Positions 1 through 56,635 of a stretch of DNA of 56,635 bases are shown here, one piece after another. The stretch's first letter is position 1, and each line of letters begins with the position of its first letter. Below the pieces are notes generated by a model. The model saw nothing but the letters and a program-made list of their open reading frames with translations. It was not told where the DNA came from and did no database searches. Source of the DNA: Candidatus Zipacnadum vermilionense. GTDB lineage: Bacteria; Armatimonadota; Zipacnadia; Zipacnadales; Zipacnadaceae. A program made the translations under genes and the position numbers. Location of the stretch: positions 1,424 to 58,058 of the forward strand of contig JALGSV010000034.1 in the NCBI GenBank assembly GCA_029821755.1. Direction: 5' to 3'.

Positions 1-464
1 GTCTCGGCCAGGGCGCGGGAGCAGAGGGCGCCGCAGTGACGGTAGCGCTCCAACTCCGGCGGGAGCAGGGGCCAACTCAGGCGGCCCAGGGCGTCGGCCT
101 GGGGGGAGCCGCCGGCGGGCCAGGCGGTGTCGGAGGCGATAGCGCCGGAGGCCAGGGGGGTTAGGCGGGCGAGGTCGTCCTGCTCGTGCCAGTTGTCGAA
201 GACCAGCTCGAAAGGCAGCCCGGTGATCTCCTCGTCGGCCAGGCGGGGGGCCTCGATGTTGCTGGTCAGGACGTACTGCCCGGCGGGGGTGACGACGACA
301 CGGGCGACGCCGGTGTCGGTGGCGGTGAGGACCTTGTGGTCGCCGCCGCCGGTAATCCAGGAGAAGTTGGCCTGGGTGGAGAGGACGGTGGCGGCGTAGT
401 TGTGGTGGTGCATCCACTGGCGGAGCGAGGCGAGCTTGGCGGTGACTTCTTCTAGGCGGGTCAT
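1..464 (-). CDS. M24 (Xaa-Pro peptidase-like) family protein, N-terminal part
   Basis: The reading frame opens at an ATG on the minus strand (462-464) and runs off the left edge without a stop, so about 154 residues of the N-terminus are visible. The start reads MTRLEEVTAKLASLRQWM and continues with SWITGGGDHKV and an ARVVVTPAGQYVLTSNIEA stretch. This is the creatinase-type N-terminal domain that precedes the pita-bread catalytic domain in M24 peptidases. The metal-binding catalytic residues would lie outside the window, so activity cannot be judged. The assignment rests on this N-terminal pattern only. Confidence 0.65.
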   Translation of the reverse strand, partial: MTRLEEVTAKLASLRQWMHHHNYAATVLSTQANFSWITGGGDHKVLTATDTGVARVVVTPAGQYVLTSNIEAPRLADEEITGLPFELVFDNWHEQDDLARLTPLASGAIASDTAWPAGGSPQADALGRLSWPLLPPELERYRHCGALCSRALAE

Positions 465-501
465 GGTGAGGGGACCTCCGTGATTGGATGTGCGGAGTCC
501 G

Positions 502-551
502 GTAGCACAGGCTTCCAAGCCTGTGGCGGCAGGACAGGCTCACAAGCCTGT
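502..551 (+). repeat. REP hairpin pair, family A, left flank of the RAYT gene
   Basis: GTAG at 502-505 is followed by a near-perfect hairpin (506-525, arms CACAGGC and GCCTGTG). A second, foot-less hairpin lies at 534-551 (ACAGGC/GCCTGT). The first unit is repeated in inverse orientation at 1112-1135, so the two bracket the transposase gene. The match includes the preceding AGTCCG bases. Confidence 0.85.
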
Positions 552-568
552 GAGGTGTGCCGCAGGGC

Positions 569-1093
569 TCATCGGTTTGCGGGAGCTTTTGCGGAGCCGG
601 GGGCGGGCATGCTGCGATACCAGAAGAATGGGTATTCCAGGTAGTCGCTGCAGAGCCCGGCCCTCACGGGGTTGTTGGCCATGTACCTCAGCTTCTCGTC
701 GAATTCGCCCTGATCGCGGACGATCCGGTCATAGCTTTCCTCAACCCAGAAGACACCGCGGGTCCCTCTTCGATGGTGGATCTGATTGGCGGCATACCTC
801 TTGACACTACCGACAATCTCCCCCAGAGGCTGGAAGCTCTCGCTGCAGGTGAGGGTGAGCGGCCTGACCAGAAGGTGGACATGGTCGGGCATGACCGTTA
901 CGGCTTCGACAGTCCACTTCTTTCCGTGCCAGAATAGACAGGCCTCCAGCACTAAGCGGCGTTCCTCGGTGTCGAGGCGCCCCTCTCGCACCCGGAAGGA
1001 GACGAAGTAGGTAGAGCCGCCTTGCTGCCAATGCGGCAGGTTCCGTCGGGCGCGGGTGACCAGATGCTTGGTGACGACTGGACGCAGCGTCAT
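569..1093 (-). CDS. REP-associated tyrosine transposase (RAYT, Y1/IS200-like family)
   Basis: A 174-residue single-strand transposase of the HUH class. The metal-binding HUH motif appears as MPDHVHLLV (about residues 68-76). A tyrosine in the following helix, VEESYDRIVRD (about residue 121), is the likely nucleophile. YFVSFRV near the N-terminus and the C-terminal NNPVRAGL stretch are typical of RAYT proteins. RAYTs bind and cleave REP hairpins and are normally single-copy domesticated genes. This one is bracketed by inverted GTAG hairpins at 502-525 and 1112-1135. I chose the ATG at 1093, preceded by AAAGGAG at close spacing. An upstream GTG at 1114 lies inside the right hairpin and is less likely. 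The motifs look intact, so the protein may be active. Confidence 0.9.
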   Translation of the reverse strand: MTLRPVVTKHLVTRARRNLPHWQQGGSTYFVSFRVREGRLDTEERRLVLEACLFWHGKKWTVEAVTVMPDHVHLLVRPLTLTCSESFQPLGEIVGSVKRYAANQIHHRRGTRGVFWVEESYDRIVRDQGEFDEKLRYMANNPVRAGLCSDYLEYPFFWYRSMPAPGSAKAPANR

Positions 1094-1111
1094 TGCTCCT
1101 TTGCGGTCCGA

Positions 1112-1135
1112 CACAGGCTTGGAAGCCTGTGCTAC
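1112..1135 (-). repeat. REP hairpin, family A, right flank of the RAYT gene
   Basis: Inverse copy of the unit at 502-525: the hairpin is at 1112-1131 and CTAC (GTAG on the minus strand) at 1132-1135. The TAG inside this GTAG is the stop codon of the GH172-type gene that ends at 1132. Confidence 0.85.
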
Positions 1136-3144
1136 CGGACTTCGGACAGCTTGATCCAGTCCATGCCGAACATGTAGCCGGGCTGGGCCGCGTCGTGCTT
1201 GCCGATCATCTCTACCGTTAGGCGATGGTCGCCCTGGGTCAGATCGTGAGTGCCCAGGTCGAGGATCGGGGTGGGGATGACGCCGTGGTTGAACAGGTCA
1301 ATCGGGTCGCCGAGCTTGCGGTCGTCAAGATAAAGCTGGACGAGGCCGTAGTCAATAGCCTTGGTGAGGACCGTGGTGAGTTTGTACTTGCCGTCCTTCT
1401 CGACCGGAATCGCCAGGACAATCTTGCCGCCGGGCTGGCCGGGGGTCCACCAGAGCTGCATATCGCCGCTCCATTTGTCCTGGCCGAAGCCGTCCATCTC
1501 CTGCGCGCCGGCGCTGCCCTCCAGGAACTTGAGCGCTTCGGCCTCGAAGGCGCCGTCGGCGTTCTTGATCTGGAGTTGGGTGTAGTAGTCCAGGCGCTCG
1601 GCGAGGGGGACGGGACCGTAGCCGTCCTGGCCGCCGGGGGCGAGGTACCAGTAGGCGACCGCCTCGTATTGGGTGGGGCGCTGATTGCCCTGGTACTTCT
1701 CGATGGCCGCCTCAAAGGAAGTCTGGAAGGGGACGTTGTCGGCGATGTGCCAGCGGTTGACGGAGGCGTGGTTGAAGTTGTTGCCGTCATTGCGGGTCTG
1801 GTTGTGGTAGGCGTTGGCAAAGAGCGCGGGGTTGCACCAGGCGTAGCCGAAGTAGTCCTCCGAGCCGGTGCCGATGGTGGAGGGGAACTTCTCGCCGTCC
1901 ACGAAGAACTTCTCATCGCCCTCGCCCCACCAGCCGCCGCGGGGGTTCCAGACGTTGAGCGCCACGCCGACAAAGCGGCCGCGGCCCTCGGTCTTGAGCA
2001 TGGTCCAGTCGGGGGCGCGGTCAGGGGCCTCGGGGTTGAAGATGTCGCGGTGCCACTTGGCGTGGAAGCGGGCGAGGGTGTCGGCCTTGGCCTGATCAAG
2101 CGCTTCATTGAGAACCACCAGGCGTACCGTGCGATCCGTCTGCCCGTCATTCACTAGCTCAACCGCGGCGCTCTTGGAGAAAGGCATATACCAGTAGGAG
2201 TAAAACTCCTTGTCGGTGATACCCATCGGCAGAGACTTGTACCTGTTGATACCCGGGCCCGTGCCGAAGAAATCGCCCAAGGGCGACCAGACGCTGGGTT
2301 CGGTCTCGCCATCCCATTTGATCTGCAGAGCGACTTCGCGCAGGGCCTTCTCGACCTCGGCTTCGGGAACGTCCACCAGGGAGGCGTGGAGGTCGGTTAT
2401 CGCGCCGGAACCTTTGATCTCGTCTATCCTGAGCGTCTGGCCCGCGCGAACAGTCCACTGTTGGGGCCCAATGTAAACGTGCGGGCGCACCAGGGGGGCG
2501 GTGCCGAGCTTGTTGCTCAGGAAGTCGTCGGCCTTCTGCAGGGCCGCCTTTTCCTCGGCGCTCAGGGCCAGCTTGAACGTCGGCACCACGGTGCCCGCCG
2601 GAAAGGTCTGGTAGACGAACTGGAAGTACAGGCCCCAGTCCTGGTCGGCCACGATCTTGCAGGACTTGCTGTAGGGAATAGGGACGTAGTTGTTCTGGCC
2701 GCTGCCGGTATTGTGGACCAGGGAGGGGTAGATGAAGGGCTCGGTCTGGCGGTCGAAGTAGCCGCTGAAGGGGAGGTCCACCGCGGGCTCGGCGGCGCCG
2801 TCGAGGTAGATGCGGACGTGGCCCGCTCGGGGTGCGGCGGACCAGATGCGCCAGATACAGCCGGGGCCGGTCATCTCGGCGAGGACCTGCTGCTCACCCT
2901 CCAGGCGAATGAAGCCGGTGCCGTCGCCGTTGGCGCCCCATCCGAGGTACTTGCCGGTGGCCTCGTCGTACTGGGAGGCGCGGTCGTAGCTGGACCACTG
3001 GGCGCAGGTGTTGCCGGGGGCGGGGAGGGTGGCGAGGTACTCCAGGTCGGTGAGGCGCTGAACCAGGTCCACGTAGATGGAGGTGGCGGCGTGGACGGAA
3101 AGAGTGGTGAGGAGGAGGGCGAGAAGAGGGAGCAGTTGGCGCAT
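1132..3144 (-). CDS. Secreted DUF2961 / glycoside hydrolase family 172 protein
   Basis: A 670-residue protein with a clear signal peptide (MRQLLPLLALLLTTLSVHAA), so it is exported. The body matches DUF2961, now GH172: an N-terminal segment with TGPGCIWRIWSA and the hallmark TIGTGSEDYFGYAW (about residues 422-436), which lies in the catalytic region of the family. Characterised GH172 enzymes act on alpha-D-fructofuranosides, difructose anhydrides or alpha-D-arabinofuranosides, so the substrate here is only a guess. The C-terminal 150 residues form a beta-rich domain typical of the longer family members. The TAG stop is contributed by the adjacent REP foot. The gene lies among other carbohydrate enzymes, including galK upstream on the same strand. 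Confidence 0.85.
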   Translation of the reverse strand: MRQLLPLLALLLTTLSVHAATSIYVDLVQRLTDLEYLATLPAPGNTCAQWSSYDRASQYDEATGKYLGWGANGDGTGFIRLEGEQQVLAEMTGPGCIWRIWSAAPRAGHVRIYLDGAAEPAVDLPFSGYFDRQTEPFIYPSLVHNTGSGQNNYVPIPYSKSCKIVADQDWGLYFQFVYQTFPAGTVVPTFKLALSAEEKAALQKADDFLSNKLGTAPLVRPHVYIGPQQWTVRAGQTLRIDEIKGSGAITDLHASLVDVPEAEVEKALREVALQIKWDGETEPSVWSPLGDFFGTGPGINRYKSLPMGITDKEFYSYWYMPFSKSAAVELVNDGQTDRTVRLVVLNEALDQAKADTLARFHAKWHRDIFNPEAPDRAPDWTMLKTEGRGRFVGVALNVWNPRGGWWGEGDEKFFVDGEKFPSTIGTGSEDYFGYAWCNPALFANAYHNQTRNDGNNFNHASVNRWHIADNVPFQTSFEAAIEKYQGNQRPTQYEAVAYWYLAPGGQDGYGPVPLAERLDYYTQLQIKNADGAFEAEALKFLEGSAGAQEMDGFGQDKWSGDMQLWWTPGQPGGKIVLAIPVEKDGKYKLTTVLTKAIDYGLVQLYLDDRKLGDPIDLFNHGVIPTPILDLGTHDLTQGDHRLTVEMIGKHDAAQPGYMFGMDWIKLSEVR

Positions 3145-3164
3145 GTTGGTGGGCTCCTTCGGAC

Positions 3165-3538
3165 CTACCCCCCCGGCGACTTCGTCGCCAGTACCCCTCC
3201 CCTACGGGGAGGGGCGATGACGAAACAGGGCTCGGAAATGGGGAATGGGTTGGGAGTAGTGGAGGCTAGTTCGACGGCAGAGGGCGGGGGGCCTGCTTGG
3301 GGAGGGGACACCGCTGTGGAGAGCGGTGCCACTAGAAGCGCGGATAGTCATGGGGAAAGGGCGGGCTGGAAGCCCTGCGCATCGGAGTGCGCTGCGCCCC
3401 ACGCGGAGGGGACCGGAACACGCGACAGCCACCCCCACGCCGGCCACCCCGCACCGGCGAGACGTCGGTGCCACCGGGGGAGCGGCGGGGCACGTAGGCC
3501 CCGCCCTACAGGGACGCAGGCTTGGAAGCCCGCGCTAC
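3165..3538. repeat. Intergenic cluster of palindromic repeats
   Basis: The 390-bp gap between the GH172 gene and galK consists largely of repeats. It holds a CTACCCC...GGCGAC element with a following GC hairpin (about 3165-3213), a degenerate GCGGGCTGGAAGCCC unit (about 3360-3378), a family C unit (3451-3475, CACCGGC-type arms with foot GTGG on the minus strand), a family D unit (3484-3508) and a family A unit (3515-3538). The last one supplies the TAG stop of galK. I see no gene here. Confidence 0.7.
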
Positions 3539-4716
3539 CCCGAGGGGAGGACTACCTCGGCCCCGTTGGCGATCTGCACGGCGAAGACGTTGGGTTGGCG
3601 GCCAGCGGACTCCAGGTAGGAGGCGGTCACCTGGGGGATGAACTGGCGGACCTGCTCCTCGGCGACCAGGGCCAGGACGGCGCCGCCGAAGCCCGCGCCT
3701 ACCAGGCGGGAGCCGTAGCAGCCGGCGCGCTGGGTGGCGGTCCACATCGCCTCCAACTCGGGGCAGCTTACCTCGTAGTAGTCGCGCAGGGAGCGGTGGG
3801 AGGCGGAGATCATCCGACCGACCGCCTCCAGATCGCCCCGCTTGAAGGCCTCGGCGGTCTCTATCACCCGCTCATTCTCCGTTACCACGTGCCAGGCGCG
3901 CTTGAAGTTTTCCTCGCCGAGAGTCTCCCGCGCGGCCATGACCGTCTCGCGGGTGGCCGGGCGCAGGGAGGGCAAGCCGAGAAGGCGGGCGGCCTGCTCG
4001 CAACTGGCGCGGCGCTGGTTGTACTCCGAGTTCACCAGGGAGCGCGGCCTGTTGGTGTCGCAGACTACCAGGGAGATGGGGTGGCCCTGCAGGGGGACGA
4101 CCTCGATCTCCAGAGAGTCGCAGTCGATGAGCAAGGCGGATTGCGCCCGGCCAAAGACCGAGGCGAACTGGTCGAGGATGCCGCACTTCATGCCGACGTA
4201 CTCATTCTCGGCGCGCTGGCAGGCCAGGGCCAACTCGCGGGGCGGGAGATGGTCACGGGTGGCGGTGAGTAAGGCCATCGCCCAGGCGACCTCCAGGGCG
4301 GCGGAGGAGGACAGGCCGGCGCCGCGGGGGACGTCGGAGTAGAGCACGGCGTCGAGGCCGCGCAGGGACTTGCCCAGGTCGGCCAGCACCCAGGAGACGC
4401 CCTCCAGGTACTTGATCCAGCCAGGCTTGTGGTCGTCCGGCTCGCGGCCGAGGGTGTACTCGGCGGCGGAGTCGAGGCCCTCGGAGTAGACGCGGATGCG
4501 CTGGTCCTCGCGGGGGGTGGCGGCGATTACCACGGAGCGATCCACGGCCACGGGCATGACGTAGCCGTGGTTGTAGTCGGTGTGCTCGCCGATGAGATTG
4601 AGCCGGCCAGGGCCGCGGGTGACAATGAGCGGCTCACCGCGAGGCTGCCACTTCTCGTAGAGAAGGGCGCGGGCCCGGCGGACGACCTGGGAAGAGTTGT
4701 AGGTGGAGGAAGACAT
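3535..4716 (-). CDS. galK: Galactokinase
   Basis: A 393-residue GHMP-family sugar kinase that phosphorylates galactose to galactose-1-phosphate in the Leloir pathway, in the cytoplasm. Three family signatures are present: the N-terminal galactose-binding motif GRLNLIGEHTDYNHG (about residues 32-47), the ATP-binding loop PRGAGLSSSAALE (about 128-140) and the C-terminal VGAGFGGAVLAL (about 337-348). Length is normal for the family. The ATG at 4716 is well placed. No galT or galE lies next to it. The neighbours are secreted glycosidases and esterases, which fits sugar use. Its TAG stop is part of a REP foot. Confidence 0.93.
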   Translation of the reverse strand: MSSSTYNSSQVVRRARALLYEKWQPRGEPLIVTRGPGRLNLIGEHTDYNHGYVMPVAVDRSVVIAATPREDQRIRVYSEGLDSAAEYTLGREPDDHKPGWIKYLEGVSWVLADLGKSLRGLDAVLYSDVPRGAGLSSSAALEVAWAMALLTATRDHLPPRELALACQRAENEYVGMKCGILDQFASVFGRAQSALLIDCDSLEIEVVPLQGHPISLVVCDTNRPRSLVNSEYNQRRASCEQAARLLGLPSLRPATRETVMAARETLGEENFKRAWHVVTENERVIETAEAFKRGDLEAVGRMISASHRSLRDYYEVSCPELEAMWTATQRAGCYGSRLVGAGFGGAVLALVAEEQVRQFIPQVTASYLESAGRQPNVFAVQIANGAEVVLPSG

Positions 4717-4728
4717 TAGATGGCAGCC

Positions 4729-4763
4729 TCACCCCCTGCTCCCTCTCCTGGCAGGAGAGGGGG
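4729..4763. repeat. CCCCTCTCC palindrome, family F
   Basis: CCTCACCCCCTGCTCCC followed by a palindrome of the form CCTCTCCTGGCAGGAGAGG. The same element recurs near 7671, 13205, 15149, 21151, 28296, 45778 and 54654. Confidence 0.75.
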
Positions 4764-4797
4764 ATACGGAGCAGCCAGGGAGGCTTAAGCCGGAAGG

Positions 4798-5781
4798 CTA
4801 GCCCAGATGCTCATGCAGGAACTCCAGGCCGGCGGCCAGGGAGGCTGCGGTTATGCGGTGGCCTACGTCGGACTCCTCGAAAGTAAAGACCGAGGGCGGG
4901 AGGGACTCCTGCTCGCAGCGTTCCTGGACGGCGTCTACGAAGGCGCGGTACATGGGCTCGGGGGTGCCCTCGTCCTGGGCGCCCCAGGCCAGGAAGAGCT
5001 GGCGCGGGGCAATCAGGGCCACTACCTGGTCCCAGTCAATCCCCTCCTTGAGCATGTGGGGAAGGTAATGGTAGAGACAATGGCAGAGGCGGTACTGGAA
5101 GAACTGGTGCCGGAGAGTCATGAAGCTGAAGTAACAGGCGGCGGCCCGGACCTGGGGGTTCGCCGCCGCGAGGAGGTAGGCCTGGGTGCTGCCGCCGGAT
5201 AGACCCATAACGCCCAGGGAGGAGGCGCCCAGGGCCGCCAGGGCTTCCAGGGCCCGGGAGTTGTCCCAGACGGACTTCCACGTCAGACTGCGGCCGCAAC
5301 TGCACAGCTCCATGTGCGCGTTGACCTCGTGCATGAAGAAGGTGGCGTAGCCCCACTTCGCCTGGCGCTCGCCGAAGCAGAGGGCGTCGGGCGCGAGCAC
5401 GCGGAAACCGGCGAGCGCGGCGTGGTAAGCGTACTGCGCGGGATCGGCCGGGTCAGGGGCGCAGCAGCTATCCTTGCCGATCTTGAAGGTGGGCTCGCCG
5501 CCGTGGGGATGGATGGCCAGGACGCCGGGGGCGTCGGGGGGTAGGCCCCGGACGAACATATGGTAGGCCGGGACGGTCTCGCCGGGGGCGACCTCGTAGG
5601 TGACACGCTGGCGGAGGACGTCGCCGGCGAGCGGCGTCTCGTCGGTTACCTGGAAGTTGAGCGGCACTGACGGCGGCGAGGTCTCGCCGAGCAGGGCAAG
5701 GAAGCGGCGCTGGACCTCCACGGAGGGGAGAGGCTCGGGGTACCCGGGAGGGAAGCTCGGTTGTGCGGGGAGGCGGGCCAT
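4798..5781 (-). CDS. Alpha/beta hydrolase, acetyl-xylan-esterase / dienelactone-hydrolase type
   Basis: A 327-residue hydrolase with the nucleophile elbow GLSGGS (serine near residue 193), an oxyanion-side segment VLAIHPHGGEP, and a late VGHR histidine. Together these give a plausible Ser-Asp-His triad. No signal peptide is visible, so it is probably cytoplasmic. Esterases of this group often deacetylate sugars or hydrolyse small esters. The exact substrate cannot be read from the sequence. I chose the ATG at 5781 rather than the longer frame to 6129, because the extra 116 residues overlap a clear membrane-protein gene on the other strand and look non-coding. It is divergent from the small membrane gene at 5927. 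Confidence 0.75.
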   Translation of the reverse strand: MARLPAQPSFPPGYPEPLPSVEVQRRFLALLGETSPPSVPLNFQVTDETPLAGDVLRQRVTYEVAPGETVPAYHMFVRGLPPDAPGVLAIHPHGGEPTFKIGKDSCCAPDPADPAQYAYHAALAGFRVLAPDALCFGERQAKWGYATFFMHEVNAHMELCSCGRSLTWKSVWDNSRALEALAALGASSLGVMGLSGGSTQAYLLAAANPQVRAAACYFSFMTLRHQFFQYRLCHCLYHYLPHMLKEGIDWDQVVALIAPRQLFLAWGAQDEGTPEPMYRAFVDAVQERCEQESLPPSVFTFEESDVGHRITAASLAAGLEFLHEHLG

Positions 5782-5926
5782 GACGAGAGACCTCAGACTG
5801 CTGACTCGGGAGGGACGGGAGGAGACGGGACTGGGGCGATTATACGGGGCGCAGAGGGGGAGGTCAAACGAGGCGTGGGGAGAATATCCGCGCCTAGGGA
5901 GCGTTTGCGACACGGAGGAGTACCGT

Positions 5927-6181
5927 ATGACGATATTTGCCTGGATTGTGCTCGGCGGGCTGGCCGGGTGGATTGCCTCGGCGCTGCTTAAGGAGCGCCG
6001 GGGGTGCTTGATGAATGTGATCATCGGCATCCTGGGGGCGCTGCTGGGTGGGGTCATCTTCAGCGTGATTACGGGATGGCCGTCGGCGCCGACGGGGATC
6101 AACCTGTGGAGCATCTTTGTGGCAGTCATGGGGTCGCTGGTGCTAATGGGATTGGTGAGAGCGGTCAGGGGGAGGCCGTGA
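5927..6181 (+). CDS. GlsB/YeaQ/YmgE family small membrane stress protein
   Basis: An 84-residue hydrophobic protein of the transglycosylase-associated (GlsB/YeaQ/YmgE) family, which is induced by stress in several bacteria but has no firm biochemical role. It has three predicted membrane segments (FAWIVLGGLAGWIASALL, VIIGILGALLGGVIFSVIT and SIFVAVMGSLVLMGLV) with the conserved glycine-rich GILGALLGG. The start is the ATG at 5927, with GGAGGAG about 8 bases upstream. It is monocistronic, between the divergent hydrolase and a repeat-containing spacer. Confidence 0.85.
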   Translation: MTIFAWIVLGGLAGWIASALLKERRGCLMNVIIGILGALLGGVIFSVITGWPSAPTGINLWSIFVAVMGSLVLMGLVRAVRGRP

Positions 6182-6238
6182 GGGGGGAGGGGAAGTGGGT
6201 TGTAGCGCTGTGAGGCTAGGGTTAGCGGCAGGATGACG

Positions 6239-6298
6239 CCCGGGGGCCGGCCTCCCCGCGCTCGCGACGCGAGCGCGACTCGACACGGCCCCTCCGGG
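6239..6298. repeat. Dispersed GC-rich element, family E copy 1
   Basis: GGGGGCCGGCCTCC, then an internal palindrome (CGCTCGCGACGCGAGCG), then CTCGACACGGCCCCTCC. A second copy with a different internal palindrome is at about 13479-13538. The constant ends and variable palindromic core suggest a small mobile or recombining element. Confidence 0.55.
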
Positions 6299-6374
6299 CG
6301 GGGGCAGGACCTTCTTTCCCCGACGCGGAACCCCTCCTGAGTTAGTCTGCCCCGGAATGGAAGGGTGATCCCCT

Positions 6375-7616
6375 ATGTCTAAGCTGGCTATCAAGGGCGG
6401 GCCTCCCGTGCGGACGGAGGGCTGGCCGGACTGGCCAATCTGCGATGAGCGGGAAGAGACCGCGGTGCTGGAGGTGCTGCGCAGCGGGAAGTGGTGGTAT
6501 GGGGAGAAGGTGAAGGCCTTTGAGGAGGCCTTCGCGGCTTTTCAGGACGCGGCCTTCGGGGTGTCTTGCACCAGCGGGACGGCGGCGCTCAAGATCGGGC
6601 TGCTGGCCTGCGGCGTGGGCGCGGGGGACGAGGTGATCGTGCCGCCGTATACCTTTGTCGCCACCGCGGCGGCGCCGCTGCTGGTCAATGCGGTGCCGGT
6701 GTTCGCGGATGTGGACCTGGACACGGCCAACCTGAACCCGACGGCGGTGGAGGCGGCGATAACTCCCCGGACCAAGGCGATCATGCCGGTGCACTTCGCG
6801 GGGCTGCCGGCGGACATGGACGCACTGGGGGCGATCGCGCGGCGGCACAACCTGGCGATCGTGGAGGACGCCTGCCACGCTTGGGGGACGAAGTGGCAGG
6901 GGAAGGGGGCGGGGGCGCTGGGAGACTGCGGAGGCTTCTCGTTCCAGATGAGCAAGAACCTCACCGCCGGGGAGGGCGGCATCCTGCTGGCGGATGACGA
7001 GGAGACCGCCGAGCGGGCGCGGAGCTACTCGAACTTCGGGCGGATGGTGGATAAGGCCTTCTACGACCACTACTTGCTGGGCGATAATCTGCGGATGACG
7101 GAGATGCAGGCGGCGATCCTGCTGGCGCAACTGACGCGGCTGGAGGAGCAGACGGCGCGGCGGCACGAGCGGGCGACGCTGCTCAGCCGGGAGCTGGAGC
7201 AGACACCGGGGCTGGCGCTGATGCGGGACGACGAGCGGGCCCGGCCGCGAGCGTGGCACCTGTACATGTTCCGCTTCCTGCCGGAGCAGTGGGACGGGGT
7301 GACGCGGGAGCAGTTCCTGGAGGCGATGCGGGCGGAGGGTATTCCGGTGGGATCGGGATACCCGGCGCCCCTGTATAAGAACCCGATGTTCCTGCACCAG
7401 GCGACCGGGCCGGACGGGTGCCCGGTGTCGTGCCCGTACTACAGCGGGGAGATGGACTACACCGCAGTGTGCTGCCCGAACACGGAGCGGCTGTGCGAGG
7501 AGATATGCTGGCTGGCGCAGTCGGCGCTGCTGGCCGAAGAGGAGGCTATGGAGGACGTGGGCCGGGCAGTAGTGAAGGTGTGGGAGCGGCGGGAGGAGTT
7601 GGCGCGGGAGAAGTAA
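6375..7616 (+). CDS. DegT/DnrJ/EryC1/StrS family PLP-dependent aminotransferase
   Basis: A 413-residue sugar-aminotransferase-type protein, fold type I. It has CTSGTAALKIGL for phosphate binding, PPYTFVATA, VEDACHAWGTKW with the aspartate that contacts the pyridine nitrogen, and FSFQMSKNLTAGEGG, in which K194 should form the PLP Schiff base. These enzymes usually aminate keto-sugar nucleotides. Some members act as regulators or on cyclitols. No nucleotide-sugar genes are adjacent, so the substrate is unknown. The ATG at 6375 is taken. It has no strong ribosome site. The ceramidase-like gene follows after a repeat spacer, suggesting the two are not tightly coupled. Confidence 0.88.
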   Translation: MSKLAIKGGPPVRTEGWPDWPICDEREETAVLEVLRSGKWWYGEKVKAFEEAFAAFQDAAFGVSCTSGTAALKIGLLACGVGAGDEVIVPPYTFVATAAAPLLVNAVPVFADVDLDTANLNPTAVEAAITPRTKAIMPVHFAGLPADMDALGAIARRHNLAIVEDACHAWGTKWQGKGAGALGDCGGFSFQMSKNLTAGEGGILLADDEETAERARSYSNFGRMVDKAFYDHYLLGDNLRMTEMQAAILLAQLTRLEEQTARRHERATLLSRELEQTPGLALMRDDERARPRAWHLYMFRFLPEQWDGVTREQFLEAMRAEGIPVGSGYPAPLYKNPMFLHQATGPDGCPVSCPYYSGEMDYTAVCCPNTERLCEEICWLAQSALLAEEEAMEDVGRAVVKVWERREELAREK

Positions 7617-7670
7617 GGGCGAGGCCCTACCTCGGGGGTGCGTGCCGCGCGCCGGAGGGGAACCTCACCC

Positions 7671-7713
7671 CCTGCCCCCTCTCCCGCGCCTGCGGCTGGG
7701 GAGAGGGGGAGCC
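7671..7713. repeat. Family F palindrome in the spacer
   Basis: CTCACCCCCTGCCCCCTC continues into a longer hairpin with GGGGAGAGGGGGAG on the far side. It is a variant of the repeat at 4729. Confidence 0.65.
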
Positions 7714-7807
7714 GCAGGCACGCGATACGTGTCAGGGGGAGCCCCAGTCAGGTCCGAGCCCCGCCAGGGCGCCTGACAGGTTCCGGCACGAGAGGAGTTG
7801 CCTCAGA

Positions 7808-9070
7808 ATGAGCGAGCTGCGTGCGGGATATGGCGAGAGGGTCATTACCCCACCGCTGGGGAGGGGAATGACGGGGTATGGGTGCTACCTGAACCGGAAC
7901 GCGGAGAGGGTGCTGGATGAGCTGAAGGTGCGGGCGGTGTCACTAAGGCGGAGGGACGAGCGGCTGGTGCTGGTTAGCTGCGACCTGCTGGGGTTTACGG
8001 TGGAGTTTTCGGACGCGGTGCGGGGGGAGATCGCGAGGGCGCAGGAGATTGACCGGGCGGGAGTGTTCGTCGCGTGCATCCACACGCACTCGGGGCCGGC
8101 CAGCCAGCATCTGCGGGGGATGCCCGTACCGGAGCCGGAATACCTGGAGCGAGTGCACCGGGCGATTACCGCGGCGGCGGAGGAGGCGGCTGAGGACGAG
8201 GCGGCGGCGGAGTTCTCGTACTTCCTGGAGGCCATTGAGCCCCTCGGCTTCAACCGGCGACACCAGAACTTCGACCCCATTGATCCGGTGCTGAAGGTGG
8301 GGGTGCTGGAGCGCGGGGACGGGAAGATCTACCTGATGAACTACTCCTGCCACGCGGTGACGCTGAAGGTGAACAGGGCGTGGTCGGCGGATTGGCCGGG
8401 AGGGGTGGTGGCGGAAATCGAGGCGGACGGGCACCGGGGGATCGTCTTCCAGGGATTCCTGGGGGATATCAACCCGACGGCCAACGGCCTGGCGCAGGTG
8501 CCGGACCAGGCGGCGTTCCTGCCGTACTATGGGAAGCTGGTATACGAGCGGGCGCAGATGGCCGAGCCGCGGGCGGAGCGGGAGGAATCGCCGGCACTAA
8601 GGGCGGTGGAGCGGCGGATTGACCTGCCGCTGGCGGTGCCGACGGAGGAGGGGCTGGAGGAGGACTACCACCGGTGGCGGGGGCGATTCGCCGGGAACGA
8701 GGGATTCGAGCGGGCCATGAAGGAATGGTACGGGGCGGCAAGGGAGGCGCTGGGGGACTATACGGCGAAGCCCTACCTGGCCGGGGCGCCGCTGCAGGCG
8801 GCGGCGATCGGGAGGCTGCGGATCGTGGGCTTCCCCGGAGAGACCTTCTGCGAATACGGGGTGCGGCTGCGAGAGAAGTACCCGGCGCTGATGGTGTTCG
8901 GACACAGCGCGGGGAATGTGGGATACCTGCCCATGCGGGAGGCTTTCGAGGAACCTGAAGACTATGCTTGCTACCTGGCGAGCAAGCTGTATGGACTGTA
9001 TGCCTTCGCGCCGGAGGTGGAAGAGGTGCTGAGGCGGGAGGCGGAGGGGGCGTTGGGGGAGGTCGGGTAG
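7808..9070 (+). CDS. Neutral/alkaline ceramidase-like protein (N-terminal ceramidase domain)
   Basis: A 420-residue protein resembling the N-terminal domain of neutral ceramidases. It begins RAGYGERVITPPLG and contains LVLVSCDLLG, ACIHTHSGPASQ (the metal-binding HTHSGP motif, about residues 92-98), NYSCHAVTL and VFQGFLGDINP. Full ceramidases are longer and secreted. This one lacks a signal peptide and the C-terminal Ig-like domain. Many such short proteins occur in carbohydrate-degrading loci of environmental bacteria with unknown substrates, so I do not claim ceramide hydrolysis. The start is the ATG at 7808, preceded by GAGAGGAG. Confidence 0.8.
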   Translation: MSELRAGYGERVITPPLGRGMTGYGCYLNRNAERVLDELKVRAVSLRRRDERLVLVSCDLLGFTVEFSDAVRGEIARAQEIDRAGVFVACIHTHSGPASQHLRGMPVPEPEYLERVHRAITAAAEEAAEDEAAAEFSYFLEAIEPLGFNRRHQNFDPIDPVLKVGVLERGDGKIYLMNYSCHAVTLKVNRAWSADWPGGVVAEIEADGHRGIVFQGFLGDINPTANGLAQVPDQAAFLPYYGKLVYERAQMAEPRAEREESPALRAVERRIDLPLAVPTEEGLEEDYHRWRGRFAGNEGFERAMKEWYGAAREALGDYTAKPYLAGAPLQAAAIGRLRIVGFPGETFCEYGVRLREKYPALMVFGHSAGNVGYLPMREAFEEPEDYACYLASKLYGLYAFAPEVEEVLRREAEGALGEVG

Positions 9071-9080
9071 GGGTAGAAAC

Positions 9081-9178
9081 GTGGAAGGTGGAAGGTGGAA
9101 GGTGGAAGGTGGAAGGTGGAAGGTGGAAGGTGGAAGGTGGAACGTGGAAGGTGGAACGTGGAAGGTGGAAGGTGGGAG
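9081..9178 (+). repeat. Heptanucleotide tandem repeat (GTGGAAG)n
   Basis: About 13 consecutive 7-bp units, mostly GTGGAAG with two GTGGAAC variants, from 9081 to 9171, plus a degenerate unit. It ends about 24 bases before the start of the DUF1961 gene. As 7 is not a multiple of 3, changes in copy number would shift any frame read through it, but the downstream gene starts after the tract. Confidence 0.95.
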
Positions 9179-9201
9179 AGGGCGCGCGAGGAGAGAGATA
9201 T

Positions 9202-9870
9202 ATGAGTGACTTGATGGTGCCTAAGGGGCCGGTGTTGTTTGAGGAAGGGTTCCGGGAGGGGCTGGGGGAGTGGGTGCATGAAGGCGGAGGCAAAGTAGAG
9301 ATTGCCAGGCCGGGGGTCATGTTGCTGGACTGTACGGGGAGCCAGCAGGGCGGGGTGGGGACGCAGGCCTTCTGCCGGCGGGACTTTCCGGACGGGATCG
9401 CGCTGGAGTATGACCTGCTGGTGAAGCAGAGCAACGGGCTGGTCATCACTTTCTTTGCCATGCGCGGGTTGCGCGGCGAGGACGCGCTGACGGAGCTGCC
9501 ACCGCGAGCGGGGAGGTTCGGCGACTACGTGGGCGAGGACGCGCCGATGCGGTCGTACCACGTCTCGGTCAGCCGCTACGACGATCAGGGCGTGCATACC
9601 GGCGTGTCGAATGTGCGGCGCAATCCCGGCTGCCACCTGGTCAGCCAGGGACCGGACCTGTGCCAGGAGATCGGGCGCAGCTACCACGTCACCATCATCA
9701 AGGACGGACGGCAGTGCCAGGTGGCGGTGGACGGCCGGGTGGCGCACGATTTCGTAGACCCGGACGAGCTGCCGGACGAGATCCCCGGCGGCGGGAAGCT
9801 AGGCTTCCGCGCCATCGGGTCGCTGGTGTTGGCGGAGGTGAGCGGGTTGCGGGTGAGGGCGTTGAGGTAG
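9202..9870 (+). CDS. DUF1961 (YesU-like) family protein
   Basis: A 222-residue protein matching the DUF1961/YesU pattern: DFPDGIALEYDLLVKQSNG, VITFFAMRGLRGED, SYHVSVSRYD, VRRNPGCHLVSQGPD and a closing GGGKLGFRAIG. YesU sits in rhamnogalacturonan-use loci of Bacillus and has a concanavalin-like jelly-roll fold. The catalytic role is not established, so binding or hydrolysis of a plant polysaccharide fragment is inference. No signal peptide is present. The start is the ATG at 9202, after a GAGGAGAG ribosome site. A longer frame through the heptamer tract exists but is an artefact of the repeat. The large exported protein at 9959 follows, and the two probably belong to one catabolic group. Confidence 0.8.
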   Translation: MSDLMVPKGPVLFEEGFREGLGEWVHEGGGKVEIARPGVMLLDCTGSQQGGVGTQAFCRRDFPDGIALEYDLLVKQSNGLVITFFAMRGLRGEDALTELPPRAGRFGDYVGEDAPMRSYHVSVSRYDDQGVHTGVSNVRRNPGCHLVSQGPDLCQEIGRSYHVTIIKDGRQCQVAVDGRVAHDFVDPDELPDEIPGGGKLGFRAIGSLVLAEVSGLRVRALR

Positions 9871-9958
9871 GAGGACTGGCCGATCTGCCCTGGCGGGGAA
9901 CCAGCCGGGCCGCGAAGTAGTTATCTCTGATAGACTAAGACAACCGGAGGTAGTACCG

Positions 9959-12900
9959 ATGATGCCCAAACTCGTTGCTGTGGTTCTGCTATGCCTGCTA
10001 CTCGCGGGCGCCCTACATGCCGCTGAGCTGATTCCCACTCCCCAGGAGTACCTGCTGCCCTATGGGCACTGGAAGCTGGACGCGGCTTTCTCCGAGTGGC
10101 CCAAGGCGGGGGAGCCCTATGTGCTGGATCCCTCACTGGCGGACAAGGACGCGCGCATTCAGCCACTGCCAGGGGATGCGACCAAGCCGATCCGAGGGCC
10201 GGAGGATATCTCGGCCAAGGCGTGGCTGGCGTGGGATGAGAAGTACCTGTACATCGCCGGGGAGGTGACGGACGATAACCTGGTTGGCATCGCCCCGGAT
10301 ACACCCAACGACTTTGGTCCCCACGGCTGGTTCTGCGACAGTTTCATGACAATCATGCACAGCTTCCGGCACCCAATGAGGCCGAACCAGCCTTACCACC
10401 GCTCACCGTTCATGGCGGCGCGGTTGACCATCCCCGTGGGCGGGCGAGGGACAGCAACGGAGGCCCTAGGGAACCCGGCGCGGTATCCGCGGATACCGGA
10501 GGACACAATTCTGTATACGCGAGAAACGGCGGCGGGGTATGACGTACAGATGGCGGTGCCGTGGGCGGCGCTGGACTTCCCGGCCACGGAAGGGGAGCCG
10601 CTATTCCTGGGATTTCTCATCGCCGACACCGACACGGGGCGGGGATTGAACCAGCTCGGATGGAACTTTCACGAGAATCCCGGGGAGAGTGCGGTCTTCC
10701 GGCTGAGCAAGCGGACGGACGCCTTGGGGCTGCTGACGCTGAGCCGGGATACGGTGGCGCCGGGGGCACCGCTGCAGGTGCAGTACCGGGTGGATGCGCT
10801 GGAGGCGCCGGTGGAAGTGATCGGGGTGCAACTAGTGGGGCCGCCGCAGGGGCCGGTGGAGCTGCCGGGAGAGCTGAAGGTGGCGGTGGGGCAGACGGGC
10901 TCGGACGTGCTGACGCTGGATAAGGCGCCCCGAATCGCTGGCAAGTGGCAGGCGCGGCTGCGAGTGAAAGTGGCGGGCAATGAAACCCTCCTGGCGACGG
11001 AGCCGTTCACGGTGGCGGCGCCCGCGGCGGCGGGGGCGGCGATCAGCAACCCGCCGGGGGAGCTGCACCGCATGCGGCCCGACCGGGTGGCGCACTCGGC
11101 GCTGGCAGACCATACCGTCGGCACGATCAAGCACGGGTTCGTCACAGACCGGTTTGGCTACGAGCGGTATATCCTGACGCACGTGAAGGACTTCGTGGAC
11201 GCGCAGTTGGAGGCCGCCATCGAGCGAGGCGACACGTGGCTGGCCGACCTGGTGATCGAGAGCGCGGTGGTGTACAAGCTGACCGGGGATCCGCAGTACG
11301 CGGACTGGTGCCGGCGGGGAGTGGAGTCCCTGCTGACCACGGCGTTGGACCCGGCGAAGTTCCCCATCGAGCGGTTTACGGGGCTGGTCGAGATGCGGTA
11401 CTTTGTGTGGCAGCACGATCCGGGCACGGCGCTGGCGCCGCCAAATGCAGAGCAGCGGTTCCTGCAGGTGGGGGCGCGGTTCGCCGCCCAGCCGCCGGAC
11501 TTGATGTTCACCGAGTGGGGCTGGCATAACCGCTGCTGGCATCGGTGGTTCCTGCTCAAGACGGCCAAGTACTGCGCGGACAAGCTGGGGGCGCCGGTGG
11601 ACGCGCGGATTGCGCCGTATGTGGCCTTCCACGAGCCGCTCATAGCCCAGTTCGGGGCCTCGGATGACAACTCGTCCAATTACATCTGGGTGGGCTTCCG
11701 CTACCTGGTGTATTGGGGCATGGTGAGCGATACGCTGTGGGACCTGGGAAAGAACGAGGGGGCGGTAGCGGCGATGAACTCCTGGCGACGCTGCAGCAGT
11801 CCCTCGGGGGCAGTGCCGAACTGGGCCTCGGGGAACGGGTGGCTGACCGGCGCCGGGATGGCGCTGGGGTACTACGAGTTGATGAGCACGGTCACCGGCG
11901 ACGGGCGCTTCCGCTGGCAGGCGCAGCGGATTGCGGAATACTGCTACAACTACGTGTGGCCGCGGCACGACCAGTACCACTTGCTCCGCGACGAGGTCGC
12001 GCAGGGATTCGTCAAGGCGTGGCTGTTTGCCGAGGACACCATCAAGCCCGTGCCGGTGGAGGCGGCCAGCGCGGTGACCACACGCTGGCGGGAAGTACCG
12101 CCCACCCCGGAGGACAAGGCGACGATCGTGGGGCTGTCCGGGATGAAGCTAGTGGAGGAGCGGGTGCCGGACAAGCTGATCCTGTCGAGCGGGACGGACC
12201 CGCGGGGACTGTGGGGGCTGGTGGAGGTCACCGACTGGGGTGGCCACAGCGGGCAGTTGCCGGGCGCGATCATGGCGCTGATGTACAACGACGCGGCGCT
12301 GCAGGCCAACCAGGGGTACTACGAGAACACGCCGGACTTCAACAACATCATGTGGATCGAGGACCTGGGAGGGGTGCCCGCGGAGAAGGAGCCGATGCGG
12401 TGTGAGATCACGCGGTTCGTGGAGGACCCACTGGTAACATATGCACGCATTCACGCGCCGCGGTATCAGCAGCTGCCGGTGGACTACACGCGGGACATCG
12501 TGTTCGTGAAGAACGGCTTCCTGCTGGTGAAGGACTACGTAACCTTCCACAAAACGATGAAGGTGCGGCTGGGGCCGGGCTGGCAGACGCGGGACCTGGG
12601 GCCGCAGAGCGGCGCGGACTGGTTCAACACCTACTACGAGTGGCTGTACTATACCGGGCTGGGGCTGGGGAACGGGGTGCATAGCTTCCGCAACCCGGCC
12701 TGGGACCTGCTGGTGCGCTTTGCGCCGCGGGACGATATGGAGATCAACGTGCTGGACCGCTACGCCGACAACCCCTACCGGATGAGCCCGACGCGGCTGC
12801 GGCAGGAGTGGACGGGGATCGTCCAGGCCGGGGAGACGAAGACCTTCACCACGGTGCTGCTGCCGCACGCGCCGGCACTGCAGGGGGAAGTCTACGCCGA

Positions 12901-13198
12901 CATGGTGAAGGTACTGACCGACGACGACGAGAGGACGCTGGTGCAGGTGACGACGGAGTCGGACCCGGGGCGCAAGTGGCAGGAAACGCACTGGTTATTG
13001 TTGCAGGATAAGCCGGGACAAGTAGCAGAGGGCGGCGGTCTGCGGAGCGACGCGACGCTGGCGCTGGTGAGCCGCGACATCCGCGGGGAGCTCAAGACGC
13101 CGGTGCTGGTGGGCGGAACCGGGCTGAGCCTGGACGGCGAGGACCTGACGGCGAGGGCCGCGAGGCCGGAGGTGAAGGTGGTGTATGAGGTAGAGTAG
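9959..13198 (+). CDS. Secreted multidomain carbohydrate-active protein (CBM9-like domain plus lyase-like toroid)
   Basis: A 1079-residue protein with a signal peptide (MMPKLVAVVLLCLLLAGALHA). Residues about 35-245 resemble a family 9 carbohydrate-binding domain: WKLDAAFSEWP, AWLAWDEKYLYIAGEVTDDN, GYDVQMAVPWAAL. A short beta-sandwich spans about 255-355. From about 370 to 700 there is an alpha-helical region with repeated aromatic motifs (EWGWHNRCWHRWFLLKTAKY, NYIWVGFRYLVYWG) resembling the alpha/alpha toroid of alginate or heparinase-type lyases. The last 350 residues are a beta-rich domain with YTRDIVFVKNGFLLVKDYV, as in heparinase II/III C-terminal domains. Polysaccharide lyase activity is inference, as I cannot assign a catalytic residue. 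GGAGG precedes the start. Confidence 0.75.
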   Translation: MMPKLVAVVLLCLLLAGALHAAELIPTPQEYLLPYGHWKLDAAFSEWPKAGEPYVLDPSLADKDARIQPLPGDATKPIRGPEDISAKAWLAWDEKYLYIAGEVTDDNLVGIAPDTPNDFGPHGWFCDSFMTIMHSFRHPMRPNQPYHRSPFMAARLTIPVGGRGTATEALGNPARYPRIPEDTILYTRETAAGYDVQMAVPWAALDFPATEGEPLFLGFLIADTDTGRGLNQLGWNFHENPGESAVFRLSKRTDALGLLTLSRDTVAPGAPLQVQYRVDALEAPVEVIGVQLVGPPQGPVELPGELKVAVGQTGSDVLTLDKAPRIAGKWQARLRVKVAGNETLLATEPFTVAAPAAAGAAISNPPGELHRMRPDRVAHSALADHTVGTIKHGFVTDRFGYERYILTHVKDFVDAQLEAAIERGDTWLADLVIESAVVYKLTGDPQYADWCRRGVESLLTTALDPAKFPIERFTGLVEMRYFVWQHDPGTALAPPNAEQRFLQVGARFAAQPPDLMFTEWGWHNRCWHRWFLLKTAKYCADKLGAPVDARIAPYVAFHEPLIAQFGASDDNSSNYIWVGFRYLVYWGMVSDTLWDLGKNEGAVAAMNSWRRCSSPSGAVPNWASGNGWLTGAGMALGYYELMSTVTGDGRFRWQAQRIAEYCYNYVWPRHDQYHLLRDEVAQGFVKAWLFAEDTIKPVPVEAASAVTTRWREVPPTPEDKATIVGLSGMKLVEERVPDKLILSSGTDPRGLWGLVEVTDWGGHSGQLPGAIMALMYNDAALQANQGYYENTPDFNNIMWIEDLGGVPAEKEPMRCEITRFVEDPLVTYARIHAPRYQQLPVDYTRDIVFVKNGFLLVKDYVTFHKTMKVRLGPGWQTRDLGPQSGADWFNTYYEWLYYTGLGLGNGVHSFRNPAWDLLVRFAPRDDMEINVLDRYADNPYRMSPTRLRQEWTGIVQAGETKTFTTVLLPHAPALQGEVYADMVKVLTDDDERTLVQVTTESDPGRKWQETHWLLLQDKPGQVAEGGGLRSDATLALVSRDIRGELKTPVLVGGTGLSLDGEDLTARAARPEVKVVYEVE

Positions 13199-13633
13199 GG
13201 AGGCCTCACCCGGCGCACGTACGCATGCGCTTGGCCCCCCTCTCCTGGCAGGAGAGGGGGGAGAGCGGGCGGGGACGCACGGTCGACCCGGCCGCAGCAG
13301 GGCGAATGGTCAACGGCAAGCGCGGGCGGGAGAGGGGGTAGTTCAGAGGGAGAACGACGGGAGTCTCCTACCCCGCCCTCGTTTCGCTCGGGCACCCCTC
13401 CCGGAGCGGGAGGGGCTTGCGGAGGGGAGGAGCCCTGCCCGGTGTCTCTCCGGGGCGATACGGCGGTGGTTCGCCAGGCGCGGGGGCCGGCCTCCTGGAC
13501 GCGCAAACAACGCGCGTCCACTCGACGCGGCCCCTCCGCAGACCGGTCCGGCGTCAGTCCCCAGGGAGAGGGACACAGCACCGCCACCCCACACCGGCGA
13601 GACGCCGGTGCCACCGGGAGGGGAGGGAGTAGC
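13199..13633. repeat. Repeat-filled intergenic region
   Basis: This 435-bp gap holds a family F palindrome (about 13205-13261), a CTACCCCGCC element with a CCCTCCCGGAGCGGGAGGG hairpin (about 13368-13412), the second family E copy (about 13479-13538) and a family C hairpin (13591-13615). I see no gene in it. Confidence 0.7.
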
Positions 13634-15142
13634 ATGATCTACCGACCGCCAGCTCATTTGCGGATGTGGGATACCTGGATGCTGCGCGAGGGGGATCAGT
13701 ACCATCTCTTCACCCTGACGCAGCTCTATGGCAAGCCAGCCTGGGATCGGGTGTGCCATGCGGTGACCCGCGACTGGCTGCACTGGGAGGAGTGGGAGGA
13801 GATCCCGCTGGAGGCCGAGGGGGAGGCCTGGGACGCGGGGACGATCCTCACGGGGACCGCCTTCCGTACGCAGGACGGCTGGGGCATGACCTATGGCGCG
13901 CTGCGAGAGGGCGAGGGCATCCAGCGCATTGGGCTGCTGCTCTCGCGGGATCTGCACACCTGGGAGAAGCACCCCGCCAATCCGGTGCTCGTCCCGCAAG
14001 GCCCCTTCTACGAGGCGACGCTGGAGGAGACCGCCGATCCCACGGTGCCCTGGCGGGATGCGTATGTCATGCCCGGGGCGGAGGGATACGAGGCGTTTGT
14101 CTGCGCCGCGGACCGGAGCAAGGCCCGGACCACCAACGGCTGCATCGCTCGCGCGACCTCCCGGAACCTGACGGAATGGGAGATCCATCCCCCGATTGTC
14201 TCCCCGGAGCGGTACCTCGACATGGAAGTGCCGCAGTATTTCACCTGGAATAGCTACCATTACCTGCTGTTCTCGACCGGCGGCAACCAGCGGCGGGTCG
14301 ATGTACCCTCGCGGGAGCGCTGCACCGGCACCTTCTACCTGATGGCGGACGAGAAGTACGGGCCCTATCGCCTCCCGGAGGACAACCTACTGATCGGCTC
14401 GGGCGAGGGGACAGCCACAGCGTATGTGGGGAAGGTGCTAGAGACGGCGGAGGGGCGGCTGCTCTATCACCACCTCACCGGCTATCGCACGGCCTTTGCC
14501 TCGCCCAAGGTGCTGCGGCAGCGGGAGGATGGCACCCTGTTCGTGGAGCGCTGGCCGGGCCTGGACGGGCTGCTGGGGGAGAAGAGGCTGGACGGTGCCT
14601 CGCCCGGAGAGGTCATACGAGCGGGCGGGCGGCAGGCGGTCGGGGAATGGCGGGTGGCGGGGGCGGCGCTTACCGGGGAGGGCGGGGCGGCGATGAGCGG
14701 CTGGCTGTTTGAGGAGGTCCTGGGGGACTTCGGCGCCTCCTGCCGACTGGACCTGGCGCAAGCCGAACGAGCGGGGGTCATCTTCCGCGTTGCCGAGGAG
14801 CAGGCGTCGGGGGAGGAAGGCGGGGCGTGGGCGATCTCCGTGGACCGGAAACGGAGCAGGTATGAGCTGTGCCGTACCGTCCTGCAGGGACGCGTCGCCG
14901 TGCAGCTCCAGCCGGTAGATATCGTTCATGCGCCAAATTGCGGAAGTTGCCTGGTGGAGGTGTTCGTCCGCGATAGCTATGTGGAGATCTACGCCGACCG
15001 GCGACCGCTGTTCCTGCTGAACACCTCGATGGTCACGGCCTCGGACCATGTGACGACGGGGCATCTGGGGCTGTTTGTGGAGGGTGGGAGGGCGAGGTTT
15101 GAGGAGGTGGTAGTGCGGGAGATGGCGGAGGCGTGGGGGTAG
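13634..15142 (+). CDS. GH32-like (beta-fructosidase superfamily) propeller protein with C-terminal sandwich domain
   Basis: A 502-residue protein. The first 310 residues look like a five-bladed propeller of the GH32/GH43/GH68 group: MWDTWMLREGDQYHLF at the first blade, WRDAYVMPG like the GH32 RDP motif, and DMEVPQYF in the place of the ECP acid/base motif. Residues about 340-500 form a second domain ending VEIYADRRPLFLLNT, very like the C-terminal sandwich of invertases and fructanases. The catalytic residues are substituted relative to classical invertases, so activity on fructosides is uncertain. No signal peptide is seen. The start is the ATG at 13634, with GGGAGGGAG just upstream. The longer upstream frame reads through repeats. 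Confidence 0.75.
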   Translation: MIYRPPAHLRMWDTWMLREGDQYHLFTLTQLYGKPAWDRVCHAVTRDWLHWEEWEEIPLEAEGEAWDAGTILTGTAFRTQDGWGMTYGALREGEGIQRIGLLLSRDLHTWEKHPANPVLVPQGPFYEATLEETADPTVPWRDAYVMPGAEGYEAFVCAADRSKARTTNGCIARATSRNLTEWEIHPPIVSPERYLDMEVPQYFTWNSYHYLLFSTGGNQRRVDVPSRERCTGTFYLMADEKYGPYRLPEDNLLIGSGEGTATAYVGKVLETAEGRLLYHHLTGYRTAFASPKVLRQREDGTLFVERWPGLDGLLGEKRLDGASPGEVIRAGGRQAVGEWRVAGAALTGEGGAAMSGWLFEEVLGDFGASCRLDLAQAERAGVIFRVAEEQASGEEGGAWAISVDRKRSRYELCRTVLQGRVAVQLQPVDIVHAPNCGSCLVEVFVRDSYVEIYADRRPLFLLNTSMVTASDHVTTGHLGLFVEGGRARFEEVVVREMAEAWG

Positions 15143-15148
15143 TGGGAG

Positions 15149-15187
15149 CCCCACCCCCTGCCCCCTCCCCTGGCAGGGGAGGGGGGA
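15149..15187. repeat. Family F palindrome after the GH32-like gene
   Basis: CCCCACCCCCTGCCCCC followed by CTCCCCTGGCAGGGGAG, the same element as at 4729, placed just past the stop codon. Confidence 0.75.
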
Positions 15188-15244
15188 GAAAGAGGAGGAA
15201 GCCTCCCACCGGGACCTTCTGGAACACAACTTGGCGCTGCTGCC

Positions 15245-15275
15245 GGAAACGCCTCCCTGGCTGGGAGGCGTTTCC
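15245..15275 (+). terminator. Perfect 13-bp hairpin, likely terminator
   Basis: Arms GGAAACGCCTCCC (15245-15257) and GGGAGGCGTTTCC (15263-15275) with a 5-base loop. It lies 100 bases past the GH32-like gene and before the next gene. The uridine run is short (the TTT is inside the arm), so termination is likely but not certain. Confidence 0.5.
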
Positions 15276-15420
15276 GTTCGTGCGGGCGTTTAGCTAGGCA
15301 AGGGATGCCCCCATCTTCGACAGGCGAGAACGCCCGTCGCGCCCGACACCTCCACCCCAACGCTGTCGCGTCTGGGGGCCACATAGAGCCGAGTCAAGTC
15401 GGAGAAAGGACTGAGGTAAG

Positions 15421-17013
15421 ATGCGCACGTCTGCTTTGCGTCGGGTCCTGATGTCCTGGGGATTTCTGCTGTTGGTGGTCGGGTTGCTGGGAATGGTGGT
15501 GTCGGCCTGCTGGGCGGGGATGGCTCAGTCGGGGATGCGGTTCGGCGCGAAGGGGGCGCCCATGCCCGCGGCCGGACCACCTGGCGCGATGCGCGAGGGG
15601 GCGTCTCGAGGGCCCCACGTGCCCAACCTGGCGGTCACCATGCCCGGCGGGCAGCCTTCACCGGTCACCCGGGAGAAGACCGAGGTCAAGTTGGCTATGG
15701 TGGCCAAGTACGGGGATGAGAAGGACGAGGATCTGCGCAAGTACGAGACCACCTTCAAGGGCGAGTATACGGTGCGCAACAAGGACAAGAAGGAGAAGGC
15801 CACGGTCAACATCTACTTCCCCTTCCCCGGCTCCGCGGATACCTTGCTTGGCGCCAACGTGATGATCGGCGACCACGAGCCGGCCGGGGTGAAGTACACC
15901 CAGGACGGAGTGTGGTTCGAGAGCGAGTTCGCCCCGGACCAGGTCAAGAGCATCACCGTTACCTACCGCGCCCTGGGGACCGAGGACTTCTCGTACATGC
16001 TCGATCGCAACGAGCGGATCAAGCGGTTCAAGTTCGCGCTGACCGTCTCCGGGACGGAGCGCAAGCCGGACCTGCCCGCGCGGGTCTGCCTGGAGCCTAC
16101 CACGCCGCTGGAGAAGACCCCGGACGGCTGGACCGCGACCTGGGACTGCGACAACCTCCTGAGCACGCGGGACATCATCATCGTGATCCCGCCGCGGTTC
16201 ATGGGCAGCAACGTCTCCCAGCGGGTGGATCGGCTGACCTGGGCGGGAGTAGCCTCGGCGCTGCTCTTTGGGCTGATCCTGTTCACCGGGGGCGTGGCCG
16301 CCCGCAAGCCGGTGAGCGTGGGGCAGTACCTGCTGGTGGTGCTTGCCCTGGCGGTGTTCTTCCCGCTGTTCCTGTACTTGTCGAAGCACCTGCGGGTGTC
16401 GGAGGCCTTCTGGCTGTCGTTCCTGGCCATGGCGTTCCTGGTGCTGCACAATCTTAGGCGGGGGCAGGGGCTGAGGTTTGCGCTGGGGTACGGCGGGTTC
16501 GGGCTGCTGGTGCTGCCGGGGCTACTCACGGCCGCCGCGCTGGCGACCAAAGGGGCGCCGGCGCTGGTGATGATCGGGATGCTGCTCCTGGTCGGGTATG
16601 TAGTGGTGGTCGCGCCGAAGGTGGCCAAGGCGCGGCCCAAGCCGCCCCCGCCCCCGCCCACGCCCGCACCCCCGCCGCCGAGCCCGCCGGTCGGCGAGGG
16701 CGAGGAGACGCCGCAGCCAGCCCCCCCCGCGGTGGCATCGGTACCGGTAGCGGCATGCGCGCCGCCCGAACCGGAGGCCTTCTGCGTCTTCTGCGGGGAG
16801 GCGCTGGACGAGGAGTTCCGTTACTGCCCGCACTGCGGCCAGGGGGCGGAGATCATGGTGAAGTGCGAGCGCTGCGGCAACGCGATCTGCCTGGAGGCGG
16901 GGGCGCCTTACCGCTTCTGCCCCGGCTGCGGGGAACGCCTGCAGCGCCCGGCGCCACCAGCCGTGCCGCCGCCGGCCGCGCCGACAGGAACCGCGGTGGC
17001 CTGCGGGGAATAG
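15421..17013 (+). CDS. Multi-pass membrane protein with extracytoplasmic beta domain and C-terminal double zinc ribbon
   Basis: A 530-residue protein of unusual build. An N-terminal membrane segment (about 11-33) is followed by an extracytoplasmic domain of about 230 residues (YTVRNKDKKEKATVNIYFPFPG, VTYRALGTEDFSYML). About six membrane helices follow (about 275-400), then a proline-rich linker (PPPPPPTPAPPPPSPP). The C-terminus has three CxxC pairs and a final CPGC (CVFCGEALDEEFRYCPHCG, CERCGNAIC, YRFCPGCGERL), a double zinc ribbon. The order of outer domain and helix bundle recalls CreD-type inner membrane proteins, but the ribbons are an addition. Function unknown. A zinc-ribbon tail in the cytoplasm suggests protein-protein contact or sensing. 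Confidence 0.7.
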   Translation: MRTSALRRVLMSWGFLLLVVGLLGMVVSACWAGMAQSGMRFGAKGAPMPAAGPPGAMREGASRGPHVPNLAVTMPGGQPSPVTREKTEVKLAMVAKYGDEKDEDLRKYETTFKGEYTVRNKDKKEKATVNIYFPFPGSADTLLGANVMIGDHEPAGVKYTQDGVWFESEFAPDQVKSITVTYRALGTEDFSYMLDRNERIKRFKFALTVSGTERKPDLPARVCLEPTTPLEKTPDGWTATWDCDNLLSTRDIIIVIPPRFMGSNVSQRVDRLTWAGVASALLFGLILFTGGVAARKPVSVGQYLLVVLALAVFFPLFLYLSKHLRVSEAFWLSFLAMAFLVLHNLRRGQGLRFALGYGGFGLLVLPGLLTAAALATKGAPALVMIGMLLLVGYVVVVAPKVAKARPKPPPPPPTPAPPPPSPPVGEGEETPQPAPPAVASVPVAACAPPEPEAFCVFCGEALDEEFRYCPHCGQGAEIMVKCERCGNAICLEAGAPYRFCPGCGERLQRPAPPAVPPPAAPTGTAVACGE

Positions 17014-17036
17014 ACGCGCCAGGAGGTCCCACCACC

Positions 17037-17846
17037 ATGCGCATTCCGATTACCATGTGCCACGGCGTGCATCCCAGCCCGCCCGATAATCCCCGGCCCT
17101 TTGAGCAGCCGCAGTTTGACCGGCTGATGAAGATCGCCGCCGAGCTGGGGTTCGAGTCCATCAACTATGACGACCTGGCGGCCTGGCGGGCGGGGGAGGG
17201 GAGCCTGCCGGCGCGGCCGATCATGATTGATTTTGACCATCCCTTTCGGTCGGTGGCGGTGGAGTGCCGGGAGGTGTTGGACAACTACGGCTTCCGGGGG
17301 AACCTGTTCGTCAACACGGGGATGTTCGACCTGGTCTTCGGCGGGGTGGAGCGGCCGGAGTTCGCGGGGCGGATCGCGACGTGGGAGGAGCTGGGGGAGC
17401 TGCAGGAGGCAGGCTGGCATTTCGGGGCGCATACGGTCACCCACCCGGACCTGTCGGCACTGAGCCTGGAGGACCCCAGCGGCGACCGGCTGCGAGCGGA
17501 GCTGGAGGAGTGCGACGCGGAGCTGCGGGAGAACCTGGGGGTGGTGGCGCGGGACTTCGCCTTCACCGGGACAAGCTGGAGCAGCGCAGCGGAGCGGGTG
17601 GTGAAGGAGCGCTACCGCTTCGGGCGGCTGTGGATCGTGGGCAGCGAGTACCACGTGGACGGAGAGGTGATGCGCTACGCGGAGCTGGTAGGCGTGCCTG
17701 GCCCGGATGAGGAGGACGGCGGACCGCCCCGCGCGGCGCGGTACATCACGAAGGACTCCGACCCGTACCGGCTACCCTCGATGGAGTTGGAGCGGCTGGT
17801 GTATGAGCCGGAGGCGTTTCGGAGGTACCTGGAGGGGGCGGAGTAG
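17037..17846 (+). CDS. Polysaccharide deacetylase (NodB-like) family protein
   Basis: A 269-residue NodB-fold protein. The first metal/catalytic motif appears as IMIDFDHPF (about residues 61-69), in the place of the usual TFDDG, and the second as FGAHTVTHPDLS (HxxxH, about residues 130-141). The change from DD to DFD keeps one aspartate for the metal. It has no signal peptide, so a cytoplasmic or soluble substrate is possible. It starts 23 bases after the membrane protein with zinc ribbons, in the same direction, so the two are probably co-transcribed. The start is the ATG at 17037, with AGGAGG upstream. Confidence 0.82.
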   Translation: MRIPITMCHGVHPSPPDNPRPFEQPQFDRLMKIAAELGFESINYDDLAAWRAGEGSLPARPIMIDFDHPFRSVAVECREVLDNYGFRGNLFVNTGMFDLVFGGVERPEFAGRIATWEELGELQEAGWHFGAHTVTHPDLSALSLEDPSGDRLRAELEECDAELRENLGVVARDFAFTGTSWSSAAERVVKERYRFGRLWIVGSEYHVDGEVMRYAELVGVPGPDEEDGGPPRAARYITKDSDPYRLPSMELERLVYEPEAFRRYLEGAE

Positions 17847-17989
17847 CCTCACCGGTTGTGCTCAAGAAGGCCTTTTCCGCGTGGGGCGGGCTTCCAGCCC
17901 GCCCTCCGGTGAGAGTGCGGCCGCCCGCGCGGGCTAGAAAGCCCGCGCCACGCTGAGCAGCCCTCCTGAACACAGCCCGGAAGCCACCC
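17847..17989. repeat. Family B REP pair between convergent genes
   Basis: Two GTGG-footed hairpins with GGCGGGC-type arms face each other, at about 17878-17905 (GTGGGGCGGGCTTCCAGCCC) and about 17927-17951 (GCGGGCTAGAAAGCCCGC). They lie between the rightward deacetylase and the leftward GH15 gene. Confidence 0.8.
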
Positions 17990-19912
17990 CTACGCCTGGA
18001 GCCCGTCCAGCTCGTGGACGCAGTCCAGGAGGAGGGCGCTGGCCCAGGCGTGAGGGGCGGCCCAGTAGGGAACATCGGGCTGGAGGCCGATTAGCTCGGG
18101 GAGCAGGCCGGTGGGGGTGGCGTGGGCCAGGCAGAAATCGAGGTCCTGCAGCGCCTGGTCGCGGTACTTCTGGGTCTGGCGCCGGTCCTCATCCTGCCAG
18201 GCGCGGGCTAGCTTGAGCGTCACCAGCGCGGCCCAGAGGGTGTTGACGCAGCCGATAACCCCGCCGAGGTAGGCATCACCCTCGAAGCGAAGCAGGCCGC
18301 GCTTGCCCTGCAGGTCATGACCCAGGCGGCGGCGGATGGTGGCCAGGTTGCTCTCGGCCATGCGGCGGTGGGCAGCGTTCTCCAGGTCCAGCAGGCCGAA
18401 GGGGGCGACCAGACCCAGGGTGGAGGTGTCCACGGACAGGTCCACATGACCGTTACTCCAGCGGCCGCGGGGGAAGTACTCCCCGGTGTAGAGGGTCAGC
18501 GTGGCTTGGCGCATCTCGTCGGCGGTGGTCGTCCAGCGGTCGCCCAGAGCCGCGTGGCCGTGGTCGGCAACACAGCGACCGGCGGCCTTCAGCGCCCGCG
18601 CAAGCACCGCGTTGGTGTAGACGAAGCTCCCACAGTAGGTCTCCCACAGGTCACACGCCTGGGCGTGCCAGCCGCCCGCCACCTTTCCCATGACCGCCTG
18701 GGCCCCGCGCAAGACCGCCTGCTGGTAGGTGGCGCGAGGCTCGGAGTCTGGTTCCTCGGCGGCGGCCTGGCAGAGGGTGAGCAGCGCGGCACCGCACTGG
18801 TCGATCTGGAGGAAATCCTCACGCAGCGCCCAGGAGGCGGCCAGTTGGCCCGAACACCAGTAGCGCTGGCCCCAGAAGCCGTTGGGAAGCTGATGGGCGA
18901 CATACCAATCAGCGAGGAGACGGGTGTACTGCGGGTAACCGGCGTCGTGCAGGGACAGGGCGGCCCAGGAGGCATCGCGGGGCCAACAGTAGCCGTAGCC
19001 GCCGGAACGCTCGTAGGCGGGGTCGAACTCGGGGGCCGCGAGGACGGCGCCGGTGGGCTCGTCGATGAGCAGGCGCAGGGAGAGCAGGGCGCGCTGGTAG
19101 GCGGCGTCGAGGAGGTCGGTCTGGCGCGGGCGCTGCGCGGCCAGATAGGCCGTCTCGGCAGCGAGGGTGTCCTCCCGCAGGCCCGGGTAGCCGCGGTCCA
19201 CCAGCTCCTGCATGTGCAGAGAGGTGCGCTGGGGATTAACTTCGGCGCACAGGAAGAGGTCGAGGGCGCGCTCCTGGCCAGGAGCGAGGTCGAGGCGGTA
19301 GCCGACGGCGAAGTCCACCTGGCCGATGTCCTCGGGCTGACCGTTGAGATGGCCGTCGTAGAGGTCGGGCTTGGCCGACTGGGGGCCGGTGGGGTCGACC
19401 GACTTACCACAGCGCCACACGTCGGGGCGCGTGCCGCCCAGGGCGATGACGGTGTCGCGGAAGTACTGGAGCATGAAGCCGTGCTCCGCGTCCCAGCGGA
19501 CCGCCTGCTTGCCGGACACCTCGCGCAAGCGCAGGTCGAAATAGTGCAGAAAGGAGCCGCGGAACTGGGCGTCGCCGAGGTTGGTCACCAGCACGCGACG
19601 GATGAGGGCGGTGGCCTCGGGAGGGCAGAAGTCCTCGAGCAGCAGTCGGAGCGGGGGCGTGGCGAGGGTAAGTTCGGTGCGGACGAGGTTGCTGCCGGGT
19701 ACGTAGGCCTGGCGGCGGCGGAAGGCCGGCTCGAAGGTCCAGTGGAAGACGCCGTGGCCGGGGTCGCCGATATAGAGGGCGGGCAGGGCCTCGCGGACGT
19801 TCTGGGCGAAGTCGAGGTGGGGGTAGAAGAAGGTCATGATCTCCCCCGCCCCGCCGAGAGTGGCGAGAACGCGACCGTTGCCGAGGGCAGCAGTGGGTAG
19901 GTAGACGGGCAT
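17990..19912 (-). CDS. Glycoside hydrolase family 15 (glucoamylase-type) protein
   Basis: A 640-residue enzyme with the two-part GH15 build: an N-terminal beta-sandwich (about 1-260) and a C-terminal alpha/alpha-barrel. The signature GYGYCWPRDASWAALSLHDAG (about 300-320) holds the conserved substrate-contacting WPRD. GFWGQRYWCSGQLAASW and WETYCGSFVYTNA are further family blocks. Bacterial GH15 enzymes hydrolyse alpha-glucosidic bonds (maltooligosaccharides, dextran or trehalose). The exact linkage is not clear here. No signal peptide is present, so a cytoplasmic role such as glycogen or trehalose use is likely. Its TAG stop is again a GTAG. Confidence 0.85.
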   Translation of the reverse strand: MPVYLPTAALGNGRVLATLGGAGEIMTFFYPHLDFAQNVREALPALYIGDPGHGVFHWTFEPAFRRRQAYVPGSNLVRTELTLATPPLRLLLEDFCPPEATALIRRVLVTNLGDAQFRGSFLHYFDLRLREVSGKQAVRWDAEHGFMLQYFRDTVIALGGTRPDVWRCGKSVDPTGPQSAKPDLYDGHLNGQPEDIGQVDFAVGYRLDLAPGQERALDLFLCAEVNPQRTSLHMQELVDRGYPGLREDTLAAETAYLAAQRPRQTDLLDAAYQRALLSLRLLIDEPTGAVLAAPEFDPAYERSGGYGYCWPRDASWAALSLHDAGYPQYTRLLADWYVAHQLPNGFWGQRYWCSGQLAASWALREDFLQIDQCGAALLTLCQAAAEEPDSEPRATYQQAVLRGAQAVMGKVAGGWHAQACDLWETYCGSFVYTNAVLARALKAAGRCVADHGHAALGDRWTTTADEMRQATLTLYTGEYFPRGRWSNGHVDLSVDTSTLGLVAPFGLLDLENAAHRRMAESNLATIRRRLGHDLQGKRGLLRFEGDAYLGGVIGCVNTLWAALVTLKLARAWQDEDRRQTQKYRDQALQDLDFCLAHATPTGLLPELIGLQPDVPYWAAPHAWASALLLDCVHELDGLQA

Positions 19913-20054
19913 AGTAAGGCAGGCTCAACGGCAGGCACAGGAGCAGGCACAACGGCAGTTGGAGCGACAGCCGGGACGCACGCGGACAGGTTTACCAGCA
20001 CTCTGCTAATCGTGATGTACCGGTTGTTATCGGCAAAACGGCGCCGCCGCTGGA

Positions 20055-20160
20055 GTCCCCTACCCCGCCGGCGCGGATGCCGGCGACCCTTCCTGAAGGG
20101 TGCGTGGGGAGGACCACCACGCGGCACACCACCCCAAACCGGCGAGACGCCGGTGCCACC
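20055..20160. repeat. Repeat cluster: family G element plus family C REP
   Basis: CCTACCCCGCCGGCGCGGATGCCGGCGACCC (about 20059-20089) with a following CTTCCTGAAGGG hairpin is a copy of the element at 32829. A family C hairpin with GTGG foot on the minus strand follows at about 20137-20160. The rest of the 261-bp gap (19913-20173) holds no gene I can support. Confidence 0.7.
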
Positions 20161-20173
20161 CGGACGGAAGGCC

Positions 20174-21118
20174 CTACAGCTCCGCGACCACTCGGTTGGT
20201 TAGCTTCCCTACCAGGTCCAGTTCCACTGTTACCTCGTCCCCCGGTTTGAGCTTGATCCCGCGGGCCAGGCCCACGCCGGCGGGAGTGCCCATGCTGATG
20301 AGGTCGCCGGGGCGGAGGGTGCAGACGTTGGACAGGTAGGAGACGATCTCCGGGACCTTGAAGAGCATCTCGCCGAGGAGGGCGTCCTGCATGGTCTCGC
20401 CGTTCAAGTGCAGTTGCAGGCGCAGGGCGTCCAGGTCGGGCACGTCGCTCAGCGGCACCGCGCAAGGGCCCAGCGGCGCGCTGGTGTCGGTCCACTTGCC
20501 GTTGAGCCAGTCGAACCACTGGTAAGCGGCCGCGTACTCGCCCCGATCCCACACGCTCAACTGACGCTCGGAGAGGTCGTTGAGTGCGGTGATCCCGCCG
20601 ACATGCTCCAGGGCGCGCTCGGGCGAGAGGTACTTGCCGGCGCGGCCGATGATGACCGCGAGCTCGGCTTCGTAGTCGAGCCAGGTGGCGCTGCGGGAGA
20701 GGCGGATCGGTTCGCCGTCGGCGATGACGGTGTCGGTGGAGGGCTTCATGAAGACGCGGGGACCGCCGCGCCACTCCTGGGGCATCCCCTGCTTCGCTCC
20801 GGCGCGGGCGCTCTCCTCGACGTGGCCCAAGTAGTTGCCGGCGAGCAGGAAGAGCTTGCCAGGCTGCGGCACGGGCGGAAGGAGAGTGATCGACTCGCGA
20901 GGCGCCGGTTCCACCGCACCGGACTCGGCCAACTCCCGGGCGACCTCGATCAGCTCCGGGGCACTCAGGACGGTGACCACATCGGGGAACCGCCCCAGCA
21001 GCGTGGGAGTTGCAAGGGCAGCGGCGAGGGTGAGGTCGACAATCCCGGCCTCGGTCCACGCGCCGCAGTGGGCACCCTCACCGGAGGCGGGGAGGAAGTT
21101 GACTAAGCGCAAAGGCAT
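20174..21118 (-). CDS. Fumarylacetoacetate hydrolase (FAH) family protein
   Basis: A 314-residue FAH-fold enzyme. It has the core motifs KLFLLAGNYLGHVEES, FMKPSTDTVIADGEPI, the metal-binding acidic cluster in LDYEAELAVIIGRAG, GGITALNDLSERQ and SMGTPAGVGLARG. The family includes hydrolases, decarboxylases and isomerases of 2-oxo acids, such as 2-keto-3-deoxy-sugar acid dehydratase relatives, so the reaction is not fixed. In a carbohydrate region a sugar-acid role is plausible. The start is the ATG at 21118, with GAGGTGACTCCC directly upstream. Confidence 0.85.
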   Translation of the reverse strand: MPLRLVNFLPASGEGAHCGAWTEAGIVDLTLAAALATPTLLGRFPDVVTVLSAPELIEVARELAESGAVEPAPRESITLLPPVPQPGKLFLLAGNYLGHVEESARAGAKQGMPQEWRGGPRVFMKPSTDTVIADGEPIRLSRSATWLDYEAELAVIIGRAGKYLSPERALEHVGGITALNDLSERQLSVWDRGEYAAAYQWFDWLNGKWTDTSAPLGPCAVPLSDVPDLDALRLQLHLNGETMQDALLGEMLFKVPEIVSYLSNVCTLRPGDLISMGTPAGVGLARGIKLKPGDEVTVELDLVGKLTNRVVAEL

Positions 21119-21150
21119 GGGAGTCACCTCGGTATGATTTGGGAGCGGGA

Positions 21151-21189
21151 GCCTCACCCCCTACCCCCTCTCCTTGCGGGAGAGGGGGA
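21151..21189. repeat. Family F palindrome
   Basis: CCTCACCCCCTACCCCC followed by CTCTCCTTGCGGGAGAG, in the spacer between endoQ and the FAH-family gene. Confidence 0.75.
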
Positions 21190-21301
21190 GCAGAGCGGCC
21201 CACAGAAGCAAGCGCCGCCTGACCGGTTGCCGACAGACAGGGACCACCGATGGGTTAGCGAGCGGGCGGCTGTCACGGCTCGGAAGTCGCGAAGGCCGCC
21301 C

Positions 21302-22603
21302 CTACGTGAGGCCCGCGAAGCCGAGTTGGCCGGAGGAATCGGTCAGGGCCTTGCCGTAAGTGCCGCCGCCGCCGGAGGAGAGAGCCAGACGACCCTCGCG
21401 GGCGAGGACGATCAAGCGGGCGATCTTGGCACCGACCGTGGCCGCCAGTTGGGGCTCCTCGGCCTGGTGCAGGACCGCCATCTCGCTGCCGAAACGGTTG
21501 ATCAACTTGCGCAGGGCGACCGGCCCAACGCCGGGCACGAACTGCAGCGGGACCTGGTACTGGTAGGGCGGGCGGTGCGCCGGGTGCTGCGGCTGAGGGT
21601 AGTCGGCAATAGAGACAATCCGATCCAGCACGCCGCGCGTCACTTTGTCGCCGCCGCAAGCCTCGCAGGTCAGGCGCGGCGGCTCCGTCTGAGCGATATG
21701 GCCGCAGACCTCGCAGAAGGTGCGATGGTACTTGCCCAGGCGCGGGTCGAGGCCGAAGTTGGCTGCCACCCGCCGACCTTCCTGACGCCATAGGGCCCGG
21801 CGGAGTTCTTCCCAGGTGGGCGCGGCCAGCTCCAGCAGATTGTACTCGCGGGCTATCTTGGGCAGGGAATGGGCATCGGAATTGGTCAGGAAGGTCTTGT
21901 CGGCCAGCTCCGCCAGGCGGTCGGCAAGGTCGGTGTCGGCGGAGAGGCCGAGCTCGATCGCCGGGATCTTCTCCCAGGCCTCGCCGAAAAGCGGGACGGC
22001 GCGCTCGGCGCAGGCGCCGTAGAGGGACTTGTGCGGAGTGAAGGCGTGGGCCGGGACGAAGAGTCCGCCGCAGGCGTCCACGACGGCGAACAACTCGCCG
22101 ACGGGGAGGCCGCAGGCCTGAGAGGAGAGGTCGCTGTTAGTCACCAGCTTGCTGAGCTCGGCCGAGAAGGCGGAGAGGCCGGCCCAGTCGCGGAAGTAGC
22201 CGAGGTGGTGCGACATGCCGCCGGCGGTCTCGCGGGTCTCCACCTCGGCGGCGGGGAGGAGGGTCACGCGGTCCTGGTAGCGGAAGCCGCCGCCGAGCTG
22301 AGGCTGCATCTCGCCGGAGTCGAGCAGGGCCGCCATGTCGCGCATGACCCGCGGGGAGGCGCAGTCCACGATGCCGACCAGGTCGAGGCCCTTGCGCTGC
22401 ACACACTCGGTGGCGATGTTCTGGAAGGTGAGGTCGCGGGAGGCGGTGACCTTAACGGGCTTGCCCTCGGAGGAGGCGCCGATGTGGACGTGGAGGTCGG
22501 CGGTGAAGAGGCGGAGGTCGGCGTGGAGCGGGCTTTCCGGCCCGCCCGGGTGAGGAGGCGCCCCCGAGGGCGGGCTAGAAGGCCCGCCCCACGCGGAGGT
22601 CAC
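21302..22603 (-). CDS. Endonuclease Q (EndoQ), PHP-domain damaged-DNA endonuclease
   Basis: A 433-residue protein. It has a PHP phosphoesterase core beginning FTADLHVHIG (about residues 33-42) and containing LVGIVDCAS, HHLGYF, PAHAFTPH and FLTNSDAHSL. A zinc finger follows (CEVCGHIAQTEPPRLTCEACGG, about 320-341), then a helix-hairpin-helix (FVPGVGPVALRKLI). This is the EndoQ layout: an endonuclease that nicks 5' to deaminated bases, well known in Thermococcales and some bacteria. The only in-frame start before the PHP core is a GTG at 22603, which overlaps the stop of the upstream phosphoesterase gene as GTGA. That makes residues about 4-27 the translation of a REP pair. The TAG stop is in a GTAG. 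Confidence 0.88.
   Translation of the reverse strand: MTSAWGGPSSPPSGAPPHPGGPESPLHADLRLFTADLHVHIGASSEGKPVKVTASRDLTFQNIATECVQRKGLDLVGIVDCASPRVMRDMAALLDSGEMQPQLGGGFRYQDRVTLLPAAEVETRETAGGMSHHLGYFRDWAGLSAFSAELSKLVTNSDLSSQACGLPVGELFAVVDACGGLFVPAHAFTPHKSLYGACAERAVPLFGEAWEKIPAIELGLSADTDLADRLAELADKTFLTNSDAHSLPKIAREYNLLELAAPTWEELRRALWRQEGRRVAANFGLDPRLGKYHRTFCEVCGHIAQTEPPRLTCEACGGDKVTRGVLDRIVSIADYPQPQHPAHRPPYQYQVPLQFVPGVGPVALRKLINRFGSEMAVLHQAEEPQLAATVGAKIARLIVLAREGRLALSSGGGGTYGKALTDSSGQLGFAGLT
22523..22592. repeat. Family B REP pair inside the endoQ reading frame
   Basis: GTGG plus an AGCGGGC...GCCCGCC hairpin (22523-22546) faces an inverse unit (22568-22592, ending CCAC). Both lie between the GTG start and the first conserved residues of endoQ and are read in frame as a Pro/Gly/Ser-rich leader. 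Confidence 0.85.
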
Positions 22604-23175
22604 TGCTCCACCTCCACCAGCGGCACCGTGATCTCCTCACCCGTGTCTAGGTCCCACCAGTGGGGGACGCCATCTACCAGGGCGGCGCAAGTGCGGAGGC
22701 GGAGGGCCGGGTCGGGGCTGAGGGGGTAGGTGGGAGTGCCGGGGTTGAGGTGGAGGGTGCGGCCGCGGCGGCGGTGGGCGAGGACGTGGGTGTGGCCGGT
22801 GAGGACATAGTCCAGGCGCCACTGCTCACCGAGCGCCAGCAGGTCGTCGGGGCTCATCAAGTGGCCGTGCGTGGCGAGGAGGCGGAGGCCCTCGACCTGG
22901 GCGAAGAGGTAGGGCTGCTGCATGGGGAAGCGCAGGACGAGTTGGTCCACCTCGGAGTCAGCGTTGCCCTTGGCCATGAGAATAGGGAGGGGGCAGTCGC
23001 TCAGGCGGGCGGCGAGGGCGCCAGCGTCGTAGCCGGCGACGGGTGGGAACTTGGGGCCGTGGTAGAGCGCGTCGCCGCAGTGCAGGATCAGGTCGGCATC
23101 GTGTAGGACGAGGTCCCAGGCGGTGTCCCAGGCGGCGAGGTTGCCGTGCGTGTCGGAGATGATTCCCAGTTTCAT
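22600..23175 (-). CDS. Metallophosphoesterase, YfcE/MJ0936 family
   Basis: A 191-residue calcineurin-like phosphodiesterase with all five metal-binding blocks in order: ISDTHGN (about 6-12), HCGDALYHG, AKGNADSE, LATHGHLM and LTGHTHVL. YfcE-type enzymes hydrolyse phosphodiester model substrates. The natural substrate is unknown. The ATG at 23175 overlaps the stop of the HAD gene (ATGA), and its own TGA overlaps the GTG of endoQ. The three genes are thus translationally coupled. Confidence 0.9.
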   Translation of the reverse strand: MKLGIISDTHGNLAAWDTAWDLVLHDADLILHCGDALYHGPKFPPVAGYDAGALAARLSDCPLPILMAKGNADSEVDQLVLRFPMQQPYLFAQVEGLRLLATHGHLMSPDDLLALGEQWRLDYVLTGHTHVLAHRRRGRTLHLNPGTPTYPLSPDPALRLRTCAALVDGVPHWWDLDTGEEITVPLVEVEQ

Positions 23176-23747
23176 TGTTTGTCCTCTGGCCACTGCTCTC
23201 TCTTCCTCAGTGCCCGCTCCACCCACCCCGCCAGCTTGCGCATCCCCGCCGTGATGAACAGCTCCCTCTTCCCTACTGGCTCGACGAGGATGGTGTACAG
23301 GCCGGCGCGGCGGGCGCCGCAGATGTCGGCGAACATCTGGTCGCCAATCATCGCCGTCTGCTCGGGGGGCAGGCCGGTGAGAGCGACGGCGCGGCGGAAG
23401 ATGAGGCGACCGGGCTTGCCCCAGGGGCCCAGGCCGTGGACACAAGGAATGCCCAGGCGATCGGCGATCTCATGGACGCGGCGGCCCTTGATCTGGTTGG
23501 AGACCAAGCAGAGGCGGAAGTCGCGCCGGGCCTGCTCCAGCCAGGCCTCCAGGGCCGGGGTCATCTCGTAACCGCGCCAGGTAGTGAGGGTGTTGTCGAG
23601 GTCGAGCAGGATGGCCCGGAGGCCGCGGGCGCGCAAGTCGGCGAGGTCTATATCCTCCACGCGGCGCGCGCAAAGGTGGGGGCAGAAGTGGCGGAGAGGG
23701 CCACGCGGGGTAGCGCAGACTTCCCAGCCCGCGTCCCGATTCTCCAT
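23172..23747 (-). CDS. YqeG-family HAD-IIIA phosphatase
   Basis: A 191-residue HAD phosphatase. Motif I is ILLDLDNTLTTW, motif II is in LCLVSNQ, and the C-terminal motif is AMIGDQMFADICGARRAG. YqeG relatives dephosphorylate phosphatidylglycerolphosphate (as in GEP4) or small substrates. The protein starts HFCPHLCARRVEDIDLADL, as the family does. I chose the ATG at 23747, which has GGGAGG 7 bases upstream. A further ATG at 23762 would overlap mltG. It follows mltG with almost no gap and overlaps the phosphoesterase gene by 4 bp. Confidence 0.88.
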   Translation of the reverse strand: MENRDAGWEVCATPRGPLRHFCPHLCARRVEDIDLADLRARGLRAILLDLDNTLTTWRGYEMTPALEAWLEQARRDFRLCLVSNQIKGRRVHEIADRLGIPCVHGLGPWGKPGRLIFRRAVALTGLPPEQTAMIGDQMFADICGARRAGLYTILVEPVGKRELFITAGMRKLAGWVERALRKREQWPEDKQ

Positions 23748-23748
23748 T

Positions 23749-24798
23749 TTACTGCCTCCCACGCAGGGATTTGATGGCCGCCTGGTGCTCCTCGAAGGTG
23801 CGGCTGAAGGCGTGGGTGCCGTCGGGCTTGGCGACGTAGAAGAGGTAGTCGGTAGCCTGCGGATTGAGCGCGGCGCGCAGGGAGGGTAGGCCGGGGTTGC
23901 AGAGGGGGCCGGGCGGGAGGCCCTTGTGCAGGTAGGTGTTGTAGGGGGAGTTTACCTTCAGGTCCTCGAAGGTCAGCCGAGACTTGTGCGCGCCTAGGGC
24001 GTACTGGACGGTCGCGTCGCATTGCAGGAGCATGGTCTTGCGCAGGCGGCCCAGCAGGACGCCGGCGATGAGCGGGCGCTCGGAGTCATGCTTGGCCTCC
24101 TTCTCCACCAGGGAGGCAAGGGTGACTACTTGGAACAGGTTTCCCCAGGGCTTGGTGCGCGAGGCAGGGAGCCAGTAGGGATCAAAGAACTGCTCCTTGA
24201 ACCGCCCCACCATCTGGGTGACGAGGCGGTCGGGGTCATCACCGATCCCGAGGAGGTAGGTGTCCGGGAAGAGGAAGCCCTCGGCGACGCCGGCCTTGTC
24301 GGGGAGCTTGGTGCCCAGCACCTGCTCGACAGCCTCCTGGCCGGAGGCGCCGAGGAAGGCGGCTGAGTCGCAGATCTGCTCTTTCTCCAGGATAGGGGCC
24401 ATCTCGTAGCGGACCAGGCCCTCGGGGAAGGTGACCTTGCGCAGGGCGGACTTACCCTGGGCGAGAGCGGCAATGATCTCGGCGGTGGACGTGTCGTCGG
24501 AGAGTTGGTAGTACCCGGCCTGCAGCCGGCGGAAATCGCCGGTGAGGTAGGTCTGGATTGTGAAGGCCCAGGCGTGGCGGATGAGACCGCGCTCCTCCAG
24601 AAGGGCGCCGATGGCGGGGGCCCCTTGGCCAGCCGCGATCTCCACGATCTGGGTCTGCGGCTCGCCCTCGAGCAGCACGGGCTGCAAGGCGAGCAGATAG
24701 CCGACGACCCCGACCAGCGCGGCCAGGAGCACCACGACGAGGAGGATCGCCAGCTTCCAGGCCCGGCCTTTACTGCGTTTCTTTGCTTTGGTTGGCAT
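23749..24798 (-). CDS. mltG: Endolytic transglycosylase MltG
   Basis: A 349-residue YceG-like protein: short basic cytoplasmic tail, one membrane helix (about 16-38, AILLVVVLLAALVGVVGYLLA), then a LysM-like region and the catalytic domain. E232 in TLASLVEKEAKHDSERP matches the catalytic glutamate of MltG. EGFLFPDTYLL, SPYNTYLHKGLPPGPLCNPG and YLFYVAKPDGTHAFSRTFEEH are the other family blocks. It cuts nascent glycan strands in the periplasm or outside the membrane and so sets their length. The start lies 29 bases inside the end of ruvX, a common arrangement of these two genes. Confidence 0.95.
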   Translation of the reverse strand: MPTKAKKRSKGRAWKLAILLVVVLLAALVGVVGYLLALQPVLLEGEPQTQIVEIAAGQGAPAIGALLEERGLIRHAWAFTIQTYLTGDFRRLQAGYYQLSDDTSTAEIIAALAQGKSALRKVTFPEGLVRYEMAPILEKEQICDSAAFLGASGQEAVEQVLGTKLPDKAGVAEGFLFPDTYLLGIGDDPDRLVTQMVGRFKEQFFDPYWLPASRTKPWGNLFQVVTLASLVEKEAKHDSERPLIAGVLLGRLRKTMLLQCDATVQYALGAHKSRLTFEDLKVNSPYNTYLHKGLPPGPLCNPGLPSLRAALNPQATDYLFYVAKPDGTHAFSRTFEEHQAAIKSLRGRQ

Positions 24799-25201
24799 GA
24801 GCGTCCAGATATGACTGTAGGATTACCGCGGCCGCGCAGGCGTCCACCGCCCCGCGGCGCTCGCGGGAAGAGAGGCCGGCATCGCGCATCTCGCGCTCCA
24901 CCTGGGCGGAGGAGAGGCGCTCGTCCCAGGTTTCCACCGGCACGGGCAGGGCCTCGCGTAAGCGCGTCACGAGGGCTTCCGTCTGCTCGGCGGCCGGACC
25001 GCGCTCGCCGCTTAAGGTTAACGGCATACCGACCACCAGAAGTTCCACGCCGCGTTCGCGGATGATCCGCGCCAGGCGCTCCAGCCAGGCGTCTGCCGGG
25101 TCACGCGGGAGGATCTCCAGCGGCAAGGCGAGGCAACCGCCGGCGTCGCTGAGGGCGAGGCCGAGGCGGGCGGAGCCGGGATCAAGGGCGAGGCTGCGCA
25201 T
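24770..25201 (-). CDS. ruvX: RuvX/YqgF pre-16S rRNA nuclease, RNase H-like
   Basis: A 143-residue RNase H-fold protein. It has LALDPGSARLGLALSD (catalytic D7), LLVVGMPLTLSGERGPAAEQ, TWDERLSSAQ and DACAAAVILQSYLD with the closing acidic residue. In bacteria it matures the 5' end of 16S rRNA. The start is the ATG at 25201, which overlaps the GNAT remnant by 20 bases. The alaS-ruvX-mltG order is well known in Firmicutes and related phyla. Confidence 0.93.
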   Translation of the reverse strand: MRSLALDPGSARLGLALSDAGGCLALPLEILPRDPADAWLERLARIIRERGVELLVVGMPLTLSGERGPAAEQTEALVTRLREALPVPVETWDERLSSAQVEREMRDAGLSSRERRGAVDACAAAVILQSYLDAHANQSKETQ

Positions 25202-25481
25202 GATCGCCTCCGGCCCATTCTCTGTCCAGCACCGCATACAGATAGAGGTCGTGCCACTGGTCCCACTTGCGGATCGCCTCGCGCAAGTGGCCCTCGCACC
25301 GCATGCCCAGCTTCTCCAGGACACGGACCGAGGCGGCATTGGCGCAAACGACGTAGGCGTGAACACGGTGCAGGCCCATCTCGGCGAAGCCGAAATCGGT
25401 CAGGGCGCGGACGGCCGGGAAGTCGTCCTCCCGAAAGGGACGGAGGCGGCGGCGGGAGGTTGTGAGGGTGAGGTTGGGCAT
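25182..25481 (-). pseudogene. Internally deleted GNAT acetyltransferase (RimJ/RimL type)
   Basis: The 99-residue frame starts MPNLTLTTSRRRLRPFREDDFPAVRALTD, the normal beginning of a RimJ/RimL acetyltransferase. It then jumps directly to FGFAEMGLHRVHAYVVCANAASV and GMRCEGHLREAIRKWDQWHDLYLYAVL, the normal C-terminal third. About 80 residues of the middle, including most of the acetyl-CoA-binding strand, are missing without a frame break. The deletion is in frame, so a short protein may still be made, but catalysis is unlikely. It sits between alaS and ruvX. Confidence 0.7.
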
Positions 25482-25540
25482 AGGTTCGCGAACGGGCGGA
25501 TGTTGCGGCGCGGACGCCACAATATCCGCCCCTACGAGAG

Positions 25541-25592
25541 CACCGGCGAGACGCCGGTGCCACCGGGACGCAGGCTTGGAAGCCTACGCTAC
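25541..25592. repeat. REP pair, family C plus family A
   Basis: A family C hairpin (25541-25564) is followed 5 bases later by a family A hairpin (about 25569-25588, one arm mismatched) and CTAC. Both are in the same orientation, GT-foot on the minus strand. This is in the spacer between alaS and the GNAT remnant. Confidence 0.8.
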
Positions 25593-25616
25593 CCGAGGCG
25601 GAGGCCACCGGGAGCT

Positions 25617-28235
25617 CTACCCCGAGAGGTACTCCCGCGCTGCCTGGAGGCCGGCGGGTACCAGGTCGGACTTGCCGCCGCCCTGGGCGAATTGGGGCTT
25701 GCCGCCGCCGCCACCACCAGCCGCCCTAGCGGCCTCGCGGATGATGTCGCCGGCCTTGATGCCGCGCGCGATCAGGGCGTCGGGGACCTTGCAGACGAAG
25801 GTGGCGCTGTCCTCCTGGGTGCCGGCGAGAAGAACGACCGCGTCCTCGGCTTTCGCAGTTAGGCGGTCGGCGTACTCGCGCAGGGCCTCCTTGTCCAGGT
25901 CGGGCAGCGTGTGGGCGATGAAGCGCACGTCGTTGATGGTCTCGGCAGCCGCGCAGATTTCGTCGAGGTTCACCGAAGCCGAGGCGCGGCGGGCCTCCTG
26001 GACGCGCTTCTCCAGGTCGCGGACCTGGCGGCGCAGACCCTCAACGCGCTCGGGAAGCTCCTCCCGCGCGCATTTGAGTTCGTGGCCGAGGGTCTTGAGC
26101 AGACCGGTCTCCGCTCGCCACTCCTCCAGCGCGGCCAAGCCGGTGACGACCTCGATGCGGCGGAGGCCGGCGGCCACGCTGCTCTCGGCGAGAATCCGAA
26201 AGCAGCCGATATCGCCGGTGCGAGAGACGTGGGTGCCGCCGCACAGTTCGGCGCTAATCTTCCCGGCGCGGACCACGCGGACCTCGTCGCCGTAGGCCTC
26301 GCCGAACAGGGCCATGACGCCCTCCGCCTGGGCCTCGGCCAGAGGCTGTACGGTGCAGGTGACGGGGAGGTTCTCTAAAATCCACTGGTTGACCTGGCGC
26401 TCAGCCTGAGTGAGGATCTCCTCGCTGACCTGCTCGTGATGGGTGAAGTCGAAGCGGGCGCGGTCGGGGCCGACCCAGGAACCGGCCTGGGTGATGTGAT
26501 CGCCCAGCGTCGCACGCAGGGCGGCCTGCAGCAGGTGGGTGGCGGTGTGATGGCGGCGGATGGCGGCGCGCCGCTCGTGGTCAACCGTGGCCTGGACGGT
26601 GTCGCCAAGGCTCAGCGTGCCCTGGGTGACCAGGCCGCGGTGGACGAACGACTCACCCTCCACGGTAACGTTCTCCACGGTCATGCGCCCCTCGGGGCCA
26701 ACGAGGACGCCCTGGTCGGCGACCTGCCCGCCCTTCTCGGCGTAGAAGGGCGTGCGGTCGAGGACGACGGCGACGATCTGGCTCTCCCTCACCTCGGAAA
26801 CGGTTTCGTCATCTAGCAGGAGTGCGGCCACCCGGCCCTCGGCGATCTCGGCGTCATAGCCGACGAACTCGCTAGCGGGCAGATCGAGCGCGTGACCGTG
26901 GAGTTGCAGGCCGATGGACTGGCCGCGGGAGCGCTCGCGCTGCTGGGCCATGGCGGCCTCCAGGCCGTCCTCGTCCACGGTCAGGCCGCGTTCGGCGGCC
27001 AGCTCGCGGGTGATGTCCAGGGGGAAACCGTAGGTGTCGTACAACTTGAAGGCCTGCTCGCCAGGGAGGACCTCCTCGCGGCGGACGGAGAGGTGCTCGG
27101 CGATCTCCTCGAACAGGGCCAGGCCCTGCTCTAGCGTGGCGGCGAAGCGCTCCTCCTCGCGCAGTAGGAGGGAGACCGCGTAGGGCTCACGCGCGGCCAG
27201 CTCGGGATAGTGGCCGCCCATGACCTGGGCCACCGCAGGGAGGGCCTCGTGGAGGAAAGGCTGGTGGGCGCCGAGATTGCGGCCATAGCGATAGGCGCGG
27301 CGAATGAAGCGGCGCAGGATGTAACCGGGGCCCTCGTTGGAGGGGACCACGCCGTCAGCGATGAGAAAGGCGGCGGCGCGCAGGTGGTCGACAATGATCC
27401 GCAGGCCCATGTCCAGCCCGGGGTCGTCGCCGTAGGTGTAGGGTTGCGGGCGCTGAACGTTGAGGCTCCCTAGGGCCGCGGTGAGGATGGCGAACAGCTC
27501 GTCGGTCTCCATGGTGTAGCGTTTGCCCTGCAGGACGAGAGCCAGGCGCTCCAGGCCCATGCCGGTGTCGATGCCGGGCGCGGGGAGGGGGCTGAGGGCG
27601 CCGTCGGGGGCCTCGGTGTACTGCTGGAAGACGAGGTTCCAGACCTCCAGGTAGCGGTTGCAGCGGGGGCAGCCGACGCCGCAGCCCTGCTCGCAGCCGA
27701 AGCTGGGGCCGAGGTCGACGTGGATTTCGGTGCAGGGGCCGCAGGGGCCTTCCCACTGCAGCTTGGGCCACCAGTTGTCCTCGCGGCCGAAGCGGAGGAT
27801 ACGGTCGCGGGGGATGCCGATGCGCTTATGCCAGATTTCCTCGGCCTCGTCGTCGGTGGTGAAGACGGTGAACCAGAGGGCCTCGGTGGGGAGGGCCAGG
27901 ACGTCATGCATGAACTCCCAGGCGAAGTCGATGGCCCCCTCCTTGAAGTAGTCGCCGAAGGAGAAGTTGCCAAGCATCTCAAAGAAAGTGTGGTAGCGGT
28001 TGAAGAGGCCCACACCCTCGAGGTCGCCGGTGCGGACGCACTTCTGGATGGAAACCGCGCGGGGGGCCGGGGGCGGCTCCAGGCCGCGGAAGGCGGCCAT
28101 GTAGGGCTGCATTCCGGCGCTGGTGAAGAAACTGGTGGGGTCGTCATGCAAGACAAGCGGAGCGCTGGGGCGAAGGAGATGGCCGCGCTCGGCGAAGAAG
28201 TTGAGAAAGGTTTCTCTGAGTTTCTGGACCTTCAT
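25617..28235 (-). CDS. alaS: Alanine--tRNA ligase
   Basis: An 872-residue class II synthetase of standard length. The catalytic core holds FTSAGMQPYMAAF and RYHTFFEMLGNFSFGDYFK near the start, then GPCGPCTEIHVD and GMGLERLALVLQG. The editing domain has RRHHTATHLLQAALR and the distal zinc-binding CGGTHVSRTGDIG. The C-terminal DHHA1 domain ends with the glycine-rich GGGGGGKPQFAQGGG. It charges tRNA-Ala and clears mischarged Ser and Gly. The chosen ATG at 28235 begins MKVQKLRETFLNFFAERGH, as in the family. The longer frame is read-through of the upstream repeat spacer. Confidence 0.98.
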   Translation of the reverse strand: MKVQKLRETFLNFFAERGHLLRPSAPLVLHDDPTSFFTSAGMQPYMAAFRGLEPPPAPRAVSIQKCVRTGDLEGVGLFNRYHTFFEMLGNFSFGDYFKEGAIDFAWEFMHDVLALPTEALWFTVFTTDDEAEEIWHKRIGIPRDRILRFGREDNWWPKLQWEGPCGPCTEIHVDLGPSFGCEQGCGVGCPRCNRYLEVWNLVFQQYTEAPDGALSPLPAPGIDTGMGLERLALVLQGKRYTMETDELFAILTAALGSLNVQRPQPYTYGDDPGLDMGLRIIVDHLRAAAFLIADGVVPSNEGPGYILRRFIRRAYRYGRNLGAHQPFLHEALPAVAQVMGGHYPELAAREPYAVSLLLREEERFAATLEQGLALFEEIAEHLSVRREEVLPGEQAFKLYDTYGFPLDITRELAAERGLTVDEDGLEAAMAQQRERSRGQSIGLQLHGHALDLPASEFVGYDAEIAEGRVAALLLDDETVSEVRESQIVAVVLDRTPFYAEKGGQVADQGVLVGPEGRMTVENVTVEGESFVHRGLVTQGTLSLGDTVQATVDHERRAAIRRHHTATHLLQAALRATLGDHITQAGSWVGPDRARFDFTHHEQVSEEILTQAERQVNQWILENLPVTCTVQPLAEAQAEGVMALFGEAYGDEVRVVRAGKISAELCGGTHVSRTGDIGCFRILAESSVAAGLRRIEVVTGLAALEEWRAETGLLKTLGHELKCAREELPERVEGLRRQVRDLEKRVQEARRASASVNLDEICAAAETINDVRFIAHTLPDLDKEALREYADRLTAKAEDAVVLLAGTQEDSATFVCKVPDALIARGIKAGDIIREAARAAGGGGGGKPQFAQGGGKSDLVPAGLQAAREYLSG

Positions 28236-28295
28236 AGATGATTCTCCGATATGGCGATAGGGTCTGCGTATGCTGCTCGCCGCGGCGGGGTTTGA

Positions 28296-28390
28296 CCCCC
28301 TGCTCCTGCTTGGGCGCAGACGCCCTGGGCAGGAGAGGGGGAGCAGAGAGGGGCCACGCCTTCCAGCACCGGCGAGACGCCGGTGCCATC
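28296..28390. repeat. Family F element plus family C REP upstream of alaS
   Basis: CCCCCTGCTCCTGCTTGG with GCGCAGACGCCCTGGGCAGG forms a family F variant with an inserted arm (28296-28341). The same inserted arm occurs at 45778. A family C hairpin follows at 28367-28390. Confidence 0.7.
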
Positions 28391-28407
28391 GGGGAGGGGG
28401 GGCGGCC

Positions 28408-29673
28408 CTACTTGTCGTCTTCCCCTTCTTCCCTGTTGTGCGAGGTGAAGTGCTCCTCCAGTTTGTGGCCGGCTTGGCGGACGGCGCTCCAGGTGCTCGC
28501 CAGGAAGCCGCCCAGGTCGAGCACCAGGGGCTGCTTGTCCTCGGGCACAGCCGGAACGGTCGCCACAACCGGAACCCATTGGGCCAGGATGATCTTAATC
28601 GTCGCGGCGAGCGGAGTGGCCAGGATCATCCCCCAGATGCCCAAGAGCGTGCCGCCGGCCAGCAGCGCCAGGATGATGACCAGCGGATGCAGGCCCACCT
28701 TGCGGCCGACGATGCGCGGCATGACCAAGCTGTCGAATACCTGGTTGACGGCCAGGATGACGCCCACCGACAAGGCCACAGCGACCCAGGCATCGTGCGC
28801 CGCGGTGAGGTAGGCGAGCAGCCCGGTTACTACCACCGCCGTGAGCATGCCCAGGTAGGGCACCAAATAGGCCACGCCGGTCAGCGCGCCCAGCAGCAGG
28901 CTGAACTGGGTGCCGAAGGCGAATCCCACGATCTGCAGCAGGAGAGCGTTGGCGACAATGATCCCCACGCAGGTGAGGAACATGCCCCGTAGGTACTGGC
29001 CGAGCATATAGGTGACCCTGCGGTCCACCGTGGCCAGCGCGACGGCCCCGCGCTCCGAGAAGAGCGCCTCAAACCGGCGCCGGAAGGGGTCGAGCACCAT
29101 CATCGCGTACAGCGCGACGATGAGGGTGATAAAGACGTAGCCCAGGCCGGTGGTCGAGCGCACCACCGCGCTACTCACCCACCCGAGAGCTCTGGGCAAT
29201 TGCGCGGCCAGCCAGTCCTGGGCTTTTCTCTGCTGCTCCTCCAGATATGGCGTGATCTGCTCGCGGGGGAAGTACTTCTCCAAGAGCGGCGTGATCTGCT
29301 CGACGCTGAGCAGTTCCTGGATCTCCTGGTTGTAAGTGGGCCAGTTCTCCACCACCCCCCTCACTTGCCCCACCAGCAGGGGCACGACGAGGCCCCCGGC
29401 TATACCCAGCACCACCACGAAGCCGACGGCTACCGCCCCCACGGCCTTCCCCCGGGACCAGCCCCGAGTCTCCAGACGATCCAGCAGCGGATCGAAGAGG
29501 TAGGCGAGGGCGAAGCCGATCGCGGCCACCACGATCACCGGGTACAACCGGAGCAGCAGGAACCAGGCGGCGATACCGGCCAGCACACCGCAGAAGACCG
29601 CGGTGAAGAGGGCACCCCAGCGGGGGCCGCTGGCGGGTGAGGAAGGCTGGTTGTCGGCGTCGGTGGGAGACAT
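28408..29673 (-). CDS. AI-2E family transporter / PerM-like permease
   Basis: A 421-residue membrane protein of the AI-2 exporter (UPF0118) family. Two helices near the N-terminus (about 22-58 and 71-95) precede a soluble stretch with the helical VENWPTYNQEIQELL. Six more membrane segments follow, including the family block VAYLVPYLGMLTAVVVTGLLAYL and MPRIVGRKVGLHPLVIILALLAGGTLLGIWGMI. Members export AI-2 or act in sodium/proton exchange. The substrate here is unknown. The TAG stop is within a GTAG next to repeats. Confidence 0.9.
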   Translation of the reverse strand: MSPTDADNQPSSPASGPRWGALFTAVFCGVLAGIAAWFLLLRLYPVIVVAAIGFALAYLFDPLLDRLETRGWSRGKAVGAVAVGFVVVLGIAGGLVVPLLVGQVRGVVENWPTYNQEIQELLSVEQITPLLEKYFPREQITPYLEEQQRKAQDWLAAQLPRALGWVSSAVVRSTTGLGYVFITLIVALYAMMVLDPFRRRFEALFSERGAVALATVDRRVTYMLGQYLRGMFLTCVGIIVANALLLQIVGFAFGTQFSLLLGALTGVAYLVPYLGMLTAVVVTGLLAYLTAAHDAWVAVALSVGVILAVNQVFDSLVMPRIVGRKVGLHPLVIILALLAGGTLLGIWGMILATPLAATIKIILAQWVPVVATVPAVPEDKQPLVLDLGGFLASTWSAVRQAGHKLEEHFTSHNREEGEDDK

Positions 29674-29687
29674 GGGTGCTTTCCGCG

Positions 29688-29838
29688 TGGGGCGGGCTTC
29701 CAGCCCGCCACGGGTGCCGCATGTTTATGGGAGGGCGGCCTGGAAGCCCGCCCCACGCGGAGGGAAGATGCGACTTCCCGAACACAACCAATAGGGGCAC
29801 ATCGCCGCCACCCCGCACCGGCGAGACGCCGGTGCCAC
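29688..29838. repeat. REP cluster: family B pair and family C unit
   Basis: Inverted family B hairpins (about 29689-29710 and 29733-29757, GTGGGGCGGGCTT and its complement) are followed by a family C hairpin (29815-29838). They fill the 176-bp gap between the permease and the sigma-factor gene. Confidence 0.8.
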
Positions 29839-29849
29839 CGGGACCGTCT

Positions 29850-30617
29850 CTACTCGTCGGCCTTGCCCATAATCTTGCGCAGGTTGCGGAGGGCCTGATG
29901 CTGGAGGCGGGAGACGTGCATCTGAGAGATGCCCAGGCGGCGGCCCACCTCCTGCTGGGACAGCTCCGCATAATAGCGCAGGACCAGCACCACCCGCTCG
30001 CGGGCCGGAAGTTGCCGCAGGGCCCGGGCTAGTTGGTCCCGTTCGGCAATCTCCTCCAGCCGCGGGTCCTTCTCGCCGACGCGATCCAGGGCGGAGCGGC
30101 CCGTGTCGTCATCCTCTTCAGTCGCCGACTCGAGGCTCACGGATTCGTACTGCCGGCCGACCTCGAGCGCCTCCACCAGGTCTTCTTCAGTTACGTTGAG
30201 GGCGCCGGCCAGCTCGGCGTAGGTAGGCGGTCGGCCACGCTCAGTAGCCAGCTTATCGCCCAACTCGCGAGCCTTGATGCTCAGTTCCTGGATGCGACGC
30301 GGCACCCGGATGGCCCAAGTGTGGTCGCGGAAATAGCGCTGGATCTCCCCACGGATGGTGGGGACGGCGAAGGTGGCGAACTTGGTGCCCCGGTCGGGGT
30401 CGAAGCGGTCGACCGCGTGCACCAGGCCCAGCATCCCTACGGAGATAATGTCCTCGAAAGGCTCCCCTGAGTCGGCATAGTCCTTAGCCACATGGCGCAC
30501 CAGGCCCTCATGCTGCTCCACGAAATGGGCACGCAGAGAGGCGTCATTGGTCCGGCGATACTCCTGGAACAAATCAGTGGTGGTGCGGCCATCCCAGGGA
30601 GAGGCGGGCTGTTTCAC
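29850..30617 (-). CDS. SigB/SigF-type RNA polymerase sigma factor
   Basis: A 255-residue group 3 sigma-70 factor. Region 2 is VEQHEGLVRHVAKDYADSGE and FEDIISVGMLGLVHAVDRFDPDRGTKFATFAVPTIRGEIQRYFRD (about 28-100). Region 3 is VPRRIQELS onward with PPTYAELAGALNVTEEDL. Region 4 is LPARERVVLVLRYYAELSQQEVGRRLGISQMHVSRLQ (about 203-239). The GTG start at 30617 overlaps the TGA of the anti-sigma gene (GTGA), so the two are coupled. With the antagonist and anti-sigma genes upstream it forms a partner-switching module for stress or developmental control. No phosphatase gene (RsbU-like) is adjacent. Confidence 0.92.
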   Translation of the reverse strand: MKQPASPWDGRTTTDLFQEYRRTNDASLRAHFVEQHEGLVRHVAKDYADSGEPFEDIISVGMLGLVHAVDRFDPDRGTKFATFAVPTIRGEIQRYFRDHTWAIRVPRRIQELSIKARELGDKLATERGRPPTYAELAGALNVTEEDLVEALEVGRQYESVSLESATEEDDDTGRSALDRVGEKDPRLEEIAERDQLARALRQLPARERVVLVLRYYAELSQQEVGRRLGISQMHVSRLQHQALRNLRKIMGKADE

Positions 30618-31039
30618 CCGTGCCGCCTCTTAGTGATGGTGACTTTGGTCCCGCTGCCGGGAGCACTCTCCACTTTGACGCTGTCGGCCAGCTCCCGCAC
30701 CAAGTAGAGCCCCAAGCCGCCCTCCGGTCCCGGCTGGGGGGGGGTGCTGGAAGGGAGGCGGTCGGCCTCGAAGCCGACGCCGGTATCCTCGACCTCTACA
30801 GTCAGTTCGCCGGGGGCCGGGCGGTAGCGGATGACTACCGTACCGGGCTGGTCGGCGGCATAGGCGTGGTCCATGACATTGGTGATGGCCTCGGAGACGG
30901 CCACCTTGAGGTCTTCGACCTCGTCCACGCTCAGGCCGGCCGGGGCGCCGACGCCTCCCACCAGCAGGCGCGCGGCGGCCAGGTAGCGCGGGTGGGTGGG
31001 GATGATCAGCTCGACAACATCGTTACTGAGCCTGGCCAT
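30614..31039 (-). CDS. RsbW/SpoIIAB-like anti-sigma factor kinase
   Basis: A 141-residue GHKL-ATPase: the N-box EAITNVMDHAY (about 51-61), the G1 box VEVEDTGVGFE and the G2 box GGLGLYLVRELAD. It would hold the adjacent sigma factor inactive and phosphorylate the STAS antagonist. The chosen start is the ATG at 31039, with GGGG about 7 bases upstream. An ATG two codons earlier is possible. It overlaps the antagonist gene by 17 bp and the sigma gene by 4. Confidence 0.9.
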   Translation of the reverse strand: MARLSNDVVELIIPTHPRYLAAARLLVGGVGAPAGLSVDEVEDLKVAVSEAITNVMDHAYAADQPGTVVIRYRPAPGELTVEVEDTGVGFEADRLPSSTPPQPGPEGGLGLYLVRELADSVKVESAPGSGTKVTITKRRHG

Positions 31040-31424
31040 GTTCATCCCCTTCCTGCTGCACGCAGGCGGCCTGGAACTGGCAGCGGGCCTCCAGAAGCCG
31101 GGCCCGCGCCTCTTGTTCCTCGGCGCAGAGGTGAAGCATCTCCTTGGTGCCGGAGATCTCAAAGACGCGGATGATGTTGGGGCGGCGGCAGGCCACGGCG
31201 ATATCGCCGCCGCGCTCGCCCAAGTACTTGGCGGCGCGGATCAGTTCCCCGATGCCGACGCTGCCGATGAAATCGAGGCCTTGCAGGTCCACGAGCAGCC
31301 AACGGGCGCTCTGCCCCAGAGCCGCATCCACCGCCTCGCGCAAGAGCGGCGCGGTGTCGGAGTCCAGCTCGCCCTCCGCCGTAATCGCTGCCAGGTCGTC
31401 TTCGTAAGTGGCATTGACCTTCAT
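31023..31424 (-). CDS. STAS-domain anti-sigma factor antagonist (RsbV-like)
   Basis: A 133-residue STAS protein: ITAEGELDSDTAPLLREAV and LLVDLQGLDFIGSVGIGELI. The serine of the FIGSVGIG loop is at the place where RsbV and SpoIIAA are phosphorylated, although the usual D-S-S/T-G reads G-S-V-G here. The C-terminus has an extra 25-residue charged tail (EEQEARARLLEARCQFQ). It is the first gene of the three-gene sigma operon, followed by the anti-sigma kinase with overlap. Confidence 0.88.
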   Translation of the reverse strand: MKVNATYEDDLAAITAEGELDSDTAPLLREAVDAALGQSARWLLVDLQGLDFIGSVGIGELIRAAKYLGERGGDIAVACRRPNIIRVFEISGTKEMLHLCAEEQEARARLLEARCQFQAACVQQEGDEHGQAQ

Positions 31425-31466
31425 TGGTTGCCTCCGTCTAGCCCTGTCGCGGTATCCCAAATTCCA

Positions 31467-31493
31467 GTGGCGCCGACGTCTCGCCGGTGCCAC
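31467..31493. repeat. Family C REP
   Basis: GTGG-CGCCGAC...GCCGGTG-CCAC, a single hairpin with a foot on both sides, between rarA and the antagonist gene. Confidence 0.75.
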
Positions 31494-31509
31494 GAGGGAG
31501 AGGCCGCCC

Positions 31510-32820
31510 TTACTCCTCGCCCTTCAGCTTCCGTAGGTACTCCTCTATCTTCTGCTCGCGCGAGTTGCCGCCCGGCTGCCAGAACTGCTCGTCCTGTACC
31601 GACTCGGGCAGGTACTCCTGCGCCACCCAGTTGCCGGGGTAGGCGTGGGGATAGAGGTACTTGACCGAGGATTGCTCCGGCCGGGGGCCGCCGGCCAGGT
31701 GACCGGGCACCGCCTCGGCACCGTGTTCCTGGATGTAGGCCCGGGCTGCGGCGATCGCTGCGCAGGCCGAGTTGCTCTTGGGGGCGGTCGCTAGATGCAA
31801 CGTGGCCAGGGCCAGGGGGATCTGCGCCTCGGGGAGCCCTACATATTCTACCGCATAGGCCGCGGCCACGGCAACCCGGAGCGCCGTGGGGTCAGCCAGC
31901 CCGACATCCTCGGCGGCCTGGATGATCAGCCGCCGCGCAATGAAGCGGGGGTCCTCCCCGCCCTCCAGCATCTTGGCCAGCCAGTAGATCGCCGCGTCCG
32001 GATCGGAGCCGCGCATAGACTTGATGAAAGCCGAAATGGTGTCGTAGTGCCCGGTGTCCTTGCGGTCGTAACTGACGACCGGATGTTGGAGCGCCTCCTC
32101 GACGGCTTCCAGCGTGATCATATGTTGCCCGGCGGCGTCTGAGGCGACCGTCTGGACGGCCAGCTCCAGGACGTTCAGCGCCACCCGCGCGTCCCCGCTG
32201 GAGAGGGCGACCAGGTGATCCAACGCCTCGGGGGTGATCGTCACATTCTCCTGGCCCAGGCCGCGCTCGGGGTCGGTGATCGCCCGGCGCACCAGCTCGG
32301 CCAGCGCCTGCGGCTCCAAGGGATGCAGCGTAAACAGCCGGCAGCGAGACAGCAGCGGGGTGACGACGCTGAAATAGGGGTTCTCGGTGGTGGTGCCGAT
32401 GAAGACGAAGGTGCCCTGTTCGACGTGGGGCAGCAGGGCGTCCTGCTGAGCCTTGTTGAGGCGGTGGATCTCGTCGATGAGCAGGATGGCGCCTTGGCTG
32501 TGCAGCCGGCGGCGCTCCTCGGCCTCCTGGGCCACGCGGCGGATGTCGGCGACGCCAGCGGTGACGGCGGAGAGGGGCTCGAAGCGGCTGCGGGTCTGGC
32601 GGGCCAGGGCCAGGGCCAGGCTGGTCTTGCCGGAGCCGGCGGGGCCGTAGAGGATCATGGAGGGGAGGCGGTCGGCGGCGAGGGACTGGCGCAGCACCGA
32701 ACCGGGGGCGAGCAGGTGCTCCTGGCCGACGATCTCATCGAGCGAGCGCGGGCGCATCCGCGTGGCCAGGGGGAGGTGGGCGGAGCCGACGGATTGGGTG
32801 AAGAGGTCCTCGGAGGTCAT
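31510..32820 (-). CDS. rarA: Replication-associated recombination protein A (AAA+ ATPase)
   Basis: A 436-residue clamp-loader-like AAA+ protein. It has RPRSLDEIVGQEHLL, Walker A GPAGSGKTSLALALA (about 60-74), Walker B ILLIDEIHRLNKAQQDALLPHVE, sensor 1 FIGTTTENPYFSV and sensor 2 SSGDARVALNVLE. The C-terminal region contains HYDTISAFIKSMRGSDPDAAIYWLAKML and ends in the tetramerisation part. It acts at stalled replication forks. Length is normal. A strong promoter at 33130-33158 would give a leader of about 300 nt, within which I see a structured RNA. Confidence 0.95.
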   Translation of the reverse strand: MTSEDLFTQSVGSAHLPLATRMRPRSLDEIVGQEHLLAPGSVLRQSLAADRLPSMILYGPAGSGKTSLALALARQTRSRFEPLSAVTAGVADIRRVAQEAEERRRLHSQGAILLIDEIHRLNKAQQDALLPHVEQGTFVFIGTTTENPYFSVVTPLLSRCRLFTLHPLEPQALAELVRRAITDPERGLGQENVTITPEALDHLVALSSGDARVALNVLELAVQTVASDAAGQHMITLEAVEEALQHPVVSYDRKDTGHYDTISAFIKSMRGSDPDAAIYWLAKMLEGGEDPRFIARRLIIQAAEDVGLADPTALRVAVAAAYAVEYVGLPEAQIPLALATLHLATAPKSNSACAAIAAARAYIQEHGAEAVPGHLAGGPRPEQSSVKYLYPHAYPGNWVAQEYLPESVQDEQFWQPGGNSREQKIEEYLRKLKGEE

Positions 32821-32828
32821 GGGCGGCC

Positions 32829-32878
32829 CTACCCCGCCGGCGCGGACGCCGGCGACCCTCCCTTTAGAGGGAGGGTAT
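32829..32878. repeat. Family G element upstream of rarA
   Basis: CTACCCCGCCGGCGCGGACG continuing into GCCGGCGACC, then the hairpin CCCTCCCTTTAGAGGGAGGG (about 32859-32878). It is a close copy of the element at 20059. The last hairpin could also stop the small RNA proposed at 32898-33125. Confidence 0.7.
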
Positions 32879-32897
32879 GGGCAGAGGCCCCGCCCTT

Positions 32898-33125
32898 GTG
32901 CCGTCGTTCAGCAGCCGTTCAGCGTCTGGTAAGACGAGAGAGCCCCGCAGGAGCCGTGTCCCCTGAAGTCTACGAACCCATTAGCAGGTGGGTGCTCTCC
33001 TGCGCGAGGCTGGTCCTCAGGATAGCCCGCGACCGCGCCTGCAACAGAGTCCGAGCTCCCTCTATCTGGGTTGTGGCTCGAGACTAATCGGAGATCACGA
33101 ACAACGCAGGGCGTACTCTCGGCAC
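32898..33125 (-). ncRNA. Candidate structured RNA upstream of rarA (6S-like rod)
   Basis: Starting at the predicted +1 of the 33130-33158 promoter, the minus-strand RNA closes on itself: 33120-33125 pairs with 32898-32903. A nested series of helices follows in order: 33096-33099 with 32955-32958, 33090-33094 with 32959-32963, 33081-33085 with 32967-32971, 33067-33072 with 32975-32980 and 33038-33042 with 32984-32988. A terminal hairpin (33004-33030) ends the rod. The 3' side has extra small hairpins, such as CGTCT/AGACG. The length of about 228 nt and rod shape recall 6S RNA, which I recall lying near rarA in some Firmicutes. No coding frame in it looks real. The family assignment is inference. 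It could instead be a regulatory leader of rarA. Confidence 0.45.
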
Positions 33126-33129
33126 GGGT

Positions 33130-33158
33130 ATTATACTCCGGGCAGGGGTCGGGTTCAA
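33130..33158 (-). promoter_or_regulatory. Sigma-70-type promoter, leftward
   Basis: On the minus strand: -35 TTGAAC (33153-33158), a 17-base spacer, and a perfect -10 TATAAT (33130-33135). Transcription would begin near 33124, at the closing helix of the RNA candidate, and lead on into rarA. Confidence 0.75.
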
Positions 33159-33272
33159 GCAGAGGGAAGTGCCAGTGGGCAGTTGACAGTGTCCGTTGGG
33201 GGCCAGGCGCGGGCCGGGGCTGACACAGTCGACTGTTCCTTGACAGTTCCGCTGCTTTTCTCGCGCTTGCGG

Positions 33273-33301
33273 TTGACTCGTCCTTCCCGCTTGAGTATAA
33301 T
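33273..33301 (+). promoter_or_regulatory. Sigma-70-type promoter, rightward
   Basis: -35 TTGACT (33273-33278), a spacer of 17 bases, and -10 TATAAT (33296-33301). Transcription would start near 33308 and run toward the SigH-like gene, 400 bases away. Confidence 0.8.
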
Positions 33302-33307
33302 GCGGCC

Positions 33308-33531
33308 TCGGAGGCATCCCTGGCGGAGTGCCCCGTTTGTTTAGCCCATGTTCGGACGGCCCATGCAAGCCTCAGACCACGGACGACCGCAAGCTGCCGG
33401 GCGTTGTCTGCCCATTGCCACTGCGGGGGAGAGCCCTCTATGCTCCTCCGAATCCGCTCGTCCGCTGTCGTTGAGTGACAACATGTGTCGTGTGTAAGCC
33501 TTCGGCCCCTCTCCAGGGGCCATTTCTGTTT
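33308..33531 (+). ncRNA. Candidate small RNA or structured leader ahead of the SigH-like gene
   Basis: The predicted transcript opens with CGGAGGC (33309-33315), which pairs with GCCTTCG (33498-33504). Inside, CGGACGA (33380-33386) pairs perfectly with TCGTCCG (33458-33464), extended by 33373-33375 with 33465-33467. Local hairpins lie at 33425-33449, 33399-33413 and 33477-33489. A terminator-like hairpin follows directly at 33504-33521. It has no convincing coding frame. It could be a free RNA of about 210 nt or an attenuating leader. I do not recognise the family. Confidence 0.4.
33504..33531 (+). terminator. Terminator-like hairpin
   Basis: Arms GGCCCCT (33504-33510) and AGGGGCC (33515-33521) with a CTCC loop, followed by ATTTCTGTTT. 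The uridine run is interrupted. It would end or attenuate the rightward transcript about 180 bases before the SigH-like gene. Confidence 0.5.
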
Positions 33532-33710
33532 GCGCCGATCGGTAGACGGTGGATAGTGCGGGGGAGGTGCAACATCCGCCATCGTTGATGGAGACTGGAC
33601 AATCCGAGCAGCAGTCACAACATCGGCATATGCAACCAGTGGGGCGCCCTGCCCGCGGGAATCGCCCAGGCCCCCTTCCTACTCAATTCTCGCATAGACT
33701 GAGGTGCGAA

Positions 33711-34412
33711 ATGGTCAAAGCGGCAGAACTCTTCCGAGAGGCCACCTTCATGCCAATCGGTGAGACTTCACCGGACTTCCCTCCCGATGAGGAACTGGTG
33801 CGGCGCGCGCAGGAAGAGGGCGCCAGAGAAGCTTGCGAGTACTTGTTGCACAAGTATAAGAATCTGGTCAAAGCCAAAGTCAAATCGTACTTCCTGGTCG
33901 GAGCCGAAAGGGAAGACCTGATACAGATAGGACTCATCGGCCTGTGGGAAGCCATCAGCGACTTCCGCGCTGATCGGCATACCTCGTTCGCCTGCTTCGC
34001 CAAGGTCTGCATCCAGCGGCAGATGATCTCGGCGATCAAGGCGGCGACCCGGCAGAAGCAGGTCCCGCTCAACTCGTCGGTCTCTCTGGAGAGCTCCCCG
34101 ATGGGAGACGATGACGACGACTCCAACCTGCTTGACGTCATCTCCTCCCGCACCGACGTCGACCCCGAGTCGATGGTGCTGAGCATCGAGGGGGAGAAGA
34201 TCCTGCAACAGTCGCTACGCGAGCAGCTTTCGCCCTTTGAGTGGCAGGTGCTGCGGGAGTATCGGCTGGGCAAGTCGTACAAGGAAATGGCAGTGGGGCT
34301 GACCTGCAAGATCAAGTCCATTGACAACGCCCTGTCCCGCATCCGACGGAAGCTGCCGCAAGTCATGCCGCACCTGGCGGAGATCGGCATGATGGGTGAA
34401 CTGCTGCAGTAA
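33711..34412 (+). CDS. sigH: SigH (Spo0H)-type RNA polymerase sigma factor
   Basis: A 233-residue sigma factor closely resembling the SigH family of Firmicutes: YLLHKYKNLVKAKVKSYFL, GAEREDLIQIGLIGLWEAI, DFRADRHTSFACFAKVCIQRQMISAIKAATRQKQVPLN and the C-terminal KSIDNALSRIRRKL. The VCIQRQMISAIK and SLES blocks are diagnostic for this subgroup. In Bacillus SigH drives the transition phase and early sporulation. Here it may serve stationary phase or cell-surface genes. The ATG at 33711 is chosen because GAGGTG lies 4 bases upstream and the protein then begins in the expected place. A long leader with hairpins precedes it. Confidence 0.9.
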   Translation: MVKAAELFREATFMPIGETSPDFPPDEELVRRAQEEGAREACEYLLHKYKNLVKAKVKSYFLVGAEREDLIQIGLIGLWEAISDFRADRHTSFACFAKVCIQRQMISAIKAATRQKQVPLNSSVSLESSPMGDDDDDSNLLDVISSRTDVDPESMVLSIEGEKILQQSLREQLSPFEWQVLREYRLGKSYKEMAVGLTCKIKSIDNALSRIRRKLPQVMPHLAEIGMMGELLQ

Positions 34413-34449
34413 GCCGGCGCCGGGAACAACCTGCGAATCCTCGGGCAGC

Positions 34450-34477
34450 AAGGCGGGTCCAGCAGGCCCGCCTTCTG
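34450..34477 (+). terminator. Terminator after the SigH-like gene
   Basis: Arms AAGGCGGG (34450-34457) and CCCGCCTT (34467-34474), a 9-base loop, then CTG. It lies 38 bases past the stop codon. Confidence 0.65.
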
Positions 34478-34488
34478 CGTGTTGTCCG

Positions 34489-34574
34489 GTGGTACCGGCG
34501 TCTCGCCGGAGCCCCCGGACGCAGGCGGGGAAGCCGGCGCTAGCCGATGGCGGGGGACGTAGCCCCCGCCCTAC
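34489..34574. repeat. REP cluster directly ahead of glyQ
   Basis: Family C hairpin (about 34489-34511), degenerate family A unit (about 34518-34542) and family D hairpin (34549-34574, GCGGGGGACGTAGCCCCCGC with CTAC after it). The last ends 8 bases before the glyQ start codon and leaves no room for a normal ribosome site. Confidence 0.75.
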
Positions 34575-34582
34575 AAACAACC

Positions 34583-35452
34583 ATGACCTTTCAACAGCTC
34601 CTCTCCAAACTGAACGAATACTGGGCCTCGCAGGGGTGCCATATCTCGCAGCCCTATGACCTGGAGGTGGGGGCCGGGACGATGTCGCCGGATACCTTCC
34701 TGCGGTCGCTGGGGCCGGAGCCGTGGAACGTGGCCTATGTGCAGCCCTCGCGACGACCTACCGACGGGCGCTATGGGGAGAATCCCTACCGCCTGCAGCG
34801 GTATTTCCAGTACCAAGTGATCATGAAGCCCTCGCCCCTGGATATCCAGGAGCGGTATCTGGCCAGCCTGGAGTATCTGGGGCTGAAACTGGCGGAGCAC
34901 GACGTGCGCTTCGTGGAGGACGACTGGGAGTCGCCCAGCCTGGGGGCGGCGGGCGTGGGGTGGGAGGTGTGGCTGGATGGGATGGAGATCACGCAGTTTA
35001 CCTACTTCCAGCAGGTGGGGGGGCAGCCGTGCTCGCCGGTGTCGGTGGAGTTGACCTATGGGCCGGAGCGGCTGGCGATGTACCTGCAGGGGGTGTCGGA
35101 CTATCGCGAGCTGAAGTGGTCAGAGGACATTACCTACGGCGAGATTCGCTACGAGGAAGAGCGGCAGTTCTCGCGCTACAACTTCGAGGTGGGCGACGTG
35201 CCGCTGCTGTGGGAGCTGTTCGAGAAATTCGAGGGCGAGGCGCGGGCGGCACTGGCCGCGAGTCTGCCGCTGCCGGCGTATGACTATGTACTCAAATGCT
35301 CGCACACCTTCAACCTGCTGGATAGCCGCGGGGCGGTGAGTGTGAGCCAGCGAGCGGCGCTGATCACGCGAATACGGAAGCTGGCGTATGAGGTGGCGCG
35401 GACGTACGTGCAGGAGCGGGAGGCGGCGGGGTGGCCGCTGCTGCGCGCGTAG
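34583..35452 (+). CDS. glyQ: Glycine--tRNA ligase alpha subunit
   Basis: A 289-residue alpha chain of the bacterial alpha2-beta2 glycyl-tRNA synthetase, which carries the catalytic site. It has [64 protein letters not shown] and [21 protein letters not shown]. Length is normal. No Shine-Dalgarno sequence is visible before the ATG at 34583, because a REP hairpin abuts it. Translation may rely on another signal or the hairpin may hold the site open. The TAG stop lies in a GTAG. glyS follows after a repeat spacer of 200 bp. Confidence 0.97.
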
Positions 35453-35625
35453 GGGCGAACGTTGGCCGCGAGTCGACGAGCGCACAATACCCGCTCGGGA
35501 GAGCGGAGGAAGATCCGCCTTCTCACAAGTTAGCGGCAGGCGCGGGCGGATGTGGTCGGGCGAGTACGCCCGCCAGCATTCGCCCCTACGAGAGGGCGGG
35601 CTAGAAAGCCCGCCCCACGCGGAAC
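35449..35625. repeat. GTAG-footed inverted ends plus family B REP between glyQ and glyS
   Basis: GTAGGGGCGAA (35449-35459) at the glyQ stop is mirrored by TTCGCCCCTAC (about 35579-35589), so a segment of 140 bp is bracketed by an inverted GTAG-type repeat. A family B hairpin (about 35593-35621) follows. No gene is seen inside. Confidence 0.7.
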
Positions 35626-35653
35626 CGGCCCCACGCGGGTTTGGAGATAACAC

Positions 35654-37729
35654 ATGCCCATAGATGTTCTGTATGAAATCGGCGTTGAGGAGATACCGGC
35701 CGGGAGCGTGCTGCCAGCGCTGGAGCAATTGGCGGCGGGGCTGACCGCGGGGTTGGCGGAACTGCGGCTGGCGCATGGGGAGGCGCGCACCTACGGCACT
35801 CCGCGGCGGCTGGCCGTGATCATCGAGGGCGTCCAGGAGCAGCAGGAGGACGCGGTCAAGGAGATCAAGGGGCCGCCGGCGGCGCAGGCGCTGGATGAGC
35901 AGGGGCAGCCGACTCGGGCGGCGCTGGGCTTTGCTCGCAAGCAGGGCGTGGAGCCGGGTGACTTGCAGCGGCGCAGCGATAAAAAGGGCGACTTCATGTA
36001 CGCCGTGGTCAGCCAGCCGGGGCGGCGAGCGGCGGAGGTGCTGCCGGAGCTGCTCAAGACGCTGACGCTGGGGCTGACCTTCCCCAAGACCATGCGGTGG
36101 GGGGAGGGCGAGGTGCGCTTTGCCCGGCCGCTGCGGTGGCTGGTGGCACTGGCGGGCGAAGAGGTCATGGACCTGGAGATTGCCGATATTCGGGCCGGGC
36201 GCTGTAGCAGCGGACACCGGGTCCTGGGGCAGAGCCAGGTGGAGATCGCCTCCCCGGCCGTGTACCTGGAGGCACTACGGGCGCAGGGAGTGATCGCCGA
36301 CCACCGGGAGCGCCTGCGGACGATCATTGACGGGGCCCATAGCAAGGCCGCCGAGTGCGGCGGGCTGGCAGTGCTGAACGAGAAGATTCTGACCGAGGTC
36401 AGCTTCCTGGTGGAGGCACCGCGGGTGCTGGCCGGGAGCTTCGACGCCTCCTATCTGGCCCTGCCGCGCGAGGTCATCATCACCGTCATGCAGGGGCACC
36501 AGAAGTACTTCCCGGTGCGCGAGGCCAAGGGCGACGCCCAGGGGGACCTACTGCCGAACTTCCTGGTGGTCAGCAACGCACCGGCAACTGCAGATGCGGC
36601 CGTGTTGGCCGGAAACGAGCGGGTGCTGCGGCCGCGGCTGGATGATGCGCAGTTCTACCTGGAGGAGGACATGCGCCGACCGCTGGCCGACCGGCTGGAC
36701 GACCTGGCGCAGGTCACCTTCATGGGCGGGCTGGGGACGCTCAAAGACAAGACCGTGCGGCTGGGGGCGCTGGTGCATTGGTTGGCGAAGCAGCTGTGCG
36801 ACCTGGTCACCATGATGATCGGGGACAGCAAGCTGGGGGAGCTGCAGGGGATCGTGGGCGGGCACTATGCGCGGCTGTCGGGAGAGACCGAGGCGACCTC
36901 GCAGGCGGTGGCCGAACATTACCTGCCGGTGGGGGCGGAGGACGCCCTCCCCCAGAGCGCGGCGGGGGCGCTGCTGAGCCTGGCAGACAAGGTGGACAAC
37001 CTGGCAGCGGCCTTCCGGCTGGGGCTGGAGCCGACCGGGTCCGCGGACCCGCAGGCCCTGCGGCGACAGGCGACCGGGCTGATCCGGCTCGTGCGCGACC
37101 GCGGCTGGTCGGTGGCATGGCCGGAGCTGTTCTCGGCGGCGCTGGCCCTACTCCCCGAGCCGCCGACGAAAGGCCAGGCTATCTCGACCGAGCAGGTGCT
37201 GGAGCGGCTACCGGGGTTCCTGGCGCAACGGCTGGAGGCGTTGTGGGACGGGGAGGGGATCCCCTACGATGTCGCCCGCGCGGCGCTGGCCACTCCTTGG
37301 ACCGACCTAGTGGAGGTTTCGCGGCGGGCGGCATTCCTGGCGCAGCTTCGGGCGGACGAGCCGGAGGCCTTCGAGCAACTGGTGACCATTGCCGAGCGTC
37401 CAGCGCGTATCCGCCGGCCCGAGGGCGTGGAGCCCGGCGCGCCGGTGAGCACAGCACTATTCGAGTTCTCCCTGGAAGCGCAGCTGTGGAATCTGTCGCG
37501 AGAGGTCGCCGAAGGGGTGGAACGCGCCCTGGCCGCCGAGCCGCCGGCCTACGGCCAGGCGGTAGCGGCGCTGCTGACGCTAGCCGAGCCGGTACATACC
37601 TTCTTCGAGGAGATCATGGTGATGGCCGAGGACCCCGAGGTGCGGGCCAACCGGCTGGCGCTTATGGCAGGGCTAGACGGGCTGTTCCTGCCGCTGGGGG
37701 ATTTCCTGAAGATCGTGCGGCCGGGGTAA
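35654..37729 (+). CDS. glyS: Glycine--tRNA ligase beta subunit
   Basis: A 691-residue beta chain of the heterotetrameric enzyme, needed for tRNA recognition. It has LYEIGVEEIPAGSVLPAL, YGTPRRLAVIIEGV, KGPPAAQALDEQGQPTRAALGFARKQGV, FPKTMRWGEGEVRFARPLRWLVAL, VIITVMQGHQKYFPV and the HD-like GLGTLKDKTVRL region. The C-terminal end carries the anticodon-binding DALR-like part. Together with glyQ it forms the complete synthetase. It ends with TAA close to a convergent histidine-kinase gene. Confidence 0.96.
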   Translation: MPIDVLYEIGVEEIPAGSVLPALEQLAAGLTAGLAELRLAHGEARTYGTPRRLAVIIEGVQEQQEDAVKEIKGPPAAQALDEQGQPTRAALGFARKQGVEPGDLQRRSDKKGDFMYAVVSQPGRRAAEVLPELLKTLTLGLTFPKTMRWGEGEVRFARPLRWLVALAGEEVMDLEIADIRAGRCSSGHRVLGQSQVEIASPAVYLEALRAQGVIADHRERLRTIIDGAHSKAAECGGLAVLNEKILTEVSFLVEAPRVLAGSFDASYLALPREVIITVMQGHQKYFPVREAKGDAQGDLLPNFLVVSNAPATADAAVLAGNERVLRPRLDDAQFYLEEDMRRPLADRLDDLAQVTFMGGLGTLKDKTVRLGALVHWLAKQLCDLVTMMIGDSKLGELQGIVGGHYARLSGETEATSQAVAEHYLPVGAEDALPQSAAGALLSLADKVDNLAAAFRLGLEPTGSADPQALRRQATGLIRLVRDRGWSVAWPELFSAALALLPEPPTKGQAISTEQVLERLPGFLAQRLEALWDGEGIPYDVARAALATPWTDLVEVSRRAAFLAQLRADEPEAFEQLVTIAERPARIRRPEGVEPGAPVSTALFEFSLEAQLWNLSREVAEGVERALAAEPPAYGQAVAALLTLAEPVHTFFEEIMVMAEDPEVRANRLALMAGLDGLFLPLGDFLKIVRPG

Positions 37730-37753
37730 GGGCGGGGCGGCCCCTCCAGGGAC

Positions 37754-39208
37754 TCAGCCTTCCTCCGTCTCCGGGTACCGATGCGGCAAGACCACCTCGA
37801 AGGTCGTGCCGTCTTCCTCGCGGCGATTGGCGTGGATCTCTCCCCCGTGCACTTGCACGATGCTCTTGACTATCGCTAGGCCCAGACCGGTGCCGCCGGG
37901 GTCGCGGTGGCGCGCCTCCTGGCTGCGGAAGAATTCCTCGAAGACCCGCGGGAGATCCTCCTCCGGAATGCTGATCCCCGTGTCACTCACCGCCAGGTAG
38001 GTGGCACGCTCGTCCTGGCGGGCGGTCACCGTCACCTGGCCGCCGGCCGGCGTATACTTGAGGGCGTTGCCGATCAGGTTGCGCATGACCGTGACCAGCC
38101 CCTCCGGCTGGGCCCAGATCGGGCCCAGGTGGCCCTCCAGGTCCAAACGCAGCGCCACTTGGGCGTGGTGCGCGGCGTCCGCGTGTTCGTCCTCCACTTG
38201 CTCCAATAGATTCCCCAGATCCATCCATACCCGCGGCTCGCGCAACGGCGACTCCCGGGCGGTGCTGAGCGCCAGCAGGTCCACCACCAAGTCCAGGCCC
38301 TGCTGCAGGCGACTGAGCGCCCGCTGGATCATGCGCGCCGTCTGCTCGTCGGGCGGGTGGTCGCCGTAGCCCTCCAACTGCACCCGCAGGAGCGAGGCGG
38401 CCGAGGAAAGGGGCCGGCGCAGCTCGTGAGATACCCGGTGCATGTAGCGCAGTTGCATGAGCTGGGCCGCCTGGGCCTGCTCGTAAGCGGCCTGGGTGCG
38501 GGCCTGCTCCCGCTCGAGGCGCTCGGTCAGCTCGGACAGTTCTCGCTCCCGGCGGCGCAGGCGCTGGACGATGCTGGTGGCCAGGAAGACGGAGACATAC
38601 AGCGCGGAGACCAAGGCCAGAACGGGGTAGACCGCCTGCGGCGAGGTGTGGAAGGCGGGGGGCGCAAAACCCAGCGCATAGTGGGGCAGGACCCCGGTGG
38701 CCTCCAGAAGCACATCGCCCCCATACAGCAGCGAGGCCGCCACCGCCTGGAACAGAGCGGCACCCGGTGGGAGCAGGATCCCGGCGATCACCATGTGGAA
38801 GACGAGATAGAGGCCGAGAGGGCTCTCGACGCCGCCGGTGAAGTGGATGACTGCAGTCAACGCCACCAGGTCGAGGCCGATCTGGAGATGGGCCATGCCA
38901 TAGGCCAGACCCAGGGGCACGGCACCCTCCCGAGAGCGCACCGCTCGGGCCCAGGCGAGCAGGAGGGCATTGTAGGCGACGACGATCAGCCCAGTCGCGA
39001 TCAGCTGGGGTAGCGGCAGCGCGCGGAAGTGCAACACGTAGACGGCACCCAGCGTCAGGCCCACGATGCCGGACGCCGCCAGCCAGCGCAGTCGGTAGAG
39101 CCAGAAGAGGCGTTCCGTGAGTTCCCGCTGAGCGACGAGCATAAGGGGAGAAGATGAATGGGGAGCCCGGACGCCGCCGGGCGGCGTCCCCAGTTCATCA
39201 ATCATCAT
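37754..39208 (-). CDS. Membrane sensor histidine kinase
   Basis: A 484-residue kinase with six predicted membrane helices between about residues 40 and 212 and short loops, so it probably senses within or near the membrane. A coiled coil (about 215-250) joins a HisKA domain with H261 in YMHRVSHELRRPLSSAAS. The HATPase_c domain has the N box LIGNALKYTPAGG, AVSDTGISIPEEDL and GTGLGLAIVKSIV. The start may be the ATG at 39208 or the one at 39142. It is the last gene of the leftward run, 13 bases after a response regulator, its likely partner. Its place behind the hydrogenase genes suggests, but does not prove, a link. Confidence 0.88.
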   Translation of the reverse strand: MMIDELGTPPGGVRAPHSSSPLMLVAQRELTERLFWLYRLRWLAASGIVGLTLGAVYVLHFRALPLPQLIATGLIVVAYNALLLAWARAVRSREGAVPLGLAYGMAHLQIGLDLVALTAVIHFTGGVESPLGLYLVFHMVIAGILLPPGAALFQAVAASLLYGGDVLLEATGVLPHYALGFAPPAFHTSPQAVYPVLALVSALYVSVFLATSIVQRLRRRERELSELTERLEREQARTQAAYEQAQAAQLMQLRYMHRVSHELRRPLSSAASLLRVQLEGYGDHPPDEQTARMIQRALSRLQQGLDLVVDLLALSTARESPLREPRVWMDLGNLLEQVEDEHADAAHHAQVALRLDLEGHLGPIWAQPEGLVTVMRNLIGNALKYTPAGGQVTVTARQDERATYLAVSDTGISIPEEDLPRVFEEFFRSQEARHRDPGGTGLGLAIVKSIVQVHGGEIHANRREEDGTTFEVVLPHRYPETEEG

Positions 39209-39221
39209 TCAGTAATTGCCA

Positions 39222-39644
39222 TCACTTCGTCCCCAGCGTCTCTCCCAGCTTACTGAGCAGGACACTGGGCTCAACCGGCTTGTCCATGAAGCCCTGGACG
39301 GGGAGGAACTCCCCCGCGCCGTACTCCTTGTCGGTTTCGTCGGGGTAGAAACGCAGTTGCGTGGTGGAGTGGATGGCCGTCAGGACCAGAATGGGAATCT
39401 GGCTGCTCGGCTCGGGGTATTCGTTGCGCAGGCGCCAGACGAAGTGGAAGCCCTCGGTGCCGTCGGGCATCATGATGTCCAGTAGGATGAGGTGGGGCGG
39501 ATTGGCCTCGATGCGAGCGAACCCTTCCTGAGGGCTGCCAGCCGTGTCCACGTCGTAGTTGGCGCTCTCCAGCACCATCTTGAGGGACTCCACGATATCG
39601 GGGTCATCGTCCACGATCAGGATTCGCTTGCTTTCGGTTGCCAC
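39222..39644 (-). CDS. Single-domain response regulator
   Basis: A 140-residue receiver-only protein: ILIVDDDPDIVES with the acidic pocket, D56 in LILLDIMMPDG as the phospho-acceptor, VLTAIHSTTQ, and the lysine of GFMDKPVEP. There is no output domain, so it must act through a partner protein. I chose the GTG at 39644, which has GGGAGG 8 bases upstream. The longer frame to 39722 runs into the hydrogenase protease gene. It is followed directly by the histidine-kinase gene. Confidence 0.88.
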   Translation of the reverse strand: MATESKRILIVDDDPDIVESLKMVLESANYDVDTAGSPQEGFARIEANPPHLILLDIMMPDGTEGFHFVWRLRNEYPEPSSQIPILVLTAIHSTTQLRFYPDETDKEYGAGEFLPVQGFMDKPVEPSVLLSKLGETLGTK

Positions 39645-39708
39645 AGTATGAGCCTCCCTTAGAGTCAAAGGCAGTAGGCACAGTAGTTGGAAAGGCAGTT
39701 GGGACGGA

Positions 39709-40197
39709 TCAAGGGCGAGCAAGAAGTTCCTGGACCAGTCCTATCATCTCCGGCACGGCCGCCTCGACCGTGGCGCTCAGGCCCAGACCAGGGACGACTT
39801 CGGCCGGCTCGACGGCTACTACGATGATCTCCGGGCGGATGCCGCTCATCTCGGCCAGTTCCAGCACGTCGTGCAGGCCGATGTGGTGCAGCGAGGCCAG
39901 AGGAAGCAGGCGCTGTTCAATCTCCTCGCGCCGCACCAGGCGCACCGCGCCGGGCTCCAGGCCCATCCGGGCCGCGTCGATGATGATCGCCCGTTCGCGC
40001 CCCTCCAGGTCGAACACCAGGTCCAGTCCGCCCACCGCGCCTTCGATAAGTTCCACGTCCGGCCCCAGATTCTCCTCCTGCAGTCGGCGGACTACGTCGG
40101 TCCCCACGCCGTCATCGCGCATGACTTCGTTCCCGACGCCGATAACCACAATAGGGGCGACGGTGTCGCCGTTGGAGGAGACGTTGCAGTGGGCCAT
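39709..40197 (-). CDS. [NiFe] hydrogenase maturation endopeptidase (HycI/HupD family)
   Basis: A 162-residue peptidase that clips the C-terminal tail of the hydrogenase large subunit after nickel insertion. Motifs: VIGVGNEVMRDDGVGTDVV with the nickel-sensing E/D residues, GLDLVFDLEGRERAIIIDAA, and LHHIGLHDVLELA with the conserved histidine. It follows hydA in the same direction, and the tail it would remove is visible in hydA. A REP pair lies between the two genes. Confidence 0.92.
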   Translation of the reverse strand: MAHCNVSSNGDTVAPIVVIGVGNEVMRDDGVGTDVVRRLQEENLGPDVELIEGAVGGLDLVFDLEGRERAIIIDAARMGLEPGAVRLVRREEIEQRLLPLASLHHIGLHDVLELAEMSGIRPEIIVVAVEPAEVVPGLGLSATVEAAVPEMIGLVQELLARP

Positions 40198-40224
40198 GAT
40201 CGGTTAGTACCGGATTCCCGCCGG

Positions 40225-40295
40225 GGGCGGACTTTCCAGCCCGCGCTCGGAGCGGCACGTCCACCGAAGGGCGGGCTAGAAAGCCTGCCCCAGGC
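40225..40295. repeat. Family B REP pair
   Basis: GGCGGACTTTCCAGCCCGC (about 40228-40246) faces GGGCGGGCTAGAAAGCCTGC (about 40268-40287), between hydA and the protease gene. Confidence 0.7.
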
Positions 40296-40302
40296 AGACA
40301 CG

Positions 40303-41595
40303 CTACACGAACTTCACGTCCAGCAGGTGCGTGGCGCAGGAGATGCACGGGTCGTAGGCCCGGACCAGCATCTCCAGGGTCTGGCGGATCTCGTCAGCCT
40401 CCTGGGTCAGAATCTGCGGGACCAGGGCGTGCATGTCCTGCTCGAGGTTGTTCAGGTTCTGGGCGGTGGGGATGATCAGGTCCGCGCTGGTCACGAGGCC
40501 CTGGTCGTCCAGATTGTACTCGTGGTACAGCGTCCCCCGCGGCACCTCCGAGGCGCCTACGCAGCGACAAGCCTTCAGCGGAACCTCATACTCCTCCTCC
40601 ACCAGGTCCATGTCCAACAGGGCGTTGAGGTGGTCCACCGTCTCGAAGGCGACGTGAACGCATTCGACGATCTGGGCCACGTTATTCATAAAGGGGTTGT
40701 AGCAGGGGGGGCCAGCCAGGCCCATCGCCGTGGCGGCTTCCTTGGCTTCCGGCCGCAGTTGGTCGTAGTTGACGTTGAAGCGGGCCAGGGCGCCGACCAT
40801 GTACGACCCCAGTGCGCTTTCGGCGTGCTTGGCGTGCGAGTGGGAGACCACGTACTCTTGGATCTTGGTCTTGTAGTCGTACACCGGCGTGTCGCCGGTC
40901 TTGGTGGAGCGGATGATATCGCCGTCGTACATGGCGTACTCGTCGGGGTGGTGCAGCGCCATGTACTCGGTCTCGCGCTCGAAGTCGGGCAGCTTGAAGG
41001 TGGAGATCAGCTCCACCGTGGCCTGCAGGTCGGGCCCGGCGGCTACGATCCGGTCGCGCAGCCCGGCCAAGGCCTCCTTGGTAGGGACCTTGGAGAAGTT
41101 GTGCACGCGCATGGAGCACGGGTGCACATGGCGGCCGCCGATAGCGGCGCAGATGTCGTTAGCCAGGCGCTTGAGCATCAGAGCACGCTTGACCACCTCG
41201 GCGTGGGTCTCCACCAGGGGGAAGACGCTCGGCACCCCGAGCAGGTCGGGGGCGGCCAAGAAGTAGACGTGCAGCACGTGGCTCTGCAGCGTCTCGCCGG
41301 CGTGGATGATCCGGCGCAGGCGCTCGGTCTGCTCCGAGGGCGTTATGCCCAGGCCGTTCTCCAGAGCGTTGAGAGAGGCGCTGGTGTGGCCGATGGAGCA
41401 GATGCCGCAGATGCGGCAGGTGATGTGCGTGGTCTCGTACCAATTGCGCCCGACCAGCATGGCCTCAAAGAAGCGCGGTGATTCGGTAATCTCCAGCCGC
41501 AGTTCCTCAATCTTGCTTTCTTTGACGTTGAGGATGATGTTGCCATGACCCTCGACGCGAGTTACTTCATGAACCTCGATCTTGCCATTCTGCAT
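40303..41595 (-). CDS. hydA: Group 3b-type [NiFe] hydrogenase large (alpha) subunit
   Basis: A 430-residue subunit carrying the NiFe(CN)2CO site. The L1 motif is CRICGICSIGH (RxCGxC around residues 61-66, H70). The L2 motif is DPCISCATH (C417, C420, H423), followed by a 7-residue tail LLDVKFV that the maturation protease should remove. VTRVEGHGNI near the start matches the N-terminal signature. Together with hydD, hydG and hydB it forms a cytoplasmic NAD(P)-linked hydrogenase like the Pyrococcus sulfhydrogenase, with the same B-G-D-A order. The ATG at 41595 has GAGGTG upstream. Confidence 0.95.
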   Translation of the reverse strand: MQNGKIEVHEVTRVEGHGNIILNVKESKIEELRLEITESPRFFEAMLVGRNWYETTHITCRICGICSIGHTSASLNALENGLGITPSEQTERLRRIIHAGETLQSHVLHVYFLAAPDLLGVPSVFPLVETHAEVVKRALMLKRLANDICAAIGGRHVHPCSMRVHNFSKVPTKEALAGLRDRIVAAGPDLQATVELISTFKLPDFERETEYMALHHPDEYAMYDGDIIRSTKTGDTPVYDYKTKIQEYVVSHSHAKHAESALGSYMVGALARFNVNYDQLRPEAKEAATAMGLAGPPCYNPFMNNVAQIVECVHVAFETVDHLNALLDMDLVEEEYEVPLKACRCVGASEVPRGTLYHEYNLDDQGLVTSADLIIPTAQNLNNLEQDMHALVPQILTQEADEIRQTLEMLVRAYDPCISCATHLLDVKFV

Positions 41596-41616
41596 TTCAG
41601 GCACCTCGGCCCTCTG

Positions 41617-41698
41617 TGGTGGCACCGGCGTCTCGCCGGTGCGGGGTGGCGGGGTTTCCCCCTCCGGCGGGGAGCACCGGCGAGACGCCGGTGCCACC
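41617..41698. repeat. Inverted family C REP pair between hydD and hydA
   Basis: GTGGCACCGGCGTCTCGCCGG (from 41619) and its inverse (41674-41698) face each other about 30 bases apart, inside the operon. Such intercistronic pairs can stabilise upstream mRNA and set different subunit levels. Confidence 0.85.
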
Positions 41699-41712
41699 GG
41701 GAACGCCCTACA

Positions 41713-42450
41713 TCATATCTGACTCTTGTCGTACGAGTTGAACAACGAGAAGTAGTTCATGACTTCCGCCGCGGTCAAGCCGTACTCGGCCAGGGTCTCC
41801 TTGTGCGAGTTCTCGTTGGGATTGTCCACGAAGCCGCGGCAAGCTTCGCAGTAGTCGCCGAAGGAGGGGCAGAGCGCCCCGCAGCCGCCGCGGGCGACGG
41901 GGCCCATGCACTTCATGCCCTTGGTGAAGACGCAGACGTTGCCCTGGCGCTTGCACTCGGCGCAGACCGGGGAATCGGGCAGCTTCGGCGTCTTGCCCAG
42001 CGCCAGGTCACGCACGGTGCGCAGGAATTCGTCCTTGTCGATGGGGCACCCGGGCAGGGCAAAGTCCACCGGCACCACGGCACTGACCGGCCGGGCGGGG
42101 ATGGTGTCGAACTGTGCGCCGTCCTCGCCGTAGACCATCTCCTTGACCTGAGCCATCCCGTAGCGGTTCTTGAGGGAGTTGAGGCCGGCGTTGTACGCGC
42201 AGGCACCGATGGGGATGACCAGCTTGGCCATCTCGCGGATCTGCTTGATCTTGCGCACATCGTCGTGCGTGGAGATGCTGCCGTCCACGAAGGCGATGTC
42301 GATGTCGTCGCTGGTCTCGGTCATGGCCTCGCGCCAGCGCACGAAGGTCACCAAGTTGAGGACATCCAGCAGCTCATTCTCGCACTCGAGGATGGTCAGG
42401 CTGCAGCCCTCGCAGCAGGTGAAGGAAAACACGGCCACGCGTGGCTTCAA
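41713..42450 (-). CDS. hydD: Group 3b-type [NiFe] hydrogenase small (delta) subunit
   Basis: A 245-residue iron-sulfur subunit. The N-terminal FSFTCCEGCSLTILECENELLDV (C13, C16) is the proximal-cluster motif. IPIGACAYNAG, ALPGCPIDKDEF and the C-terminal cysteines (CAECKRQGNVC, MKCMGPVARGGCGALCP) supply further ligands. It carries electrons from the active site to the FAD/NAD subunit. There is no twin-arginine signal, consistent with a soluble cytoplasmic enzyme. It starts directly next to the hydG stop. Confidence 0.94.
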   Translation of the reverse strand: MKPRVAVFSFTCCEGCSLTILECENELLDVLNLVTFVRWREAMTETSDDIDIAFVDGSISTHDDVRKIKQIREMAKLVIPIGACAYNAGLNSLKNRYGMAQVKEMVYGEDGAQFDTIPARPVSAVVPVDFALPGCPIDKDEFLRTVRDLALGKTPKLPDSPVCAECKRQGNVCVFTKGMKCMGPVARGGCGALCPSFGDYCEACRGFVDNPNENSHKETLAEYGLTAAEVMNYFSLFNSYDKSQI

Positions 42451-43299
42451 TTAGATCGCCTCCCACAGATGCTTCACGTCGCTGAAGGTGAAGACGGGGC
42501 CGTCCATGCAGACGTACTTGCTGTTGATCTGGCAGTGTCCGCACTTGCCCACCCCGCAGCGCATCCGCCGCTCCAGGGACATGATGATGTGGTCATCAGC
42601 CAGGCCCTTGAGGCGACATTCGGTAATCACGAACTGGTACATGATCGGCGGCCCCACCACCAGCGCGTAGGTGCGCGGCGGGACGATGGTCAGGTCGGGG
42701 AAGAGCGTGGTGATGACGCCCACGTGCCCGTCCCAAGCGTCGTGCGGCTTGTCGATGGTCAGCCGCACGTCCATGTCGCAGTCGGCCTGCCACTGAGCCA
42801 GCTCGTCGACATACATCTGCTCCACCGGCGACTTGAAGCCGTAGAGCAGGTGGACGTTGGCGTAGTCGGCGCGGTGGTCGGCGACGTACTGGATCACCGA
42901 CCGCAGGGGGACGAGGCCGATGCCGCCGCCGACAATCACCAGGTCATAGCCCTGGAGCGCCTCCATGTCGAAGCCGTTGCCGAAGGGCCCGCGGATGCCG
43001 ACGGTATCCCCCGGCTGCAGCCGGTGGAGGGCGCCGGTAACGTCGCCCAACTTGCGGACAGTCAGGTCGAAGGTGCACTCAGCATTCGGCGCCGAGCAGA
43101 CGGAGATGGGGGCCTCGCCGATGCCCGGGATGAAGATCTGCACAAACTGTCCGGGCTTGTGCCCCAGATCGGCCCCGTCCGGGAACTTGAAGCGAACCAG
43201 GGTCTCCATAGGGGTCTGGGGTTCGACCGCCACCACCTGCGCGGGGCGCGGCACGTACAGGTCCGATTCCATGTCGCACTGACACAATTCAAGCGCCAC
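42451..43299 (-). CDS. hydG: Group 3b hydrogenase gamma subunit, FAD/NAD(P)-binding
   Basis: A 282-residue ferredoxin-reductase-like subunit. It has KPGQFVQIFIPGIGEAPISVCSAP for FAD, LVIVGGGIGLVPLRSVI for the nucleotide, and a C-terminal [2Fe-2S] site MRCGVGKCGHCQINSKYVCMDGP. It passes electrons between the hydrogenase and NAD(P)H. The start is a GTG at 43299, with AGGAGG about 7 bases before it. It overlaps hydB by 11 bases. Confidence 0.93.
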   Translation of the reverse strand: MALELCQCDMESDLYVPRPAQVVAVEPQTPMETLVRFKFPDGADLGHKPGQFVQIFIPGIGEAPISVCSAPNAECTFDLTVRKLGDVTGALHRLQPGDTVGIRGPFGNGFDMEALQGYDLVIVGGGIGLVPLRSVIQYVADHRADYANVHLLYGFKSPVEQMYVDELAQWQADCDMDVRLTIDKPHDAWDGHVGVITTLFPDLTIVPPRTYALVVGPPIMYQFVITECRLKGLADDHIIMSLERRMRCGVGKCGHCQINSKYVCMDGPVFTFSDVKHLWEAI

Positions 43300-44338
43300 G
43301 GCTCACACCTCCTTTGGACTCGGCGATCAGGTCGTTGATGATGGCCACGGGGTCGATGTGTACCAGGCACTGGCGAACGCAGCGTCCGCAGCCGCAGCAG
43401 AAGGGGCGGCCGTACTTGGTGAAGAGGTAAGCGTACTTGCGGAAGTGCCGGTGGCGCAACCGCTGGGCGCGCTCCTCGCGGAAGTTCTCGCCCGAGGCGA
43501 CCTCGGCGAAGGACTCCAGCATGCAGCCGTCCCAGATGCGCTCGCGCGTGCCCTCCTTGAGGGTCAGGGCCACCTCATCCACCACGTCGAAGCAGTAGCA
43601 GGTAGGGCAGACCAGGACGCAAGTGCCGCAGGAGTAGCAGCGCTCGGCGTGCTTCTCCCAGACCTCGCTCTGCGCTTTCCCGCTAAAGTGCAGGGGCAGG
43701 TTGCGGGTCTCGTCGTTGATCTTGCGTTCCTGCTTGACCCGCTGGGTCAGGCGCTTCTTGACGTGGGCAATTTCCTCGGCGCTGGCCTCGCGCAGCTCTA
43801 TGCCCTCCAGCATTTCCTCCCCCGCCTCGGTGCCTACCTCAACCAGGTAAGAGCCGTCGCCGAGGTTGTTGAGGAACAGGTCGTAGCCGGAGTCGACCGT
43901 GGCCGTGCCCATCGCGGCGCAGAAGCACCACTCATCGGGGATGCAATCCACGCCCACCAGGCGCATCTGCTGGCGGCGAGCGATCCAGTTGGGGTCGCCG
44001 TGGTCGGCGCAGTAGGCGATATCCAGGCTCTCGAGGGCGTAGATATCGCAGGGGTGCACGCCGAAGAGTATGATCGGTTCGGACTGGATAACCGCCTCGG
44101 CCGCGAATTCGGGCTCACGCTGGTAGCGCAGCAGCGTCTCGCGGGGAGGGAAGGCGAACTCCTTGGGCGGGAGGCAACTGGTGGTATATTCCAGGCAGAT
44201 CAGGTCCGGGTCGGTGACCTCCTGGAAGGACCACTGATCGCGTCCCTCCCGGCGGTGGGGGGCCACCACCTTGGCCTCCTGCTGGAGCTTCTCCACCAGT
44301 TTTCTCACGCCGTGTTTGTCGATCACTCTCACTGTCAT
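43289..44338 (-). CDS. hydB: Group 3b hydrogenase beta subunit, 4Fe-4S
   Basis: A 349-residue subunit of the sulfhydrogenase/anaerobic sulfite reductase A group. Two [4Fe-4S] motifs lie in the C-terminal half: CYSCGTCVLVCPTCYC and CCGCGRCVRQCLVHIDP. The N-terminal half holds LFGVHPCDIYALESLD and KEFAFPPRETLLRY. It moves electrons between hydG and external carriers, and in some enzymes reduces sulfur. The start is the ATG at 44338. The longer frame is repeat read-through. It is the first structural subunit after the rubredoxin gene. Confidence 0.92.
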   Translation of the reverse strand: MTVRVIDKHGVRKLVEKLQQEAKVVAPHRREGRDQWSFQEVTDPDLICLEYTTSCLPPKEFAFPPRETLLRYQREPEFAAEAVIQSEPIILFGVHPCDIYALESLDIAYCADHGDPNWIARRQQMRLVGVDCIPDEWCFCAAMGTATVDSGYDLFLNNLGDGSYLVEVGTEAGEEMLEGIELREASAEEIAHVKKRLTQRVKQERKINDETRNLPLHFSGKAQSEVWEKHAERCYSCGTCVLVCPTCYCFDVVDEVALTLKEGTRERIWDGCMLESFAEVASGENFREERAQRLRHRHFRKYAYLFTKYGRPFCCGCGRCVRQCLVHIDPVAIINDLIAESKGGVSRGA

Positions 44339-44388
44339 GCGCAGGACCTCCTGGCCGAGTCGGTAACGCAGGCGTCTCACCTGCTCCC

Positions 44389-44505
44389 GGTGGCACCGGC
44401 GTCTCGCCGGGGCGGAGTGGCCGGTGCTTCCCTCCTGCGGGGAGCACCGACGAGACGCCGGCGCCACCGGAAGAAAGCAGCGGGGGACGTAGCCCCCACC
44501 CCTAC
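44389..44505. repeat. Family C inverted pair plus family D unit
   Basis: GTGGCACCGGCGTCTCGCCGG (from 44390) faces ACCGACGAGACGCCGG...CCACC (44445-44469), then a family D unit (44479-44505: GCGGGGGACGTAGCCCCCAC with CTAC). They occupy the gap between rubredoxin and hydB. Confidence 0.8.
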
Positions 44506-44508
44506 AAG

Positions 44509-44673
44509 TCACTCCTCGATTATCTCGAACATGTCCTTGCCCACGCCACACTCCGGGCAGACCCAGTCCTCCGGCAGGTCGCCGAAGGCGGTTCCGGAGG
44601 GGATGCCGTTGTCCGGGTCACCCTCCGCGGGGTCATAGATATAGGGGCAGGCCAAACACTGGTAGCGATCCAT
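44509..44673 (-). CDS. Rubredoxin
   Basis: A 54-residue rubredoxin with the two iron-binding knuckles [11 protein letters not shown] (C6, C9) and [11 protein letters not shown] (C39, C42), ending FEIIEE. GGAGGGAACAAG precedes the ATG at 44673. It sits between hypE and hydB in the same direction, so it probably exchanges electrons with the hydrogenase or protects it during oxidative stress. The protein is shorter than most gene finders' limits and is easily missed. Confidence 0.95.
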
Positions 44674-44686
44674 TCTTGTTCCCTCC

Positions 44687-44758
44687 GCGTGGGGCGGGCT
44701 TTCTAGCCCGCCCTCCCCTCCGCGAGACTGGGCGGGCTAGAAAGCCCGCCCCACGCGG
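44687..44758. repeat. Family B inverted REP pair
   Basis: GTGGGGCGGGCTTTCTAGCC (from 44691) and GGGCGGGCTAGAAAGCCCGC (from 44730) face each other in the space between hypE and rubredoxin. Confidence 0.85.
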
Positions 44759-44760
44759 AG

Positions 44761-45771
44761 CTAGCAAATCCTCGGCAGCAACTCTCCGCTGGGCATGTCC
44801 ACGATTCGCCGCGTGCCGAGCATGGTCCGCATCGCCACCCGACCGGCGGGACCCTTCACCACGTGACCTAGCAGAGCCGAGTCCGCGCCGTAATTGTGGG
44901 CTTTCATCGCCGCCAGGACCTGCTCGGTCACCTCCGGCGCGACCATGGCCATGACCTTGCCCTCATTAGCGACCTGCAGCGGGTCGAGGCCAAGGACCTC
45001 GCAGCCGCCCTCGACGCCTACGTCGCGCGGGAAGGCGCCCTCCTCCAACTCCATGCCTACCCCCGAGGCGGCCGCAATCTCGTTGAGGCCCGCGGCCATG
45101 CCGCCGCGGGTGGGGTCGTGGAGCGCGTGCACGCCCGCCCCGCCCGCCTCCACCATCGTCGCGACTAGCCCGGCCAGGGGGGCACAGTCGCTCTCTACGG
45201 TCATCATCAGCTCCAACTCGCCGCGTGCCGCCAACACCGCCAGCCCGTGCTGGCCCAGGGGGCCGTTGAGCAGGATCGCGTCGCCGGGCTGGGCCCGGTG
45301 GATCGAGGTCGGCTCCGGCAGCAGCGGGAAGCCGACGCCGGTGGTGTTGGCGTAGATGCCGTCCCCGCTGCCACGCTCGACCACCTTGAAATCGCCGGCC
45401 ACCAGCGCCACGCCTGCTTCCTTGCAAGTGTCGCGAACCGAGCGCATGACCCGGCGCAGCAAAGCAATCTCGGTACCTTCCTCCACGACCAGTCCCAGGG
45501 TCAGGTAGACCGGCCGGGCGCCGCGCATGGCCACATCATTGACGGTGCCGCAGACGGCGAGCTTGCCTAGGTCCCCGCCGGGAAAGACCGCCGGCCGCAC
45601 CACGAAGGTGTCGGTGGTCAGGACGATCTGCGCCGCGCCAGGTAGCACCGCGGCGTCCTCGCCGCCCCGTCCGTAAGTCGCGTCACACGCCGGCAGTAAC
45701 TCCTGCTCGATCAGCCGCTGCATTTGCAGGCCGCCGCCGCCGTGGGCTAGTTTGATGATGTCGTCAGGCAT
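44761..45771 (-). CDS. hypE: Hydrogenase maturation factor HypE
   Basis: A 336-residue PurM-like protein that dehydrates a carbamoyl group on its C-terminal cysteine to thiocyanate, the cyanide donor for the NiFe site. It starts KLAHGGGGLQMQRLI. ILTTDTFVV-type and KLAVCGTVNDVAMRGA motifs and HDPTRGGMAAGLNEIA follow. It ends LLPRIC with the required terminal cysteine. The start is the ATG at 45771. It lies after hypD in the order hypC-hypD-hypE. Confidence 0.96.
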   Translation of the reverse strand: MPDDIIKLAHGGGGLQMQRLIEQELLPACDATYGRGGEDAAVLPGAAQIVLTTDTFVVRPAVFPGGDLGKLAVCGTVNDVAMRGARPVYLTLGLVVEEGTEIALLRRVMRSVRDTCKEAGVALVAGDFKVVERGSGDGIYANTTGVGFPLLPEPTSIHRAQPGDAILLNGPLGQHGLAVLAARGELELMMTVESDCAPLAGLVATMVEAGGAGVHALHDPTRGGMAAGLNEIAAASGVGMELEEGAFPRDVGVEGGCEVLGLDPLQVANEGKVMAMVAPEVTEQVLAAMKAHNYGADSALLGHVVKGPAGRVAMRTMLGTRRIVDMPSGELLPRIC

Positions 45772-45777
45772 ATCTCT

Positions 45778-45823
45778 TCTCCCCCCTCCCCTGCCAAGGG
45801 CGTCTGCGCCCAGGGAGGGGGTA
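45778..45823. repeat. Family F element with inserted arm
   Basis: CCCCCCTCCCCTGCCAAGGG with GCGTCTGCGCCCAGGG. It is close to the element at 28296 and lies between hypE and hypD. Confidence 0.65.
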
Positions 45824-45845
45824 GGGGCTGAGGGGCTCCCCCGTC

Positions 45846-46916
45846 CTACCGGCCCCTCTCATACCGGTACGCCGCGGCACAGGCCCCCTCCGACGATACC
45901 ATGCACGGCCCCAGCGGATGCTCCGGGGTGCAGGCTACCCCAAACGCCTCGCATTCCACGGGGAGAGTGACCGCCCGCAGCACCTCACCGCAGTGGCAGA
46001 GGGGATGCTCCCCGGCGCCGCTGGGCTTCAGGCCAAAGCGCTTCGCCGCGTCGAACCGTTCGTACTCCGGCCGCAGCTTCAGGCCGCTGCCGGGCAGCAG
46101 GCCCAGCCCGCGCCAAACGGCGTCGGTCACCTCGAAGATGGAGCGGACCACCTCGCGCGCAGCGGGATTGCCCTCCGAGCGCACAGTGCGGGAGTACTCG
46201 TTCTCCACCTCGGCCCGGCCCTCCGCGCTCTGCTTCACCAGGGCGTAGAGGCCCTTCATGATGTCATGGGCCTCGAAGCCGGTGATGACGCAGGGGGCGT
46301 GGTAGTTGTCCACGATCTGCTGGTAAGGCGCGGCGCCGATGATGGTGCTGACGTGGCCGGGGCAGAGGAAGCCGTCCAGCTTCACCTCGCCGCTCTCCAG
46401 CAACAGCATCATCGCCGGCGGAATCAGCTTGTGGCTGCACAGGATGGTGTAGTTATCCAGCCCCATCTCCGCGGCATGCTGCACCGCCACCGCCACCGTG
46501 GGCGTAGTTGTCTCAAAACCGACGGCGATGAAGACGACCTGCTTGGTCGGGTTCTTCTGGGCGATCTCCAGCGCCTGCATCGGCGAGTAGATGACCTGTA
46601 CCAGCGCCCCGCGGGCCCGCTGGTCGGCCAAGGTGCTCTTCGACCCCGGTACTCGGAGCATATCCCCGAAGGTGGTGACGATGGTCTCGGGACGCGCGGC
46701 CAGCTCAATCGCCCAATCAATCTCGCCGGTCGGCGTCACGCAAACGGGGCAGCCGGGGCCGGACAGCAGCTTCACATTGTCCGGCAGGAGCTGCTTGAGG
46801 CCGTAGCGCCCCACCGCGTGCGAGTGGGTGCCGCAGACCTCCATGAAGGCCATCGGCTGGTTCGCGGTCTCGGCGATCTGCCGGGCCAAGCGCCCAATTT
46901 GCTCGTGCAGGCGCAT
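45846..46916 (-). CDS. hypD: Hydrogenase maturation factor HypD
   Basis: A 356-residue scaffold protein with a [4Fe-4S] cluster that, with HypC, assembles the Fe(CN)2CO unit. It has MEVCGTHSHAVGRYGL, LLSGPGCPVCVTP, VGFETTTPT, CPGHVSTIIG and PCVITGFEAHD. The C-terminal cluster ligands are in HPLCHCGEVLR and further cysteines. I use the ATG at 46916. A TTG at 46928 with a better-spaced GGAGG and an 8-bp overlap with hypC is a real alternative. The TAG stop is inside a GTAG. Confidence 0.94.
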   Translation of the reverse strand: MRLHEQIGRLARQIAETANQPMAFMEVCGTHSHAVGRYGLKQLLPDNVKLLSGPGCPVCVTPTGEIDWAIELAARPETIVTTFGDMLRVPGSKSTLADQRARGALVQVIYSPMQALEIAQKNPTKQVVFIAVGFETTTPTVAVAVQHAAEMGLDNYTILCSHKLIPPAMMLLLESGEVKLDGFLCPGHVSTIIGAAPYQQIVDNYHAPCVITGFEAHDIMKGLYALVKQSAEGRAEVENEYSRTVRSEGNPAAREVVRSIFEVTDAVWRGLGLLPGSGLKLRPEYERFDAAKRFGLKPSGAGEHPLCHCGEVLRAVTLPVECEAFGVACTPEHPLGPCMVSSEGACAAAYRYERGR

Positions 46917-46920
46917 GGTC

Positions 46921-47139
46921 TCAGGCAAGCTGACGCGCCTCCTGCAGCAGGGCGAGGGTCTCCTCAGCCTCCTCGGCGTTCATCACCTGGAGCGCGAACC
47001 CTGCGTGGACCAGGACATAGTCGCCCACCTCGGCCTCCGGAACCAACTCCAGTTGCGCGTGCAGCTTGGCCCCGGACACGACGACCATCGCGCGGGTGCC
47101 CTCTATCTCAATCACCTTGGCTGGTACGGCTACACACAT
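46921..47139 (-). CDS. hypC: Hydrogenase maturation chaperone HypC
   Basis: A 72-residue HypC/HupF protein. It begins MCVAVPAKVIEIEG. The cysteine at position 2, exposed when Met is removed, binds the iron precursor and is essential. VGDYVLVHAGFALQVMNAEEAEETLALL is the second family block. The ATG at 47139 is required to put Cys at position 2, so it is preferred over the TTG three codons upstream. It is followed closely by hypD. Confidence 0.95.
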   Translation of the reverse strand: MCVAVPAKVIEIEGTRAMVVVSGAKLHAQLELVPEAEVGDYVLVHAGFALQVMNAEEAEETLALLQEARQLA

Positions 47140-47198
47140 GTGAATCAACTCCGGCTATCCCGTCTCTGCGCCAACGCGAGTCAGACTACGCCCTACGC

Positions 47199-48602
47199 TC
47201 ACAGCAGTCGCTCCCGCACTGCCGGGAGGCTGCCCGGGAGGAGGCGCTTGCCGTCGGTCAGGCCGTCCTGCGGCCGCTGCGCCAGGATCTCCACCAGCCG
47301 TCCCCGCCAGGTTTCCAGTCGCTCGCTCCAGGCTGGGTCCCCGCTCAGGTCGTGGCACTCCTGCGGGTCCCACTGCAAATCAAACAGCCACTCCTGGCCC
47401 GAGACCGTCTCCCACAGGTACTTCTCGCGACCGTCGGTCAGGTACTGCCAGCCGTAGGGACAAGGCGAGTGCTCGCCGTGGACAAACTCTCGCCACGGTG
47501 TCTCTTCCCCGCGGACTAGCGGCAGGAGACTGGATCCCTCCACGCTTGCCGGTGTCTCCAGCCCGGCGATGTCCAGGAGCGTCGGCATCAGGTCCATGTG
47601 CGTGACCGGTCGGTCAGAGCGCCGCCGCTGGGCCGGTCCCGGTGGGCGCACGATCAGCGGAATCCCGGCCGAGCCCTCGTGCGGCGTGGTCTTGCGCAGG
47701 AGATGATGGTCGCCGAGCAGCTCCCCATGGTCCGAGGTGAAGATGACCCACGTGTTGTTCAGCGCCCCCCGCCGGCCCAGCGAGTACAGCAGCCGCCCGA
47801 TCTGGTGGTCCAGGTGCGTGACCTGCGCATAGTACGCCCGCCGCGCGCGGTCCAGCACTCGGTCCGGCAGCCGCCCCTCGCTAGCGTCCAGCCGCGTGGT
47901 CGGGCTGCCGAAGCGCTCCGCCCAATCGCCCACCGGTACCGGCGGCAGCTCCGCGTCGCGGTAGAGTTCTAGGAAGGGCAGCGGCGGGTCCAGCGGCGGG
48001 TGCGGCCGGTGATAGCCGACCTGCAGGAAGTATGGCCGCTGCGGGTCGCGTCGCTCTAGGCGCTCGATAGCCACCGTCGTCGTCCAGTTGGTAGGGTGCA
48101 AGTACTCCGGATACGGCCAGGGCGTCGCCAGCCACGAGTTGTTGTTGCGTCCCTGAGCGGTATCCTCCACCATCCCCCCGGACGCCTGCCGCAGCCACGT
48201 CTCGTAGTCGCTCTCGAAGCCCGGGTCCAGCGTCTGCGGGTCGTAGAGGAACGACTCCTCGAATCCCAGCCGCGTCCGCTGCGGGTAGAAATGCGTTTTG
48301 CCAACGTTGAGGGTCTGGTATCCGCCGTCGCGCAGGCAACCCATCAGCGTCGTCTCGTAGCGCCAGGGGACCTTGTCGCGATAGCCGATCCGCCCGCAGG
48401 TCGAGGGCGTCTGGCCGGTCGCCAGGCAGGCCCGGGAGGCGATGCAACTGGGGCAGGCCGAGTAGGCGGAAGAGAACAGCACCCCCTCCTCGGCCATCTG
48501 GTCGAGGGTAGGCGTCGCCACCACTGGGTGCAGCACCCCCAGGCAATCGGAGCGCCACTGGTCAGCAAAAACCAGGATCAGGTTGGGCCGCTGGTCGGGC
48601 AT
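47199..48602 (-). CDS. Type I sulfatase
   Basis: A 467-residue alkaline-phosphatase-superfamily sulfatase. PNLILVFADQWRSDCLG gives the first metal ligands. CIASRACLATGQ (C53-x-A-x-R57) is the cysteine-type formylglycine motif. FTSDHGELLGDHHLLRKTTPHEGSAGIPLIV holds the further metal and sulfate-binding residues. No signal peptide is seen. Its place between hypF and hypC in the hydrogenase run is odd, since it has no known part in NiFe maturation. An enzyme to form formylglycine must lie elsewhere. Confidence 0.9.
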   Translation of the reverse strand: MPDQRPNLILVFADQWRSDCLGVLHPVVATPTLDQMAEEGVLFSSAYSACPSCIASRACLATGQTPSTCGRIGYRDKVPWRYETTLMGCLRDGGYQTLNVGKTHFYPQRTRLGFEESFLYDPQTLDPGFESDYETWLRQASGGMVEDTAQGRNNNSWLATPWPYPEYLHPTNWTTTVAIERLERRDPQRPYFLQVGYHRPHPPLDPPLPFLELYRDAELPPVPVGDWAERFGSPTTRLDASEGRLPDRVLDRARRAYYAQVTHLDHQIGRLLYSLGRRGALNNTWVIFTSDHGELLGDHHLLRKTTPHEGSAGIPLIVRPPGPAQRRRSDRPVTHMDLMPTLLDIAGLETPASVEGSSLLPLVRGEETPWREFVHGEHSPCPYGWQYLTDGREKYLWETVSGQEWLFDLQWDPQECHDLSGDPAWSERLETWRGRLVEILAQRPQDGLTDGKRLLPGSLPAVRERLL

Positions 48603-48656
48603 GGATTCGCCTCTCGTAGGGGCGGCGGGCGCGGCGCCGTAGCGGCGACATGCGCC

Positions 48657-51044
48657 CTACAACTGCGCTGCCGCCACCAGCGCCTGCCCCAGGGCGATCC
48701 CCCCATCGTTGGGGGGCACGTGGCGATGAAATAGTGGTCTTAGTCCTCTGGACTTCAGCAGGTCGCAGCATCGTTCCAGCAGCAGGCGATTCTGGTAAGT
48801 TCCTCCCGAGAGCGCCACGACCTGCAAGTCGTGCTCCTCCGCCGCTTGCGTCGCCATCTCCACCATCATCTGCGCGAAGCTCTCATGAAACCGCGCCGCA
48901 ATCTGGCCCGGCGACTTCCCGGCCCGCATGTCTTCTACAATTCCCCGAATGGTCGGCCGAACATCCGCGAGGGCGAGACCGTCCTCCCGCGCCAGCTCCC
49001 ATCGGTACTCTCTACTCGCGACTGGCGACTGGCGATTCGCGACTGCCTCCAGCGCCATCGCCGGTTGCCCCTCGTACGAGCTAGCCCAGGCCAGCCCCAG
49101 CAGCGCCGCGACCGCATCGAACAGCCGCCCGGCCGAGGAGACCAGGGGGGTATTGACGCCCTTGGCGATCATTTGCTCGATGACTGCCCACTTGTCCCGG
49201 GGCAGATGGCGGCAAGTTTCCAGGTCAGACAGCTCGTCGCAGAAGTCTGCTCCGAAGCTCTCTCTCAGGTAGACTCCTGCCAGCCGCCAGGGCTCACGGA
49301 TCGCCCGCTCGCCGCCGGGGAGAGGGATATTACGCAGGTGCCCCCAGCGGCTGTAGGCGCGCGCATCGCCTACGAGTATTTCGCATCCCCAGGCAGTGCC
49401 GTCCTCGCCATAGCCGGAGCCGTCGCACATGATTCCGACCGCTGGGCCGGGATCATGTGCATCCGCCAGCACTGAGACCAGGTGCGCCCAGTGGTGTTGG
49501 ACGGCCACCAGCGGCAGGCCCTCGACCTCAGCGCGCTCCCGGGCGTAACGGGTGGAGAGGTAGTCCGGGTGCAGGTCGCAGGCCAGCGCCTGCGGGTGGG
49601 TCTGCCAGACCTCCTCCAGGTGCCGCACGCAGCGCTCGAAGTAGGCCAAGTTGTCCGCGTCGGCCAAGTCGCCGATATGCTGACTGAGGAAAGCGTTCTT
49701 CCCTGTGGTCAGGCAGAAGGCGTTCTTGTAGTGCCCGCCCACCGCCAGCACGGAGGGCGCCGGCTCGGCCAGAGTCACCGGCAGCGGCGCGTAGCCGCGC
49801 GAGCGCCGCATGGGGATCGGCCCCTGCGCGCTTACTCGCAACACCGAGTCGTCACAGCCGGTAACAATGTCCCTATCGTGCTCCAGGAAGGCGTCCGCCA
49901 TCCCGCCTAGGCGCTCGTGGGCCTCCTGGTTGGAGGTGGCCAACGGCTCCTCGCTGAGGTTGCCGCTGGTCATTACCAGGGCCGGAATTCCCAGCCCGTC
50001 GAAGAGCAGCAGGTGGACCGGGGTGTAGGGTAGCATGACGCCATAGTCGGCGCTTTCCGGCGCCACGCCGAGGGCCAGGCCCTTGGGGAGACGCTGGGCT
50101 GCCAGCAGAATCGGCGCGCGCGGCCCGGTGAGTAGCTTGCGGGAGGGCGCATCCAGCTCGACCAGCTTCTCGGCGGTCTCCAGGGACTCGACCATCACCG
50201 CGAAGGGCTTCTCCGCCCGGCCTTTGCGGCGGCGCAGGAGCTGGACGGCCTCCTCGTTAGTGGCATCGCAGGCCAAATGAAAGCCGCCGAGGCCTTTGAC
50301 CGCCACGATCTGGCCCTGGCGGAGGAGGTCTTGGGCGGCGCGGAGAGCGGCGTCTCCCTCGGGCCCGGGTAGCACAGGCTTCCAAGCCTGTGCCGGTGGA
50401 GAGGATTCGCCTCCCAGGGGGACGCAGGCTTGGAAGCCTGCGCTACCCGGAACGAGCCTTAGCCGGGGCCCGCACTGGGGACACGCTACCGGCTGTGCAT
50501 GGTATCGTCGGTTGTCGAGGTTCTCGTATTCGGCCCGGCAGTCCGGGCACATCGGGAAGGCCGCCATGGACGTGAAGGGGCGGTCGTAAGGCACGGCTCG
50601 CACGAGGGTAAAGCGCGGCCCGCAGTTGGTGCAGTTGATGAAGGGATGCCGGTAGCGCCGGTCGGTTGGATCGAAAAGCTCCCGCCGGCAGTCGGCGCAC
50701 GTGGCCACATCGGGGGAGACAAAGACTGGCCCGCCTTGCTCCTCGCGGCTGGGGATGATGACGAAAGCGTCGCTCCCCTGCGCCGGAAGGGGCTTCACCG
50801 CTAGTTTCTCAATTACCGCCAGGGGCGGAGCTTCCTCCGGCAGCCGCCGGACGAAGGCCTCCACCTGAGCCGCCGGTCCCTCGACCTCCACCTGCACCCC
50901 GCCCGTGTAGTTGTACACCGACCCGGCGAGGCCCAGGTCGTCCGCCAAGCGGTGCAGGAAGGGGCGGAAGCCGACGCCCTGCACAATCCCCTCTATGATG
51001 AGTCTCTGGCGCTCGCGGGCCGGAGCAGTGGCTTCAGTGCTCAT
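48657..51044 (-). CDS. hypF: Carbamoyltransferase HypF, with in-frame REP insertion
   Basis: A 795-residue HypF that uses carbamoyl phosphate and ATP to carbamoylate HypE. Acylphosphatase domain (GIVQGVGFRPFLHRLADDLGLAGSVYN, about 19-45), zinc-finger region (CADCRRELFD, CTNCGPRF, CPDCRAEYEN, CPQCGPRL, about 116-194), YrdC-like domain (about 236-415) and Kae1-like domain with VQHHWAHLVSVLAD. Residues about 199-229 (GSAGFQACVPL...AQAWKPVLPG) have no counterpart in other HypF proteins. They are the exact translation of a REP pair at 50369-50446 of 78 bp, 26 codons. The TAG stop is within a GTAG. Confidence 0.95.
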   Translation of the reverse strand: MSTEATAPARERQRLIIEGIVQGVGFRPFLHRLADDLGLAGSVYNYTGGVQVEVEGPAAQVEAFVRRLPEEAPPLAVIEKLAVKPLPAQGSDAFVIIPSREEQGGPVFVSPDVATCADCRRELFDPTDRRYRHPFINCTNCGPRFTLVRAVPYDRPFTSMAAFPMCPDCRAEYENLDNRRYHAQPVACPQCGPRLRLVPGSAGFQACVPLGGESSPPAQAWKPVLPGPEGDAALRAAQDLLRQGQIVAVKGLGGFHLACDATNEEAVQLLRRRKGRAEKPFAVMVESLETAEKLVELDAPSRKLLTGPRAPILLAAQRLPKGLALGVAPESADYGVMLPYTPVHLLLFDGLGIPALVMTSGNLSEEPLATSNQEAHERLGGMADAFLEHDRDIVTGCDDSVLRVSAQGPIPMRRSRGYAPLPVTLAEPAPSVLAVGGHYKNAFCLTTGKNAFLSQHIGDLADADNLAYFERCVRHLEEVWQTHPQALACDLHPDYLSTRYARERAEVEGLPLVAVQHHWAHLVSVLADAHDPGPAVGIMCDGSGYGEDGTAWGCEILVGDARAYSRWGHLRNIPLPGGERAIREPWRLAGVYLRESFGADFCDELSDLETCRHLPRDKWAVIEQMIAKGVNTPLVSSAGRLFDAVAALLGLAWASSYEGQPAMALEAVANRQSPVASREYRWELAREDGLALADVRPTIRGIVEDMRAGKSPGQIAARFHESFAQMMVEMATQAAEEHDLQVVALSGGTYQNRLLLERCCDLLKSRGLRPLFHRHVPPNDGGIALGQALVAAAQL
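49014..49043. repeat. Short CGCGACTGG-type repeat inside hypF
   Basis: CTCGCGACTGGCGACTGGCG, then ATTCGCGACT. The repeated GCGACTG words are read in hypF as NRQSPVASRE, a stretch that does not look like HypF. It may be a second small insertion. Confidence 0.5.
50369..50446. repeat. Family A REP pair inside hypF
   Basis: GTAG plus a hairpin with CACAGGC/GCCTGTG arms (50369-50392) faces a hairpin with CGCAGGC/GCCTGCG arms plus CTAC (50423-50446). The 78-bp unit keeps the hypF frame and lies between the zinc-finger and YrdC-like domains. Confidence 0.92.
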
Positions 51045-51411
51045 GCGTTGCAGCCGCCGGCTTCGGCGCCGCAGGGGCCACGCTGATCTCTTCGATGAGC
51101 AGCGTTTCGCCGGCAGCCAGAGTGACCCCGGTGTCGCCGCACTGGGCGCAGGCCAGGTCGGGAGTGACCTCCACGACCTCCCCGCACTGAGAGCAGTTGC
51201 CCAGCAGCCCATCGGAGCGCAGGTCCAACTGCACCTGGGGCCCCTCATGGGAGGCATGGGCATGGTCGAAGGCCGCTTGCAGCGCCGGCTCGGTTAGTCC
51301 CGAGATCTCCGACACTCGCAGGCGTACCTTGACGCACTTCCCGGCCAGATCAGCCGGGAGGCGGTCGTGGATCACCTTCAATACTGGATCGCAAAGCCCG
51401 TGCTCGTGCAT
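51034..51411 (-). CDS. hypA: Hydrogenase nickel-insertion protein HypA
   Basis: A 125-residue HypA/HybF protein. It begins MHEHGLCDPVLKVI, where the His2-Glu3 end binds nickel. The zinc site is CSQCGEVVEVTPDLACAQCG. The C-terminus has an Ala/Pro-rich tail ending HEH, longer than usual, with possible metal-binding histidines. It is the first gene of the long leftward run and overlaps hypF by 11 bases. A promoter is visible about 60 bases upstream. No hypB lies in the window, so the partner GTPase must be elsewhere or be replaced. Confidence 0.94.
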   Translation of the reverse strand: MHEHGLCDPVLKVIHDRLPADLAGKCVKVRLRVSEISGLTEPALQAAFDHAHASHEGPQVQLDLRSDGLLGNCSQCGEVVEVTPDLACAQCGDTGVTLAAGETLLIEEISVAPAAPKPAAATHEH

Positions 51412-51473
51412 TGGTAAGTCCTCAGCGCAGCATACTTGATATGCATTAGGCGATAGATCTGACTCTGGAGGGA

Positions 51474-51503
51474 ATGATACGGTTCAAGGGGGGAGGGTGT
51501 CAA
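51474..51503 (-). promoter_or_regulatory. Promoter for the hyp-hyd gene run
   Basis: -35 TTGACA (51498-51503, minus strand), an 18-base spacer and -10 TATCAT (51474-51479). Transcription would start near 51467 and give a leader of about 55 bases before hypA. Confidence 0.7.
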
Positions 51504-51509
51504 TCACAT

Positions 51510-51525
51510 TGTGCCATGTTTCACA
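51510..51525. promoter_or_regulatory. CRP/FNR-family operator-like palindrome
   Basis: TGTGC-CATGTT-TCACA at 51510-51525 matches the CRP-type pattern TGTGA-N6-TCACA in 9 of 10 half-site positions. It is centred about 50 bases upstream of the predicted start of hypA transcription. The regulator is not in the window. Confidence 0.5.
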
Positions 51526-51564
51526 ATTGGCAATCGCGGCCGAGGGGCTCAGTCCTGGCAGGGA

Positions 51565-51596
51565 GCACACCGCGAACCGTGAGGTTCGCGGTGTGC
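51565..51596. other. Perfect 14-bp inverted repeat
   Basis: GCACACCGCGAACC (51565-51578), loop GTGA, then the exact complement (51583-51596). No uridine run follows on either strand. It stands between the terminator of the first PEP-CTERM gene and the hypA promoter and may be an operator or a back-up stop. Confidence 0.6.
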
Positions 51597-51600
51597 CCGC

Positions 51601-51637
51601 AAAAAAAGCGGCAGAGCCGGGAAGGCTCTGCCGCTTG
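51601..51637 (-). terminator. Rho-independent terminator of the first PEP-CTERM gene
   Basis: On the minus strand, a 12-bp perfect stem (51624-51635 with 51607-51618, AGCGGCAGAGCC arms) with a 5-base loop is followed by a run of seven T (51601-51607). It starts about 25 bases after the stop of the gene at 51661. Confidence 0.93.
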
Positions 51638-51660
51638 ATATGCTGTGGTCGAAACCTGGC

Positions 51661-52371
51661 TTACTTCTTGTTGCGGCGCCTCCGAGCGAAGCCCAGGCCC
51701 AGCAGGGCCAGCGAACTCAGGGCCAGCGTAGTCGGCTCGGGGATGTCGCTGTAGTCGTAGTCGTAAGTGACCTGCAACGCGGCTCCCGCCTGGGTAGTGA
51801 ACGCCGAGGAAAAGTAGCCCACGGTGTCTGATGCGGTTGAAGCGCCGGTGGCGCCAGTCGTCATGGTCACGCTACCCGTCCCACTAAACATCGTTATGTA
51901 CGGCGATGTAGTGTCCCACCAGATTGACTGCTGGGTAGCTGTCTGGTTGTTGTAGGTCTTTCCAGAGTCCCCCGCGTAGTCCGTAGTCCCGTCATAGGTC
52001 GGCAGGGAGTCCCATTGGGTCACCGTCGGCACACAAGTGAGCAGGAGAGTGGAGCCGGGGTCCCAGAGGCTCATACTTGCCGCCAGGTTCCCGGTAACCG
52101 TGTTGTTGGGCGCGCCTGTGGATGTGTTCTCGTACTGAATTGTGCCTAGCACGGTTCCATCGTAGGTCAGGGTAATCTTTTGGAGCACTGCTCCGGCAGC
52201 GAAGGACGCCGCATTCCACTGTGGAACAGCGATGTTGGTGGGGCCCCAAGCAGTACTGGTCGGCCCGAGACTGACCGGGACCGAGAGATAGCTGATGGAG
52301 TCCGCCCAGGCCCCTGAGGAGACCAGAAGCATGAGAATGACCACAATTGAGATACTGATGCGCGTTTTCAC
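51661..52371 (-). CDS. PEP-CTERM surface protein, choice-of-anchor E type (paralogue 1)
   Basis: A 236-residue exported protein with a signal peptide (MKTRISISIVVILMLLVSSGAWA), a beta-rich middle (VPQWNAASFAAGAVLQKITLTYDG, TIQYEN) and a C-terminal sorting signal. The signal is IPEPTTLALSSLALLGLGF followed by ARRRRNKK, the PEP motif, membrane helix and basic tail. Exosortase should cut at the PEP site. No exosortase is in the window. It is followed by a strong terminator and preceded by TTGACA (52458-52463) with a weak -10. The other two paralogues lie upstream on the same strand. Confidence 0.9.
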   Translation of the reverse strand: MKTRISISIVVILMLLVSSGAWADSISYLSVPVSLGPTSTAWGPTNIAVPQWNAASFAAGAVLQKITLTYDGTVLGTIQYENTSTGAPNNTVTGNLAASMSLWDPGSTLLLTCVPTVTQWDSLPTYDGTTDYAGDSGKTYNNQTATQQSIWWDTTSPYITMFSGTGSVTMTTGATGASTASDTVGYFSSAFTTQAGAALQVTYDYDYSDIPEPTTLALSSLALLGLGFARRRRNKK

Positions 52372-52434
52372 AGGAATACCCTCCCGGGTCCCCCCTAAGG
52401 ATCGAGTGTGTCCAAGGCTGCTCCGTGCGATGGT

Positions 52435-52463
52435 AGCTTACCCAAACTGACCAGGGTTGTCAA
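52435..52463 (-). promoter_or_regulatory. Possible promoter of PEP-CTERM paralogue 1
   Basis: Minus strand -35 TTGACA (52458-52463), 17 bases, then TAAGCT (52435-52440), which matches the -10 consensus poorly. Confidence 0.35.
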
Positions 52464-52506
52464 GACCCTTCATACACTTTTTTTCTGCGGGGTGTGTGAC
52501 CCCCGT

Positions 52507-53187
52507 CTATTCCGCACGCTTTCCGCGTCTCCGGCGCCAATACCCTACCCCCGCCAGTCCCAGGGACACCAGGATCAGGGTGCCGGGCTCCGGGATCGCG
52601 TCGTAATCGTAGGTCACCGTCATGTACGCCCCAGCCAGGGTGGTGAAGCGGTACGAGACATTACCGCCGCCCGTTACATAGGAGGAAGCCGACGCGTAGG
52701 TCGGCAAGCTGATACTGCCCGGGCCGGTGAACATGGCCAGGTACAGGGGGGTTGCGCTGGTCCAGTTCCCCGTCGCGGAACCGGTCACACCCGTATAGGT
52801 TCGCCCCGAGGGGCCAGCGAAGTCGGTGACCCCGTCATAGGCGGGCAAGGCATCGCTCCGGATCGCCGATGGCGTCGTGCTCAGCAGCAGCACGTTGCTG
52901 GTGTCGTACAGAGATTCATTGGCCTGCAGGTGGCCGGTTATCGTCCCCGCAGAGCCCTTGTTCTCATACTTGATCGTGCCCGCGACACTTCCATAGAAAT
53001 TGAGGGTGACGGAGTTCAGCGTCGCGCCGCCGCTCGCATCGAACTTGGACACCGTGAGGTTCAACGGCCCCCAATCGCAGAGCGTGTTGGGGATGAGATT
53101 AGAGGTGTACTGCACCGTATCAGCCGCGACCCCGGTCGCGACCAGGCAAACGACAATTGTCAGCGTCAGTAGTAAAGTCTTCCTCAT
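52507..53187 (-). CDS. PEP-CTERM surface protein, choice-of-anchor E type (paralogue 2)
   Basis: A 226-residue exported protein built like paralogue 1: signal peptide MRKTLLLTLTIVVCLVATGVAA, the block WGPLNLTVSKFDASGGATLNSVTLNFYG, YDGVTDFAGPSGRTYTGVTG, and the sorting signal IPEPGTLILVSLGLAGVGY with WRRRRGKRAE. I chose the ATG at 53187 because the signal peptide begins there. The longer frame to 53286 adds a non-hydrophobic leader. It diverges from the other two more than they do from each other. Confidence 0.88.
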   Translation of the reverse strand: MRKTLLLTLTIVVCLVATGVAADTVQYTSNLIPNTLCDWGPLNLTVSKFDASGGATLNSVTLNFYGSVAGTIKYENKGSAGTITGHLQANESLYDTSNVLLLSTTPSAIRSDALPAYDGVTDFAGPSGRTYTGVTGSATGNWTSATPLYLAMFTGPGSISLPTYASASSYVTGGGNVSYRFTTLAGAYMTVTYDYDAIPEPGTLILVSLGLAGVGYWRRRRGKRAE

Positions 53188-53346
53188 CACCGCGTCCTCT
53201 GCTCCCCCCGGGGAGGCTCCAGCCCCTTGCTGGTGCACTTGTCCCTTGCTACTGCTGTGTCTGTGAGTCATTGGGGCGCCCCGCACTCCAGGGCGCCAAC
53301 TGCAAGCGGCGAGGTTCTCGCCCAGCCGCGTTATGAATGCAGCAAT

Positions 53347-54051
53347 CTACCTGCTCGAGCGGCGCCGGCGGCGACCCCGCAGCAGTCCGACTCCCATCAG
53401 CCCCAGCGCGCCTAGCGCTAAGGTGCAGGGCTCGGGAATGTCGGTCTGGTCGTAATCGTACCGCACGGTGAGGGACCCGCCGGCGTTGGTAACGAACTCG
53501 CCAGCTACATTCCCTCCGCCGGTGGCAATGGACTTCCCCTCGGCGTCGGTAGTCATGGTGACGTTGCTGCTCCCGCTGAACATGGTCAGGTACGGGGAGC
53601 CGGTGGTCCACCAGATCTCCTGGGTCGACCCGGTGACATTAGTGTACGTCCGCCCCGAGAGCCCGGCGAAGTCCTCAATGAGATCGTAATCCGGCAGCGC
53701 ATCAGTCTTGGAGACCAAAGGGGTAGCCGTGAGCAGGAGCACACTGTCAGGATCCCACAGGTGCATCTCGGCCTTCAGCGTACCCGTTACGGTGGTAGCC
53801 GATCCCTCGTTCTCGTACTGGATTGTACCTACAACGGTGCCGTCGTAAGTAAGGGTGACTTTGGCCAGGGTGTAGCCTACGAAGGTAGAGGGGTCCCACT
53901 GGGGGACGGAGATGTTGGTCGGCCCCCAATCCGTTAGACTGGGGCCGATGCTCAAGGGGGTGGAGGTGTAAGTGACGAAATCGGCCCACGCCCCAGAGGA
54001 GGCGAGAACCGTGACGAGGAGTAGGATTATGGGGAAGATACGCATTCTCAT
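53347..54051 (-). CDS. PEP-CTERM surface protein, choice-of-anchor E type (paralogue 3)
   Basis: A 234-residue exported protein: signal peptide MRMRIFPIILLLVTVLASSGAWA, WGPTNISVPQWDPSTF, KVTLTYDGTVVGTIQYENEG, MHLWDPDSVLLLTATP and the sorting signal IPEPCTLALGALGLMGVGLL with RGRRRRRSSR. It is closest to paralogue 1, so the trio arose by tandem duplication. A consensus promoter lies about 60 bases upstream. The proteins probably end on the cell surface or in exopolysaccharide after exosortase cleavage. Confidence 0.9.
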   Translation of the reverse strand: MRMRIFPIILLLVTVLASSGAWADFVTYTSTPLSIGPSLTDWGPTNISVPQWDPSTFVGYTLAKVTLTYDGTVVGTIQYENEGSATTVTGTLKAEMHLWDPDSVLLLTATPLVSKTDALPDYDLIEDFAGLSGRTYTNVTGSTQEIWWTTGSPYLTMFSGSSNVTMTTDAEGKSIATGGGNVAGEFVTNAGGSLTVRYDYDQTDIPEPCTLALGALGLMGVGLLRGRRRRRSSR

Positions 54052-54113
54052 GGAGAGCCCCTTCGGATCCCCCCCGTGATCCTAAGCGTCAACGACCGAT
54101 TCCAAGTAATGAG

Positions 54114-54142
54114 AGTATAATCAGACCAGTCCCGCTTGTCAA
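54114..54142 (-). promoter_or_regulatory. Promoter of PEP-CTERM paralogue 3
   Basis: Minus strand -35 TTGACA (54137-54142), 17-base spacer, -10 TATACT (54114-54119). The start would be near 54107, giving a leader of about 55 bases. Confidence 0.75.
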
Positions 54143-54194
54143 GCCCCCCCCACCCTTTATTAAGAGCGCGGCAAACTGGCGGGTGCGGTGGCGC

Positions 54195-55106
54195 TCAGGT
54201 GGGCAGCTCTCGCGCTAGCTGGAAGGCGATGATCGCAGCCGCCACGGCGGCGTTGAGGGATTCGGCGCCGCCCGGCATGGGGATGCTGACGGCCAGGTCG
54301 GCGGCGGTGACGACCTCCTCGGGCAGGCCGTGGGCCTCCGAGCCGACCAGCAGCAGGCTGCGGGGCGGGTAGTCGGCCTGGTCGCAGGGCGCCCCGCTCT
54401 CCATCGCCGCGACCACTAGCGCCGCCTGCCATCGGCCCAGGTGGTCGCGCAGGGCGTAGAGATTGGGCAGGCGCAGCAGGGGCAGGTGCAGCAGCGACCC
54501 GGCGGAGGCCCGCACGACCTTGGGATCGTAGAAGTCCACGCAATTGCCGACTGCCACCACCGCCGCGGCGGAGAAGGCGTGGGCGGTGCGGATCATGGTG
54601 CCCATGTTGCCGGGATCGCGTAGCTCCCAGAGACCGAGTAGCCAGAGGGGAGCCTCACCCCCTGCCCCCTCTCCTGGCAGGAGAGGGGGTGGAGAGGGGG
54701 TAGCACAGGCTTCCAAGCCTGTGTTTTCTTCTTGGCTCGCGCCGACGCAGGCTTGGAAGCCTGCGCTACCCGGAGTGGGAATCCTCGCGACCGCCGCGAG
54801 GCCGGGCGGGGTCTCGGTGTGGCTCATAGCCGCCAGGGCGCGGGGAGTGATCTCCACCACCTCGACCCCGGCGTCGAGCAGGGCGCGCAAGAGGCGATCT
54901 TCCTCCGGGCCGACGAACTTCTCGGGCGAGTAAGCGGCCCACTCGATCTCCGCCCCGGCGCGGAGGGCCTCCCCAATCAGCCGCCGCCCCTCCAAGGCAA
55001 AGAGGCCGGTCGCGCGGCGATGCTTGGCCTCGGAGAGAGAGCGAAAGAGTTTGACACGGGAGTTTTGAGGGGAGTCGATCATGGTTCTCGGTACGAAGGT
55101 CGTCAT
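54195..55106 (-). CDS. SpoU/TrmH-family RNA 2'-O-methyltransferase with in-frame repeat insertion
   Basis: A 303-residue SPOUT methyltransferase: substrate-binding N-terminal domain (KHRRATGLFALEGRRLIGEAL, about 28-47) and the knotted catalytic domain with motif 1 ELRDPGNMGTMIRTA, motif 2 LLLVGSEAHGLPEEV and motif 3 VSIPMPGGAESLNAAVAAAI. It methylates a ribose in 23S rRNA or tRNA. Residues about 111-153 (GSAGFQACVGASQ...GLEACATPSPPPLLPGEGAGG) are the translation of a repeat block at 54648-54776, placed in the linker between the domains. The start may be the ATG at 55106 or at 55082. Confidence 0.92.
   Translation of the reverse strand: MTTFVPRTMIDSPQNSRVKLFRSLSEAKHRRATGLFALEGRRLIGEALRAGAEIEWAAYSPEKFVGPEEDRLLRALLDAGVEVVEITPRALAAMSHTETPPGLAAVARIPTPGSAGFQACVGASQEENTGLEACATPSPPPLLPGEGAGGEAPLWLLGLWELRDPGNMGTMIRTAHAFSAAAVVAVGNCVDFYDPKVVRASAGSLLHLPLLRLPNLYALRDHLGRWQAALVVAAMESGAPCDQADYPPRSLLLVGSEAHGLPEEVVTAADLAVSIPMPGGAESLNAAVAAAIIAFQLARELPT
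54654..54769. repeat. Family F plus family A REP pair inside the TrmH-like gene
   Basis: A CTCACCCCCTGCCCCC palindrome of family F (54654-54690) is followed by GTAG with a CACAGGC hairpin (54700-54723) and an inverse CGCAGGC hairpin with CTAC (54746-54769). All of it is in frame with the methyltransferase gene. Confidence 0.92.
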
Positions 55107-55181
55107 CGTCCAGCGCTCTACGGACAGGGAGGGCAGGCGGAGAATCTAGGATTCACCGGGAGCCCGCCACACGCGGAGGGA

Positions 55182-55850
55182 CTACAGCCCGAACTCCTTC
55201 GCCAGCGTCCCCACGCTTGCTGCCGCGAGGCTGTCTACTATCAGGTCCGCCGCCGCCAGGGCCTCGCGGGGGGCGCTGGTGGTTACGGCGAGGCACCACA
55301 TGCCAGCGGATTTGGCCGCGGTTACGCCTACCGGGGCGTCCTCTACTACTACGCACCGCTCCGGCGGGAGGCCCAGGCGCTCACCGGCCAGTTGGTAGAT
55401 CTGCGGGTCGGGCTTCTTGCGGGTTACATCGTCGCCGGTGATGACTACGTCGAACCACTCCAGCTTGAGGCCGGTGCCCTCGATCACCGGGAACTGTTTC
55501 TCCCGGCGGCCGGAAGTGGCGATGGCGAGTCTCACTCGGTTACTCGTCCGCGCCTCGGCAACCAACTCCAGGACGCCCGGGGCGGCCGGAAGAGGTTCGC
55601 TGCGCAGGAGCTGGAAGAAGTTCTCCGCGCGCCGGTTGACCGCCGTCTCGGTGTCGATCTGCACCCCGTACTGCTCGGCCACGCCCTCGACGTAGCGCTC
55701 GTCGCCGGTGCCGATGAAGGGGTAGAAATCCGCCGGCTGTACGGTGACGCCGTACAGCTCGGCGAACATCAGCGCGCTGGCCCGCGCGTTGAGCGCTTCC
55801 GTGTCGGCGAGGACGCCGTCTACGTCGAAGATGAGGGCCCAAGTGGTCAT
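55182..55850 (-). CDS. HAD-superfamily phosphatase, beta-phosphoglucomutase-like
   Basis: A 222-residue HAD hydrolase with a helical cap: motif I IFDVDGVLADTE, motif II AIATSGRREKQF, motif III lysine in DDVTRKKPDPQIY and motif IV VVVEDAPVGVTAAKSAGM. It resembles phosphoglucomutase/phosphoglycolate phosphatase relatives. The substrate is not fixed. The ATG at 55850 puts motif I close to the N-terminus as in the family. There is no Shine-Dalgarno sequence. The TAG stop lies in a GTAG next to a degenerate family B repeat. Confidence 0.87.
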   Translation of the reverse strand: MTTWALIFDVDGVLADTEALNARASALMFAELYGVTVQPADFYPFIGTGDERYVEGVAEQYGVQIDTETAVNRRAENFFQLLRSEPLPAAPGVLELVAEARTSNRVRLAIATSGRREKQFPVIEGTGLKLEWFDVVITGDDVTRKKPDPQIYQLAGERLGLPPERCVVVEDAPVGVTAAKSAGMWCLAVTTSAPREALAAADLIVDSLAAASVGTLAKEFGL

Positions 55851-55886
55851 AGTCGGAGGAGGCACAGACCGTCGTCAACCAGCAGC

Positions 55887-55925
55887 CAAAACAACGGGCG
55901 GAACCCCGTAGTAGGGATTCCGCCC
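55887..55925 (-). terminator. Terminator of the rpmI-rplT transcript
   Basis: Minus strand GGGCGGAA (55918-55925) pairs with TTCCGCCC (55896-55903), with an inner CCC/GGG extension, followed by GTTGTTTT. It lies about 30 bases past rplT. Confidence 0.85.
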
Positions 55926-55955
55926 GCTAGCGTGCGATTCCTTGTTCTGGTCCGG

Positions 55956-56309
55956 CTAGGCCGCGGCTTTGGCTTGCTCCACTACCGCGTCAAAGGCCTG
56001 GGGGTCTTCGACGGCCAAGTGGGCGAGCATCGGCCGGTTGAGGGCGATGTCGGCCTTGCGCAGCAGCCCGGCCAGCTTGGAGTAGGTCAGGCCGCGCATA
56101 CGGGCGGCGGCGTTGATCCGGGCGATCCACAGGCGGCGGAAGTCCCGCTTCTTGCGGCGTCGGTCGCGCCAGGCGGACATCCCCGCGCGCATGAGGGCGG
56201 TCTTGGCGGTGCGGATGAGGCGGTGCCGGCCGCCCCAGTATCCCTTAGCGGCCTTCAGCACCTTGTTGTGCCGGCGGCGGCGTACGATTCCAGTCCTTAC
56301 TCTCGGCAT
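55956..56309 (-). CDS. rplT: 50S ribosomal protein L20
   Basis: A 117-residue L20. [43 protein letters not shown] is the highly basic N-terminal tail that threads into 23S r[46 protein letters not shown] is the globular part. It binds early in large-subunit assembly and, in many bacteria, represses the infC-rpmI-rplT operon. It follows rpmI after 115 bases. Confidence 0.98.
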
Positions 56310-56424
56310 CTCTGTTCAACCTTCCTGGTAGGCTAGAGCCCTCGGGAGGACGGGCAGGAGAGTCTGCCCTCGGGACCTCCGCCTCTTCTGCCGGCATGCG
56401 CAGAGAGGGAGCCGGCGCCCCCGG

Positions 56425-56634
56425 TCACGGCTTCTTGTACGGAATCAGCAGCTTGAGCGTAGCCGTATCGGTGTCGTTAAGGACACTGTCCCCCGAGAGA
56501 GAGCGCTTGCGACGGGAGGACTTCTTGGACAGCATATGGTTGAGGCCCCGCTGGCGGTGGTAGACCTTCCCCGTACCGGTCACGGCGAACCGCTTGGCGG
56601 CCGCCTTCTTGGTTTTCATCTTGTTCTTAGCCAT
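56425..56634 (-). CDS. rpmI: 50S ribosomal protein L35
   Basis: A 69-residue L35: MAKNKMKTKKAAAKRFAVTGTGKVYHRQRGLNHMLSKKSSRRKRSL. The start codon lies at the right edge of the window. infC is expected directly beyond it. Complete as far as the start, and of normal length. Confidence 0.97.
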   Translation of the reverse strand: MAKNKMKTKKAAAKRFAVTGTGKVYHRQRGLNHMLSKKSSRRKRSLSGDSVLNDTDTATLKLLIPYKKP

Positions 56635-56635
56635 G

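Follow-up and report, generated by a model that had tools for sequence, protein, structure and literature searches.

The hypF gene of Candidatus Zipacnadum vermilionense carries an inverted pair of GTAG-type REPs (a REPIN), and the reading frame runs through it. Very probably, such REPINs are moved by a RAYT family and insert widely, and those insertions that keep the frame in tolerant linkers survive as near-neutral spacers. hypF is not the sole case, since several other genes of this genome carry in-frame REPs. The phenomenon of the in-frame intragenic REP has already been described, and what is new is its occurrence in this lineage.

The REP pair within hypF

The window, i.e., the whole stretch of 56,635 nucleotides analysed, holds the pair and its host gene as follows:

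48657..51044, minus strand: hypF, 795 aa, the host gene (TIGR00143, 781 bits; Pfam domains on both sides of the REP pair)
50365..50450, no strand assigned: inverted pair of GTAG-type REPs (REPIN) in hypF (26-nt arms, pattern matches)

The two arms (50365-50390 and 50425-50450) are 26 nt each, 96% complementary and separated by a 34-nt spacer. Both are copies of GTAGCRCAGGCTTCCAAGCCTG that differ from the genome REP consensus by 0 and 1 mismatches, and the 22-nt REP pattern matches at 50369-50390 and 50425-50446. Two inverted REPs with a short spacer make this pair a REPIN. The initial annotation described it as a 78-bp inverted pair; the pair is real, but 78 nt is the length of the GTAG...CTAC core (50369-50446) and the full inverted repeat measures 86 nt. 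The hypF frame is stop-free across the pair and reads ..LVP-GSAGFQACVPLGGESSPPAQAWKPVLPG-PEGDAALR.., where the core encodes about residues 200-226 of HypF. The frame and the domain search together bear out the earlier placement of the pair, in frame between the zinc-finger and YrdC domains. With an open frame, a conserved gene and homologues that do not have the repeat, hypF shows the features of a translated intragenic REP.

As the annotation had also proposed, the gene is otherwise intact. The protein scores 781 bits against TIGR00143 (cut-off 466), and all HypF domains (acylphosphatase, zinc-finger, YrdC and Kae1-like) are present in Pfam searches. An intact gene around an in-frame pair agrees with the suggestion that the insertion is apparently tolerated. 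The proposed full hydrogenase operon holds as far as hypA, hypF, hypC, hypD, hypE, the NiFe hydrogenase subunits and the HycI protease are concerned; however, a sulfatase gene separates hypF from hypC, and no hypB turned up among the ORFs tested. At 51661-54051, adjacent genes encode three related secreted proteins whose ends are PEP-CTERM-like (IPEPTTLAL...RRRR). The sequence CGACTGGCGACTGGCGATT, which reads NRQSPVASRE, forms a short direct repeat near the HypF C-terminus (49020-49060). This SPVAS-like repeat was considered as a second mobile insert in HypF and rejected, as its core has 2 copies in the genome and both congeners have related residues there.

None of about 30 aligned HypF proteins, drawn from the genus (two congeners) out to the phylum at large, contains the REP peptide, and the loop is thus foreign to these relatives, as had been claimed. 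From the last CGP motif of the zinc finger to the start of YrdC there are 52 residues here, 28 in most relatives, and 31 and 36 in the two congeners. The net excess is 24 codons against the usual relative and 21 and 16 against the congeners, so that an insertion of exactly 26 codons does not follow from these lengths. The congener linkers vary in length and sequence, and the nearest named genome for HypF is a candidate division WS1 bacterium (L143, 72%). Because there is no very close empty site, the exact ends of the insert and a clean gain of 78 or 86 nt are not readable. The distant HypF L024 reaches the same 52 residues with an unrelated Pro/Gly-rich stretch, and the linker of an Anaerolineales HypF contains a tandem QYSV repeat. 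This linker thus tolerates expansion.

Solved HypF structures align with the protein, and their matches gap or break at the insert. In an AlphaFold2 model built from 14 sequences, the mean pLDDT is 83 and the values at residues 202-229, flanked by a strand (196-199) and a helix (229-242), are below 50 and the lowest in the protein. This is what a disordered linker would give, though for a segment that lacks homologues it is no proof alone. The insert is probably a disordered loop that would act as a spacer away from the catalytic residues.

The REP family and its RAYT gene

The REP unit consists of an unpaired GTAG tag and a CAGGCTT-NN-AAGCCTG stem, the short palindrome typical of GTAG-type REPs. 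Allowing up to 3 mismatches, the 22-nt pattern has 10 matches in the window and 0 in 100 shuffles. At up to 2 mismatches, this genome has 72 copies and two congeners have 20 and 6, with few or none elsewhere, whereas the reversed pattern has 0 matches in this genome and both congeners. The family is therefore dispersed and of high copy number (72 against 0), as is typical of the GTAG type. Further REP pairs of 58-78 nt are found elsewhere in the genome. Two REPs in the window flank a RAYT-like gene and two others are single:

502..523, plus strand: REP on one side of the RAYT gene (pattern match, 1 mismatch)
569..1114, minus strand: RAYT-like transposase, 181 aa (motifs PDHVHLLV and YMANNPVRAGL; NF047646, Y1_Tnp)
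1114..1135, minus strand: inverted REP at the opposite side of the RAYT gene (pattern match, 1 mismatch)
3517..3538, minus strand: single REP (pattern match, 1 mismatch)
25571..25592, minus strand: single REP (pattern match, 1 mismatch)

A RAYT gene flanked by repeats is a further mark of GTAG-type REPs, although the score of the ORF against NF047646 (74.0 bits, E 1e-20) is just under the curated cut-off of 80. Its match to Y1_Tnp has an E of 5e-4.

Across the stretches around REP matches, with ORFs defined by a simple caller, 64 REP loci were counted. Of these, 39 fall between ORFs, 10 are close to a 5' end and 15 are internal to coding-like ORFs, while the same simple caller marks 86% of the window as coding. 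REPs are thus strongly depleted in genes, a pattern that the removal of most genic insertions would produce. Of the six frames of a single REP, one contains a stop. Reverse-oriented arms are read in the frame giving AGLEACAT in 8 of 12 cases (p 0.019, uncorrected, from 12 hand-counted arms of which some belong to one gene), which is only a hint of a preferred frame.

REPs in frame in other genes

A second inverted pair lies 4 kb from the first, between the two domains of a SpoU-family methyltransferase:

54195..55106, minus strand: SpoU/TrmH-family RNA methyltransferase, 303 aa (Pfam substrate-binding domain 15-105, SpoU_methylase 157-294)
54700..54769, no strand assigned: second inverted REP pair, in frame in the methyltransferase gene (pattern matches; absent in relatives)

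This pair is translated as GSAGFQAC...TGLEACAT, and the congener gene does not have it. A different repeat-like palindrome, CCCCCTCTCCTGGCAGGAGAGGGGG, adjoins the pair (54600-54700) and is translated in the same gene as PSPPPLLPGEGAGGEAP; in a congener, this linker contains a comparable stretch, YPLAPSPRGGGSA.

Five further genes of this genome, those for HisRS, Mfd, GlmM, prephenate dehydrogenase and HolB, have single REPs that are translated; that of HisRS lies between the catalytic core and the anticodon domain. In the congener G001, in-frame REPs are found in HisRS, a glycyl-radical enzyme and a GH95 hydrolase. The HisRS REPs of the two sister species occupy the same linker in opposite orientation and, because of that orientation, are probably separate events. 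Absence in relatives was established by alignment for HypF, SpoU, HisRS and Mfd, while for the other hosts the case rests on the conserved domains that surround the REP. A frame that stays open across a REP did not count as evidence on its own. A FAD-dependent protein, a beta-helix protein, PSP1 and L083 are weaker in-frame cases. REPs near ORF 5' ends (L079, L085, L049, L056) were left out, as they are probably upstream of the true start. Two congener inserts have additional features: that of HisRS (L215) looks composite, with a second hairpin type, GGTGGCGCAGGCGTCTCGCC, beside the REP and similar peptides of the TGETPVPP type next to REPs of other genes, and the GH95 gene (L178:323-2968) has tandem REP-derived peptides, QARKPALRGTQARKPALRGTQAGEPALETQARKPA, between its N-terminal and catalytic domains.

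Origin of the insert and comparison with known systems

We suggest that the hypF insert is a REPIN. Elements of this kind are mobile but non-autonomous, and the RAYT family of this genome is the most likely agent of its movement. REPINs would land widely, and insertions that break genes would be lost. Survival would be left to insertions that preserve the reading frame, do not use the stop-bearing one and lie within flexible linkers, where they would be translated as nearly neutral spacers. In HypF, the spacer would be a loop between the zinc-finger and YrdC domains. It is inferred that this RAYT mobilises the element, that the cell translates the loop and that the insert is nearly neutral.

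Alternatively, the insert may have been kept for a function. Its hairpin might delay ribosomes on the hyp mRNA or shield the transcript, or its peptide loop might adjust how the HypF domains move. We regard this as improbable. The insert RNA has a folding energy of -75.6 kcal/mol (z -7.2 relative to shuffles), but any inverted REP pair would give such a hairpin, so that it is no argument for function alone. The use of the same HisRS linker by two sister species would fit retention for function; however, the congeners have no REP in hypF, and the host genes are unrelated, which speaks against a common function. It is also unlikely that in this lineage REPs are a recurrent source of new inter-domain linker sequence in housekeeping proteins, with separate insertions into one HisRS linker of sister species and a preferred frame. 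If true, the encoded peptide itself would be under selection, in addition to selection against harmful insertions.

A repeat-induced chimera is conceivable in a metagenome-assembled genome of 115 contigs with dozens of REP copies. It is nevertheless very unlikely, as the hypF insert is shorter than 90 nt, in frame and contig-internal with correct flanks, and comparable in-frame REPs occur in several genes and in the independent assembly of a congener. There is next to no likelihood that ordinary linker divergence has produced a chance resemblance to a REP. The length of the linker is variable, and the initial annotation had named a homologous segment of the same length in relatives as grounds for refuting an insertion. 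L024 does reach this length, but with unrelated sequence, and linkers are mostly of 28 residues. In addition, the close match of both arms to the consensus, with no match in shuffles, contradicts this explanation at the DNA level. We favor the survival of RAYT-moved REPINs as near-neutral spacers.

With these findings, the known range of translated intragenic REPs grows by an uncultured lineage and by the essential proteins HisRS, GlmM and HolB, with relatives that lack the insert. The lengthening of protein linkers by mobile repeats can be tested on this natural set, and annotators are warned that repeat-derived residues may belong to real proteins.

The initial annotation knew rickettsial palindromic elements as the only close analogue, but intragenic GTAG REPs have been known since 2013. 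In Di Nocera et al. 2013 (PMC3733652), GTAG-type REPs are reported inside ORFs of Opitutus terrae, Thauera and others. More than half of these inserts are dimers or groups encoding 20-30 residues, and it is suggested that they perhaps sit in flexible linkers. As here, they are single or inverted dimers, in frame in genes of known function, and the RAYT genes are flanked by the repeats. Our case differs in its lineage, near candidate division WS1, for which we found no useful report on REPs, in its REP sequence, and in the host gene, although hypF may be in the supplementary list of that paper. REP doublets have been described as mobile units (PMC3116915). The REPINs of Pseudomonas fluorescens SBW25 are likewise inverted doublets with an associated RAYT, with spacings of 71 and 110 bp compared with the 78-bp core here; they were analysed in extragenic space, whereas the hypF REPIN is in an open frame. 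The Rickettsia palindromic elements resemble ours by description, being palindromic, in frame and tolerated in many unrelated proteins, but their hosts are different. RPE-4 and RPE-6, which are intragenic in Rickettsia, fall into the CGTC superfamily, and this superfamily has no transposase association (PMC3733652).
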